A stretch of DNA of 64,000 nucleotides, from positions 32,565,332-32,629,331 of the forward strand of contig NC_053046.1 of the NCBI RefSeq assembly GCF_003473485.1. Reading direction: 5' to 3'. This DNA comes from Medicago truncatula. Taxonomy: Eukaryota; Streptophyta; Magnoliopsida; Fabales; Fabaceae. Made by a program: the position numbers and the translations under genes. The notes under the pieces are model-generated. The model worked only from the letters and a program-made list of their open reading frames with translations. It did no database searches and was not told where the DNA came from. Shown in pieces: positions 1 through 64,000 of the stretch; the stretch's first letter is position 1, and every line of letters starts with the position of its first letter.

Positions 1-1720
1 GGGAATTTGGTTAATTTGAATCATGTGTATGAATGTATTATTAGGATGTCTCTTAATTTTTTTTGTCTTTCTATACATTGACCAAAACGTGGCTTTCTGC
101 ACAATTGAATAATTGATTACGCGTAGAAGCAGTGTCCCAAACAGGTCTATTTACGTAAGTGTTGCAAAAGTATCCCAAGAGCAACTCTTTTTCATGGAGA
201 GAAATGCTACCAATATACATTTTTAACATACACTTTTTAATCGGTTAAAATTCACATGAGATCCACCAAATTTATATAGAATCCACATGATTTGGTAAGA
301 TCCATGTAAATTTTAACAAATCAAAAAGAGTGTGTTGGAAACAACTTCCCACAAATCTCGACGGGGTGCCACACTCAAAGTACAATTGTATTTTCACACT
401 CTTCGCACACTTCACTTTTATCATTCTCTCATTGACTTGACCATCGCAGTGCTAATCTGTTTTCATATTCCTTTGCCATGACCAGAGATTCTTCTCCCCT
501 GCACTTGAGAACTACATCGAAAATCTTCTTACACAAGCGCTTCCATCAATTACTCATCATTTAGGTCTACTCCAAATCAAAACCAAACAAGTGAAATTGA
601 ACCTCTCTCTCAAAGTTTTCTCTCCACAACATATATCTCCCTTCACTTCATTTGTACCAAACATACTTATGGAGTAAACAACAAATGAATAATTCAACGA
701 TTGATTAATAAGTCAATGATTAATATTAAATGCATTTTTACAGGTAGTAAAAAATTCAACATTTAATTTTTGTCATTTTACTAACTATTTACTTCTCTCT
801 TCATCTCATATTAGATGTTCCATTTAAAGTTTACACAGTTATTAAGATAATGATAAAAATGTTGTTTTTATGATAAAATATGTATTATTTACTAAAAACA
901 TCTTTATTAATTATAGTTAGTAGAGTAATTATAGATAAGTAAAATACAATAAAAAACTATGTTAATTGAAAATAATAATAAACTTTATATTAGTTTATAA
1001 AAGAGATAAACAATTTAAGACACTAAAAATTAAAAAATATGACATTTAATTTTAGATAGATAGTATCCTACCCTATTGATTCTAACCGAGAAAGTCTTCT
1101 ACCAACACAACTACAAATCATAAACATTTAGACCCACTAACACCAAATCCAAAAATTAAAAGAGAATAAAATTAAATGATATTGATTTATGTGATCTAAT
1201 TATTTTTGTTTTAAATATTTTTTATGTGAGTGTGCTCAAATATTTATCATTTGTGTTTATGTTCATAAAAGAATTTGTCATCCTAAACTGTCATTCTCAT
1301 TTTCACCCTTAAAAAAAATAAAAAAAATTCTCATTTTCTATTCAATAATCAAGTTGCCTCAAAGTCCAGTCAAAAGCTAACGACAACATTGGAATTTTCA
1401 AGTTCCTAGTTACACAAATCGAAACACACAGAATCCACACAAACAATCAAAGTTACCTGCAACGACTACCTGCTTCAAAGTTCAATCCAACACAAACTGC
1501 TTTCCACGTTCACTCTTTCCTTTATCTTCTTCTCACTTCACCACCATCCACGTAATTTCCCATTATAATCCCATTTATACCATTAACTTCTTACCCAAAA
1601 CCGCGTCCCATAAAGGGCACATTCGTCATTCCACCTCCCTCATCCCTCACCATTTCTAGAATTCTAAGCTCTTCTCCTCATAAGTGATTATCAAAAACTA
1701 AAAACAAACATTCACTAAAA
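1..1720. other. Upstream region of EXO70B1-like gene with small inverted repeats
   Basis: No coding region is supported here. Positions about 200-345 form a short foldback: an arm around ACACTTTTTAATCGGTTAAA pairs with its inverted copy around 310-336, as in a MITE. Positions about 795-1068 have loosely inverted ends (CTTCATCTCATATTAGATG near 800; TTAGATAGATAGTA at the right) and may be a second decayed MITE. The last 150 bases before the ATG are pyrimidine-rich, as in a plant 5' UTR, with a TATA-like ATTTATACC near 1574. Promoter elements are not otherwise clear. Confidence 0.4.
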
Positions 1721-3655
1721 ATGTCTGAAAACGGAGAAGAGAAATTACTCGCTGTGGCACGTCACATAGCAAAAACGCTAGGCCACAATAATAACAACAT
1801 GGCTGATGATATTCTTCAAATCTTCTCTAATTTCGATGGAAGATTCTCGAAGGAGAATCTTTCTGAGAAAGTCGCTGCGGTCGAGGTTACTGACAGAGAT
1901 CCAAGAGCTTTTGCGGCTTTGGATCACTGTCTTAAAAACCTCGACCGCCGAATCTCTCACTACGTTTCATCTGATCATCCAATTTGGGCAGACTCTGCTG
2001 ACGCTGCTGCTTTTCTCGACGCCGTTGACGACTTAGTAGCTTCCGTTGCAGAGTGGAACCACCTCACCGGTGATAAATCCATCGCCACGTGTCTTGCACG
2101 CGCTGAAGATATGCTTCAACATGCTATGTTTCGTCTTGAAGATGAGTTTCGTTCTCTCATGGAACGCGGTGGTGAGTCGTTTGACCTAACACCGCCGTAC
2201 CGGAATAGCGATTCGGTGAATTTACCGTTTGATTCTGAAGAAGAGGATGAGGAAATTGACGGTGGTGGTGAAGAGGATCTGATTCCGGTTGCCATGCCGG
2301 TAACAGATTACGAAATTGTGATTGATGCGTTACCGTCGGCGACAATTAACGATCTTCATGAGATCGCGAAACGAATGGTTGCCGGTGGATTTGGAAAAGA
2401 GTGTTCGCATGTGTATAGCAGTTGCCGGAGAGAATTCTTGGAGGAAAGTTTATCGAGATTAGGGTTACAGAAGCTGAGTATTGAAGATGTTCACAAAATG
2501 CAGTGGCAAGATATTGAAGATGAAATTGAAAGATGGATTAAAGGTTTCAATGTTGCTTTGAAGATACTTTTTCCGAGTGAGCGACGATTATGCGATCGCG
2601 TGTTTTTTGGATTCTCTTCAGCTGCAGATTTTTCTTTCATGGAGGTTTGTAGAGGTTCTACAGTTCAGTTGTTGAATTTCGCCGATGCGGTCGCAATTGG
2701 AAGCCGTTCGCCGGAGCGGTTGTTTAAAATTCTGGATGTGTTTGAAACATTGCGTGACCTAATTTCGGAGTTTGAGTTGTTGTTCTGTGATCAGTATAGT
2801 GTGTCTTTGAGGAATGAGGCAATTACTATATGGAAGAGATTGGGGGAAGCAATTAGGGGCATTTTTATGGAGTTGGAGAATTTGATTCGAAGGGATCCGG
2901 CTAAGGCAGGTGTTCCGGGTGGTGGTCTTCATCCGATTACGCGTTACGTGATGAATTACCTTCGCGCAGCGTGTAGGTCGAGGCAGACTTTGGAGCAAGT
3001 GTTTGAAGACTATGGACATCCATTGAAGGATTATCCTAAGATGGATGATAGGATGCATTCATCTTCGTCTTTGTCGGTGCAAATGGATTGGATTATGGAG
3101 TTATTAGAGAGCAATTTAGAAGCTAAATCCAAAATTTACAAGGACCCTGCTTTGTGCTATGTTTTCTTGATGAACAATTGCAGGTACATTGTTCAAAAAG
3201 CTGAAGATAGTGAATTAGGGACACTTTTGGGAGATGATTGGATCAAAAAACACACTGCGAAAATTCGGCAGTACCAAATGCAGTATCAAAGAAGCTCATG
3301 GAATAAGGTGTTTGGGTTTCTTAAGGTGGAGAATAATGGATCAATGCAACAGAATGGGGTAGCTAAGTCAATGAAAGAGAAGCTGAAATCGTTCAACATG
3401 ATGTTTGATGATTTATGCAGGGTTCAATCTACATGGTTTATCTTCGATGAACAACTTAAAGAAGAAATACGAATTTCCATTGAGAAACTCTTGTTGCCAG
3501 CTTATGCAAATTTCATTGCTAGGTTTCAGAATGTTGCTGAAGTTGGCAAACATGCTGATAAATATGTTAAGTATGGAACAGAGGACATTGAAGCAAAACT
3601 CAATGATTTGTTTCAGGGAAGCAGTGGATCAACCGGTAGCCGAAAGCAAAGCTAA
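1721..3655 (+). CDS. EXO70B1: EXO70B1-type exocyst subunit, intronless, 644 aa
   Basis: Exocyst subunit that helps tether secretory and autophagy-related vesicles to target membranes; EXO70B1 proteins in other plants are linked to immunity and autophagy. The protein opens with MSENGEEKLLAVARHIAKTL and an ILQIFSNFDGRFS stretch, both typical of the EXO70B1 N-terminus. An acidic linker (about 171-186, EEEDEEID) precedes the EXO70 C-terminal domain (about 200-635). That domain carries conserved blocks such as LFPSERRLCDRVFFGFSSAA, GSRSPERLFK, GGGLHPITRYVMNYLR and a C-terminal DKYVKYGTEDIEAKL. Length matches the family (about 620-650 aa) and there is no intron, as usual for this clade. There is no membrane segment, unlike the neighbouring EXO70J genes. 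The ATG at 1721 is the first in frame and fits the family start. The gene looks intact and is probably functional. Confidence 0.93.
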   Translation: MSENGEEKLLAVARHIAKTLGHNNNNMADDILQIFSNFDGRFSKENLSEKVAAVEVTDRDPRAFAALDHCLKNLDRRISHYVSSDHPIWADSADAAAFLDAVDDLVASVAEWNHLTGDKSIATCLARAEDMLQHAMFRLEDEFRSLMERGGESFDLTPPYRNSDSVNLPFDSEEEDEEIDGGGEEDLIPVAMPVTDYEIVIDALPSATINDLHEIAKRMVAGGFGKECSHVYSSCRREFLEESLSRLGLQKLSIEDVHKMQWQDIEDEIERWIKGFNVALKILFPSERRLCDRVFFGFSSAADFSFMEVCRGSTVQLLNFADAVAIGSRSPERLFKILDVFETLRDLISEFELLFCDQYSVSLRNEAITIWKRLGEAIRGIFMELENLIRRDPAKAGVPGGGLHPITRYVMNYLRAACRSRQTLEQVFEDYGHPLKDYPKMDDRMHSSSSLSVQMDWIMELLESNLEAKSKIYKDPALCYVFLMNNCRYIVQKAEDSELGTLLGDDWIKKHTAKIRQYQMQYQRSSWNKVFGFLKVENNGSMQQNGVAKSMKEKLKSFNMMFDDLCRVQSTWFIFDEQLKEEIRISIEKLLLPAYANFIARFQNVAEVGKHADKYVKYGTEDIEAKLNDLFQGSSGSTGSRKQS

Positions 3656-4729
3656 ATCTGTATGTTTTTTGTGTGTATGTATTTGTTGTGTAGTTGTAAT
3701 ACAAAATTTTGAGTGTAGTTAGTTTAGTTGTAAAAGATGTATCATGCCTTGTATACTATAAATACTAGTATTGTATGTTTTTCTGCTTATTATCATTATG
3801 AGGATTGAAAAAGTTCAGCAATTGCTGGCACTTGAGAACCACCTGAGTTGTATTTGTATAACGTTTAAAATAGTGTAAAAAGTTTTCTAAATCAATGAAG
3901 ATGATTTAGCATGTATTAGTAGTATTACCATATACGTGTCTTTCAATTTTTTTGGGTAGATTTTAATGTTCTGAATTTGCCTGGTTCAGCTCCAAATCTG
4001 GCTCTAAGTTAATTTTATAAATACTGTATCACTATTTATAGTAGTATGGGATGGTATTCAACCTCACTCTTCCTTCAACACCTTGGCAAAAGTAGACAAC
4101 CATAATGGTAGAAGTAGAAAATGTGATATGATCGGATTCTGGTGATTAATACTTATAATTTGATGGTTAGTGCCGGGTTTGATAATGATTTCTTCGACGT
4201 GTATATCAATGTCGGAGGGAATGTCTGGTGGGAAAGCCTCTCAAGAGGTGTTGAATATTTAACAGGATTGGTATATACAAATCCTAACATATTCACATAA
4301 GAGTCGAATCAAGAATATTGGCATCTTTAGATCTGTGAGAACTGATAGAGAAAGCATTAAGATTGATAGAGAATAAGAGAAAGCATTTTCAGGGTTAGCC
4401 TAACATATAATGTGGCAACGATTATAAATGTCAGAGAGAGACCTCTAATTTGACATAATAAAATGACTCAACCCCATCACAGTCTATTCAAAAACAAAGT
4501 CTCAACACATTTCTCGATTAATTAGTGTTTAACAATAATTGACCACAATTTGGTGATCCTGCCAATGAGTTTTTAATTTATTAAAAATCGTAAAATATCC
4601 ATATAGGTCTAAGAATAATAATTGTGAGCATACTCGTTGCAAGAGTAGTTACATTTAGTCATAGCTACCTTCATAACACCATATTATAATATTGCTACAC
4701 CATATTATAGTATTGTGCTATTGTGGTAA
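3656..4729. other. Intergenic: EXO70B1 3' flank
   Basis: Holds the 3' UTR of the EXO70B1-like gene. Positions about 3860-4010 resemble 10515-10670 (shared TTTTTTGGGTAGATTTT and GCCTGGTTCAGC-like strings), which is the 3' flank of the broken EXO70J copy at 8533. A short EXO70-derived remnant lies at 4155-4252 and is listed separately. The right end is the 3' flank of the minus-strand EXO70J gene. No other gene is seen. Confidence 0.5.
4155..4252 (+). pseudogene. EXO70 remnant, about 30 codons
   Basis: Read on the plus strand this gives LMVSAGFDNDFFDVYINVGG followed by a VWWESLSRG-like string. It aligns with the EXO70J segment LMVSAGFEKHFSDMYISCRR ... LVESLSRLG. Nothing on either side continues the homology, so this is an isolated relic of a further EXO70J copy. 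Confidence 0.6.
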
Positions 4730-6823
4730 CTAATTGGATTTACCACTCCCCTGAAACAAATCGTCGAGTCCTGTTGCGATATCTTCCATATCATACTTAA
4801 TATATTTATCAGCATTCTTACCAAGTTGAAGAACTCTCTGAAACCTCTGAATGAATTTTGCATAAGATGGCAACAAGAGTTTCACAATGGAAATTATTAT
4901 TTCTCTCTTAAGGTGTTTATCACAGATAAACCAAGAAGGTTGAACCCTGCATATTTCCCCAAAGAGTATGTTGAATGATTTTAACTTCTTTTTCATTGAA
5001 TTTGCTACCTCATTAGGGTGCATTGAATCATTGTTGTCCAACTTCAAACAATCCAACACTTTACTCCATGAGTTTTTTTCATAGTTCTTATGATGCTGCC
5101 GAACTTTTGTTACGTATTTTTGGATCACAACATCACCTAAAATGGTTCCCAATTCACTATCTTTGGTTTTTTGAACCATGTACCTGCAGTTATTCATCAA
5201 GAAAACATAACTCAAAGAAGGCTCCTTGTAGATTTTAGAGTTGGCTTCCAAATTTCTATCTAATAGCTCCATAATGAAACTCATCTGCATCGAGAGAGGG
5301 GAAGAGGATTGCACTTTATCATCAATTTTGGGATATTCCTTCAATGATTGTCCATAGTCTTCTTCAAACACTTGCTCCAATGTCTTCCGTGACCGACTTG
5401 TAGCACTGAGATAGTTCATCACATAATGGGTGATTGGGTGAATTCCACCACCGGGAACCGCTTCCAAATTCATCGGATCATGGCATATCAGATTCTCCAA
5501 CTCCATGAAAATGCCTATGATTGCTTCACCCAATCTCTTCCAAATTGTGGTTGCTTCGTTTTGCATCGACCCATTGTATTGATCACGGAACAGGGACTCA
5601 AATTCTGGAATTAGGTCGCGCATTGTTTCAAACATGTCAAGAACTCTAAACAACCTTTCGGGTGATCGGCTTCCGATGGCGATAGCTTCGGCAAAATTCA
5701 GCAGTTGGAGCATGGATTCCCTGCAAATATCTGTGAAGGATAAATCAGCAGTGGTGGACAATCCAAAGAAAACTTGATCGCAAAGTCGCCGTTCAGAGCG
5801 GAACAATATTCTCAAAGCCACTTTGGAAACTTTAATCCATCTTTTAATCTCGTCTTCCAACTCTTTCCATGTCAACATCTGAAGGGCTTCAATGCTAAGT
5901 TTCTGGAACCAAAACCTTGAGAGGCTTTCTACCAAACATTCCCTTCGAATATTGCTATACACGTCAGAAAATTCCCTTTCAAACCCGGAGCTAACCATCA
6001 ACTTGGCTGTTTTGTGAAGGTTGTCGATTGTTTCAGTTGGCAAGGCCTCGATCATGAAATCGGGCTCAGATACTTTAAATCCAGAATCATAACTAATATA
6101 TTCTTCCAACTTCTCCAAAAGCATTTCAAAGAGATATGAATTTTCTTGCTGAAGCACCTTCACATAATTACTGAGTTGTTCCACCATTCCACTACCAATA
6201 TCAATACTTGGTAGCTGTGGTGAATGTGAATGGACTTCAATAACTATGGAATTTGCATCTTGGATTCCAGCGGACTCATTATCTCGTCCTACATCCATGG
6301 AATGAACGGAAGAACGAAGAATAATAAGCAAGTAGCTGAAACCAGCTCCAAGAATGAATAATAACAGTTTAATCTTCATGAGTTGTACAATTAGACATCC
6401 AAGAAAAAAGTAAAGAAGATCAACTTCAAATCCGCACTGAGTTTGCCGCGACAAACTAAGTGACATGATAGCAAAGGAAGCACATGAAATGAGGCTATAT
6501 CCATCAGGTTTCCCATTCATCAATTTATCGAAGAAAAATGAATATAGCGAGGTCATTGTCAATACCAAATATGCTGTGTGTGCTTTGAATCGAAGACTTC
6601 TTGAGTGTCGCCATATATTTACAAATAAAACGACCAAGCTAATGATGAAGCTGAAAACGCCGTAAAGGAAAATCTTCAAGAAATTCCATTCTCCAAAGAG
6701 ATAGTTGAAGGAAGAGCTGAGAGCATAACAAACCAGTCCAACAACAACTGAAGCAAAGCCTACAAATCTCCACACTTTTGGCTGCATCAACCATCTCCAT
6801 ATTTGGATTAGAATATTCGTCAT
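4730..6823 (-). CDS. EXO70J: EXO70J: membrane-anchored EXO70, 697 aa, intact
   Basis: A legume-type EXO70 with an N-terminal membrane module. Predicted membrane segments are at about 18-37, 48-68, 83-99, 109-125, 134-150 and 153-170. They are followed by a variable linker (175-210), a coiled-coil-like stretch (210-245) and a full EXO70 C-terminal domain from about 255 to the end. Key blocks include FRSERRLCDQVFFGLS, GSRSPERLFRVLDMFETM, GGGIHPITHYVMNYL and a C-terminal DKYIKYDMEDIATGL. It is the only full-length, uninterrupted EXO70J with its own C-terminus in the window. Soybean Exo70J proteins with this type of membrane module are Golgi-localised, so a role in Golgi vesicle traffic is likely. 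The ATG at 6823 matches the start of the other copies. A 22-codon upstream ORF ends across this ATG. Confidence 0.9.
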   Translation of the reverse strand: MTNILIQIWRWLMQPKVWRFVGFASVVVGLVCYALSSSFNYLFGEWNFLKIFLYGVFSFIISLVVLFVNIWRHSRSLRFKAHTAYLVLTMTSLYSFFFDKLMNGKPDGYSLISCASFAIMSLSLSRQTQCGFEVDLLYFFLGCLIVQLMKIKLLLFILGAGFSYLLIILRSSVHSMDVGRDNESAGIQDANSIVIEVHSHSPQLPSIDIGSGMVEQLSNYVKVLQQENSYLFEMLLEKLEEYISYDSGFKVSEPDFMIEALPTETIDNLHKTAKLMVSSGFEREFSDVYSNIRRECLVESLSRFWFQKLSIEALQMLTWKELEDEIKRWIKVSKVALRILFRSERRLCDQVFFGLSTTADLSFTDICRESMLQLLNFAEAIAIGSRSPERLFRVLDMFETMRDLIPEFESLFRDQYNGSMQNEATTIWKRLGEAIIGIFMELENLICHDPMNLEAVPGGGIHPITHYVMNYLSATSRSRKTLEQVFEEDYGQSLKEYPKIDDKVQSSSPLSMQMSFIMELLDRNLEANSKIYKEPSLSYVFLMNNCRYMVQKTKDSELGTILGDVVIQKYVTKVRQHHKNYEKNSWSKVLDCLKLDNNDSMHPNEVANSMKKKLKSFNILFGEICRVQPSWFICDKHLKREIIISIVKLLLPSYAKFIQRFQRVLQLGKNADKYIKYDMEDIATGLDDLFQGSGKSN

Positions 6824-6888
6824 GTTGTCTCAATGTGTAAAAAACTATAAATTAATTTCACAGACGGGTGAGAAATAAGAGCAACCAT
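6820..6888 (-). promoter_or_regulatory. uORF (22 codons) whose stop overlaps the EXO70J start (ATGA)
   Basis: An ATG at 6888 opens a 22-codon ORF beginning MVALISHPSVKLI. Its TGA stop (6822-6820) overlaps the EXO70J ATG (6823-6821) in the arrangement ATGA. The start resembles the upstream ORFs of the plus-strand paralogues (MVGLTITLF, MVGFSITPSLKLI, MVGLSPTPSLKLI). A translational control role, for example reinitiation, is inferred only. Confidence 0.5.
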
Positions 6889-8474
6889 TTTTGACCTTGG
6901 GTATGAGAAGTTATTGCTGCAGGAATTTCGTGGCAATGGACTAAACGTGTTTATCATATCATCAGCTCTAATAATTTAGATATATTTTCGTGAGAAAAAT
7001 TGTCCATCAATTCTCTCCACACCCTCACTCTATTACAAATAGTCAAACAAAATAGATATTCAATTAATATTATTTTGATAAAAATATAAAATAATTAATT
7101 ATGGTAGGACCCACATAATGATAGGACCCACAATTTATTTTATGTGTCTAGCACTCTCCAAATTTGCACTCTCGCTTGTAACAAATAAGTACAATATGTC
7201 TCTTGTATTTGTAAGGACAATGCATAATATATGCAATATCCGGGGTTCAAACCTCGACCACCACCAGGGACGGATCTGGACTTAAAAATTCCAGTGAGGC
7301 ACATTTTTTTGTTACATAATTAAAAATAGTTGTAGCAAACGAAATTACGAAGAAAATGCTCTATTTTCCATTTGTTGAAAATACTCTATATTCAATGTTT
7401 TAAAATCGAGACCACAGGTTGAACCAATGAGACCTTCGACTCAAGGTTCGGCTGAACCACAATTGAACCGGTATAACTGGATAATTAATAAATAATCAAA
7501 ATTATAAATATAATATATATATATTTTTTATCAAGTAGTCTAGTGGGTAGAATTCACCTTTTTCAAGGTGGATAAGTGGGTGTTCGGGGTTCGAACCTTG
7601 GCCCCTGCATATAGTAATACATGTCCCTGCCAACTGAGCTATGCTCACGGGAACAATATAATATTTAATTAGTGCAAGAAAAAATTGATTTTTTTTAGGG
7701 GAATAAAAATAGTTATTTAAATTGAATTTTTTCAGGGGGAATATAATATTTAGTGGGAATTTTTGTAGAGGACAATATAATAATGCATGTCCCTGCCAAC
7801 TGAGCTATGCTTCCGATCTTGTAATCTAAATAAAGAGTTTTCACGTAGATCATGTTTCCTTTGATTCTTTTTTCATGTTGATTTCTTCGTCTCAATTCTA
7901 CATTGTTTGACTTTCCATTTTAATTTGTTGACGTATTTGTTTCGTTTAGATCAACACATCAACATTGATTAGTTACTGATTCAACAGATGACTATATCAT
8001 CCAGGTTGCAATTAATCTTAAAGAAGAAGTTATTCTATCACTCTGATTTCATTATATTATTTGTAGGCATTTTATCGTTTTATGCTATTAACTTGGTAAG
8101 TAAGTTTGCACCAAATTCAATATTTACTATTTACACTTTTATCGATGTTGAATTTGTATCTCATATACTCTACCCAATTTGAACAATCAATATTGTTTTA
8201 TTTCAATAAAAAAAGTCAAACTTCTATAAATGAAGAGGAACGTAGTAGGACCATCATTAACATAACTGTTGAGTGTTGACTGCAGATGAGATTTTTCCTT
8301 GGCTTGGAACTTGCCTCGTAACTTATTGGAAAAATCATCAAACAATCAGCAAAGTCAAAAATGTAAAGATCATTGGAACTTTCTTGGATATGATAACCAG
8401 CTTTGGTCCTTTCCTCGAAATTTCGGCTAAAATAGAGATAGCAAGCAGCAAGGAAGTCACACCCGAATTCAAAA
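6889..8474. other. Intergenic with SINE-like repeats and EXO70J promoter-like sequence
   Basis: Contains degenerate repeats around 7240-7480. A tRNA-like SINE (about 7531-7652) is listed separately, and a partial second copy of its tail lies at about 7785-7813. Positions about 7830-8210 resemble 14700-15040 and 41825-41960. Positions 8216-8532 resemble 15050-15585 and form the conserved upstream region of the EXO70J copies (shared TTTCCTCGAAATTTC motif). The 64-codon ORF at 7988 has no recognisable features. Confidence 0.5.
7531..7652 (+). mobile_element. tRNA-derived SINE-like element
   Basis: An A-box-like TAGTGGGTAGAATTC and a B-box-like GGGGTTCGAACC are followed by a tail region CTGCATATAGTAATACATGT and CAACTGAGCTATGCTCACGG. 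The same arrangement recurs at 19703-19802 (minus strand), in NCR gene 2's intron (about 33035-33115) and at about 35793-35872. It is therefore a dispersed family rather than a tRNA gene. No tRNA cloverleaf can be drawn. Confidence 0.6.
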
Positions 8475-8717
8475 ATGGTTGGTCTCACTATCACTCTGTT
8501 TAGGAAATCAATTCTTACACACTTGAGACAATATGACACGTATTCTAATCCAAATATGGAGATGGTTGATGCACCCGAAAGTGTGCAGGTTTGTAGGCTT
8601 TGCTTCAGCTGTTCTTGGACTTCTTTGTTATGCTTTAAGCTCTTCCTTCAATTATCTCTTTGGAGATTGGAATTTGTTGAAGATTTTCCTTTACGGCGTT
8701 TTCAGCTTCATCATTAG
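8475..8717 (+). promoter_or_regulatory. Upstream ATG/ORF overlapping EXO70J pseudogene start
   Basis: An ATG 58 nt before the main ATG opens a frame starting MVGLTITLF that overlaps the EXO70J frame. The same 58-nt spacing occurs before the copies at 11817, 44447 and 59289. The conservation within the overlap is imposed by the main frame; only the first part of the uORF is independent. Confidence 0.4.
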
Positions 8718-10100
8718 CTTGGTCGTTTTATTTGCAAATATATGGCGACACTCAAGAAGTCTTCGCTTCAAAGCACACTCGGCATATTGGTATTAACAAT
8801 CACTTCGCTGTATTCCTTTTTCTTTGATAAAGTGATGAATGGAAAACCAGATGCATACAGTCTAATTTCATGTGCCGCCTTTGCTATCATGTCACTAAGT
8901 TTGTTAAGGCAAACTCAGTGCGGATTCGTAGTGGATCTTCTTTACATTTTTCTCGGATGTTTAATTGTGCAACTCATGAAGGTTAAATTGCAGTTATTCA
9001 TTCTTGGAGCTGGTTTTAGCTACTTTGTTATTATTCTTCGTTCTTCTTTCTCTTTTGTAGATGTTGTAATAGATAACGAACAACCTACCAGTTTCCAAGA
9101 TGAAAATTTGGTATTATTGAAGTCCTTTCACATTCACCACAACCAGTCAGTACTGATATTGCTAGTAGTATGGTGGAGCAACTCAATAATTGTGTGAAAA
9201 TGTTTCAGGAAAGTTCAAATGTCATTGACATAGTTTTAATGCAGCTGAAGGAATATCTTAGTGATGATTCTGAATTAACCATGTCTGACCTAAATTTATT
9301 GATCAACGCCTTGCCACTTGAAACCATCGACAACCTTAACAATGCAGTGAACTTGATGGTCAATGTCGGGTCTATGAAACACTTATCCAGCGTGTTTAGC
9401 AGCTGCCGGACTGAGCGTTTGGCTCAAAGACTACAAAGATCAGGATTCCAGAAACTCAGCTTAGAAGGCATTCAAAAAAAGACTCTTTTTATTGGTTTTT
9501 TGAAAAAGATAGCAACTATTGAGTGAAATTTAAACGATGTATAAACCTAATAACTATTGAAGACTAGAAGAAGAAATCAGTTAGGATTCATGGAGATAAC
9601 AATATATGTCACTGTGAAGAAATGAAAGAAATAAACGATGAAGTTATGAGGTATTCTAAATCACTAATAGTTCAACAGAAAATTAATACTGAGGAGAGAA
9701 GATAACAACTACTCTGAGATAGTAGAGTTCAAATTTTCATGATCATTGTTAGATATTGTTGTCCATCTTTCTTTATAGTGTTTTATCATTACATTTTTCA
9801 TTTCGAATAAATATAATATTAACCAAGTTATGGTTACAACTTAAACCTTGTTATATTCTTTTGCTATAGTCATCTTCATAAGTTCACAAATATGTTGCTT
9901 TCATCTTCTTAAATTTTCAAATATCAATTGTTCAGTGGCTATAACCATTGTTACAAATCCAATGAAGCAATATCCACAATTGAGGGAAGTGTGCATTCCT
10001 CTTCCCCTCTCTAAGTGAAGATGGGTTTGATTATCGATCTACAAGAGAGCAATTTGGAAACCAAATCCAAAATCAGCCCTACTTTTTACTATACTATGAA
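8533..10100 (+). pseudogene. EXO70J pseudogene: two frameshifts, central deletion
   Basis: The ATG at 8533 starts the membrane module and reads MTRILIQIWRWLMHPKVCRF. A frameshift near 8788 moves the reading to the frame ending at 9197. A second frameshift near 9115 moves it to a third frame, which runs to 9526. The membrane module, linker and start of the EXO70 domain are recognisable up to about 9480 (LPLETIDNLNNAVNLMV, SGFQKLSLEGIQKK). The domain then breaks off. A short piece matching the VHSSSPLS ... LLESNLEAKSKI region survives at about 9985-10085. About 350 codons of the C-terminal domain are missing, so it cannot encode a normal EXO70. Confidence 0.88.
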
Positions 10101-11458
10101 GCACCGCTACACCATTTTCTGTATCGTATGTCGGATACGTATCAATACACCGACACATTCCGATACAGTGATGATACATATTGAGTATTAGAAGTTCTTT
10201 CAAAAATAAAATAAAAAATTTCTAATACATACTGGATACGTTGTGGACATGCCAACAATATGACACTCGTTTTTGTTTGTTCCATCTCGTGTAGTTGAGA
10301 TTTGCGAGAATAGAGTTATGTTCAGAAGAAGGAAGGAGCACAGTGTAAGGGTTTGGATTTTAGGGAGAGGACAATTGACAAATTTAGAAAATGAAGCACT
10401 CTATATTGAACTGCAATAGTAATTGTAGCTTGCTTTCCTCACATTTTCTTGCTCACGAGGCCTATCTCCTCTGACTTATTTACTTTTCCATGCAATTCAC
10501 TTTTTCCTAACACTACTACAGTGCTTAGAATAGTGTAAAGAGTTCTCTAAATCAACAAATTAAATACTCCTTTAATGAAATATTTGAGTCTGTATTAGTA
10601 GTAGTATCATATTTTTGTTTCTACTTTTTTGGGTAGATTTTCATGTGAATTTGCTTGGTTCAGCACCAGTATGCCTTTAATCAATATTTGAGAATTCAAA
10701 GTTTATGTTAAGCAACTAGTTAAAGATAAACATGAGTTCATCTTTGCTATGCTTTCATGAAAATTATATTCGCCGGATATAGCAATGTTGAGTTCAAAAT
10801 TCTCATAGCTTGAGCTTGACTTGTCAAATGTAATGTTTGAACTGGTCTCGTTTAATTAAATCGAGTATAATCTTAAGTTTCTATTTGTGTATTTAACTAA
10901 GCAAAGGAAATTGACCAAATATTTAACCATTTGAATATGTTTATTATTAGGAGGTAGGATATATTGTTTTTTGAGCTCGTCACTACATTTTGTACGTTTG
11001 ACCTTAGTATAAACACTACCTTAATTATTATTTTTTGAATTTTAAAACAAAAATAATGAATTAGTAACTAGGGTTATCCAACCAAGTATCTTTAAAGCAT
11101 TGTTTAAGAAATTGGTAAACACTTGTGAAACTAATATGTTTGGTTCCTATAAACAAATATATTTGGTGAATATGAGATGCCTAATAATAAATATGTAAAT
11201 TAGAAATTGTATGGCAGCACCAAGGATCCTTCCCACGAAATATCCAAGGTCAACATGGTTGCTTCCCACGATAGTTTAGATTAAGGATAAAATTTGAAGA
11301 AGAAAACCTTAATATATAAGTATAGACTTTTTTTTTGCTCTCAGGTATGGATTAAAAAAATTAAAACAGTATTTCATTTAATTATTAACTATAAAAAATA
11401 ATATTTATTAAATTAAAAATAGATGAAAGTTTGTACGTTAACATAATTATGAAATGAG
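10101..11458. other. Intergenic, repeat-derived
   Basis: Positions about 10105-10275 contain repeated GGATACGT / CCGATAC strings, as in a decayed dispersed repeat. Positions 10515-10670 resemble the 3' flank of the EXO70B1-like gene. From about 11280 the sequence becomes the conserved EXO70J upstream region (TTAAGGATAAAATT) shared with 43260 and 58690. No gene is seen. Confidence 0.4.
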
Positions 11459-11633
11459 CAGTGATATTTGAACAACCATTTCATACAACTTTTGCGACAA
11501 CTTCTTTTCTCTCTCTTTTCATTGGTTAAAAACAATGGAGAGAGAAAAAGAAAGAGAAAGAATAAAAGGATAATATGAGTATGAGAGAGAAAGTTGTCAC
11601 AAAATGGATGTACAAATATCAGAATTAATTGAA
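11459..11633. mobile_element. MITE with long inverted repeats
   Basis: The left end GATATTTGAACAACCATTT is inverted at the right end (GGATGTACAAATATC). The interior is a purine/pyrimidine-rich foldback (TCTCTCTCTTTTCATTGG against AATGGAGAGAGAAAAAG). A second member of the same family is at 56188-56357. It sits in the upstream region of the EXO70J copy at 11817. Confidence 0.65.
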
Positions 11634-11758
11634 ACCTTATCTCAATTCTCAAGAAAATATCTAAATTATTAGAGTTGGTTGTGATATGAAAACAACTTTA
11701 GTCCCTTCCTCGAAATTTCAGCTGAAAGAGTAATAACTTCTCACACATGAAGTAAAAA

Positions 11759-12112
11759 ATGGTTGGTTTCAGTATCACTCCATCTTTGAAATTAATCCTT
11801 ACACATTTGACACAACATGGCACATATTCTAATCCAAACATGGAGATGGATGATGCAGCCAAAAGTGTGGAGATTTGTGGGCTTTGCTTCATCTGCTATT
11901 GGACTGCTTTGTTATGCTCTAAGCTCTTCCTTCAACTATCTCTTTGGAGACTGGAATCTGCTGAAGATAATCCTCTACAGCATTTTCAGCTTCATCATCA
12001 GCTTGGTGGTTTTGTTTGCAAGGATGTGGCAAAACTCGAGAAGTCTTCGGTTCAAAGCTCATGCTGCGTTTTTGGTATTGACAATCACCTCATTATATTC
12101 ATTTTTCTTTGA
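11759..12112 (+). promoter_or_regulatory. Upstream ATG/ORF overlapping EXO70J copy
   Basis: An ATG lies 58 nt before the main ATG at 11817 in a different frame; it starts MVGFSITPSLKLI. It runs 117 codons because it overlaps the membrane module. This probably reflects the conserved leader of the family rather than a separate protein. Confidence 0.4.
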
Positions 12113-13834
12113 TAAAGTAGTTAATGGAAAACCAGATGCATATAGCCTCATTTCATGTGCTTCCTTTTCTATCATGTTAATGAGTTTGTCACGGCAAACT
12201 CAATGCGGATTTGAAGTCGATTTTCTTTACTTTTTTCTCGGATGTTTAATTGTGCAACTCATGAAGATTAAATTGCAGTTATTCATTGTTGGAGCAGGTT
12301 TTAGCTACTTTGTTATTATACTTCGTTCTTCTTTCTCGTCTATAGATTTTGTTATAGATAATGAACATCCTACTGGTTTAGAAAATGAAAGTAGGATCGT
12401 TATTGAAGTCCATTTACAATCACCACAGTTGGGCAGTACAGATATTGGTAGTAGTATGGTGGAACAACTTTCTAATTACATGAAGGCACTTCAGGAAGAA
12501 AATTCAAATCTCATCGAAATGCTTTTGGAGAAGTTGAAAGAATACTGTAATGATGATTCTAGATTTAATGTGTCTGACCCCGACTTAATGATCAAGGCCT
12601 TGCCAACTGAAACAGTGGACAACATTCATAAAACTGCGAAGTTGATGGTTAGTGCCGGGTTTGAGAAGCACTTCTCGGACATGTATATCAGTTGCAGGAG
12701 AGAATGTTTGGTAGAAAGCTTATCAAGATTAGGGCTCAAGAAACACAATGTTGAAGATGTTCAGATGTTGTCATGGAAGGAACTTGAAGAAGAGATTGAA
12801 AGATGGATTAAAACATCCAACGTGGCTTTGAAGATATTATTTCCCACTGAACGGAAACTTTGTGATCGGGTTTTATTTGGGTTCTCCTCCACTGCTGATT
12901 TATCCTTCACGGATGTTTGCAGGGAATCCACACTTCAGCTGCTGAATTTTGCCGATGCTATTGCTAATGGAAGCCGATCACCTGAGCGGCTGTTTAGAGT
13001 CATTGACATGTTTGAAACATTGTGTGATTTAATTCCTGAGTTTAAATCCGTGTTTCGTGATCAATACACTGGGTCGCTGCAAAACAAAGCAACAACAATT
13101 TGGAAGAGATTGGGGGAAGCAGTTGGAGGCATTTTCAAGGAGTTGGCGAATTTGATTCGCCAAGATCCGGCAAAGGCAGCAGTTCCCGCTGTTGGACTTC
13201 ACCCGATTACCCATTACGTGATGAACTACCTTCATGCTGATTGTCAGTCACGGAAGGTGCTGGAGCGAGAGTTTGAAGAAGATTATGGGTATCCGTTGAA
13301 CGAATATCCAAAAATTGAGGATAGAGTGCATTCCACTTCCTCTCTATCAGTGAAGATGGGTTTGATTATGGAGCTATTAGAGAGCAGTTTGGAAGCCAAA
13401 TCCAAAATCTACGAGGACCCTACTTCAGTGCTATGTTTTCCAGATGAATTACAGCAGGTACAGTGCTCAAAAGGCTGAAGATATTTGGGTTTCTGAAGTT
13501 GGAGAAAAATGGATCAATTTCACATAATGGAGTCACTAAGTCAGTGAAAGAGAAGCTAAAATCATTCAACGTTGTTTTTGATGATTTATGCTGGGTCCCA
13601 TCTTCGTAGTTTGTCTTTGATCAGCAGTTGAGGTGAAGAAATAAGAATTTCGGTTGAGAAACTATTGTTGCCGGCATATGCAAACTTTGTTGAGAAGTTT
13701 CAGAGGGTTCTTGAACTTGGTAAGCATGCTGATAAACATATCAAATATGGAATAAAGGATACCAAAGTTAGACTCTGAGTATTTGTTTTAGGGAACCAGT
13801 GGATCAACGGGTAGCCGAAAGTGAAGCTAAACAT
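11817..13834 (+). pseudogene. EXO70J copy with EXO70B1-like broken 3' end
   Basis: The frame is open from 11817 to 13478 (553 codons) and encodes the membrane module (about 1-172), linker and most of the EXO70 domain (ending KIYEDPTSVLCFP). A small insertion after the DPT codons shifts the frame, and about 125 bases of the domain are deleted. Homology resumes near 13484 (GFLKLEKNGS, SVKEKLKSFNVVFDDLC) but includes in-frame stops and further shifts up to about 13834. The part after DPT matches EXO70B1 rather than EXO70J. This includes GGATCAAC..GGTAGCCGAAAG at the end of the coding region and the 3' UTR after it. A truncated membrane-anchored protein could still be made. As an EXO70 subunit it is probably dead. 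Confidence 0.85.
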
Positions 13835-14171
13835 GTATGTTAATGTTTGTGTATTTGTTGTGTATTTGTAATACAAGTTTTTATTTTCACAAAATTAGTT
13901 GTAAAATATGTATGACCTTCTATTACTATAACAATACTACTCTATGTTTTTCTGTTTAGTATGCATCATGGAGGATTGAAAATAATTTTTGAAGTTACAA
14001 AATTAGCACTTGTTGTAAGTTGTAACAATGAGTTGGTTCTTATTGGTTATTGCTTTCTATGGATGGACTCTTTTGTTGTGTTTAGGTTTGAAATCCAATT
14101 TGATCAACAAATAATTGCACACAAAAAAATACAACTTTAGCTTCGCATTTGTTCGGCGACCAGTTGATCAA

Positions 14172-14688
14172 CTGTTTTTCTGAATCAAATCGCCAAGTCT
14201 TGCTTTAATATCCTCCGTTCCATACTTAATATATTTCTCAGCATGCTGACCAAGTTCAGGAGCACTCTGAAACTTTTCAATGAAGTTTTCATAAGTTGGC
14301 AGAAACATTTTCGCAATGGAAATTCTTATTTCTTCCTAAGTAGCTCATCAAAGACAAACCATGCCGATTGAACGCTGCATATTTCCCCAAAGACCATGTT
14401 GAACGATTTCAAGTTATTTTTCATCGACTTTGCAACCTCATTAGGCTGCATTGGTACATTGTTGTCCAGTTTCAAAAAGTCCAACACCTTATTCCATGAG
14501 CTTCTTCGATAGCTCTCATGATGTTGCCGTACTTTTGTCGTGTGCTTTTGGATCATAACACCTCCTAAAATGGTTTCCAGTTCACTATTTTTCGTCGTTT
14601 GAACAATGTAGAGACAATTATTCATCAAGAAAAGATGGCACAAAGTAGGGTCATAGTGCAACCCATCTCTACATTCATCCATGTGCAT
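14172..14688 (-). pseudogene. Inverted EXO70J C-terminal fragment, one frameshift
   Basis: The minus strand encodes the last third of an EXO70J domain. It starts at DPTLCHLFLMNNCLYIVQ, continues through SSWNKVLDFLKLDNN and FGEICSVQSAWFVFDELLRK, then shifts frame near 14336 and finishes with KYIKYGTEDIKARLGDL. The fragment starts at the same DPT residues where the plus-strand copy at 11817 loses its EXO70J sequence. The two look like parts of one gene separated by a rearrangement. Confidence 0.8.
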
Positions 14689-14699
14689 GTATTTCTACC

Positions 14700-15585
14700 G
14701 CTCTCTTAATCTAAACAAGTGATTTCCACATATATCATATTTACTCTCGTTTTTTCCTTTCTTTGTGATTTCCATGTCTTAGTGCAATGTTGCTTTACTT
14801 CCCATCTTGTTGCAGATTTCATTTTATTTAGATTTAGATATCAACTTCGATCAATTACTGATACAACCAATGACGAGGTCGTCAACATTGTAAACCCAAG
14901 AGCATGAGTATTTCGGTTACTTTGATTTCATCTTATTGTTTGTTCGTAGAATACTCAATTACGGTTTAACAATGTTGAATTTGTATTTGTATCTAACGTA
15001 CTAAATCAATTTAAACGAATGAATGTCGTTTTTATTTTACTCATAAAAAGTCAAACTTCTATAAATAGAGACTAATGTAGTAGGACTGTTATTGACATAA
15101 CTGTTTTTTTTTTTTTTGAAAACTCGGTATCCGGTCCAAGAACCGACTAATTCGAGGAGACCAATCCCACCGCCCACTTGCGGGGGCCCCGTTTAAAGTC
15201 AAAGCAAGCTTTGTATGGACTTAACCCACCGAAATTGGCACCAAAGGGAATCGAACATGAGACCTTTGGAGGAGCAAACTCCAAGATCCCAAGCCAACCA
15301 CTAGGCCAACCCAAAATGGGTTTGACAGCAGATTGAATTTTTTCTCCTTGGGTTGGAACTTGGAAGTTGCCACTTAACTTATTGGTAAAGTCATAAAAGA
15401 ATCAGAGAAGTAAAAACAATTAAAATCACTGGAACTTTCTTGGAGATGATAAACAACTTGGTCTTTTCCTCGAAATATCAGCTAATAAAGAGATAGTAGC
15501 AAGCAAGTCACACCAGAATTCAAAACTAGTTGGTCTCACTTTTTCACTCTGTTTGGGAAATCAATTCTTACACACTTGAGACAAT
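14700..15585. other. Intergenic: EXO70J upstream region interrupted by a SINE
   Basis: Positions 14700-15100 and 15320-15585 together match 7830-8532, the upstream region of another EXO70J copy. The match is interrupted by a SINE-like insertion listed separately. No gene is seen. Confidence 0.5.
15105..15320 (-). mobile_element. tRNA-derived SINE with poly(A) tail
   Basis: Read on the minus strand, an A-box-like GGCCTAGTGGTTGG and a B-box-like TCATGTTCGATTCCC are followed by about 130 bases of body and an A-rich tail (the T run at 15105-15117 on the plus strand). It interrupts the EXO70J upstream region at a point where the paralogue near 8270 has no insertion, which gives an empty-site comparison. 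Confidence 0.7.
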
Positions 15586-16047
15586 ATGACGCATACTCTA
15601 ATCCAAATATAGAGATGGTTGATGCAGCCAAAAGTGTGGAGATTTGTAGGCTTTGCTTCAGCTGTTGTTGGACTGCTCTATTATGGTCTATGCTCTTCCT
15701 TCAATTATCTCTCTGGAGACTGGAATCTGTTGAAGATTTTCCTTTACAGCGTTGTCAGCATCATCGTCAGCCCTATGGTTTTATTTGCAATGATATGGAA
15801 ACACTCAAGAACTATTCGGTTCAAAGCTCAGACAGCTTTCTTGGTATTTACAATCACCTCACTGTATTCATTTTTCTTCGATAAAGTAGTGAATAAAACC
15901 ATATGCATATAGTCTCATTTGATGTGTTTCCTTCGCTGTCATGTCACTCAGCTTGTCGAAATTGATCTTCTTTATTGTTTCCTTGGATGTCTAATGGTGC
16001 AACTCTTGAAGATTAAATTGCAGTTATTCATTTTTGGAGCAGGTTTC
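15586..16047 (+). pseudogene. EXO70J N-terminal fragment (membrane module only)
   Basis: The ATG at 15586 is followed by a TAG at codon 9. The frame then continues RWLMQPKVWRFVGFASAVVG through the first three membrane segments. It is broken near 15895 by loss of bases in the NGKPDAY codons. Homology ends abruptly near 16047 within GAGF. There is no EXO70 domain. Confidence 0.85.
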
Positions 16048-17189
16048 CGATTAACCATATTCACCCACGATAGGCCTAGGTGATGGTATGGGAGGATCAT
16101 CACCCATCTCTTACACTTGAGTAATGTTTTGATCTTGTTCTTCTCTAAATACTTCTTCCGCCAACCATTCAACTGGTTTGCTTTCCGATTAGCACTTGTT
16201 GTCTTTCCGATCTCCAGATCAGGAAGTAATTCTTCTTTTTTGAACTTTTTCATATAAACAGAAATTTAAATGACAGAAATCCTAATGATAACAAAATTTC
16301 CTTGTTAAAATAATTCAACAATCTAGAGCAAAAAAATAAAAATAAATAATTCAACAATCCCAACAGCAACGTCAAAAACTTCATGACCTTTTTAGAAGTG
16401 CACATGAAATTTGGTTTGGTTTTAAGAACATTAAATTAAACGTAAAATGCAAATAAATCAGTTTTAAAATTTCAAGATAAAAAGTGCACAGGTTTTTCGA
16501 ATCTTTATTGCTCGCTCTTCGGTATATTGCACCTATCCAATACAATTATTTTCCTAGTTTCACAATTAATAAACAAAATGGTTATCATGTAGTTTAGATG
16601 CAAACTTTTGTGTATAATGATTTCCTTTCCCTATAGATATGAGATATAAATTAATCAATTCACTTTTGAATGCAAACTAGGTCCTCATTTCTATAGGTTT
16701 CCCTAATCTTTTGCATCAAACCTATTATTTTATCATGTATTTATAATATTAATAACAAAAACAATTACAATTTTAACAATTTTGAATATTAAAAAATTGA
16801 TCAAAATTAAATCACATTAAGTTGAATAAAAATATATATTTTTTAAACTAGTCATTGAAAAGGTGAACCAAATCTCACACATAATTTTATCTTTCAATCC
16901 GTTGAATTTTGACCTTTCTTTTATGCAAAAGAATATATAATCTACTAACAATTTATAAAAATTGAAGTCCAGTGAAATTTTATAATCGTCCTTATTAAAA
17001 CTCAAGATCTCCTTAATTTTATGTGCATAATGGTCATTTTGCAAAATTTTATCTATTTGATTTCTAAAAACATAATTTCGGATAATTGTCATCACAAGTG
17101 TAAATAATTTCCACGGATAGCTATCAGCCTTCCTAAATCTGTAATCATTTATAGTAGGAATGTCCAAGAACCGTTGCAACAATATATCC
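16048..17189. other. No recognised gene
   Basis: AT-rich sequence starts abruptly where the EXO70J fragment ends. A minus-strand ORF (to about 16253) contains KTTSANRKANQLNGWRKKYL, which I do not recognise. It may be a relic of another transposon. Confidence 0.3.
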
Positions 17190-19038
17190 ATCACCAATAT
17201 CTTAGGGGTGCGTGCAGTTCTACGAACGCGTAAGTATCTTGGATTGCCATCAATGATAGGGCGCATCAAACAAGCAACGTTCAAGTTCATTAAAGATAGA
17301 GTGTGGCACAAAATCAGCAGTTGGAGCAGCAAATAGTTTTCCAAAGAAGGTAGGGAAGTCATGATCAAATATATGTTCAGATTACCAAATATGTTCAGAT
17401 TTTCCAAATATATGTTCTTCAAGTTATTCCTTCGTATGTTATGAGTATATTCATATTACCAAACACGCTTCTAGGTGAAATTGTAAAAATGATGAACGCC
17501 TTCTGATGGGGACATGGGTACAAGTAACAAAGGGATGCATTGGTTGTCATGGGAGAAGTTATTAGAGCACAAATTTTTTTGAGGTATGGGTTTCAAAGAT
17601 TTGGCAGCCTTTAATGTTGCAATGCTTGCAAAACATGGTTATAAACTACAAACTGATACAAAAAGTTTAGTTTCAAGAATTTTCAAAGCCCGGTATTACC
17701 CTAATAGTAGCTATATGGATTCGAAATTGGGACATAATCCAAGCTTTGTTTGGCATAACATTTTCAGTGCTAAGATGGTTATTAGACAAGTTACCCATTG
17801 GAAAATTGGTTATGGGTTTACTGTCCCTATTGTTGGCGAGCCTTGGATGGGGACAGGATCAAGCATTCCTCCAGTAGGCCCTGAGATGCTAGCCCTTCAA
17901 CCTTATTTACTGGGACATTTGATTGATAAAAGCACTAAATTTTGGAATGAACAACTAATTTTGCATTTGTTTGCAACAGAAACAACTCAAAATATTTTGA
18001 ATACTCCCTTGCACCAACAAGTTGATATGGATGGATTAGTTTGGACAGCTGATAAGAATGGACTTTACTATGTTAGAATTTCTTACCGTATTTGCATTGA
18101 AGACATTATTAATAATAATTATCTGTGGAAACCCGAGTGCTATAATGGTATGTGGAAATTGAAAGTACCTCCAAAAGTCAGGAACTTGATGTGGTGAGTC
18201 TGTAGATACTTATTCCCTACGCGTGTAAAGCTCATAAACATAGGTTTCAATTGTCTATCAGGTTGTGTTACGTGTAACGACCCCGATAAGGATAGTTACC
18301 ACATATTTTTCCATTGATATATGGAGAGCAGCTAATGTTTGGCATTTGATTTCTCCATCTCTGAATCACATTGATAATGCACCAGACATCATTTTTTAGT
18401 GTGTTGCAGCAGCTTTCGGGAACCCGAATAGAGACTAACATCTCCTAGGAGGAGTGCTAATCGCAATCAAAGCCCTTCTAGTCAAGTACACACAGCTTCA
18501 ACTACAGGTCTTCACCAACATGATGACCATAATTTTGACAACAGGGATAGCAACATTAGATTGAGGATACCAAGAAGCGATAGACTTAAATGTAATGTTA
18601 ATGCCTCTTTTTCTATTTAGCAATAAGGTAGGAATAGGCATGTACATTCGAGATTCAGTAGGGAGCCATGTTCGCTCAAAAACAATGTGTTTTACGCCAT
18701 TATGCTCAGTTGACGTTGTAGGCTTTGGGGCTATGCCATGCAATTCAGTGGATACATGAACTTCAGCTCACAAATGTTGATTTTGAGGTTGAATTGAAAA
18801 AAGTAGTTGATTATTTTAATAGAGGTAGGGGAGATATCACCGAGTTTGGTTCCATCATGGATAATAGTATCCAATTCTGTAATTCCTATTTAACAAACTC
18901 AAAACAAATGCGGTTGCCCATGAATTAGCTAAGACAACCACATCCATTCCTAGCTTCTATATCTTTGATGAGATTCCAACATGTATTAATGATTTAATAT
19001 TTAATGAAATGATATAAGTTACTTTTCCCAAAAAAAAA
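17190..19038 (+). mobile_element. LINE (non-LTR retrotransposon) 3' part, degenerate
   Basis: The 3' part of a plant L1-type LINE. Near 17210 it encodes a LRTRKYLGLPSMIGR-like reverse transcriptase segment and FIKDRVWHKISSWSSK. An open stretch (17586-18197) begins MGFKDLAAFNVAMLAKHGYK and ends KLKVPPKVRNLMW, the zf-RVT region. An RNase H-like part follows to about 18940 (ALQWIHELQLTNVDFE-like, EFGSIMDNSIQ). It ends in an A-run at about 19029-19038. Several stops and shifts make it inactive. The minus-strand ORF at 16817-17422 is a shadow of this element. Confidence 0.85.
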
Positions 19039-19603
19039 GAAGTTAACGATCCCTATGGAGAAGAATTTTATAAATTTTAGTACCATGATGATATTTTGGT
19101 ACACTATCCAAAGTCTCATCAGAAATAGATATGCATTATATTATTGATGTGAATAATCATGTAGAATAAAGATGAAATTACAAAATTAAAATGAATTCTT
19201 TTGTATTCAACGAAAATGGTCTTGCCCTAGTAGTGCATTATTGCCCCAAATAACTTTACCAAGGTCTAAAAAGGAAAAAATTTATTCCTTTACTATCATG
19301 AAAGGTTAAAAAAAGGAATAAAATAAATTAAGAGCAATGAAAGGGTTAAAAGAAAAATGTCCCCTTAAATAAAAAAAGGCTACAAAATTCCCCTTTTGTA
19401 TTTTGTGATTTCTGAACTAGACATGCTAAAAGAGACAGACAAAACACACTAATACTTAATAATGATTATACTTTTATGAAGTATTTTTACATCTTCGTAA
19501 GTTCTAAAAGCTATTTATTTATTAATTTTTTTGACATCATCAAATTTATACGGTATAAAGAGATAAAGTCATATTATTTTTTAACATGCAAATAAGAAAA
19601 ATT
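19039..19603 (+). promoter_or_regulatory. NCR gene 1 upstream region, conserved with NCR gene 2
   Basis: Positions about 19240-19540 resemble 32460-32740. Shared strings include AAGGTCTAAAAA, AAAAGAGACA / TAAAGAGACA, TTAATAATGATTATA, TTTTATGAAG and TAAGTTCTAAAAGCTATTTA. NCR genes of Medicago are known to share short conserved promoters. This is probably the nodule-expression promoter of the pair. Confidence 0.55.
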
Positions 19604-20025
19604 ATGTCTGGAGTTCTCAAGTTTGTCTACGCTATAATTCTTTTTCTTTTCTTATTTCTTGTTGCAAGGGAAGTTGGTGGTCTTGGTAAGCCATTATTTC
19701 AGTGCCCGTGAGTATATTGACAGGGACATGCATTGTTATATGCAGGAGCTGGGGTTCAAACTCCAGACACCCCACTTAACCACTAGGCAACCTGACCAAA
19801 AAAGCCATTATTTCAGAAATTTCAAGATTCCTTCTTTCATTCTTAGTTTGTAAACAATTATTTATCATGTTTTATTAACATTAGTTTATTATCTTTTAAT
19901 TTTCAGAAACTATTGAGTGTGAAACTGATGGTGATTGTCCAAGATCTATGATCAAGATGTGGAACAAGAATTATCGTCATAAGTGCATTGATGGAAAATG
20001 TGAATGGATTAAAAAGCTACCTTGA
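19604..20025 (+). CDS. NCR: NCR (nodule-specific cysteine-rich) peptide 1, two exons, 66 aa
   Basis: Exon 1 is 19604-19685 and exon 2 is 19907-20025, with GTAAG donor, TTTTCAG acceptor and phase 1; the total is 201 nt. Exon 1 encodes a secretory signal peptide, MSGVLKFVYAIILFLFLFLV, which fits the NCR consensus. Exon 2 encodes a short mature peptide with four cysteines in the spacing C-X5-C-X16-C-X4-C (CETDGDC ... CIDGKC). NCR peptides are secreted into symbiosomes and drive bacteroid differentiation in inverted-repeat-clade legumes. An in-frame ATG at 19586 would add six residues; the 19604 start fits the family better. The intron carries a SINE insertion. The paralogue is at 32807. Confidence 0.9.
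19703..19802 (-). mobile_element. SINE in NCR gene 1 intron, with 14-bp target duplication
   Basis: A 100-bp insertion is flanked by the perfect direct repeat AGCCATTATTTCAG (19689-19702 and 19803-19816). The minus strand reads GCCTAGTGGTTAAGTGG (A-box-like), GGAGTTTGAACCCC (B-box-like) and a CTGCATATAACAATGCATGT tail, matching the element at 7531. The left target copy lies just inside the intron's donor end. Confidence 0.8.
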
Positions 20026-20499
20026 TTCTATGAGTAACAGACCAAGTGGCGTAGATAAAAAATGCCATATACAATAGAACGATTTTTTGTACTAGCAAAA
20101 TAAATGTGCAACATACTGTATGATAGAATTTTCCATACAGATGATTCATGAACCTTGCATTTCTGACTTGTTTACTCTAAGATGATTCTAAGGAAACAAA
20201 CTATTATTTATCATCTTATTCTCTCTTAATTTTTTAGGTGTCATCACATCATGACATTTTTTTTTTTTTTGAGAGACACATCATGACATTTAATTCTGGC
20301 TTATCACACTTTTTTTTGTTAATTCCACCACTTATAAGAATAAGTTTAATACTTAGGTTGAAAATTAATTGTTAACTTACTTTTCAACCTATAATTTTAT
20401 TTTAATGTCATAAAATTCTTACACTTATAATTTTTAAATACTTTAATTTATAATTTTCTTACCTTTTAATTAGATTTAATATCCTCAGTTGTTTTGTTA
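20026..20499. other. NCR gene 1 3' flank
   Basis: Resembles 33350-33770 downstream of NCR gene 2 (shared TTCATGAACCTTGC and TAATTTTATTT strings), so the duplication that made the pair spans about 1.3 kb. At 20250-20290 a T-run plus GAGAGACA is flanked by CATCATGACATTT on both sides. Confidence 0.5.
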
Positions 20500-20890
20500 T
20501 GTTTTTGTTTTTTAAGAAACCAAAATGAAATAAAACTCAACAAGGGTGATTCATCTCGCACAACGTGTGCAAAAGAGAATCACCCAAAGGGAATACAAAA
20601 TTATGAGTTTGTTGCCATAAAACACGACGAATAAAAAAGCAAGAAGAAAACTACCCCCTAACACCCATACATAATAAAGGGTGCCGCCATCAGTCATTAT
20701 AACTGAAAACAGAAGTTTGCAGCTTAGTTTTTAACCATGAAAAAGACAAAAACTTAACGTAGTCTAATAACTTGACCAAATCCTGAGCTTTATTTTTAAA
20801 ATTATGTTGTTTCTTTCCTTCCAAATAATCCAAACACTAGCATGCCAAATCACTTTGAGGAAAGAAATGTAGATGATCAAAGTGATGTAG
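20500..20890 (-). mobile_element. LINE 3' fragment, minus strand
   Basis: The minus strand encodes a degenerate version of the LINE C-terminal region: near 20830 it reads HASVWIIWKERNN-like, followed by SFSWLKTKLQT-like. Frames are broken. No flanking duplication was found. Confidence 0.6.
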
Positions 20891-22617
20891 ATGATCGCTA
20901 ACCGACTTTGGAGTTATGAAAGAAATATCAACCCACTGATAAATAAGGTGCCATAAGTTACCAAAGATGTCGCAGCGAATAACAAAATGAAGCCCTGTCT
21001 CCGGGCAGCGGCACTCTCCAACAAGTTACCTTGTTTTTTTTTAAAATAAAAAACACAAGAATATGGAGAACTAGCTATTAATAAAAGAGATAATTTAACA
21101 AACTTAGGGTAACTAGGAAAAAACCTAGGGAAAACCATAACAACTGTCTCCTTAATAATATGGTGACAACTAGGGTACCCATGTAAGAATGGTGGGTAAT
21201 TTACTCCAACCAATAACCATCAATCACGTAAGCATATTTTTAAGTGGTATTCATGGACTACCCGGACCCTACCAATAATTTGCTCATTTTCATTGGTTGG
21301 TGGGTAAATTATCCACCATTCTTTAAAGGTAATCTAGAAAAAAAACCTAAAAATATTACTTGTAAGAGACTTTTGGATAAACCGGGTGAAGAGAAAAAAA
21401 GAGCATAGAAAAAAAGAGCAATTCAAGCAATGATTAACAAACTCGGTAATTAAAAAAATCCAATTGCATTCATAGTAAATACATTCAAAATACTAATAGG
21501 AATGGTTTCCAACTTAGGTTGGTTTGGTGGTCTTGACTTGAGATTATAGAGTGTGCTTCTTTTAACCGTTTGAGGTTTGATTATTCTCATTGTCAATTTT
21601 GGTGGGGTAGTTTAACTTAAAAAAAAAAAAAAAAAAGGGAATGGTTTTCCATCATTGATAGTCGCCAACAATTCCATGAACTTTAAATCCATATTAGCAT
21701 TGAATCTGATCCAAACCAACACAAGTGCCAATCTTTTTGTATCCTAAATCCATTTGCATCATAGCATCTATTAATTCAGCGTGAAGTGCATTAGTTTTGT
21801 CTTGATTTTGAGCAAAACAACCTAAATTAGCTGCAAAACTATCTCTCAAGATGTACTATCAATATTGGATTTCACCCAATACGCCTTAAGAGGATGCTGG
21901 GACTTCTTTTATCCTAGAAGCATTAGGAGGATTTGACCCAAAAAATCTTGATAAGTTGGAACTCTACAATAAAATTTGAAGCCAAAAGACTTGGCGTTGT
22001 TGTTAGTTAAAGAAACATAAAAAATACTTATGTTAGGAGGATTTTTCATCTTTTTGTTTCAGACCACCTTCACAATATTAATGCAACCAACATGATAAAA
22101 CCACATCTTCATAAATTTGAAAGAAGTGGCATACCTAGCAATATTCATCATATTCCAATCAAGAGCATAATTAGATACTATTGGTGTATAAAGTTTTACA
22201 TTAGATGGAAAACTCATTCTCAAAATGATCATCACTGACTTCCATGTAATTTTTTTCACCATATATGCCTAATTAGATTTTAAAACTTATATATCAAGAT
22301 TCACAGTGCACCACCCCTTTAAAGGGAAAAAAAGAAGTCACATTTCCCTATCCAATTTCAAATGCATAAACTTAAGCACATGCAATTATGATTGCTTACA
22401 ATTTGGTAGAAGAAAAATAATAAGTGAACACTGTACTCTAATATGAGTTCTATTTACTTTTATTGAAGGGTTCTCAAAATTTTGTTTGGATAAAATTATA
22501 AGACAAGCATAAAAAACACTAACCACTTATATTATATAGTCATCAGGTATTTAACCTAAAAAAATATGATGTAACAAAAAAAAATGCTCATTATATAAGT
22601 ACTTTTGCCAAAAGTCT
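20891..22617. other. No supported gene; SINE-like element at about 21506-21636
   Basis: At 21506-21636 a tRNA-like stretch (GGTTTGGTGGTCTTGACTTG, then CCGTTTGAGGTTTGATTATT) ends in an A-run of 18 bases. A related copy lies at about 33930-34050. The rest is AT-rich and has no recognisable coding signal; the short ORFs lack domain motifs. Confidence 0.45.
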
Positions 22618-23499
22618 TACTCCCTCCATCTCAAATTAGGTGTTCTCTTTACCATTTTTTTTTGTCTCAAATTATTTGTCTATTTTATAATACCAATACA
22701 ACATTTATTTGATCATCTAACTACTAGTTACAAACCCGTGCTTCGCACGGGTTCAATAACGTTTTTGATAAACAAAAAAAAATCGAAAGAAGATATGTTA
22801 AAACGACGGAACATTATGATTCATCATAAAATATGTATGGGATGGTTCCAAAGCATTATAAAGATCTGCTGTAGAAAAAGAGCATGTTCTATTTTGTTCA
22901 AAAGATTAGGAAAACAACATTATAATTAACATGATACTAATTTGAACCAATGAAAGAACCAACAATGTGCAGATTAACGTTACATAATAGTTAGGTTTAT
23001 AAAAGAGACTCCAAGTGTCAAAGACTAACTAAAAAGAGATTTTTGTCAATATTTACATCAGACAAAATGAAAAGAACAAATGACATCCCAAAGTCAAAAT
23101 AGTTTACGATTACAGTCCAAAGCGATACGTCAAAATAGTAGAAGTTCAAATAGTTCAGCAGCAAATATCTACTTTAGAACAACTCGAACGTGCAAGTTCT
23201 TCGGTGACTTTTCGAGACCAAATATGAGCTTACCACCTTCTATCATCACACGTTCTCTGCAGAAATTGATCCATAGCCCACCCAAGTATTTTTCATAGCT
23301 TGCTCTTTCGGCGGTAATGAGGCGACACTTATACTTTCTCTGTATGCGAATATAGTTACATATAATTTATAAAATAAAGGTAGCTTAACTGATTTAAGCT
23401 AAAGAAAATGTATCATGACTTCTAATTTATCTTCCTATAAAGTTTAGATAAATACATGTATGTGCATTATATGAACCCCGTTGACCAATTAACATTGTT

Positions 23500-24960
23500 G
23501 AAACAAATGGAAATTAAGCATCACTCCCGCATGTGCATCTATAGCTAGCACCATTTTGACATTGATGTCTTCGAACATTTGGTGCAACTCTTATAATACC
23601 ATCCAAACTGGTTATGATTGAATTTAGTTGTTTTCCAAATAGTGATGAAGTATGTATCCTAACCCAAATTATGCACATGAAATAAAGAATAATGCAATAT
23701 GTATTTTTAACTTGTGCATCAAAAAACTCAAAGCATGTTCGTGCATAAAAAAAGCAGACCATGACTAAGTTTATAAATTCAGTAATTGGAATAACCTGAG
23801 GCAGATTGAAAAAATCGTTGTACAAAGTACGTTGAGAAGAAGCCGAACTCTAACTTAAGTTATGACTGATACTTTGACTCTGAGCTTGAGAAGTGTTAAG
23901 GTCACGACAACAATTCAAGAAACATGGTCAAAAAACAATCAAATCAGATTGTGAAATAATAAGTTACTCTAATACTATATTTTGAAATCATAATGCAAAC
24001 TTACTAAGTCTTAAACTTCTCAACAACCGGATAATGTAGGTTGATGAGCAGCCTCGAACCTGACCAATTGTTACATATATTTGGGTTGCCAATGACTATA
24101 AAATGGAAGAACTCAAGGTAAATAGATGGTAAATGATCAAGCTACGGAGTATTTTTCCCATAGTGTTACATCAACTATATTCTCACTGCATAAGGAAAGA
24201 CATCTTTCAGGTCATTATCAAACTTATACAAAATTCTATCATCTGATGTTGACAAATTAAAAAATAATATCTTTTATCTTTCAACACAATGTTCGTACAC
24301 GGTTTCTTTCTAGTCCCAATTGGTGTTGTCTTGACAATCTCATGAAGAAGCTCGATGATTTCTTAAAAAAAATATTACATCTATAATAATATTATAATCG
24401 GAGAAAACAAAGAAATAAATTAAAGCACATAACTATATCATATAAAATGTCAGATTTGAATTTTCCATCTTGAATTTTCTTAAATGACTTAAAACGAAAT
24501 TCATGAGTAAGAACGTTAGTTAACTTGTCATACTTCTGCACCTTTGTATCAGAACCAAAAACAACCCTAAAGAGATTAAATACAATGTCATTATCAAACA
24601 CATGACAATTATACAAAGTATAAGTCTTGTTTTCCTCGATCAAAGCCTTTCAATGCTCCAATTCTCTATACCGAGTTATTACATGAACTCGATCACCCTA
24701 AATTCGAGAAAGAAACCAAAAAATGTAAATAAATCAAAATGTACACTAATAAGTAACATTGATAAATCATAAATGAAATTACAACAAATCTTAACTAACT
24801 CATCTAATCTTTGCATCACAAATAATGAGCTTCATATGTTGATTCTCATTACTACCATTTACAATCCAATAATCCAGCACTCCAAATCCTATTTTCCAAA
24901 TGTCCAAATCATTTTTTAGATCCTTAATGTAATCATAATCCCTTGACATCGAAAGTCCTA
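23500..24960 (-). pseudogene. RPA1-like (single-strand DNA-binding) gene, degenerate
   Basis: On the minus strand, from right to left: WKIGFGVLDYWIVNGSN ... HMKLIICDAK (about 24920-24800), GDRVHVITRYREL (about 24700), and an open segment MIEENKTYTLYNCHVFDNDI ... EFRFKSFKKI (24643-24392). Then come an NWSGSRLLINLHYPVVEKF-like piece (about 24060) and a GWYYKSCTKC zinc-finger motif (about 23590). This is the domain order of replication protein A large-subunit-like proteins that plant Helitrons often carry. Stops and missing parts indicate it is not functional. Confidence 0.7.
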
Positions 24961-25935
24961 TATAAAGATACAATAATACATCATTTAATTTTATTCCCTT
25001 TGTTCATTCTGATATTGAAAGAAGCTAACATATTCCTATGTGATCAATTTTTGTATCATCAAATCAACCTGATCTTAAATGCACAAATTTCTGAATCATC
25101 AACTTCTTGGACGTCAATGATATGACCAAAACAAATTTCACCAATCAACTTTTGTACGGCTCAATCATATAGGAAAGAATAAACCAAATATGAAAATTGT
25201 TATGGCTTTATGATTACTCACAAAAACTAAAATAACCCACATACATCAATTTTTTTTCAACCACAGTACCAGAAGCTAAAATAACAATTGTGTCAAAACC
25301 TTATCATGAGCTAAAATTCAATCATCATGATTTATCAATGTTACTTATTAGTGTACATTTTGGTGTCTTTCAAAAAGATAAGAATTTATATTATATGATA
25401 TTATATTTGTTACATTGTTGGTGCCATGGAAACCTATATGTTTAGTTTTTTAGAATAAGAAAAAGATATGCATAGTTTGTTACAATATAAGGGTGCAAAA
25501 TATATATATAAGTATAATTTTTCTAGGCATCTAGACCTTTTTTGAAGATAAGAATAAAAATAATCATACGCATTATGCAACGTCAAAAAAAATTATACGC
25601 AGTAGCGTAACAAAAAAACAGACACATATAAAGTATTACTCTAAGCGCTAATATGTGTGTTCGTATATATTTGCGAGGTTGAAGAAAGAAAATAAAAATA
25701 TTTGGTATCATGAAATGACAGCGTGAATAAAAATATTTGTGAGGTTGTGATGATTAAACGATATTGAATTTAAATGTATAAGTGATAAAAAGATAATAAA
25801 ATTCCTTTGAAAAAAAGGTAATAAAATTAAATGGGACCTCCTTAAAAAAAATTAAATGGAACGATTCCAAAAAAAATTAAATGGAAGAAAAAATCATATT
25901 GAAATATAATATTAAAAAATAAAAGAAAAGGTTCC

Positions 25936-26214
25936 CAGTGTGAGTTGAAAAGATGTGCTTTTGAAATAAATTGTCGAGAAGTAGTTTTTTAAAGTAACAT
26001 TCAACAACTTTTGGCCAAAGCTCATTCCATTCAATTTTATGCATTCAAAAAAATTACTTTTTTTTAGTAAGTAAACAGTGTGAGTTAAAAAAAGGTGCTT
26101 GTGAAATAAATTATCGAGAAGTAGTTTTTAAAGTAACATTCAACAATTTTTGGTCAAAGCTCATTCCATTCAATTTTATGCATTCAAATAAATTACTTTT
26201 TTTTAGTAAGTAAT
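25936..26214. repeat. Tandem duplication, about 140 bp x 2
   Basis: Two adjacent copies begin CAGTGTGAGTT and end TTTTTTTAGTAAGTAA (first copy to about 26075, second to about 26214). They differ at a few positions. They lie inside the Helitron. Confidence 0.8.
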
Positions 26215-26757
26215 TAATTGATACTATGTTTGACCTAACTTCTCCTTAAAAATGTAGAAAAGTTGAAAAAAAAAACTGGGTCAAGCGATACCTTAATCTT
26301 CTACAACGACAATGTAGAAGCAACTGAATTTGGGATAAAAAATTGAAAAATAGTTAAAGTTATCAAAAATATAAAAATTAGAAAATAATTAAAAAATTGT
26401 GAGGGGCAAAATGGGAAATGCACCCATATAATGGTGAGGTGGCAACAACACAATTCCACCAATTAGAAAATTACAAAAATACCCCTCCTAGGGGCAAAAT
26501 GGGAAATTTATAGGACATCAACTTTAATAGTAGTATATAGATTACATTAACTACAATTGATAATAGTGTTTAAGTAAATAACACAAATTTTACCATTAAA
26601 ATTAACTAAACTAATAATTAACGTCAAACCGCACACAATTCTAAAACTATTAAAATAAGGCGGAGGAAGTAAAAATTAGGCTCTACTCAACACGATTATC
26701 TTTGACTTTAATGTCTCTTAATTCTGCTTTTTTTCCATGTTATTTTTCATCAAACTA

Positions 26758-26944
26758 AGGCGTAACCTTGGTGCAACTGGTAAAGTTGTTGTCATGTGAC
26801 TTACAGGTCACTAGTTCAAGTCCTAGAAACAGCCTCTTGTATTAAAACAGTGTAAAACTGCGTACAATACATCAAAGGACCCTTCCCAAACCTTACATAT
26901 GCGGGAGCTTCAGCTTTAAGTGCACTTGGTTTCCCTTTTTTATC
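26758..26944 (+). mobile_element. Au-type SINE with 13-bp target duplication
   Basis: A tRNA-derived head (CCTTGGTGCAACTGGTAAAG; TCACTAGTTCAAGTCCTAGA) is followed by AAACAGCCTCTTG, CTGCGTACAATACATCAAA, CCCTTCCCAAACCTTACATA and GCGGGAGCTTC, ending in a T-rich tail. This is the structure of the plant Au SINE family, known from Medicago. The flanking direct repeat TTTCATCAAACTA occurs at 26745-26757 and 26945-26957. Confidence 0.9.
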
Positions 26945-27025
26945 TTTCATCAAACTACTATGTAATAAGGGTGAATTATTGAAATAAAATTTATCATCGT
27001 CATGATGTAAGAAGGTTAAAGTTAA

Positions 27026-28080
27026 TACTCACTCTGTCCAAAATTATAAAACATTAAAATTAATTAATTTTTGAAAAATAGATATTATGAATTGTTTTAT
27101 AAAATTGTCCTTAACAAATGGTACGATAAATATAAATTAAAAATTGAAAAAAGAAAGAGTAATAAATAGTTAAGAGTGTAATGTAAAAAAAATAATATTA
27201 AAATTTTATTGGTGTTGTAAAACGACTTATAATTTAGAACAATTTTATTTCCCATAACAACTTTGTAATTGACTTCAAATTACCGATTCTGCAAAGGCCA
27301 AAATCGTGGCGCGATTTTGGAAGCCGTGACGCGATTTTGCTTGGCAGAATGGATGTTTTTGCTGAAGGCAAATTGCAGCGCGATTTGGTACTGGCGTGGC
27401 GCGATTGGTGGATAAGGACGTTGTATCTTGGGTCGTACGTTTAAATCGTGGTACGATTTTAACAGGCGCGGCGCCATTTCGTCTGTCACTGTGTACTATA
27501 TAAGGGTTTCTTTGCAGATTTTGAAGAAGAGGTTTTAGAGAGAGAAACTTGGATTGCAAAGGAGGTAACTTTAAGGTTGAGTGTCTTTGTAGTGAGGTTC
27601 TCTTGGGTTGAGAAACATTGTAAACACCTTGGGTAGTGAGATTTCACCATTGGAAGGATCAAAAGGCTTCCTTTTGTGTTTTCTCTTAGGATTCATTGAG
27701 AGTGTGGGTGATATGAGAAATGGGTAGAAATTAGGACTTGTTCTTGTGTAAGCTTGCAAACTATTTTTCTTGCAACTCATTATAACACTTTCATCTTAGT
27801 GGATTGGAGAGTTTCTCTCTCCCTCAGACTAGGTCATATTGGACCGAACTGGGTCAACAATCTTGGTGTGTTTGTTCCTCTCTTTCATTGCTTATCTTTA
27901 TTGTTTTGATTACACTTGTGGTGTTGCTCTACACTTAGATTTAGGTCTGTTTTGTTGTTTTTGCTTGAAAACACTTTATCTATTGATTACCAGTTCCTTT
28001 TGCTCAATACATCTTTATTTTTCATTAGTGTGATTTTGACCGAATTCACAACACAACTTGTAATTTAAGATGGAAGGACT
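27026..28080. mobile_element. Stowaway-like MITE interrupted by a solo LTR
   Basis: The left end TACTCACTCTGTCCAAAATT and the right end (inverse AGTCCTTCCATCTTAAATTA) are imperfect inverted repeats of the kind seen in TA-flanked MITEs. The 790-bp solo LTR sits inside. In the paralogous block at 60313 only the right part of this MITE is present, without the LTR. Confidence 0.5.
27264..28053 (+). mobile_element. Solo LTR, 790 bp, with 6-bp target duplication
   Basis: Starts TGTAATTGAC, ends TTCACAACA, and is flanked by CAACTT on both sides (27258-27263 and 28054-28059). A TATATAAGGG box near 27496 fits an LTR promoter. The start and end resemble the LTR of the neighbouring copia element (which also ends TTCACAACA on its coding strand). 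The paralogous sequence near 60375 reads CATAACAACTTGTAATTT without interruption, an exact empty site. Confidence 0.85.
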
Positions 28081-30518
28081 AACAACAAAAAGAAAGTGGA
28101 AACTTTATTACCCGTAACATATACAATCACATTTATTGTTTTTCTAGATGATATACATGCACATCCAATCATATGATAAGCCGATTTAAGTCATATTGAA
28201 CAACATAGCCACACAAAATATCCTTTAAAAAACACACACAATATTTTATCAATAAAAAGAAAGCCGTAGAATTCACACAAGATCAACAATGACAGATGCA
28301 TAAATTTTCACTATTTTTCTCTCTGCTGAATTTTACTCTTGACGTCTTTATAACAACTCTAGGAGAATCTCATCAAAAGAATTACATCTAACTAACGATA
28401 TCATTGCCTTGGATTTTGTTTCAATTCTTACAATGATTTCTTCAAAAGACACACCTTAGATTTGTCTTCCATAAAACCTTTCGAATGCTTTGTGTAGATT
28501 GTCTTTTTAAGGGGTCCATGTAAGAATGCGGCATTCACATCCATTTGTTCCAACTCAATATTGTATTGATAAACGATAGTCGTGAGTATCTTTATGGAAC
28601 AATGTTTTTCTACCGGTGAGAAGATCTCATTTTAGTTGATCCCCTCAACTTGAGTGAAACCTGTTTCCATAAAACCTTGCTTTATACCTTGGACCTTTAA
28701 CTCCCGGAATGCCTGCCTTTTTTTTGAAGTTCCAATTGCATCCAACTACCCTTTGTTTCCTAGGCAGTCTCACAAGTTTCTAAGTATGGTTCTTCCCTAG
28801 TGAATACATTTCCTCATTCAATGCCTTCAATCATTCCTTGCTTTCTTTGCCCTCAAATGCTTCCTTGAATGTTTTTGGTTTCAAGTTTTGCAATTCTTCA
28901 GCCGCGTTTAGAGCATAACAGACCGAGTGAGCACAACCATCTCTTCTAGGTGCCACAACGGGCCCTCCTTTCCCTGTCCTCGCCAACTGATAATCAGGAT
29001 CCAACACCGATTGACTTTCATTCAAACATGATGCCAAAGTCTGATCCTCTTCCTCTTACTCCTCATATTTCTCTTCTTCAGAAGGAAGCTCAACCATATA
29101 ATCTCCAGGTATTTTCATTTCATCCTTATGTGGGTCCTATCAAAATGAAAAACATCCCTACTTATAATGACTCCCGATACTCCACCAGATTCCCACTTCC
29201 ACATCTTGTAACCATGCAGACCCTCTAGATAACCCAGTAAGACACATTTCACAGCTCTAAATTCAAGCTTTTCTATATTGATATGTATATATGCCAATTC
29301 CATGAAACCTTCAAAGTTAACTAGTCATCTGGTTTGACCTCCATCGATGTCTTGAAGTTTATTCATGTTGATGGACATAAGTTGATCAAATATGTCGTGA
29401 TCATCACAACTTTTCCCCATAACTCGTAGGTAACCGAGTTCCTAGAATCATGCACCTCACCTAAGTCGAGCTTAGCCATTTTATTGCGGTGTTCTTGGTA
29501 CGGTTTATGCCTCTTGATACCTTTTAACATGCAAATCTCATTAAACTTTTCTGAAGAAAAATAAAAACTCAAGGACATTGTAAATTCTTAAAGTTTTCAA
29601 TTTCGTTCCGATTTGATTTTCTATAAGGGTGTGCCATTTTGTAAACTTTTCAAAGGTGCCACTTTTATTTTTCAAAAGAAAGACCCGTACCTTGATAAAA
29701 AGAAAATAGGAACCTCCCATATGAGTAAGTGTCTTACAAGGACCCCAAAAATCCAAATGCACATACTCAAAGGGCCTACTAGAATGATGCATGCCACATC
29801 CAAACTTAACCTTATGTTGTTTTCCTTGTATGCAATCATCATAAAATTCTAGCTTTTCCAATTTATATTTTCCTAGAAAACCTTGTTTAGCTAGTTCTAC
29901 TAAATCACTTTCACTAGCATTCCCTAACCTTAAATGCCACAACCTATATTTATCATGAGAAGCTTCACTAGCTATGGATGCATGACCAGTTGCAATGAAA
30001 CCCTCTAAAATGTATAAACTACACATCTTATACTCTTTAACAGTAACCAATACACCATGCAAAAAATTTAATATGCCATGCGCAAGTGCAATAACCTTGA
30101 CACTTCAAGTAGGGGTGGGAATGAGCCGGGCCGAGCCGGGCTTTGCTTAAATAGGCTAGGCCTTGTTGAAAAAACTATAAGGCCTAAGCATTGGCCTTTT
30201 ATCTGTCAAAGGCTTTATTTTAAATTTGGTCTGACCTTTTTAAAAGTCTGGCCTAACCTATTAACCTGTCTAAAAACCTAGTTTATGTTACAAATTTCGA
30301 ACAGAGTATGTTCATCAATTTTTTTTCCTTTCAATTTGTGCAACATACTTAATATAGAGATAAACATTAATTAGATACAGATTAAACTAATGAAACACAA
30401 TTATCAAATTTATAGATGGATAGAAACTCAAAAATAATAATATCTGATAACAGCAAGAATTTCAATCTTAATCTAATAACCATACTTGACATATCAGTAG
30501 CAAGCATTAACAGTTCAC

Positions 30519-30603
<85 letters not shown>

Positions 30604-32200
30604 TAGCAAACATTTAGTTGAATGGTACCCACACCATGGACTTTACAAGCCTTGTTGTTTCCTAGGAAAAAGATTCCACCTTCATTTAGCTCGAAAGCCT
30701 CATAATACTCCTTTCTTAGTCACATGTGATAAGAGGAATTCGAGTCCAAGACCCAACAATTTTCCATTTTTGAACTTGTGACCCTTAAGGCGCACACACC
30801 CTCATAACCTTCTTCAACCTATCAGGCTTATGACAAATAAAATATTTTGTATTTAAATTTATCACACCCCTTGGACCGTTACTTATAACTCAACTTCCCA
30901 TTTCCTTTTCCTCTATCCTCACTCCTTCCCCTTAAAGTATCAAAGCTTTCACAACTTTGTTCAACATTTTTCAAATCCTTAAACTTGGTTAACTCCATGA
31001 ACGCAAAGTTGTTTGGACTTCCTCCAAAATAGTGGTTCCTTCTATCCATAAAGGATGGTATCCTTAAAATTCTTAAAACACTTTGGTGAAGTACATATAA
31101 AAAGTAAATATTTGTCTTCCTCATCATCCATGTTTGCTTCGATTTATCCAAGTTATCAAGTATCTTGTTAAATTCCTTCAACTACTCCGAACCATCCTTA
31201 ATGAGTATAGTAGTTTCAAAAGTTGTCAGTGAGCCAAAGATTTCGTCATGTACAATGACTCCGACTTTATCTTTGAGTCATAACACAATATAACATTTTG
31301 CCTTGTTTATCATTTCTACCTTCTCCGCTTATGTCAATTTTGCTGACATCGCAACTTCAACCAATAACGCTTCAACACCGCATGCATATCTTAACCTTCT
31401 ATAACGTAAATTATTACTTCCGAATAACTTCTTGATTTCCACTTTGAACCCATGAGATTAACTTGACCAATTCACCCATTTACCCCATGGTAGGATGGGC
31501 ACCACTTGTTGTGAATTTGAGTTTTAAAAGCACACCAACAAACTTAGATGTGTGGAGAAAAAGGAAGAAGTAATCAATATCAAAGTAGGTTCAAGAAGAA
31601 ACATAAGGATAATGATAACAACAAATATTATAGACTCTTTGCAATTTAGATAAATTTATCCTACGGAGGGGGGGGGGGAGGGGGGGTCTTTAATACATTA
31701 TAAAAATGAGTGATACAAAGAGCTTACAAGAAATTATATCCCGATCTCACTAACAAAAAATCCTTATTTATATCCATTTTCAAGTCACTCAAACCCACAA
31801 TAAATCCTAAGAGGAAAAAAAAAAAAAGCTTTGTGATCATTCCTCTGTTAAGATCTCACTATCCAAAGTGTTTCCCAACCTAAAAACCTCACCCAAAGAC
31901 ACTAAACCACAAAGTTCCCACATTTCCTTTTTACACGATTCTCTCTCTAAAAATATGAAGAATATGATGGCTTTTATAATACCAAGACCTAAGAAAAATT
32001 GTGTCACGATTTAGAGTTTGTACATCTGCACAATACTGAACCTGATCCAAAATTGTGCCATAATTTTACCCATTCATTTCATGAATCTTCGCAAACCAAA
32101 ACCTCGAAATTATTCCACCAAAATATGCCACGATGACACCAATCGTGCCACGGTTTTCTACAAACCTTCATCACCAAATTTTGAATTAATTTAGAGTAAT
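28081..32200 (-). mobile_element. Ty1/copia retrotransposon, truncated and degenerate
   Basis: On the minus strand, in copia order, the element contains the following. An LTR (about 32200 to 31507, ending TTCACAACA). A gag relic (31181-30879, ELTKFKDLKN). A protease region (about 30760). A GAG-pre-integrase and integrase part (30062-29541, LWHLRLGNASESDL and YVHLDFWGPCKTL). The integrase C-terminus (29303-29115, GYLEGLHGYKMW) and a linker (29037-28831). The start of reverse transcriptase (about 28640-28440, broken, with MDVNAAFLHGPL-like). It stops at the RT region; the rest of RT, RNase H and the second LTR are missing. A related block begins at 60313. Confidence 0.85.
30080..30640. repeat. 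Insertion in copia block with (TA)n microsatellite
   Basis: GGGGTGGGAATGAGCCGGGC near 30112 resembles hAT-type ends (GGGGTGG..A), but I did not find the partner end. A pure TA run of about 76 bases occupies about 30524-30600. In the duplicate block the TA run is almost absent (near 62838). Confidence 0.6.
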
Positions 32201-32806
32201 CTAACTATAACTATCATTATTCAAAACTATATCTTAGTGTATTGCGACCTCTAACTATGATGACAAACTAAATTTACCTTTCTGTATCTTGATTGTACTT
32301 GCGACAAGTAGAATACAAGAGCTAATCATATGATGAAGCTTAAGCTCTTAGGGTTTATGTATTAGTTCTCTTAATTATATATGACCATTTTTTAGAAAAT
32401 TTGATTTTACAATACGTAGTACTTGTGCATTAAGATGTTCTCTCCCCCAATACAACATTTTTTTGACAAATAACTTTAACAAGGTCTAAAAATAAAAAAT
32501 TTCCTTCCCTTCAATAACATGATAAGTTAAATTAAAGAAAAGTTAAAAAAACTAAAATTGTCACTTTACTATCAAGAATGGTTAAAGAAATTCCCCTTTA
32601 TGTTTTATGTCACCTGCTTACTAGGTGAGCTAAAGAGACAAACACATTATATTGATATTTAATAATGATTATAATTTTATGAAGAATTTTTAAAACTTCC
32701 TAAGTTCTAAAAGCTATTTAATTGTTTTTAGGAAAACATGAAATTTATAAACTATATATATATATATAGATCATATCATTTTTTTACATTCAAAGAAGAA
32801 ATAAAT
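32201..32806 (+). promoter_or_regulatory. NCR gene 2 upstream region
   Basis: Positions about 32460-32740 match the upstream region of NCR gene 1 (19240-19540) over roughly 300 bases with small gaps. A TA-rich stretch (32752-32769) precedes the ATG by about 40 bases. Confidence 0.5.
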
Positions 32807-33303
32807 ATGTTTGAAATTTTCAAGTTTGTCTATGTTGTAGTTATATTTCTTTCCTTATATATTCTCTCAATAGAAGTTGGTGGAGGTAAGCCAATTTTTC
32901 ATCAATTTCAACTTCCCTTATTGCCTTTTTTTTACGTGACCTTCTTTACTTCATAGTTTTTTTTTTTTTTTTTGTGGTGGCCACTTATTGCCTTTTTTTT
33001 TTACGGGACCTTCTTTATTATTTAGTTTATTTTTGTTTGTGGCGGCCAATGTTTGAACTTCGGACCTTACATATATTATGCATTGTCTTTATCAATTGAG
33101 TTAAGACACTTCTTTATTTGAATACAATCTTTTAGCATGTTCTATAATATTATTTTATTATCTTTGAATGTTATGCAGCGCTTATTGAATGTGAAATTGA
33201 CCTCGATTGTCCAAAATCCTATATCAAGCTTTGGGACAGAAATTATGCTCATAGGTGCGTTAATAACATCTGTGAATGGGTTAAAAAGCCTCGTATATAT
33301 TGA
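32807..33303 (+). CDS. NCR: NCR peptide 2, two exons, 67 aa
   Basis: Exon 1 is 32807-32885 and exon 2 is 33179-33303 (GTAAG donor, ATGCAG acceptor, phase 1; total 204 nt). The signal peptide MFEIFKFVYVVVIFLSLYIL is followed by a mature four-cysteine peptide, C-X5-C-X16-C-X4-C (CEIDLDC ... CVNNIC), then EWVKKP and a basic end. Clearly a paralogue of NCR gene 1: both have IECE, DCP.S.IK.W, NY.H.C and CEW.KK. Secreted nodule peptide acting on bacteroids by family knowledge. The intron holds a SINE-like tail (about 33035-33115) and a repeated stretch ending in a T-run. Confidence 0.9.
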
Positions 33304-35943
33304 GTGTAAGAAAATTCCTTATAGAATAGAATGTTTTATTGTGCTATCAAATAAATGTGCAATATACTTTATGATAGAATAATCCACGAGTTGTCGTTGA
33401 GTTATTGTATTGGCACTAAATAATTTTATTTTATCTTTCCTTACGGAAATTCATGAACCTTGCGTTTATATGTTTTACTCTCAAATGGCCGTAAGGCATT
33501 AAAGTGTATTATTTAGATTGTCTTCTTATCCCTTACTTTTTGAGGTACCACTGTGACATTCAGTTCATACATTTTTTTAATCCCACTACCTATAAAAATA
33601 ACTTGAATATTTGGTTAAAAGGTTCTTTTTTACTTACTTTTAAGCCTATAATTTTATTTACATTTCACTAAATTGTTGCACTAATCATTTTTAACCACTT
33701 CAATATATATTTTCCTTGCCTTTTAATTAGATTTAATAGCCTGAGATGCCTTTTCTTAGATTTTAAAAGATTTAGAGAACAAGAATATGGTGGATATCCA
33801 CAAGAGTTTTGAAAAGAAAAAAAATTCCGAAGGTAAAGGAGAACCACTGGGATTTTACTCTTCATGATACACATAATCTTAAATTATAATCATGACTTTG
33901 AAAATTAATAATAATAAAACCTCTCTAACCTACTTCGGTTGGCATGGTGATATTGGCTTGGAATCGGAAAGTGTGCTCCTACTTAAGATTTTGCATTTGA
34001 TCTCTCTGGTGTCAATTTGGATGAACTAATTTATCTTGATACCTAATATTTGAAAACCACTTGGATTTTACACTTTAATCATGCATATAATATTCAAAAT
34101 TATTGATGAATAGATAAATGAATTTCTTCAAAGAAAACTTCCTCTTAATTCAAGGAAACTAAATATGACATGTACCTTTTGATACAATTGCGCAATCATG
34201 ATAATAATATATTACGGAAGGGAAAAATCCATAACACTCAAATCATAGCAAGGCCACATCATAACACATCACATTAAGACCATGGTATCTCTGATGTGAA
34301 ACTCAAGGAAGAATATGTTGTATTCTGAGAAGGATATGCACTTATGAGACGGATAAATCCTTCAGATTATTGTACAAATTAATCATAAGAATTATCTCCA
34401 AATAATAATCAACATATATAAATATAAGCATAAATAAAATATAGGTAAAAGAAAGAACAATAAACTTATTTGTTCTTAAAATTGTGGTGATTTGAAGTCG
34501 GCAAAATCGAAGTGAACAAACACGAAACCATAAAAGGTGATAACTTGCCAAAATATAAACTGTTATATTACATGAGGCGTGACAAAGTCACATAAGTCTA
34601 ATGTTGATTATTAATGTGTGTTTGATATTATGAGTCAATTGATTTACCGTGCAAATTTTAAGATGCTTTTGATATTGTTGTCACTTAAAAATCATTCAAG
34701 TAGACCTAAATAAAAATCTACTTATTTTACGCAATGTGGGGGTATTGTCGCCTAAAAGTTTCTCAAGTAGACGTGCATAAAATTAATCATAAAATTTAAG
34801 CGGATCCGTATATAAAACTCCTTGGGAAGAAATTTAAGGAAACGAGACTATGCCACTAGAAAACGACAGATAATGAGAGCCCAACCTTTGTTATTGGAGA
34901 ACCCATGAAGAAGGTTCAATAGGTAAAAACAAATTACTTGTTAATTAAGTTAGCACTGAAATGATTTTGTCCTATTCCTATAGTGTATGATGATAGATAT
35001 GAGAAGTACTAAATAATATAAAATTGATGGTTAAGTTTTAAATACTTTTAATGATTACCATAAACCATTATTGACGGTGTATGATTGTAGCATTCACCAG
35101 ATAAAATCACCCTTATGTTCGAAACAGTTCACATAAGGAAGTTAAGCTGTGTTAGATAAATGAGAAATTGAATGGAGAATTTTCTTTCTTAGTCTATTTT
35201 GTTTAAATTGTCGCCTCTTTTAAAATCTTCACTTACTTAAACATCAAAGTCCTTGCAAATACAACAACCCCGTATGATAGCCGCCGATTATCATCGTTGT
35301 CTACTCCAAATCAACTATTGTTCTTTTATTCTTAAAAAAACATTAGAAAAAAAAAAGACTTATCTAAATAATTAGAAAGATGCAGAGCATCATTGACGGA
35401 CTAACGCAGCCGTAGGGTCGAGATGAGATTTTTCGTGGGTTAGACTTTTCAAGCATGTTTTTTATTTTTTTAAGGAAGACTTTTCAAACATGTTATAACT
35501 TTTCAAAATAATATGGTCTATAAATCCCTTTAGAAAAATTGTGCCCTTGAAAATAAGTATCTTTTCAAAATAAATGTCTACATTTATATTTATATTTATA
35601 TTTATATTATATAAAGAGAATACAGAGTACCCTTAAAATAATAATATAATGCATAATTTTAAAATGATTTTTCACTTTAAATTACACTCTTAAACAAATT
35701 TACATATTTATTTATAAGAATGTTATATTTGGTGTCATTTAGAAAGATAAAAACTGATATTTGTACTTGTTTTAAGTACTACCTTGCTTTTGTTTGTGGT
35801 GTCCGGAATTCGAACCTCTAACCTTGCATATATTATATATTGTCTTTACCAACTGAGCTAAGCTCACGGAGACTAAGTACTACTTGCTTAGTATTGTTCC
35901 AACAAAGGCGAAGTGTGTGGTATAATTTGTGAAATAATAGAAT
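33304..35943. other. NCR 2 downstream region; no supported gene
   Basis: Positions 33350-33770 match the NCR 1 downstream flank. A SINE-like unit lies at about 33930-34050 (TTGGCATGGTGATATTGGC). Positions 35150-35770 resemble 55540-56620, the upstream flank of the EXO70J copy at 57013. A SINE tail is at about 35793-35872 (GGAATTCGAACC, CAACTGAGCTAAGCTCACGG). Nothing else is recognisable. Confidence 0.5.
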
Positions 35944-38900
35944 CACTACTACAATTTTGGCTTTTAATAGCGCAAATTTAATAGCGTTTTTACATAAACG
36001 CTATTGAAAAGGCAACACAGATACCTTCTATAGCACTTTTGGTCGGGCGCTAAGATAAACTAGTCAAAAACATGAGTTAAATATCGCTTTTAGGAAAACG
36101 CTATTATTTAGTATTGGAACGTTAGCGCTTTTTATCAAACGCTATTATTGGAGAGTTTTTAGATAGCGTTTTATCCAAACGCTATGTTTCGGCTATCAAC
36201 AAATAAATAAAAAATATATTAAAAAAAGGCATATATATATATTTTCATTTTAGCGGACAATATTCATCGCAGAACTAAACCCTCGTGAAAACTGAACCAG
36301 ACCTCATCTCCTCCATCACTCACAAATCGTGAACTCATCTCTTCTCCTCCATCACTCACGCATCTCTTCTCTTCTCCGCCATAAACCCCATCGAACACAA
36401 AAAGCCCAAATCATGTACCAGCACGCAAATCGAACACAAATCGAGCACAAATCGGACACAAATTGTCGAATCTTAAACCCCAAATTGAACCAGATCGATA
36501 ACCCAGAATCTGGATGATCAAGAACTCATTGAACATCATCAAACCCATAAACCTCATCGAACACTGCCGAAATCTTCAATTTGTCGCCGCCGCCGAATTT
36601 CAGCACCTGCTATCGTATTTTCAAAGTAACCCTTCTCTTTATCCTTCACAATTTCTGTTATTTTCTTTGTACTGTTGTTCCACTGACCCATCAATTATTT
36701 GTTTATTATTGGATTTGGAGATATATTTATGTTTGTCTATGAACTTATTTCATATTTTTATTGATTTTCTTTTAAAAATTTCATGTGGGTATAATTTAAA
36801 TTAAATGTCCCTGTTTATTTTTATAGATTTGGGAGTGAAAAAAAGGAGTTTCTATTCAGCTTGATAGTGTTGTTAACACTAATTCAGGTTAGTTTACTAC
36901 ATTCCTATGTTCTGTGTTTTCTTTATGCTTCTTGTTCTCTGTTTTTGCATGTTACTAAACTATATTGTTCTTTATGGAGGAAAAAAAACTATTATCTGTT
37001 TTCTTTTGTTTCTTTCGAATAAGAAAAACACAAGTAAATCATGACCTCTAATTTAGTTATTTTTATATAGTGATATTTTTATGTGTTCGGTAGAGACTAG
37101 GAGAATATTTTTGTGTACAGTGTTTGTTCTCTCTAGTTTTTTTATTAATATTTCTTGTTGCTTGTTGTGATTCTGCTTGTAGAGTTTGGTGTACATTGTT
37201 GATGCTTGTTGATTCTGCTTGTAGATTTTGGTGTACTTTTGATTAATTTATTCTTCTGCTTGTAGATTTTGGTAAGCTTTTTTATCACACTACTAAGAAG
37301 AGAGCTAGTCGACCTCAAGGTATATTACCTATTTGGTTTTGATTTTATGGTGTTGAAATGAAGGGTATCGTAGAGATTAGACTTTAGAGGTAGAATTGAA
37401 GACATTGCATGAAACAATCAACACCTTTTTAATCTTTTTGTGTTGTTTATCATATTAGTTGCTGAAGGTTCTTATCCTTTTATCAAAAGAGAATTAATTA
37501 AAATATCATGTGTTTGTTGTTTGTGGCCTTGAGATAAAGAACAAACACTGCACAAGACAAATCTTTTGACCAAACCCTTGTCTCTCAAGACATTATTGTC
37601 ATGCTCTTAAGCATAGATAGGTAATATATAAATTTAAAATATGTTTCTATTAAGACTTTGTATTGATGGTGAAGCTGATGCCAAATTTTGAGATTATATA
37701 ACTTAAAATTGTGATGAAACTCAATCATGTAGAAAATGATACAACTTTTGCCGCTCCTATCTACGGTTATGTCCTATGGTTATTTTATTTTTTTCACTTT
37801 GAAATACAGGAACATTTTAATGGTGACAATTCTCGAGAACGTGTCTAATTTTTCAACAGCAATTGGAGAATTATACTTAGTTGATAAACCTCAGAGTGCC
37901 AAAGTATGGACTGCAATGTTTGTGATGGTGAGTGACATTTTATACTCATTGATTTCCTTAGTTTAGAGCCATGTGATGGTATTGCAATGTTTATGAAACC
38001 TTTTACTTGGCTATTAAGAAGCTCAGCCATCAAGATATGATCCCCGAACATGTACGTATGTGATTTTAAACATACTATTAATTTGTAATCATATATATAG
38101 GCATTCATTTTCTAACTCAATTTTTTGCTACTTTTATATCTAAAGTACTTTGAAGATTACAAATGTAAAACCTATTCTAAATATAAGCTAGTTGAGGTCG
38201 AGGAGGATTGGGAAACCTTTATGGTCGAGTGTATTAGTGAGTTTCGTTTCCTTTTTCAACAATTTTCATTTGTGCTTTTAAACCGTAATTGATTATCCTA
38301 GAAATTGTTTCATGTTATACGACTCGACCATAAAGGAAACGAAACTCATTTGTGCTTTTAAACCTAATTGATTATCCTATTTTAATTAATTTTTTGTTTC
38401 ATGTTATACGACACAGGAGAAAATGTTGCTGGTAGATTTATCAACTAGAGGTCGGATAGCTTGTCATGAGTCCTCTTAAATTTATGTGTTTTTTTATTGG
38501 TAATTGTGGCTTCTTTTAGGTGCTCTTTTTATTTTCTTTTCTTTTTTTGTAATTGTGGATTGATTAACATTATGACATTTGTAATGAGATTATCATGAAT
38601 GCAATTTGCTAAATTCATATTACAGTATCTGTCAATTTAATTATAGCGGTTTTATTTGTAGATTTAAAAAAAAAAACTATAACTTTTATTAGCGCTTTCA
38701 GTAAAACGCTAAGAAATACCTGTTTGAGTAGGAAGCTTACAATAGCGCTTTTCAAAAAGTGCTAAGAAACAGCCGTTAGAAAACGACTTTAATAGCACTT
38801 GAATAAGGCTATATTAGCGCTTTTCAAAAAGCGCTATTGACGTATTGCTATTTAATAGCGTTTGGAAAGCGCTATTATAGGCTCCTGACCTATTATAGCG

Positions 38901-38976
38901 GGGGCTTTCTTAGCGCTTGGGAAGCGCTATTAACAGCCAAATTGAGTGCTATTAAAGGGGGCATTTTGTAGTAGTG
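35944..38976. mobile_element. CACTA (En/Spm) DNA transposon, 3.0 kb, with AAT target duplication
   Basis: Both ends carry CACTACTACAA (35944 on; inverse ending at 38976), flanked by AAT (35941-35943 and 38977-38979). Subterminal regions (35960-36190 and 38680-38950) contain many copies of AGCGCTATT / AATAGCGC, the repeat array usual in CACTA elements for transposase binding. No transposase was found. The interior includes a transporter-like exon, so it is a non-autonomous gene-carrying element. Confidence 0.88.
37775..37927 (+). pseudogene. Captured nucleotide-sugar (GDP-mannose type) transporter exon
   Basis: Encodes FTLKYRNILMVTILENVSNF then STAIGELYLVDKPQSAKVWT and AMFVM, followed by a GTGAGTG donor-like sequence. 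This resembles the SLKYINVAMVTVLKN ... VGEMYLF region of plant GONST-type GDP-mannose transporters. Only this piece of the protein is recognisable. It lies inside the CACTA element, so transposon capture is the simplest reading. Confidence 0.6.
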
Positions 38977-39129
38977 AATAGCCCCTTCTTCTTTGTGTAT
39001 GGTTCCTTTTATCCTGTCTTGCTTGCCAAACGTTCTAGCCTTAACTTCCCATGGTGGCGGCTTAACTCCCCTCACACCACCGCCGCCACCACCACCACCA
39101 CCTTCGACTTGCTTTACTCGCCTATGTGC

Positions 39130-39457
39130 AGTGGCGGAGGGTCTATGAGGCCAAGGTGGGCCATGGTCTATCCCACCAAAAAATAATAATTTTTTTATAT
39201 GTGAAAGTATTAAAATATCTTTGAGTTTTAACTAAAATTACCTTACGGCTCACTCTCTTCTCCATCTCAGTATGTTTTACGATCTCAATTTCAAGTCAAT
39301 TGAAATGTATAGGTAATTATCTTGAATTTTTAACATATACAATTTAATTTTTTGATGATCAATCTTGTGTTTAATGCTTATTATATCATAAATTTTGTGT
39401 TTATATTATAGTTTATTTTTTTGACCCATCCAAACAATTTTTTCTGGCTCCACCATT
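39130..39457. mobile_element. Mutator-like MITE with 10-bp target duplication
   Basis: The element starts AGTGGCGGAG and ends CTCCACCATT, imperfect inverses. It is flanked by GCCTATGTGC (39120-39129) and GCCTATTTGC (39458-39467), 9 of 10 identical, the duplication length typical of Mutator-like elements. Confidence 0.7.
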
Positions 39458-39659
39458 GCCTATTTGCCAAGTTAGTGACCTGTTATGAGACCTCTCCCAT
39501 ATGTCATGCACATGAGATGTACCATGTTGTCCTTATTTTGTGTCTTTAGGATGGTGGTATAGGGCTATCCTCTCACTTTCATGATCCAATATTATATTTG
39601 TTATATTGTTTGTACAATTGAAAAATATAAATATAATCTCTTACTATATTTGTTATAGT

Positions 39660-39985
39660 GCTATACGCCCCTGTAATATAGGTCATTTTTGGTTTTTCCC
39701 CTATAAAATATTTGTTTTGACTTTCATCCTTGTAATTTGAAGGTTTTTTGGTTTTGGACCTTCACGGAAAATTTCACCCCCTGTAATTTGAGCAAATTTA
39801 GGTTTATCCCCTTGTAATTTGAGCAAATTTCGGTTTACCCCCTGTCATATCTTCGATTTTGTACAGTCAAAATTCATGAAGGTCTAAAACCAAAAATCTT
39901 CAAATTACAAGTACGAAATCCAAATTTTTTTTTTTACAGGAGGTAAAACCGAAAATGACCTATATTACAGGGGGTAAAACACTAT
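39660..39985. mobile_element. Foldback/Mutator-like MITE
   Basis: The left arm CCCCTGTAATATAGGTCATT is inverted exactly in the right arm (AATGACCTATATTACAGGGG, ending about 39974). The interior repeats a CCCCTGTAATTTGAGCAAAT-like unit. Related low-copy sequence occurs at 43510-43640 and 52500-52600. Confidence 0.7.
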
Positions 39986-40335
39986 TAACCCTTTTATCTA
40001 AAATTTAATTCAATATCAAAATAATTTTAATCAAAATCAAAATAATTTTAATCAAAATCAAATTCATATTATTGTTTAGAAAAACAATATTAACTGAAAG
40101 ATGATGAAAGTTTGAATGAAAACATACTAGAATGAACATGTGGAGAGAAATGATTGAAGCTTTTTCCACGAAAATTCGTGTGGAATTTTGCCTCAAAAAT
40201 TTCTATTCAAATAGAGATAGCTTCTCACACCCTAAGTAAAAGAGTAGAGATCATAACTTCTAACATCCTAAGTAGAAGAGGTTAGTCTCACTCTCATTCC
40301 ATCTGTGAAATTAATTCTTACTCACTTCAAACAAT
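39986..40335 (+). promoter_or_regulatory. EXO70J upstream region (copy at 40336)
   Basis: Matches 56690-57012, upstream of the EXO70J copy at 57013 (GAAAGATGATGAAAGTTTGA; GAATGAACATGTGGAG; CACGAAAAT). The upstream ATG found in other copies is lost here (GTTAGTCTC in place of ATGGTTGGTCTC). Confidence 0.5.
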
Positions 40336-41388
40336 ATGACACATATTCTATTCCAAATTTGGAGATGTATGATGCTGCCAAAGGTGTGGAGATTTGTGGG
40401 ATTTGCTGCTGTTGTTGCTGGACTGCTCTGCAATGCTCTAAGTTCTTCCTTCAACTATCTATTTGGAGGATGGACCATGTTGGTGATAACTCTTTACACT
40501 GTTTTCAGTTTCATCCTTTGCGTGTTAGTTTTATTTGCCGCAAGGATTTGGCAACACCCAAGAAGTCATTGGTTCGTAGCTCATACAACATTTGTTGTAT
40601 TGGCAATCACGTCACTGTATTCATATTTTTTTGATAAATTAATGGATAATACACCAGATGCATATAGTCTCATTTCATGTGCATCCTTTGCTGTCACGGC
40701 GCTTAGTTTGTCGAGGAACAAAATTCAATGCGGATTTGAAATCGATCTTCTATATTTTCTTCTTGGATGTCTAATGATGCAACTCATGAAGATTACATTG
40801 AAATTATTCATTTTTGGGGCAATTTTCAGCTATTTTCTTATTATTATCCGTTCATCCTTTCCTTCAATAGATGCTAGAGAAAATAAACCGTGCTCTGAAT
40901 TCCAAGATGGAAATTCAGTGGTTCTTAATATGGTGGATTCTCTACAACTGGCTAGTACTAATATTGGTAGTAGGTTGGAAAAACTCGAGACTCGTGTGAA
41001 GGCGCTTGAGCACGGAAATTCAAAGTCCATTCAAATGGTTTTGGAGCCTGTAAGAAAACTTAAACACTCACAATCGGTGATAGAGGATCCCAACTTAAAG
41101 TTTGACGCGTTGAAGAAAGAAACCATCAAAGACCTAGAGGAAACAACAAATGTTATGGCGAGGGCTGGGTTTGAGAACAATTTTTTCGATGTGTACAACA
41201 ATAGTCGTAGGGAATACTTAAAAGAGTGTGTATTAGATATCCGGGTTACCGAAGCCCAACATTGAGGATGTTCACAATATGCCATGGAAGGATCTTGATG
41301 ACGAGATGGAAAAATGGATAAGAGCTTCCAATGATTCTCAACCATTGCTGATTTCTGCCATCGAGATTTGCAGGGGATCCAGCATTTG
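40336..41388 (+). pseudogene. Truncated EXO70J: intact membrane module, EXO70 domain lost
   Basis: An uninterrupted frame of 309 codons (40336-41265) encodes the six-segment membrane module (about 1-172), the linker, a coiled-coil-like stretch and the first 60 or so residues of the EXO70 domain (ETIKDLEETTNVMARAGFEN). A frameshift follows near 41240. Homology fades out near 41388 (DDEMEKWIRASN, then ICRGSS). It belongs with the 57013 copy (RNK.QCGFEIDLLYFLLGCL) rather than with 44447. As a membrane-module protein it could still be expressed; as an EXO70 it is not functional. Confidence 0.8.
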
Positions 41389-43918
41389 AATATTTAGGAT
41401 TAAGATTGTTACATGTGATACATATCTATTATTATCTCGCTATTTTTTTTATTTTTTTTTGGTACAAGAGAGGGCAAAGCCCAATCTCGCTATTTTAATT
41501 GCGCAAAGTTTATAAATTATAAACCGTGTTTTTATGAAATATTTGATTTTAGATTGAAAGTAGAAAATATATATGTTTGTTACTTTCAAATTATAAAAAA
41601 TCTAACAAACCATGTTTATATATTTCAATGACACCAACAAAATAGCAAATATAATATAATTATTATATTTTTTAAAAACACCAACAATAAGCATTATTCT
41701 AGAAAGTTTTTTTTTCTTTCACTCATCGAGGAGGTGTGATTTTAGGTCATTACTCATCGAGGAATGATGGTTTAAGGTCATTTTTTTGACATTGAATCAC
41801 CCCTCTACATTTTTTCCCCTTTCTTTTGATATAAATAAGTGATTTCCACATATATATCAAGTTATTTCTTTTCTGTTTTTTCGTCGTCTATGTGAGGCGT
41901 TGTTTTATTTCGCTTCTTGTTGCGGTGTTTGTTTGGTTCATATTGAATGATCTCCTCAAAATTTCAATTTATACCGAGGAACTGACGTCATCAAAAAATA
42001 GTTGGTTGCAAATCCATTTCCGAGGAATTTTTCGAGGAAATGTTGTTTCCAAAGAAACATGTCCTCAGAATGAGGATTTGACAGCTGAGCACATATTGGC
42101 GCATCTGTGATGGCTGACACGAAAGTGTCTAACGTTTTTGAGGATAAATGTCCTTAGAATAAATATTTGACAGTTGACTGGAGATTGACACGTGACTAGC
42201 GTTTTCGAGGAACTTTGTCATTGGAATGTATTTTATTTAAAAAAAATTAAATCTAAAATTCTTTTTTTTGTGCCAAAATTTTTGAATTTCAATTTTTTTT
42301 TTAAAAAGCGCTATTTTTTTTTTGAAATTTGAAAATTTAAAAATGTTAAATTAAAATTAATTACAAAATGATTCAAATATAATTTTTCATAAAATATATA
42401 GTATGAGTAATTATTAATAGAAAGAAAATGAAATTGATGTGAAAGATTGAAGAATAATCAATGAAATGAAATAAATAAAATATTAGTAAATGATTGTTGA
42501 TATGAGAAACTAAGTAGAAAATTTGATGATGGTGAACTATAATGAAAGAAATAAACATCGGTAGATATGATGTCAAATAATAAATGAAATAGACAAAGTT
42601 AAATAAATAAGATATTAACGTAGAGATGAAGTAATTGTTGATGATGATATTATTGAAGAAGAAGATAAGAATGTTGAAGAAGAAGAAGAATGAAAAGGGG
42701 AAACATTGACCTCGGTAATTCAATGTTGATGATTTAATGCTGATTTGACTGTGGACCTACATGCTGCTCTAAAAATGGAAAAGCTAATCTGCTGCATGTT
42801 TAGCAAGGAATATCTTCCTTGGAATGCAACTTGAAAATGTGTGCTCCTGCCACATGTCACTGTTGTTGCATGCATGGCGATGAAAGAGTTCCTCATACTT
42901 GCTTCGAAAATTGATATAAAAAAAAATCAGGGGTGTACTAATATTCCTGACACTGCTATAACAAGGAAAATGTTCATCGGAAAAACATGTTTTTAGCGAG
43001 GAATAGCTTCCTTGAAAAGTTCAGTAGGAATTCCATGAATTTTTTGCGGTGAATGATTTGGACGTCAACGTTCTAGATCTGAATATATGTGTGTTCTTGT
43101 TGTGGTGTTTGTTTGATTCATATTGAAAGATCAGCTTCAATCAATAACATATTCAATCAATAATTTATACATTAATGTTGCAGAGTCGAAAACATATGTA
43201 TAAAAAAAAAATGAAGGGTGACAAAAATTGTAAAAACCATAATATTGTAAATAATATAATTTAGATTAAGGATAAAATTAGAAGAAGAAAAGCTATACTA
43301 TAACTAAATATTCCACTATTCCGTTAGAGTGTGTTTAGATGATTTTTTTTTTTTAGGTAATGTAATGTTGAGGGAATTCAAACACTTTGAGATGAATTCT
43401 ATTATTTGGATGATAATTTGAAGAATTTTTTAAATGATGGAAATTTATGAAGCATTTTGTTTAAGTTAAATTTAGAGAATTTCAAATTTCTTCATTATTC
43501 TAATTTTACAAATCTTGGATTTTGGTCCTTTAATTTTCCAAAATTTTGAAATTGACCCTCAAATTTTTCAAAAATAATAATTTCACCCCACGTGTTTTCA
43601 ATTTGCAAATTGACCCCTCAACTTTTTTGAAATTTGAAAATTGTTCCATATTTTCAATTTTGGCCAAAAAATATTAAAGTTATAAAAGTTACTAAAAAAT
43701 ATTGACAATCAAATTTTGATTACTCTATCCCAAAAAAATTATTGAAAAATGAGAGAAATTTAATTGAATTATTTAAATTGTTTAGAATTCTAAATTCTAT
43801 AAAAATTTCCAATTAACTCATCCAAACATAATCTTAATATATAAGTATAGACTATTATTTTTTTGTCTCAACTATAAGTTAAATAAATTAAAATAGTATT
43901 TTGTTTCATTATTAACTA
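41389..43918. other. Intergenic, repeat-derived
   Basis: At 41440-41500 an A/T tract with GGTACAAGAGAGGGCAAAGC is flanked by CTCGCTATTTT on both sides. Positions 41918-41955 and 43096-43133 are near-identical direct repeats (CTTGTTG.GGTGTTTGTTTG.TTCATATTGAA) around about 1.1 kb of unidentified sequence. The minus-strand 116-codon ORF at 42373-42723 is low-complexity (I/F/Y/N) and not credible as a gene. From 43260 the EXO70J upstream homology begins. Confidence 0.45.
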
Positions 43919-44205
43919 CTCCCTCCGTCCTAATTTATAAGCAAAAAACACTAATTCACAGTTATTAAGAAAACTAACACTTAGTGATTTGAGGTATAAT
44001 TTTTTGTGTTCTCCTTGGAATAAGTTTCATGGAAAGATGTAAAAATAATTCTCATTGGTTAAAAATTATGGAGAAAATAAAAAGGTGAACAGATTAAATG
44101 CAACTTGCATTTAATTTTACATTGAAAAAGATGATTTGTTTGAAAAAACATAAAAATAACATAAAAGTTGATCTTTTTTGCTTATATTTTAGGACGGAGG
44201 GAGTA
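43917..44205. mobile_element. Stowaway MITE, 285 bp plus TA duplication
   Basis: The left end TACTCCCTCCGTCCTAATTT and the inverse of the right end (TACTCCCTCCGTCCTAAAAT) form terminal repeats of about 30 bp, flanked by TA. The element lies in the promoter of the chimeric EXO70J-WRKY gene. Confidence 0.92.
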
Positions 44206-44388
44206 TTAAAAATACATGAAAGTTTGTACGGTTTACACATAATTATGAAATATAGACCACAGTGAACGAGTGGAGAGAATTGATTGAAACCTTATCTCAA
44301 TTCTCAAGAAAATATCTACATTATTAGAGGACAACTTCCTCGAAATTTCAGCTGAAAGAGTGATAACTTCTCACACACGAAGTCAAAA

Positions 44389-44562
44389 ATGGTTGGTCTC
44401 ACTCTCACTCTATCTTTGAAATTAATCCTTACACACTTGACACAACATGGTGCATACTCTAATCCAAACATGGAGATGGATGATGTTGCCAAAGGTGTGG
44501 AGATTTGTGGGCTTTGCTTCATCTCTTGTTGGACTTGTTTGCTATGCATTAAGCTCTTCCTT
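44389..44562 (+). promoter_or_regulatory. Upstream ORF of the EXO70J-WRKY chimera, 57 codons
   Basis: An ATG lies 58 nt before the main ATG at 44447, in another frame, and reads MVGLTLTLSLKLILTHL. It overlaps the main start and stops about 115 nt into the coding region. Position and first residues are shared with three other copies. Confidence 0.45.
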
Positions 44563-47500
44563 TAACTATCTCTTTGGAGAATGGAATTTGTTGAAAATAT
44601 TTCTTTACAGCGCTTTCAGTTTCATCATCTGCTTGGTGATTTTATTTGCAAAGAAATTGCAACATTCTAGCAGTCTTCGATTCAAAGCTCATTCGGCATT
44701 TCTGGTATTGACACTCACTTCAATCTATTCCTTTTTCTTTGATAAAGTCATGAATGGGAAACCAGATGCATATAGTTTAATTTCATGTGCTGCCTTTGCT
44801 ATTATGTCACTTAGTTTGTCAAGGCAAACTCAGTGGGGATTTGAAATTGATCTTCTTTATTTTTTCCTGGGATGTCTAATTGTTCAACTCATGAAGATTA
44901 AGTTGCAGTTATTAATTCTTGGAGCTGGTTTTAGCTATTGCCTTATCATTCTCCGTTCTTCATTTTCTTCGCTAGATACCGGAGAAAATAGTCAATACAG
45001 CTCTGAACTCCAAGATGAGAATTCGGTGATTCTTTATGTGGATTCTCTGCAATCACCCGGTGTTAATAATAATATTTCTCTGCAATCTCCCAGTGTTAAT
45101 AATAATATTTCTAGTGCTACCAGTAGCATTGATTCACCACAATTGGTTATCAGTACTAATGTTGGTAGTATGATGGAACAACTCGGGACTTATGTGAAGG
45201 CGCTTGAGCACGAAAATTCAAATCTCATTCAAGTTATTTCGGAGCATGTAGAAAAATACGTTGAAGAACACTCTCAATTGGTGGTGACCGATCCAAACCT
45301 AATGATGGATGCGTTGAAGCCTCAAACCATTAATGACCTTGAGGAAATAGCAAAGGTCATGTGTATGGCTGGGTTTGAGAAGGATTTTTCCGATGTGTAC
45401 AACAATTGCCGGAGGGAATGCTTGGACAAGTGCCTAATGCATAAATTATTCGGCTTACAGAAGCTCAGTATTGAGGACGTTCACAATATGTCATCGAAGG
45501 ATCTTGAAGACAAGATTGAAAGATGGATTAGAACTTTCAATGTCGCTCTCAAGGTACTTTTCCCTAGCGAGCGAAGACTTTGTGACCGCATCTTCTTTGG
45601 ATTCTCATCCGCGGCTGATTTCTCCTTCATGGAGATTTGCAGGGAATCCACCATTCAACTTCTAAACTTTTTTGATTATGTGTCCAGTGGAAGTCACTCA
45701 CCAGAGCGTTTGTTTAAAATCCTTGAGGTTTTTGAAACATTGCGAGATATGATTCCAGAATTTGCATCCTTATTTTGTGATCAGTACAGTATGTCTCTAA
45801 GGAATGAAGCAACTGCTATATGGAAGAGATTGGGGAAAACAATTAGGGACATATTTAAGGAGTTGGAGTATTTGATTGGTCGAGATCTGACGAAGGTGAT
45901 AAATTTTGGTGGCGGTCTTCAACCGATTACCCAACACGTGATGAACTACCTCCGTGTAGTTTGCCGATCCCAGCAAACATTAGAGCAAGTCTTCTACGAT
46001 TCCTCACTTTCTTCGAAGATTCATAGGATTATCGATACATTGGAGAGCAATTTGGAAGCAAAGTCCAAATGCTACGTGGATCCTTCTTTAGGCTATATAT
46101 TTTTGATAAATAACCACACATATATAGTTGAGATGACCAAAGATAATGAACTAGGAACCCTTTTGGGGGATTATTGGCTCCAAAAATACACTGAGAAAGT
46201 TTGGCATTACCATAGACAATATCATAAAACCAAGGGAGCGATCGCCTCATCTGTAGTGCTAGATTTTTTCCGGTCAAATTATGAAAGAATTAGAAATATC
46301 AAAGGTGGGGAAGTATTAGAGGTGTATCAAGAAGATATGAAAGAAATAGAAATATCACCCTTGCAACCAGGAGAAAGGTATCAAAACTTTATAATTCATA
46401 AACAGTTCAAAATACAAAATAATTTGTTTTGGTTTCAAGTTCAAAAGAATTTTTTTTTTGGCATCGTTGGCTGAAGTTCTGAAATTCTTTACTCCTACGG
46501 TATTAAAATGATGTGCGTCCGAGGAGTGTATTTTTTTAATTCTCCAATGAGTGTTATTTTTGCTCATTTTAAAAATATTAAAAAATGCAAAGTAGAATAT
46601 CCTTATTAGAGCATTTTTTTTTTTTTGAAGGACCTTATTAGAGCATCTTTAAAGTGAGATGTTTTGTATTATAGTATGTGTTGCATATTACTTACTCTCG
46701 TTGGACAATAAATAAACGAGATTGTTATTAAATCGAAATGATTAAGATTTAACAAATTAGTTGTTGCTCTTTCAAGAAAAATTAATTGTTGTTAAAATGT
46801 AATAAAATTATAGCGTGTATCACGAATTGTATTTAACCGCTAGGTCTCTTGTTTAATAATACAATATGCGAGTGACTAAATTGAAAGTGGTACACTCACA
46901 GTTACCTCAATTCGTGACGTTATCGTGATCAATTTTGTCAGGATACATAGATTTCCCAATGTAAAATTATTCATGGGTTCCATTAGTAATGTTTTTAGAG
47001 TTGCTGGTTGAAGTGAATAAGTGATTATTAGATATTAACTTTGTAAAAGTTATGTGTACGCATGCAACTCAAATGAGATCATTTATTATGGGACGGATAT
47101 GGTATTAATTATATGTACAATTAGAAGAAAAATAAATATTTAATGTTACTATTAAAACTTATAATGACATTTCATTTTAAAATAATATTTTGTTCAACGA
47201 AAACTCACCCTAAAAATGATGGATAATAACATATATAAAGATCATATATAGATTTCAATAGTAATATAAAGTTAAAATCTAGTCAACAGTTTAGGTGGTC
47301 CATGAAAGGTAACATTTGTTTTTAAGTTTTGTTAGATCCTTCACATCTACAAGATAGAAAATGGCTCTTTTCCTATACAAAATTGCTCACTCCCACGTGA
47401 ACCGACCAAAATATGCTTAACGTGAGTAGCAGGTTTACAGCCTACTTACGGCAGGGGTCAAGTATTAAGTCTTGTGTTGATTCATATAGGTTATATAAGT

Positions 47501-50500
47501 GAATACCAAAAACAAAACAAGAAAGGATTTACCAAATTGCATAGTTTGTTAGCAACGTGAGTTAACTCACGTAGGTTATAGGACAACATGAGTTAACTCA
47601 CGTTGGTTTTATCGAAGGCGAGTTAACTCACGTTGGGGGTATTTTGATCTGTTCACGTGGGAGTGAGCAATTTTGTATGATAGAAGAGCACTTTTCTACA
47701 AGATATTATAATGATCTCATTATATCGGATCAATTTTTCAAATAAAAACTTAGTATTCTCTTGCTTTTTCCTCCCCTTCGGTTCCTCCATTACCTTTCGT
47801 TATGCACTTCACACTCAAGTTGCAATGATGATCTTGTAACAGTACCATATATTTCTATTTACAATCAATTTCTTGCATGCTGACCTAATGATTGTGTATT
47901 CGTATTAATTAATGGCAGGAGAAAGAAATTGGAGACAGAGATAACAACAATAGTGATCTCTCCCGAACCCCAGTTTGGGAACACATACAAAATGCCACCG
48001 GAAGACGGGTTTACCTGGACAAAATATGGCATGAAAGAGATACCTGGCTTCATATACCCTAGGTATGTATGGTCAATTAAGTAATTAATTTTGTTAGGAA
48101 ACATTAAATTTATTGAAAAATTAAAAACAATAATCCTTGTTTGCTAACTTCATTCAACCATCTCTTAGTTTCTCTTTTTGTTTTATGAATAGGGCGCCAT
48201 TCAAACCCATCTTCTGTTACCTGCAACTTTCCTTCTTTTTTGTTATGTAATTACCTCTGCCATTTTCTATATGCTCTTTTGTGACACAAATTAAAAGAGA
48301 AAGGAGGCCTATGACTATTCGAGTACACCATCGGCCGCCCGCAACTCAATGTGCTAAGGGAGGCCTCCCTTATACTTAACCCTAAAATTCCAACTAAACA
48401 TTGGGAGAATAAGGACCATAAGGGTAAATCAAGAGGTAGCAAGACGCTGCTACCCTCACAGCTAGAGAGGGAAACATGTCGACCAACGTAGCAAACACGA
48501 TCTTCAAGAAATTAGCTTGAGGCAGGATATTGACCTTGATAGTGAAAATAGCTAGAGGTCTATATAGATGACATGGTGGTGAAGACCAAGGAAGTATGGA
48601 TTCAAAACCGAGTCCTACAAGAAATCTTGGGTTCCGTTAGAAAATACAACATTTGTCTAGATAGTTCAAAATGCTCCTTTGGAATCCAAGCTAGAAAATT
48701 CCTTAACTTGATGCTCACGATGAGGTGAATTAATATATAGAAGCAAATGCTAATAAATTCTGAGATATAAACATGAGGAGCCCATCAAGTATTAAAGGAT
48801 CCATCATCTAATGCGAAGAACCACAACTTTATTTCAGTTTCTATCTTGCGCCGAAGACAAAGCCTTTAATTTCTTCCCCCCCATGTTACTATGTATAAAA
48901 GAGGAGGAAGCAAAGAGAGTAACGTAGTAGGTAAAAGAAGTAATGTGTGGCAGTCACGTTGGTGGAAGATCTTTGGTTTACAAAATACTTCGAGCAAGTT
49001 TCTACTTGCTCACTCTATTACTAGACAGAGTGGGCTTTTCCCATGAGCAATGGGTCAATTCAAGTTTCTAATCATAGGATTTTTACTACTTCACAAATTA
49101 GATTGAGGTAGAGCCAGTGGCTACCATCATGGAAGAGCAACTACGCATGGTTTACTAAAAGAAGATAATATGTATGTTTTTCCTACTGAAAAATATCATC
49201 TCCAAACACAAGACTCAATTCATCATCTCGTTGGTGATATAATTCTTCGAAGATATATATGGGTATTTAAAATAAATTCATCTAGATTATACATCCATGA
49301 GAAAATGGACAAGTAGAGTCAACCGACAAAGTCATACTCATCGAACCAAGAAGAAATTGGTAGAAGCAAAATGTAACCGGGAAGATGATCTCCCGCCAGT
49401 GTGTTATGGTCTTATCATAAGACTATCACTCTTCAGTAAGGGAAATATACGTACAAGTATTTGCTTTTTTTATATGAATGCGTAAGTCATACCTCTAAAG
49501 TCAAATGAAGCAAATTATATACGTAATTTGAATTTTTGTTGTTTTTGTTTCAGGAGTTATTACAGGTGCAACCACGTGAAATTATATGCGTGTCGAGCCA
49601 AGAAGAAAGTACAACAACTTGGTGACCATCCAAACATATTTGAAGTTAGATACAACGGTGGACATACCTGCCGCATGTCCTTAACAATACCATCATTATT
49701 TGTACCAGCACGTCAACCACTGGATATCTCTATAGATGGTATTCAAAGCACCATGCCTACATCGTCTACTTTATATTCTAGGAGGATTTCATCAGGCATG
49801 CCAGGTATTTTTTTATTACCAATAAATAATGAGAGAAGTGTCAGCGTAGCAGAGATTGCTTGATGTGCAAGCAATCAATATTGAGAGAGAATTAAGAGAG
49901 AAGAAAGGGAGTTCTATGTGGTTGTAACTATATATTCTCATTAGCAATAATTATGTGAGGTTACATTGCAATGGGTACTTCACCAACCAAGCAAAAAAAA
50001 ACCCAAAGAAACTAACGGTCCAAACAAAGAAGGAGGTTCCAGAACTTAAACTAACGATCTATTAAAAAATCTTAATTAACAAAAAAATACTTGACTTAAT
50101 ATACTACTCCCTCGGTTGCTATAAGAATTGTTACAAAAATTTATTTGTCCCTAAATAAAAGACTTATTATAAATTTTTAGATACATTTATTATTATTTTT
50201 CAAAATATAACCATTATTAATACTATCAATTTATCATGAAACATTAATTTTAAACATTGAAGGATTTATATGCAAAGAGTAATTTGCTAATAGTCACACT
50301 TATGTTAGACAGATTTATTACTCAAACAATTTTTTTAAATGCATGATTTTTGTATCTTGAGTAGGAGTGGGGTAATTTGATGGGATTGCTTCAGGTTTTC
50401 GTTTCCTTAGGTGTTGTTTGAGAGTTTGGAGGAGAGTGTTTTGGAGGGATGAGACTAGAGGAAAAAATAGAGAAATATTTCAAAAAAATTAGGAGGGTTT

Positions 50501-51087
50501 TTCTAGTGAATGATAAAAGAATACTTATGGGGTTGAAACAAAGCCTTAGGGGTTCGGAGACAGTTTGAGCTAGGTTTTACTTTGGTTTGACATGCAACTG
50601 TATGGTCTGTCTAGAAAGCTTGAAAATATATTCTTTTCTCCGGCAAGATCATTGGTGTTGAGTATCTGGTTTATAGGATCCAATTCTAAATGGTTCTTTG
50701 CCAAATACTCTAGATAGAATTGTTTTCTTTATGATTGGTAGGTGCGGCAAATTCTCCATCGGACCAGCAAGTTTCCTTTTTCTTGGCAGAGATGGATTTG
50801 ATCTGTGCTTTTAATGTTTGGAAGGCGCATAGGCCTCCGAGGTCTTTCTAGTTGGTGGTTCTCCTTGCCCTGTTGTCTGCTAGTGGTGGTTTGAGAGTCT
50901 TTTGTGATGGGGCCGACCTTGTGTGGGTTTTTGTTGGGTAGGGTCTGGGGGTGTTTGTTTGGCCTCTCGGGTTGCAGTTTTGTTTGTTTACTTTCTCTGT
51001 TTACCTTTTCTTGGTTGTAGGACTTTCCATTTCTTTTGTATCTGACAACTTGCTGTTGTAAATTCTCTCGGTGTTTGCCCCTTTTCG

Positions 51088-51127
<40 letters not shown>

Positions 51128-52074
51128 ATTAAAAAAAACAATTGTATCAAGAGTTGTTACACTAATTGAATTCCACAGGAAAATCCATAAACTCTATGCC
51201 AGAAGCCAAGTTAGCTGCTCCATCAAAGTCTGAAGAATATGCAGACCCTTTTTTGCGTCGTTTTTTCATAACAGGAAAATCCATAAACTCTATGCCAGAG
51301 GCCAAGTTAGCTGCTCCATCAAAGTCTGAAGAATATGCAGACCCTTTTTTGCGTCATTTTTTCATGACAGGAAAATCCATAAACTCTATGCCAGAGGCCA
51401 AGTTAGCTGCTCCGGCGGATGGTGGGCATCACCTTATGATGGCGAAAATTATGGCCTATCTTCTTTTTGCTATAAGATCACAACATATCAAAGTTGTTAA
51501 TAGAGACAGAACATTTTCAATACAAACTGAGGGGACAATGGAACTTTTAGAGAGCATATTAGCATCAAAGTCTGAAGAATATGCGGACCCTTCTTTGCGT
51601 CATTTTTTCATGATGAACAATTGGAAATATTTAGAAGTGACAAATAGACCAAGTGATATGGATGCAGTTTTTGGCGATGATTGGTTACAAAAAATCAGAG
51701 CAAAGGTCCAACAAAACATTGAACTCTATCAAAGAAACTCATGGGATAAGGTGTTAGAATTTTTGAAGTTGGATATCAATGATTCCATGGAAGTTAATTT
51801 TGTAGTAGATTTGATGAAAGAAAAGATTAGTTTGTTTAACAAGCACTTTACAGAGACATGCAGAGTTCAGTGCACATGGTCCATTCATTATTATAAGCTA
51901 AGGAAAGAAATGATTGAATCTCTCAAGAATACCTTGCTCCCAGCGTATGGAATCTTCATTGGGAGGTTTCAGGATTTTCTTAAAACTGATGCTTATGAGT
52001 ATATTGAGTATGGAATGTTTGACATTCATGACATACTTGATAATTTGTTTCTTGGAAACAAGAAAAACAAATGA
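44447..52074 (+). CDS. Predicted EXO70J-WRKY-EXO70 chimera, 4 exons, about 1073 aa
   Basis: Predicted exons are 44447-46377, 47919-48062, 49554-49804 and 51179-52074. All introns are GT-AG, phases match at each junction, and the total is 3222 nt (1073 codons plus stop). Domains: membrane module (about 1-172); linker and EXO70 domain lacking its last third (about 280-605); a WRKY-adjacent stretch; a WRKY domain (about 660-735) with WTKYGMK in place of WRKYGQK and zinc ligands C697, C705, H729, C731 (C-X7-C-X23-H-X-C, group III); 32-residue repeats (776-854); and a second EXO70 C-terminal half (about 855-1073). The intron between IYPR and SYYRC is at the conserved WRKY position. A poly(A) signal AATAAA is at 52170. 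If exon 1 is not spliced, it ends at 46474 (675 aa). Soybean has separate membrane-anchored WRKY-related and Exo70J proteins in the Golgi. Joining of all four exons in one transcript is inferred. Confidence 0.7.
47358..47696. mobile_element. MITE in intron 1 of the chimera
   Basis: The left arm ATACAAAATTGCTCACTCCC and the inverse of the right arm are identical over about 28 bases (through CACGTGAAC) and similar further out. Inside are three copies of the palindrome GAGTTAACTC (near 47562, 47590 and 47621), mostly within CGTGAGTTAACTCACGT. It lies within the first intron. Confidence 0.75.
48290..48890 (+). mobile_element. Ty3/gypsy pol fragment in intron 2
   Basis: From 48561 the frame reads VYIDDMVVKTKEVWIQNRVL, then EILGSVRKYNICLDSSKCSF and GIQARKFLNLMLT. 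This is the gypsy reverse transcriptase region with the catalytic YIDD motif. A later FLSCAEDKAFNFF piece (about 48840) is also gypsy-like. Stops lie on both sides. It is a relic in the intron between the two WRKY exons. Confidence 0.8.
49805..51178. other. Intron 3 of the chimera, possible LINE 3' end
   Basis: Contains one MITE-like end (TACTACTCCCTCGGTTGCTA, 50101 on) without a clear partner. A GT-rich segment (about 50380-51087) is followed by a TA microsatellite (51088-51124), like the 3' end of some plant LINEs. The ORF tail 49805-49863 is intron read-through. No gene is supported here. Confidence 0.4.
51179..51415 (+). repeat. 96-bp coding tandem repeat (2.5 units) with a splice acceptor in each
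   Basis: Units start at 51179, 51275 and 51371 (the last is partial), each after ACAG. Each full unit encodes GKSINSMPEAKLAAP plus SKSEEYADPFLR and four or five more residues. The second half of the unit closely matches the EXO70 segment at 51567-51611 (SKSEEYADPSLRHFFM). The repeat thus arose by duplicating a piece between the exon start and the EXO70 part. Confidence 0.88.
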
Positions 52075-53949
52075 ATTGTTTGGTTTGTTATCACAAATTT
52101 ATGTATGTATCCATTTTATTTTTTCGTTGTTTGTTTGGGTTGTGTTTTGTTTTGTACTGATGTTTTGCCAATAAAAGAACAATAGTAATATTTGATATTG
52201 ACATAAGCACTTGTCAGACAGTTTGAGACAGATTATGGAAACATTGATCCACCACTTCTATGAAACAAATTATTAAGGGCTCCTTGAAAATTTCCATTTT
52301 ATTCAATGTTAAGATTATGCTATTGATAGTGAAACTCGCAACTATGTAAATAATGTTTTGATGAAGTTGCAGTTTCCATAAAGCCGGTTGAAAGAAGAGC
52401 TTAATGCATAAGAAATGAGTCCAATGATACTTGATAAAAAGTCCGAAATTCTTCATTGCTTTATCTGAATATGTCTATTGGAAATTCTTTTGGGCAAATT
52501 ACTTAGTTTTGACCCCCTATGTTTTCCAATGTGCCGATTTTAATCCCCTATAAAAAAAACAATTTTAACCTTTAAGTTTTTCCTCTTTTGCAACTTTGGC
52601 CCCTTGGTCTGATTTTGACCCAGTCAAAGCACATGTGGCACCTCACTTAAGTGAGTTGGACGTCACGTGTTTAATTTTTTAATAAAAAAATGAAAAAAAT
52701 ACCAACTAATCATTTACAAAATTAAAACTTACATATACTCTATGCTCAAGTATCATAAAGTATTTTGAAGTTTTGTAATCTTTGAAGTTCTTTTGATGTT
52801 TATTAAAAGAACTTTTCATTTCAAGTAATCAGATAAAACTTTCGATTTGTATCGTCATGTATAATCAAGATGTTAGCCTCTAAGACTATGGTAGCTGGTG
52901 ATGGACAACAACTGATTCTTTGACTCTGTTTCATGAAATAAATATTTGAATAAATCTTAATTGACTGTAATTCCATATTTTAAAAGGTATTGACCTGGAT
53001 CTGCAATGCCATCTGTGAGAATGCAAAGTAAGGTCAAGAACATCTCTTCATGCACTGCTCATTGTCGTAACTCTTGTGGTTTGAGAATTTCTGTCCCTCT
53101 CCAAGACGTCATGGGAGACTGAAATTCGAAGCGAAAAACATCTCCCCAACTTTGGTAGACGCAATTGGGCGAATGTGGGTGTCTCAACTAGGCAATTTGA
53201 ATAGATGTTTGCTAGCCTTATTACAAAATTTATTTCTGAAGTGTTAAAGCTATCTATGGATATCTCTTGTTGATATAGATTATGTCATTTTGGAATGTTT
53301 GGACATGTTGTATGTGATGAATAACACTAGGTGTGTGCAACATTAAATTAAATAATTAATAAACCAAATGAAAAAAAACTAATTAAACGCACTGTCATAA
53401 TGAGAAAATGAAAACAATCTAGATTTCTATTTCTTTCTTGTTTCAACCAAAACTATATATCAAGCAACTTAAACTCCTATTTATAGCTTTTACCATCAAG
53501 ATGCCATGCCCTTGCAATGTAAATCGACATTATAAATTATGAAGTTATGAAAGAAAATATAAAAAGAAAGAAGTAGGTGTAAATTTCTCACAGATATTTT
53601 ACAATTTTTCTATTAGTCATGATTAGTTATTGAGAGAAGGGAGGGTTTTCAAATATTGTGCATGCTTATTGAGAAATAAGGGTTTGCAATTATGTCCTAG
53701 AAAAAGCAGCCAAAGAGGAGGTATTTACAGATACTATTAATCATAATCATATATGGACTTCAGTATATAAAAACTTAAGTAGAATCAAAAGCACTAACAT
53801 TAACAATGGAAAGCTGAAAGTGTCGATCATACATATAGTCATAACTTCTGAGACAAAAATTGTTCTAGGTCCTCTCATTACACTTATAATAATGGACTTA
53901 TAATAATCAAACATGCAGAATGTTAATAATCAATTACGGAATACATCAT
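52075..53949. other. Intergenic; no supported gene
   Basis: Holds the 3' UTR and AATAAA of the chimera (52170). A Mutator-like end is at about 52498-52670 (GACCCCCTATGTTTTCC; GTCACGTG). The rest is AT-rich with no coding signal; the left flank of the copia relic may contain LTR sequence that I could not delimit. Confidence 0.4.
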
Positions 53950-55080
53950 TAATCTCATTACACATGTTGCTAAAGCTAAAGTTGTGTATTCAGCTTCTGA
54001 AGAAGATCTGGATACAGTGATTTGTTTCTTATTGGTACTCCATGAAATTAATGACTTGCCTAGGAAGAAACACCGACCAGAAATAGAACGCCTAGTGTCA
54101 ACACATATATCCTACCCAGTCAGCATCACTAAAGCCTTGCAGATGTAGAGAAGAATCTCTAGGGAAGTAAAGACCTTTGCCATGACATCCCTTGAGGTAT
54201 TTGAGGACTCTCTAAACAGCATTGTAGTGAGTCTGAGTAGGTTTAGAAAGGAACTGACTCAATTGCTATGTAATGTAAGTGATGTCAGGTCTAGTTGTGT
54301 TGAGGTACAAAAGTCTTCCAACTAAACGCCTATAAGATGGAATGTCTTCAAAAAAGGGAGAAGAATCTTGATGAAGCTTAATGGAGGTATCAAAAGTAGT
54401 ATATTCAGGCTTAGAAGGGATGTTTCCTGAATCAGAAAGGAGATCAATGCAGTATTTTCTCTGTGATAATGAGATGCCATGCTTGAGCAAATGCAAGACC
54501 AAGGAAATACTTCAGTTGTCCTAAATCCTTGATTTTAAATGATGAGTGTAGGATGGATTTGATGTGGTGAAACTCAGAAAGAGAGTTTCCAGCTAATATT
54601 ATGTCATCAACTTAGACTAAGAGAATTGTGAAGGAATCATCAGTTTTCTTAGTAAAGAGGGAATGGTCTGCAGACGCTTTGAATGTATGATTGTTGAATG
54701 AGAACGGAAGTGAGCTTCTCATACCATTTTCTACTAGCTTGTTTAAGATCATACAAGGATTTCATAAGCTTGCACACTTGATTAGGTTTAGTGGAGGTGA
54801 TCCTTGGGGGAAGTATCATATAATCATCTTCTTGCAATTCTCCATGAAGAAATGCATTGTTTACATCAAGTTGATGCATATGCCAATGATGAATAGATGC
54901 TAAAGATATAACAAGTCTCACAGTACTGAGTTTCGCAATAGGCGGATATGTGTCAAAGTAATCAAGTCCCTCAATTTGATTGTAACCTTTAGCAATCAGT
55001 CTGACTTTGTATCTCTCAATAGATGCATCAGCGTGATGTTTGATCTTGAAAATTATGGTGTTTCTTAACATTCTTTTCAA
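53950..55080 (-). mobile_element. Ty1/copia reverse transcriptase/RNase H relic
   Basis: On the minus strand: 55080-54649 encodes [20 protein letters not shown] and [20 protein letters not shown], then [15 protein letters not shown]. Next comes 54502-54266 (SYRRLVGRLLYLNTTRPDIT). RNase H follows near 54050-53960 ([20 protein letters not shown] then SEAEYT). Frameshifts separate the parts, so it is inactive. Confidence 0.88.
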
Positions 55081-55089
55081 AGAATTTTC

Positions 55090-55390
55090 TCATTCTCACC
55101 TCGGATCCTCTCGATCCCATAATGCCTCTTAACGGTCTATAACAAATTAAGCATTGATGGCTGCCCTCCATAACGGTTGCCCCGTCGTAACCCAACGAAT
55201 CTTTTTGGAGTCTATATAAACAAGCCTATAAGATCTCTCAAGGTAGGCATTCTTCCACGCTTAACCCTCATTCTTGCTTATATATTGACTTGAGCGTCTG
55301 AGTTCTTGCAAGTACAACCCCATTTCTCCTTGGATTGCCGCCACCACATCCTTAGAGCACCTACATCAATGATCCACTATTATTATGTTT
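55090..55390 (+). mobile_element. LTR-like fragment (probably Ty3/gypsy)
   Basis: GTCTATATAAACAAGCC (TATA box near 55212), ATTCTTCCACGCTTAACCCT and TGACTTGAGCGTCTGAGTTC followed by TTGCAAGTACAACCCC resemble the promoter/R region of legume gypsy LTRs. The boundaries are unclear. Confidence 0.5.
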
Positions 55391-57012
55391 ATTGACAGAA
55401 ACATCCATTATCATTGTGAATATGTTTACCTTCTTTGGATATATTATGTGTTTGTTCTAAACAGTTGACATTAGGAATATAAGCTATTTTAGATTTCTTA
55501 AAAAAAAAAAGTAAAAGCTAGGTTAGATGAATGAGAATTTGAATCGAGAACTTTTGTTCTTAGTCTATGTTGTTTAAATTATCGCTTCTCTTAAAATCTT
55601 CACTTAAATATCAAGCAAACACAACAACCCTGTACGGTAGCAATGCAATACTACACCATCACAAATAGCGCCCGATTATCATCATCATCTACTCCAACCA
55701 AATCAATTGTTCTTTTCTTTTAGAAAAATATTAGAACTACTCCAAATCAATTATTGTTCTTTTATTTTAGAAAAATATTAAAAAAAAATAGACTTATATT
55801 TAAACAAGGTCGTGTTGGGTTGTTATATTTGCAAGGACTTTTATAATCAATTAGAAAGGTCCTATAGCATCATTGACGGACTTTTTCTTGGGTTGGACTT
55901 TTCAAGCATGTCATAATTTTTTAGTTGGAGGTTGCAATTTATTAGAAAAAATCATGAAACAAACAAGCAGAGATGATTGACCCACGCGCGTTAGACTTTT
56001 TAAGCATTTCTTTTAAAGAAGAATTTCAAACATGATATAACTATTCAAAATAATAATTTTCTATATATCCTCTCAAAAAAAGTGTGGCCACAAAAAAAGT
56101 GTGGCCAAAATAAATATCTATATTTATATTAATATTAATATTATGTACAAAGAGAATACATTGTCCCCTTAAAAAAAAATAGTGATATTTGAACAACCAT
56201 GTGGGACAATTTATGTGACAACTTCTTTATTTTCTCTTTTCATTGATCAAAATCAATAGAGAGAGAAAAATGAAGAGAGATAATAAGAATATAATGTGAG
56301 TATGATAGAGAAAGTTGTCAAAAAGTTGTTATAAAGTGGTTGTGCAAATATCATTTCTTTAAAAAAAAACAGAGAATGTATAGTTTTAAGATGGTTTTTA
56401 TCAATTTCAATTATTTTTTTTTTATAAGCAAGGAGAGAGGACAGGCATCAAGAGGCATCATCGACATTCCAACTAGATTGGTATCCCGAGATACCTCCAT
56501 CCTATGCCGCCAAGCTCGAAATTCTTAAACAAATTTACATATTTATTTTTTGAGAATGTTATATTTTGGTGTCATTAAAAAATATAAAAATTCATATTAT
56601 ATTCGTTATATTGTTGGTACAATTGAAAATTATAAATATAGTATGTTACAATATATGAAAGCATAAATTATCCGCACATATAATTTTAATCAAAATCTAA
56701 ATTTATAAAAATTATTTTTATATTTTATACGTATTAGCGCAATAAAAAATCTAATTCATATCATTATTTAAAAAAAAAAGAAAAATAATCGAAAGATGAT
56801 GAAAGTTTGAAAAAAAAATGTATAGTAGTATACTAGAATGAACATGTGGAGTGAATTGATTCGGAATTTATTTCACGAAAATACATGTGGACCCTTGCCT
56901 CAAAATTTCAAGTTGAAATTTTCAACACAAAGAGATAGCTTCTATACATGTTGACCATTAGTTTCATTCTCATTCCATTTGTGAAATTAATTCTCACTCA
57001 CTTGAAAACAAT
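55391..57012. other. EXO70J upstream flank (copy at 57013), with a MITE
   Basis: Positions 55540-56620 match 35150-35770 and 39575-39640 in broken form; in the other copy this flank was split by the CACTA and other insertions. A MITE of the 11459 family occupies 56188-56357. Positions 56690-57012 match 39986-40335. No gene is seen. Confidence 0.5.
56188..56357. mobile_element. MITE, same family as 11459-11633
   Basis: The left end GTGATATTTGAACAACCAT is inverted at the right end (TGGTTGTGCAAATATCA). The interior matches the first copy (CAACTTCTTTATTTTCTCTT; AGAGAAAGTTGTC). Confidence 0.7.
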
Positions 57013-58302
57013 ATGAAGCATATTCTATTCCAAATTTGGAGATGGATGATGCAGCCAAAGGTGTGGAGATTTCTGGGATTTTCTGCAGCTGTTGTTGGAC
57101 TGCTTTGCAATGCTCTCAGTTCTTCCTTCAACTATCTCTTTGGAGATTGGAATTTGTTCAAGATAATTCTTTACACTGTTTTCAGCTTCATCATTTGTGT
57201 GTTAATTTTATTTGCCGCAAGGATATGGCAACACTCAAGAAGTCGTTGGTTCCAAGCGCATACAACATATGTTGTATTGGCAATCACGTCGCTATATTCA
57301 TATTTTTTTGATAAATTAATGCATATAACACCAGATGCATATAGTCTCATTTCATGTGCATCCTTTGCTGTCACGGCGCTTAGTTTGTCGAGGAACAAAA
57401 CTCAATGCGGATTTGAAATCGATCTTCTATATTTTCTTCTAGGATGTCTAATGATGCAACTCATGAAGATTAAATTGAAATTATTCATTCTTGGAGCAGT
57501 TTTTAGCTATTTTCTTATTATTCTCCGTTCATCCTTTTCTTCAATAGATGCTAGAGAAAATAAACAATACTCTGAATTCCAAGATGGAAATTCAGTGGTT
57601 CTTGATATGGATTCTCTACAACTGGCGAGTACTAATACTTCAAGTGCTATCAATAGCATGGATTCACAACAATTGGTGATCAGTAGTACAGATATTGGCA
57701 GTATGATAGAAAAATTGGAGACTTGTGTGAAGGAGCTTAAGCACCAAAATTCAAAGTTCATTCAAATTCCTTTAGGGCATGCAAAAAAATATGAACACTC
57801 TCAATTGGTGCTGGTGAATCCCAACTTCATGACAAACATGCTGAACAAAGAACCTATCAAAGACCTTGAGGAGAAAACAAATCTTATGGTGAACGGTGGG
57901 TTTGAGAAGGATTTTTCCTATGTGTACAACAATTGTTGTAGGGAATCTTCCACAGCCTCTTACAATATAATTTTCCTTCACGAGCGAAGACTCTACAATC
58001 ACATCTTCTTCGGGTTCTCACCCGCCTCTGATTTCCCCTGGGGATCCAACATTCAACTTTTGAATTTTGCTGATTATGTGGTCACCAAAGTCCGTTTGCC
58101 TGAGCAACTATTTAAAATCCTCGAGATGTTAGAAATAATGTGCGACCTAATTCTAGAATTTGAATCCTTGTTTTATTATCAGTTCAATGTGTCTCTCAAG
58201 AAAGAACAACCGGCGAAATGGAAGAAATTAGGGGAAACAATCAAAAGAATTTACATGGAGTTGGAGTATGTCTGCAATACAGCTGACCCAACTACAAGTT
58301 GA
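57013..58302 (+). pseudogene. EXO70J with internal deletion and lost C-terminus, open for 429 codons
   Basis: The membrane module is intact (about 1-172), and a longer linker carries NTSSAINSMDSQQLVIS. In the EXO70 domain about 45 residues are missing in frame: YNNCCRE joins directly to a LHERRLYNHIFFGFS block. The frame ends at VCNTADPTTS where other copies continue into GGGLHPIT. The last third of the domain is absent and the following DNA is unrelated. The uninterrupted frame allows a protein, but it lacks the membrane-binding C-terminal end of EXO70. Confidence 0.75.
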
Positions 58303-59230
58303 CTTTCCCAAAATTAAGGGCATTTTTGGTAAGAGAAAAAGTCATCCTAAAAGAATTGAAAAATGTTATTTTCTTTATATATAGTATAGATAATAGAACA
58401 AAAGAAGATGGAAATTTTGTAAAGAAAAAGGAGATCATGGAAATAAAAAAAATTAAAGGAAGAAAAAAATGTTACCTTTCTATGCACTTTTTTTACTAAA
58501 GTTCATTGTTTCCAAATATTAGATTGATTCTTTGATGGTGTGAAAGTGTACATGAGATAGAACTAAAAAAATTTATGATAGTCTTTTTTTTTTTTTTGAG
58601 CAATTATTTATAATAGTTAAATAAAGGGATGTACCCAAAAAATTAATGAAGGATGAATAATACTGTAAGAAGCATAATATTGTAAATACCAAGGTTAAAA
58701 TTAAGGATAAAATTATGTATTCCCCTAATATATGTAAGTGTGTATATATATATATATATATATATTTAACTCAAGTATAGATTATAGATTAAAAAAATTA
58801 AAAAGGTGTTTCATTTCATTATTAACTATAAAGAATAATATATATTGAAATTTCATGAACGTTTGTACGGTTTAAAAAATTATAAAATATTGGCCAGAGT
58901 GAACATGTGGAGAGAATTGATGGAAACCTGAATTGATGGAAACCTTATCTTAATTCTCAAGAAAATATCTATATTATTAGAGGTGGTGGAGCTATGATAA
59001 GGATTGCACGTTAGTTGTGACACGTTACAATATTTTTTTTAAACATTAAAACATAAAAGATTGTGAAAGAGATAGGAAAAAAAAAAATTGAATTGACTGT
59101 GTTACAATTGGATTGATCAATATGATGTGACATTCCCGCCTTAACGTCACGGACGTGATAACCAGTACTTTAGTCCCTTCCAAGAAATTTCAGCTGGAAC
59201 AGTGACAACTTCTCGCAGCCGAAGTAAAAA
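58303..59230. other. EXO70J upstream flank; no gene
   Basis: Contains a short TA microsatellite (58742-58766). From about 58690 it matches 43260-44390 upstream of the chimeric gene, without the Stowaway MITE found there. A T-run with GAGCAATTATTTATAATAGT at 58587-58620 may be another tail-only insertion. Confidence 0.45.
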
Positions 59231-60312
59231 ATGGTTGGTCTCTCTCCCACTCCATCTTTGAAATTGATCATTACACACTTTACACAACATGGCACATATT
59301 CTAATCCAAATTGGAGATGGATGATGTTGCCAAAGGTGTGGAGATTTGTTGGCTTTGCTTCATCTGTTGTTGGACTGCTTTGTTATGCTTTAAGCTCTTC
59401 CTTCAACTACCTCTTTGGAGAATGGAATTTGTTGAAAATATTTCTCTACAGTGCTTTCAGTTTCATCATCTGCTTGGTCATTTTAATTTATATGCAAAGA
59501 AATTGCAACATAATAGAAGTCTCCGATTTAAAGCTCATTCGGCATTTTTGGTATTGACACTCACTTCAGTCTATTCATTTTTCTTAGTTTGTCAAGGCAA
59601 ACTCAGTGCGGATTCGAAATCGATCTTCTTTATTTTTTCCTAGGAAGCCTAATTGTGCAACTCATGAAGATTAAATTGCAGTTATTCATTCTTGGAGCAG
59701 GTTTTAGCTATTTCCTTATAATTCTCTGTTTTTCCTTTTCTTCGCTAAATGCCGGAGAAAATAGTCAGTACAGCTCTGAACTCCAAGATGGGAATTCAGT
59801 GATTCTTTATGTGGATTCTCTGCAATCGCCCAGTGTTAATAATAATACTTCTAGTAATGCCACAAATAGCATCGACTCACCACAATTGGTTATCAATACT
59901 AATAATGGTAATATGATGGAACAACTCCGGACTTGTGTAAAGGCGCTTAAGCATGACAATTTAAATCTCATTCAAATTATTTCGGAGCATGTAAAAAAAT
60001 ATGTTGAAGAACACTCTCAATTGGTGGTGACCTATCCAAACCTAATCATGGATGCGTTGAAGCCGAAACCATGAATGACCTTGAAGAAATAGCAAAGGTC
60101 ATGATGATGGCTGGGTGTGAGAAGGATTTTTCCCAGATGTACAACAGTTGCCTAATGCATAGATTATTCGGCTTACTAAGCTCAATATTGAGGACGTTCA
60201 CAATATGTCATGGAAGGATCTCAAAGACGAGATTGAAAGATGGATTAGAACTTTCAATGTCGCTCTCAAGATGGATTAGAACTTTCAATGTCGCTCTCAA
60301 GATGGATTAGAA
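59231..60312 (+). pseudogene. EXO70J pseudogene, closest to the chimera's exon 1
   Basis: The ancestral ATG is at 59289; a one-base loss shortly after it shifts the frame. The upstream ATG at 59231 now reads through into the membrane module (MVGLSPTPSLKLI ... NWRWMMLPKVWRFVGFASS). Further defects: a shift near 59490, a deletion of the DKVMNGKPDAYSLISCAAFA codons near 59585, a shift near 60070 and a deletion before LMHRLFGL. Homology ends at 60312 in a 31-bp tandem repeat (units at 60238, 60269 and 60300). Linker sequence (DSLQSPSVNNN) matches the gene at 44447. Confidence 0.88.
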
Positions 60313-63300
60313 CATTAACATTTGATTGGTATTGTAAAACGACTTATAATTTAAAACAATTTATTTCCCATAACAACTTGTAATTTAGGATGGAAGGACT
60401 CACAACAAAAAGAAAGTGGAAACTTTATTACCCGTAACATATACAATCACATTTATTGTTTTTCTAGATGATATACATGCACATCCAATCATATGATAAG
60501 CCGATTTAAGTCATATTGAACAAAATAGCCACACACAATATTTTATCAATAAAAAGAAAGCCATAGAATTCACACAAGATCAACAATGACACATGCATAA
60601 ATTTTCACTATTTTTCTCTCTGCTGAATTTTACTCTTGACGTCTTTATAACAACTCCAGGGAGAAACTCATCAAAATAATTTCATCTAACTGACAATATC
60701 ATTGCCTTGGATTTTGTTTCAATTCTTAGAATGATTTCTTCGAAAGACACACCTTAGATTTGTCTTCCATAACCTTTCGAATGCTTTGTGTAGATTGTCT
60801 TTTTAAGGGGTCCATGTAAGAATGCGGCATATGCATTCACATCAATTTGTTCCAACTCAATATCGTATTGATTAACGATAGTCGTGAGTATCTTTATGGA
60901 ACAATGTTTTTCCACCGGTGAAAAGATCTCATTTTAGTTGATCCCCTCAACTTGAGTGAAACCTGTTTTCCATAAAACCTTGCTTTATACCTTGGACCTT
61001 TAACTCCTAGAATGCCTGCCTTTTTTTTGAAGTTCCAATTGCATCCAACTACCCTTTGTTTTCTAGGCAGTCTCACAAGTTTCTAAGTATGGTTCTTCCC
61101 TAGTGAATACATTTCCTCATTCAATGCCTTCAATCATTCCTTGCTTTCTTTGCTCTCAAATGCTTCCTTGAATGTTTTTGGTTTCAAGTCTTGCAATTCT
61201 TCAGCCACATTTAGACCATAACAGACCGAGTGAGCACAACCATCTCTTCTAGGTGCCACAACGGGCCCTCCTTTCCCTCTCCTCGCCAACTGATAATCAT
61301 GATCCAACACCGATTGACTTTCATTTAGACATGATGCCAAAGTCTGATCCTCATCCTCTTACTCCTCATATTTCTCTTCTTCAGAAGGAAGCTCAACCAT
61401 ATAGTCTCCAGGTATTTTCACTTCGTCCTTATGTGGGTCCTATCAAAATGAAAAACATCCCTACTTATAATGACTCCCGATCCTCCACCAGATTCCCACT
61501 TCAACATCTTGTAACCATGTAGACCCTCTAGATAACCCAGTAAGACACATTTCACAGCTCTAAATTCAAGCTTGTCTATATTGATATGTATATATGCCAA
61601 TTCCATGAAACCTTCAAAGTTAACTAGTCATCTGGTTTGACCTCCATCGATGTCTTGAAGTTTATTCATGTTGATGGACATAAGTTGATCAAATATGTCG
61701 TTATCATCACAACTTTGCCCCATAACTCGTACGTAACCGAGTTCCTAGAATCATGCACCTCACCTAAGTTGAGCTTAGCTATTTTATTGCGGCGTTCTTG
61801 GTACGGTTTATGCCTCTTGATACCTTTTAACATGCAAATCTCATTCAACTTCTCCAAAGAAAATAAAAATTCAAGGACATTGTAAATGCTTAAAGTTTTC
61901 AATTTCGTTCCCATTTGATTTTCTACAAGGTTGTACCATTTTGTAAACTTTTCAAAGGTGCCACTTTTATTTTTCAAAAGAAAGACCCGTACCTTGATAA
62001 AAAGAAAATAGGAACCTCCCATATGAGTAAGTGTCTTAGAAGGACCCCCAAAATCCAAATGCACATACTCAAAGGACCTACTAGAATGATGCATGCCAGA
62101 TCCAAACTTAACCTTATGTTGTTTTCCTTGTATGCAATCATCATAAAATTCTAGCTTTTCCAATTTATATTTTCCTAGGAAATCTTGTTTAGCTAGTTCT
62201 ACTAAATCACTTTCACTAGCATTCCCTAACCTTAAATGCCAAAACCTATATTTATCATGAGAAGCTTCACTAGCTATGGATGCATGACCAGTACGTTGCA
62301 ATGAAACCCTCTAAAATGTATAAACTACACATCTTATACTCTTTAACAGTAACCAATACACCATGCAAAAAATTTAACATGCCATGCGCAAGTGCAATAA
62401 CCTTGACACTTCAAGTAGGGGTGGGAATGAGCTGGGCCGAGTCGGGCTTTGCTTAAATAGGCTAGGCCTTGTTGAAAAAACTAAGGCCTAAGCTTTGGCC
62501 TTTTACCTGTCAAAGACTTTATTTTAAGCTTGGTCTGACCTTTTTAAAAGTCTAGCCTGACCTATTAGCCTGTCTAAAAGCTTAGTTTATGTTACAAATT
62601 TCGAACAGAGTATGTTCATCAATTTTTTTTTTCCTTTCAATTTGTGCAACGTACTTAATATAGATATAAACATTAATTAGATACATATTAAACTAATGAA
62701 ACACAATTATAAAATTTATAGATGGATAGAAACTCAAAAATAATAATGTCTGATAACAGCAAGGATTTCAATCTTAATCTAATAACCATACTGGACCTTA
62801 GGCATATCAGTAGCAAGCATTAACAGTTCACACAAATATATAATATCAGTAGCAAACATATCAGGAATATACCTAGGAAAAAGATTCCACCTTCATTTAG
62901 CTCGAAAGCCTCATAATACTCCTTTCTTGGTCACATGTGATAAGAGGAATTCGAGTCCAAGACCCAACTATTTTCCATTTTTGAACTTGTGACCCTTAAG
63001 GCGCACACACCCTCATAACCTTCTTCAACCTATCAGGCTTATGACAAATAAAACATTTTGTATTTAAATTTATCACACCCCTTGGACCGCTACTGATAAC
63101 TAAACTTCTTATTTCCTTTTCCTCTATGCTCACTCCTTCCCCTTAAAGTATCAATGCTTTCACAACTTTGCTCAACATTTTTCAAATCCTTAAACTTGGT
63201 TAACTCCATGAACGCAAAGTTGCTTGGACTTCCTCCAAAGTAGTGGTTCCTTCTATCCATAAAGGATGGTATCCTTAAAATTCTCAAAACACTTTGGTGA

Positions 63301-64000
63301 ACATTATAAAAATGAGTGATACAAAGAGCTTACAAGAAATTAGATCCCGATCTCACTAAGAAAAAATCCTTATTTATATCCATTTTCAAGTCACTCAAAC
63401 CCACAATAAATCCTAAGAGAAAAAAAAAAAAAAAAGCTTTCTGATCATTCCTCTGTTAAGATCTCACTATCCAAAGTGTTTGTGAAGTGTTTCCCAACCT
63501 AAAAACCTCACCCAAAGACACTAAACCACAAAGTTCCCACATTTCCTTTTTACACGATTCTCTCTCTTTAAGGTTACCCTAAAAATATGAAGAATATGAT
63601 GGCTTTTATAATACCTAGACCTAAGAAAAATTGTGTCACGATTTAGAGTTTGTACACCTGTACAATACTAAACCTGATCCAAAATTGTGGCATGATTTTA
63701 CCCATTCATTTCATGAATCTTCGCAAACCAAAACCTCGAAATTATTCCACCAAAATATGCCACGATGACACCAATCGTGCCACGTTTTTCTACAAACCTT
63801 CATCACCAAATTTTGAATTAATTTAGAGTAATCTAACTATAACTATCATTATTCAAAACTATATCTGTGTATTGCGACCTCTAACTATGATGACAAACTA
63901 AATTTACCTTTCTGTATCTTGATTGAACTTGCGACAAGTAGAATACAAGAGCTAATCATATGATGAAGCTTAAGCTCTTAGGGTTTATGTATTAGTTCTC
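60313..64000 (-). mobile_element. Second copy of the truncated copia block (27.2-32.4 kb), open at the right edge
   Basis: Nearly collinear with 28060-32370: the same truncated RT, linker (61340-61134), integrase (62301-61666, with RFWHLRLGNASESDL), gag relic (63287-63090) and LTR part. Differences: no solo LTR, almost no TA microsatellite (near 62838), and a deletion corresponding to 31089-31691 that removes the LTR/leader junction. Because both copies stop at the same point in RT, they come from duplication of an already truncated element. The match continues to the end of the window. Confidence 0.85.

Follow-up and report, generated by a model that had tools for sequence, protein, structure and literature searches.

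Is the stretch from position 44447 to 52074 on the forward strand of our window (the whole 64,000-nucleotide stretch of Medicago truncatula DNA analysed, counted from its first letter) a single gene joining a membrane module, EXO70, WRKY and a second EXO70 half, as a preliminary description claimed, or does it belong to neighbours read together?

Four exons in one reading frame

The four exons of the locus join into an open frame of 1,073 codons, which starts with the ATG at 44447 and ends with the stop at 52072-52074. Donor GT follows 46377, 48062 and 49804, acceptor AG precedes 47919, 49554 and 51179, and the phases of the three junctions are 2, 2 and 1. The order in the predicted protein of 1,073 residues is thus membrane module, EXO70 truncated at its C-end, WRKY and another EXO70 C-half. 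Together with the Pfam matches, the open frame, the GT/AG sites and the compatible phases bear out the four-exon join.

According to Pfam, the joined frame and the alignment, exon 1 (44447..46377) encodes the membrane module (residues 1 to about 185) and an EXO70 part (residues about 281-605). The module (44447..45001) is common to Exo70J and WRP1 proteins; it contains hydropathy segments, is 60-82% identical over at least 160 residues to other copies in the window (shorter pieces up to 93%) and 70-84% identical to the six fused homologues which keep it in full. The loss of EXO70 likeness toward the end of exon 1, noted previously, is confirmed, as its Exo70_C match (E 2.6e-66) covers profile positions 2-268 of 372. 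Exon 4 (51179..52074), which holds the second C-half and the stop and is defined by the same three lines of evidence, matches positions 192-371 (E 2.5e-43), so that neither part amounts to a single EXO70 complete to its C-end. The WRKY domain is divided between exon 2 (47919..48062; Pfam, joined frame), with the core WTKYGMK, and exon 3 (49554..49804; Pfam, zinc pattern), which encodes the remainder and a linker. For the open frame that includes exon 2, the match to the WRKY profile covers positions 1-22 with E 5.9e-4 and 20.4 bits, just below the 21-bit cut-off; for the one that includes exon 3 it covers positions 20-58 with E 2.9e-10. Intron 1 (46378..47918) contains an inverted-repeat element (47355-47698). 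Intron 2 (48063..49553, phase 2) falls between PR and SYYRC, as in a standalone WRKY locus (L045), and intron 3 (49805..51178) is delimited by its splice sites and has a counterpart in a duplicate, L009.

A repeat search revealed that exon 4 opens with a 96-bp in-frame tandem repeat of 2.5 copies (51175..51413), absent from L009 and from the aligned homologues. Since each unit carries an AG at the matching place (51179, 51275, 51371), the start of this exon could shift by 32 or 64 codons. Exon 4 stayed open in frame in none of 2,000 Markov resamplings and exon 1 in none of 300, while the short WRKY exons did so in 100 and 21 of 2,000 and, taken by themselves, are not surprising. A phase match by itself is weak evidence; the chief evidence, at the level of sequence, is the identical arrangement in other species, and on this ground a chance reading of phase-compatible exons was rejected.

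Fused proteins in other legumes and the probable sources of their parts

The preliminary description had called for a search for this architecture in other legumes, and among the matches listed we found 12 database proteins from seven legume species with the window-type combination of WRKY and EXO70. We take these records to be gene predictions. The count includes the incomplete P0043 of Vicia villosa (WRKY from profile position 17, EXO70 reduced), P0029, which ends after WRKY, and the partial proteins P0136 and P0141. As proteins of like make-up occur in clovers, pea, chickpea and Lotus, the fusion looks like an old legume invention and less like a gene-prediction accident. EXO70 is present in at least two stretches alongside WRKY in eight of the nine proteins scanned with hmmscan, and in the alignment it lies on each side of WRKY. 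Identities between the window protein and Trifolium pratense P0001 are 153/184 for the module, 228/325 for the first EXO70, 43/59 for WRKY and 157/223 for the second EXO70.

One Sesbania protein, P0040, was set aside and is not among the twelve; both Pfam domains are present, but its EXO70 is complete, it has an additional membrane piece and its WRKY is group I-like, and it probably represents merged neighbours. Its resemblance to a merge of Exo70J and WRP1 lends some weight to the view that gene finders have likewise merged separately transcribed neighbours at our locus. The preliminary description excluded an in-frame ATG before the WRKY exons, which holds for the interval between the upstream stop at 47881 and exon 2. 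Yet, an ATG at 47992, inside exon 2 and ahead of the WRKY core, makes a shorter separate start, of a WRKY-EXO70 protein, possible by sequence. We nonetheless regard merged neighbours as highly unlikely, given that the arrangement recurs across several genera, that the last codons of exon 1 match those closing the first exon of a WRKY gene and that exon 4 has the EXO70 C-half alone.

A C-X7-C-X23-HXC zinc pattern and an intron after PR are the defining features of group III WRKY domains. The window WRKY has both, and its best solved relative is OsWRKY45. In the ten aligned rows, the W and the first and last Cys are invariant, His is kept in nine and the second Cys in eight. The DNA-reading motif is changed in most members, as the WRKYGQK heptad is intact in a single row, that of Lotus. 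The retention of the motif there, and the union of a membrane module with a DNA-binding-type domain in one protein, would suit a membrane-tethered transcription factor from which cleavage releases the WRKY part, but the other nine rows lack WRKYGQK and EXO70 flanks WRKY on both sides; such a factor seems to us scarcely probable. Zinc ligands or the heptad are lost in P0003 and P0004 and the EXO70 parts are well conserved, as would be expected of a working EXO70 tether in which WRKY is a mere spacer without a partner of its own. Over nine homologues, however, WRKY identity to the window (61-78%) is no lower than that of the first EXO70 (56-71%) or of the second (53-71% in the eight which have it), and we find the spacer explanation rather unlikely.

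The link between the WRP1 and Exo70J families, which the locus had been thought to provide, is not upheld. WRP1 was ruled out as the source of the window WRKY, as WRP1 domains are described as group I-like (PMC4449531, PMC8871812), MtWRP1 (C5:32790149, L030) lies about 173 kb away as a gene of its own, with a single exon and a C-X4-C-X22-HXH pattern, and the WRP1-like domain of P0040 is nearest to WRKY33, WRKY1 and WRKY2 chains. WRKY domains thus seem to have entered the same cluster on two occasions.

A standalone group III WRKY gene, L045, is located on the same chromosome (C5:29.948 Mb); it differs from the fusion in having its own exon 1 and the WRKYGQK heptad, with no EXO70 or membrane piece seen among the ORFs listed. 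The last 30-40 codons of exon 1 in the fusion look like those with which the standalone WRKY gene closes its own first exon. Single tails are weak in this respect (shuffle fractions of 0.025 to 0.765 in ten rows) and the joint test alone is strong, with none of 1,000 column shuffles reaching the observed mean, although it was run after the likeness had been noticed. From this resemblance, intron 1 was probably inherited from the WRKY gene. On the EXO70 side of this first seam, the window tail shares 26-38% identity with the eight other rows having more than five aligned residues, pea, chickpea and Lotus showing short or gapped tails. At the second seam six homologues align closely and chickpea loosely, Lotus carries a long additional segment, and P0029 comes to its end. 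The Lotus linker matches the C-end of the standalone WRKY (score 144, 0/1,000 shuffles), its WRKY extending to about the former stop; the match is clear in Lotus alone and weak for the window, chickpea and T. pratense (120, 17 and 43 per 1,000 shuffles).

On both EXO70 trees the fused rows cluster together (support 80/81 and 59/85, the latter branch being weak and drawn open), the pattern of one old event kept since. The first EXO70 is placed beside EXO70B/J1-type rows and the second in another EXO70J group, both thus among membrane-module EXO70 and EXO70B rows, in trees which held no other EXO70 subfamily. Of the two earlier proposals, a fusion or a surviving intermediate, the former stands, whereas the latter is not favoured by this clustering. 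Judged from sequence, the fusion was probably made once, before Lotus split from the clover/pea/chickpea group. The segment of a group III WRKY gene that runs from late exon 1 nearly to the stop would have been placed between a pair of EXO70J-type genes; of these, the upstream one would have kept its membrane module and lost the EXO70 C-end, and the downstream one would have lost its module and, outside Lotus, also its N-half.

State of the Medicago truncatula copy

The fusion family may be real and its M. truncatula member decaying or already silent. The surrounding cluster consists largely of fragments and frameshifted copies; L009, the closest copy in this genome, lacks the WRKY exons and has a stop in exon 1, and the matches listed contain no M. 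truncatula protein with close similarity to exon 1 or the fusion. The WTKYGMK core and the unusual repeat of exon 4 point the same way. On the other hand, none of the four exons is interrupted and GT/AG is kept at each of the six splice sites despite transposon-like insertions in introns 1 and 2, and dN/dS of exon 1 against broken copies is 0.33, 0.35 and 0.36 in three stretches, though 0.92 in a fourth. We thus consider decay unlikely, if worth keeping in mind. As for L009 itself, 29 of 1,243 aligned intron 3 sites differ (window 49805-51088; 349 gap columns omitted), and the exon 4 dN/dS of 0.62 is weak, with 3 synonymous and 8 other changes.

Possible roles and known systems

The best explanation, to which we give about an even chance, is one conserved legume fusion gene whose product is a Golgi-membrane EXO70 tether with WRKY as a protein-binding or bait surface. 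WRKY and EXO70 proteins are both targets of plant-pathogen proteins. In a structural model of T. pratense P0001, two helical EXO70 parts, with pLDDT mostly 70-92 by block, flank a five-strand part (46-73), the membrane module staying below 50, and Foldseek matches EXO70 chains and, more weakly, WRKY chains. Read from a single transcript, the N-terminal module would anchor the protein in Golgi-type membranes, a location suggested by the soybean papers, where the module suffices for Golgi targeting and five Exo70J members are reported in the Golgi (PMC4449531). Both EXO70 parts would be exposed to the cytosol, where they would bind the exocyst or other partners in tethering, and the second would make good the C-terminal portion missing from the first. 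WRKY would not read DNA and would instead act as a scaffold or as bait for pathogen proteins which target WRKY and EXO70; in soybean, GmWRP1 does not bind the W-box (PMC4449531). Both the decoy and the Golgi-tether role are plausible from the domains present. A bait would be an integrated decoy outside NLR receptors, and a tether would be a subunit of exocyst type, reassembled from two paralogues around a foreign domain; either way, two pathogen targets are brought together on one membrane protein in several crop and forage legume genera.

The legume membrane module also accompanies AP2 in two Senna models, GRAS in a Clitoria model and PUB repeats in a Vicia model. It is conceivable, though doubtful, that the module is a platform which repeatedly captures DNA-binding or immune-type domains as membrane-held baits or scaffolds, an effector trap without the NLR part; its captures would be group I WRKY (WRP1), group III WRKY (window), AP2, GRAS and PUB repeats. 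Related membrane-module genes are described as influencing nodulation (PMC5004194, PMC8871812).

Among known systems, the legume Exo70J proteins (GmExo70J1-12) resemble the window gene in their EXO70 domain, in clusters beside EXO70B and, in 7 of 12, in the same N-terminal membrane module, which the window protein carries; they differ in having one EXO70, no WRKY in the account given there and, in 10 of 12, no intron in the coding part (PMC4449531, Table 1). WRP1 (GmWRP1, MtWRP1) shares the module, fused to a WRKY with a changed heptad, and the cluster, but its WRKY is group I-like (C-X4-C-X22-HXH), EXO70 is lacking in the descriptions available, and MtWRP1, of 327 residues, is encoded by one exon (PMC4449531, PMC8871812). 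Group III WRKY proteins (OsWRKY45, L045) have in common with the fusion the C-X7-C-X23-HXC pattern and the intron after PR, and their C-end is kept in the Lotus fusion. NB-ARC and LRR had no Pfam match in the window exons or in the nine hmmscanned homologues. RRS1 is an NLR receptor with an integrated WRKY. Wheat and barley possess NLR receptors with integrated Exo70 (PMC4759884). Like the fusion, integrated-domain NLRs hold WRKY or EXO70 inside another protein, where it is able to serve as effector bait; unlike them, the fusion carries both domain types on one membrane protein.

Structure of the fusion gene and its surroundings

The preliminary description had proposed a single four-exon gene encoding a membrane module, EXO70, WRKY and a second EXO70 half, and all four exon positions were borne out, each on the plus strand. 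Exon 1 extends from the ATG at 44447 to 46377, where GT follows, and matches positions 2-268 of the 372-position Pfam profile Exo70_C. Exons 2 (47919-48062) and 3 (49554-49804) carry in frame the first and remaining parts of the WRKY domain (Pfam), and exon 4 (51179-52074) matches Exo70_C 192-371. All four exons are open, every splice site is GT/AG and the junction phases are 2, 2 and 1, giving a joined reading frame of 1,073 residues; the first ~185 form the membrane module, which recurs in other EXO70J copies within the window. The open frame of exon 4 is not a product of chance: none of 2,000 resamplings stayed open over its 297 codons. Intron 1 contains an inverted-repeat element (47355-47698; 73-nt arms, 84%), and intron 2 a reverse-transcriptase-like piece. 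Exon 4 includes an in-frame 96-bp tandem repeat (51175-51413), seen neither in the duplicate locus L009 nor in the aligned homologues and apparently assembled from two separate pieces of exon 4 itself. Since an acceptor-like AG lies at the same place in every copy, splicing could skip one or two of them.

The window (C5:32565332-32629331) forms a cluster of EXO70B and EXO70J copies, in which a single copy of each type is open and several others are broken. Two other EXO70J copies are 99.6% and 99.3% identical to the database proteins P0044 and P0062, the latter from M. truncatula. No M. truncatula protein close to exon 1 or to the fusion was found among the matches listed in three protein searches (120 of 250 for the membrane module). 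Locus L009, ~51 kb beyond the fusion gene, is a recent duplicate that retains intron 3 together with exon 4 (11 differences in 705). Its exon 1 contains a stop and is missing its end, and neither WRKY exon is present. The locus belongs to a segmental duplication relating window 44000-60300, with the fusion gene and the EXO70J copies at 57 and 59 kb, to L009/L010, ~49-51 kb apart. Directly 3' of exon 4, an antisense 32-residue membrane-module piece (56%) occupies 52357-52452 on the minus strand. Retroelement fragments of the Copia type (gag_pre-integrs, RVT_2) are located at 29544-30104, 54652-55089 and 61669-62310.

Homologues in other legumes

The domain-architecture check in other legumes recovered further proteins with both WRKY and EXO70. 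The main search, with the joined protein as query and words and scoring restricted to residues 644-1073, returned 37 proteins, nine of which combine the two domains. At least two more came from the membrane-module search (120 of 250 matches listed), and another two from a search with exons 2-4 (49 matches), which scored only the 7,994 candidates with most words in common. One of these 13 proteins, P0040, was discounted because it probably results from merging Exo70J and WRP1. The 12 retained, a minimum drawn from the matches listed, are distributed among Trifolium pratense (3), T. repens (3), T. subterraneum (2), pea, chickpea, Vicia villosa and Lotus (1 each); no soybean or other phaseoloid member was among the matches listed, which does not by itself prove absence.

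In eight of the nine proteins from the main search, two to three Exo70_C stretches accompany the WRKY domain (P0029 has one), and in the alignment WRKY is flanked by an EXO70 on either side. Identity to the window for the module, first EXO70, WRKY and second EXO70 reaches 83, 70, 73 and 70% in T. pratense P0001, and 80, 66, 75 and 69% in chickpea P0007. Across all nine aligned homologues WRKY identity is 61-78%, conservation of the short tail of exon 1 being far lower (26-38%). Judged by sequence, the EXO70-WRKY-EXO70 proteins form a family. No WRKY-EXO70 fusion is reported in the titles and abstracts found by our literature search, most subscription papers and preprints lying outside its scope.

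The membrane module also precedes other domains in several gene models: AP2 and an LRR-like stretch (below cut-off) in P0068 and AP2 and glutaredoxin in P0116 (both Senna tora), GRAS in P0131 (Clitoria), PUB ARM repeats in P0117 (V. villosa) and a DDE transposase domain in P0118 (Flemingia). These are either domain captures or merged gene models. Likewise, three Mucuna pruriens proteins (P0008, P0010 and P0011; 1,113-1,836 residues), in which EXO70 and membrane modules appear by eye in series, are either tandem fusions or merged models.

Probable parentage of the fusion

The end of exon 1, which is not EXO70-like, resembles the final part of exon 1 of a standalone WRKY locus (L045). Single-row alignments were unconvincing (shuffle fractions 0.025-0.765 in ten rows). 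When alignment columns were shuffled jointly, a test run after the likeness had been spotted by eye, the observed mean was reached in 0 of 1,000 shuffles, whether with ten rows, nine without Lotus, or the seven Medicago and clover rows. This likeness suggests that intron 1 is the WRKY gene's own. The same locus (L023/L045, C5:29.948 Mb) is closest to the second half of the window WRKY (25 of 39 residues; next best 19) among 28 M. truncatula loci picked from 152 WRKY matches listed; its exon 2 reads RKNDLE...MPPEDGFTWRKYGQK, as far as the PR intron. In Lotus P0009, the sequence after WRKY can be aligned to the standalone WRKY C-end as far as the last residue (score 144; 0 of 1,000 shuffles), followed by an apparent second-EXO70J linker, recognized by eye, and a near-complete EXO70 (Exo70_C 2-371). 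In the other aligned species the second EXO70 is reduced to its C-half.

Separate trees for the first and second EXO70 parts (33 and 32 rows, including 23 unfused rows of our choosing) place them differently. In the first, the neighbours of the fused rows are EXO70B and J1-type rows; the fused rows themselves group together (support 80/81; 80% of 200 bootstrap trees), with Lotus as their first branch. In the second, they group (59/85; 64% of bootstrap trees) within another EXO70J group, the position of Lotus being weakly supported. These differing places indicate that a group III WRKY probably combined with parents from two distinct lineages of EXO70J type.

The WRKY domain and its predicted role

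Across ten aligned rows, WRKYGQK is intact only in Lotus, while Trp and the first and last Cys are retained in all ten, His in nine and the second Cys in eight. The predicted structure of P0001 (22 sequences; mean pLDDT 62.7) consists of confident EXO70 helices flanking a less confident five-strand part, with the membrane part below 50. Foldseek retrieved for this model EXO70 chains first (EXO70F2, EXO70A1), then WRKY18 (E 7e-4) and RRS1 (E ~0.01-0.03). A membrane-held transcription factor is the less likely reading, because the DNA-reading motif is changed in most members. Published studies report that the membrane module alone suffices for Golgi targeting and that GmWRP1 fails to bind W-box DNA (PMC4449531), that silencing of GmWRP1 or some GmExo70J genes results in fewer nodules and faster leaf senescence (PMC5004194), that AVR-Pii binds rice Exo70F2 (PMC9618136), and that NLRs can carry Exo70 as an integrated domain (PMC4759884). 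We infer that the fusion protein may serve as a Golgi-anchored EXO70 tether with WRKY for protein binding, perhaps with the WRKY as bait.

MtWRP1 (327 residues, single exon; locus L030, C5:32789000-32791000) is encoded within the same EXO70J cluster, ~173 kb from the fusion gene; among the WRKY matches listed, the C5 EXO70 cluster contains no WRKY beyond WRP1 and the window itself. The window domain displays the zinc pattern C-X7-C-X23-HXC, with OsWRKY45 as best solved relative, unlike that of MtWRP1, which is C-X4-C-X22-HXH. The chains nearest to the WRP1-like domain of P0040 are WRKY33, WRKY1 and WRKY2, and WRP1 is classed as group I-like in PMC4449531 and PMC8871812. The cluster thus appears to have acquired WRKY domains of two distinct kinds.
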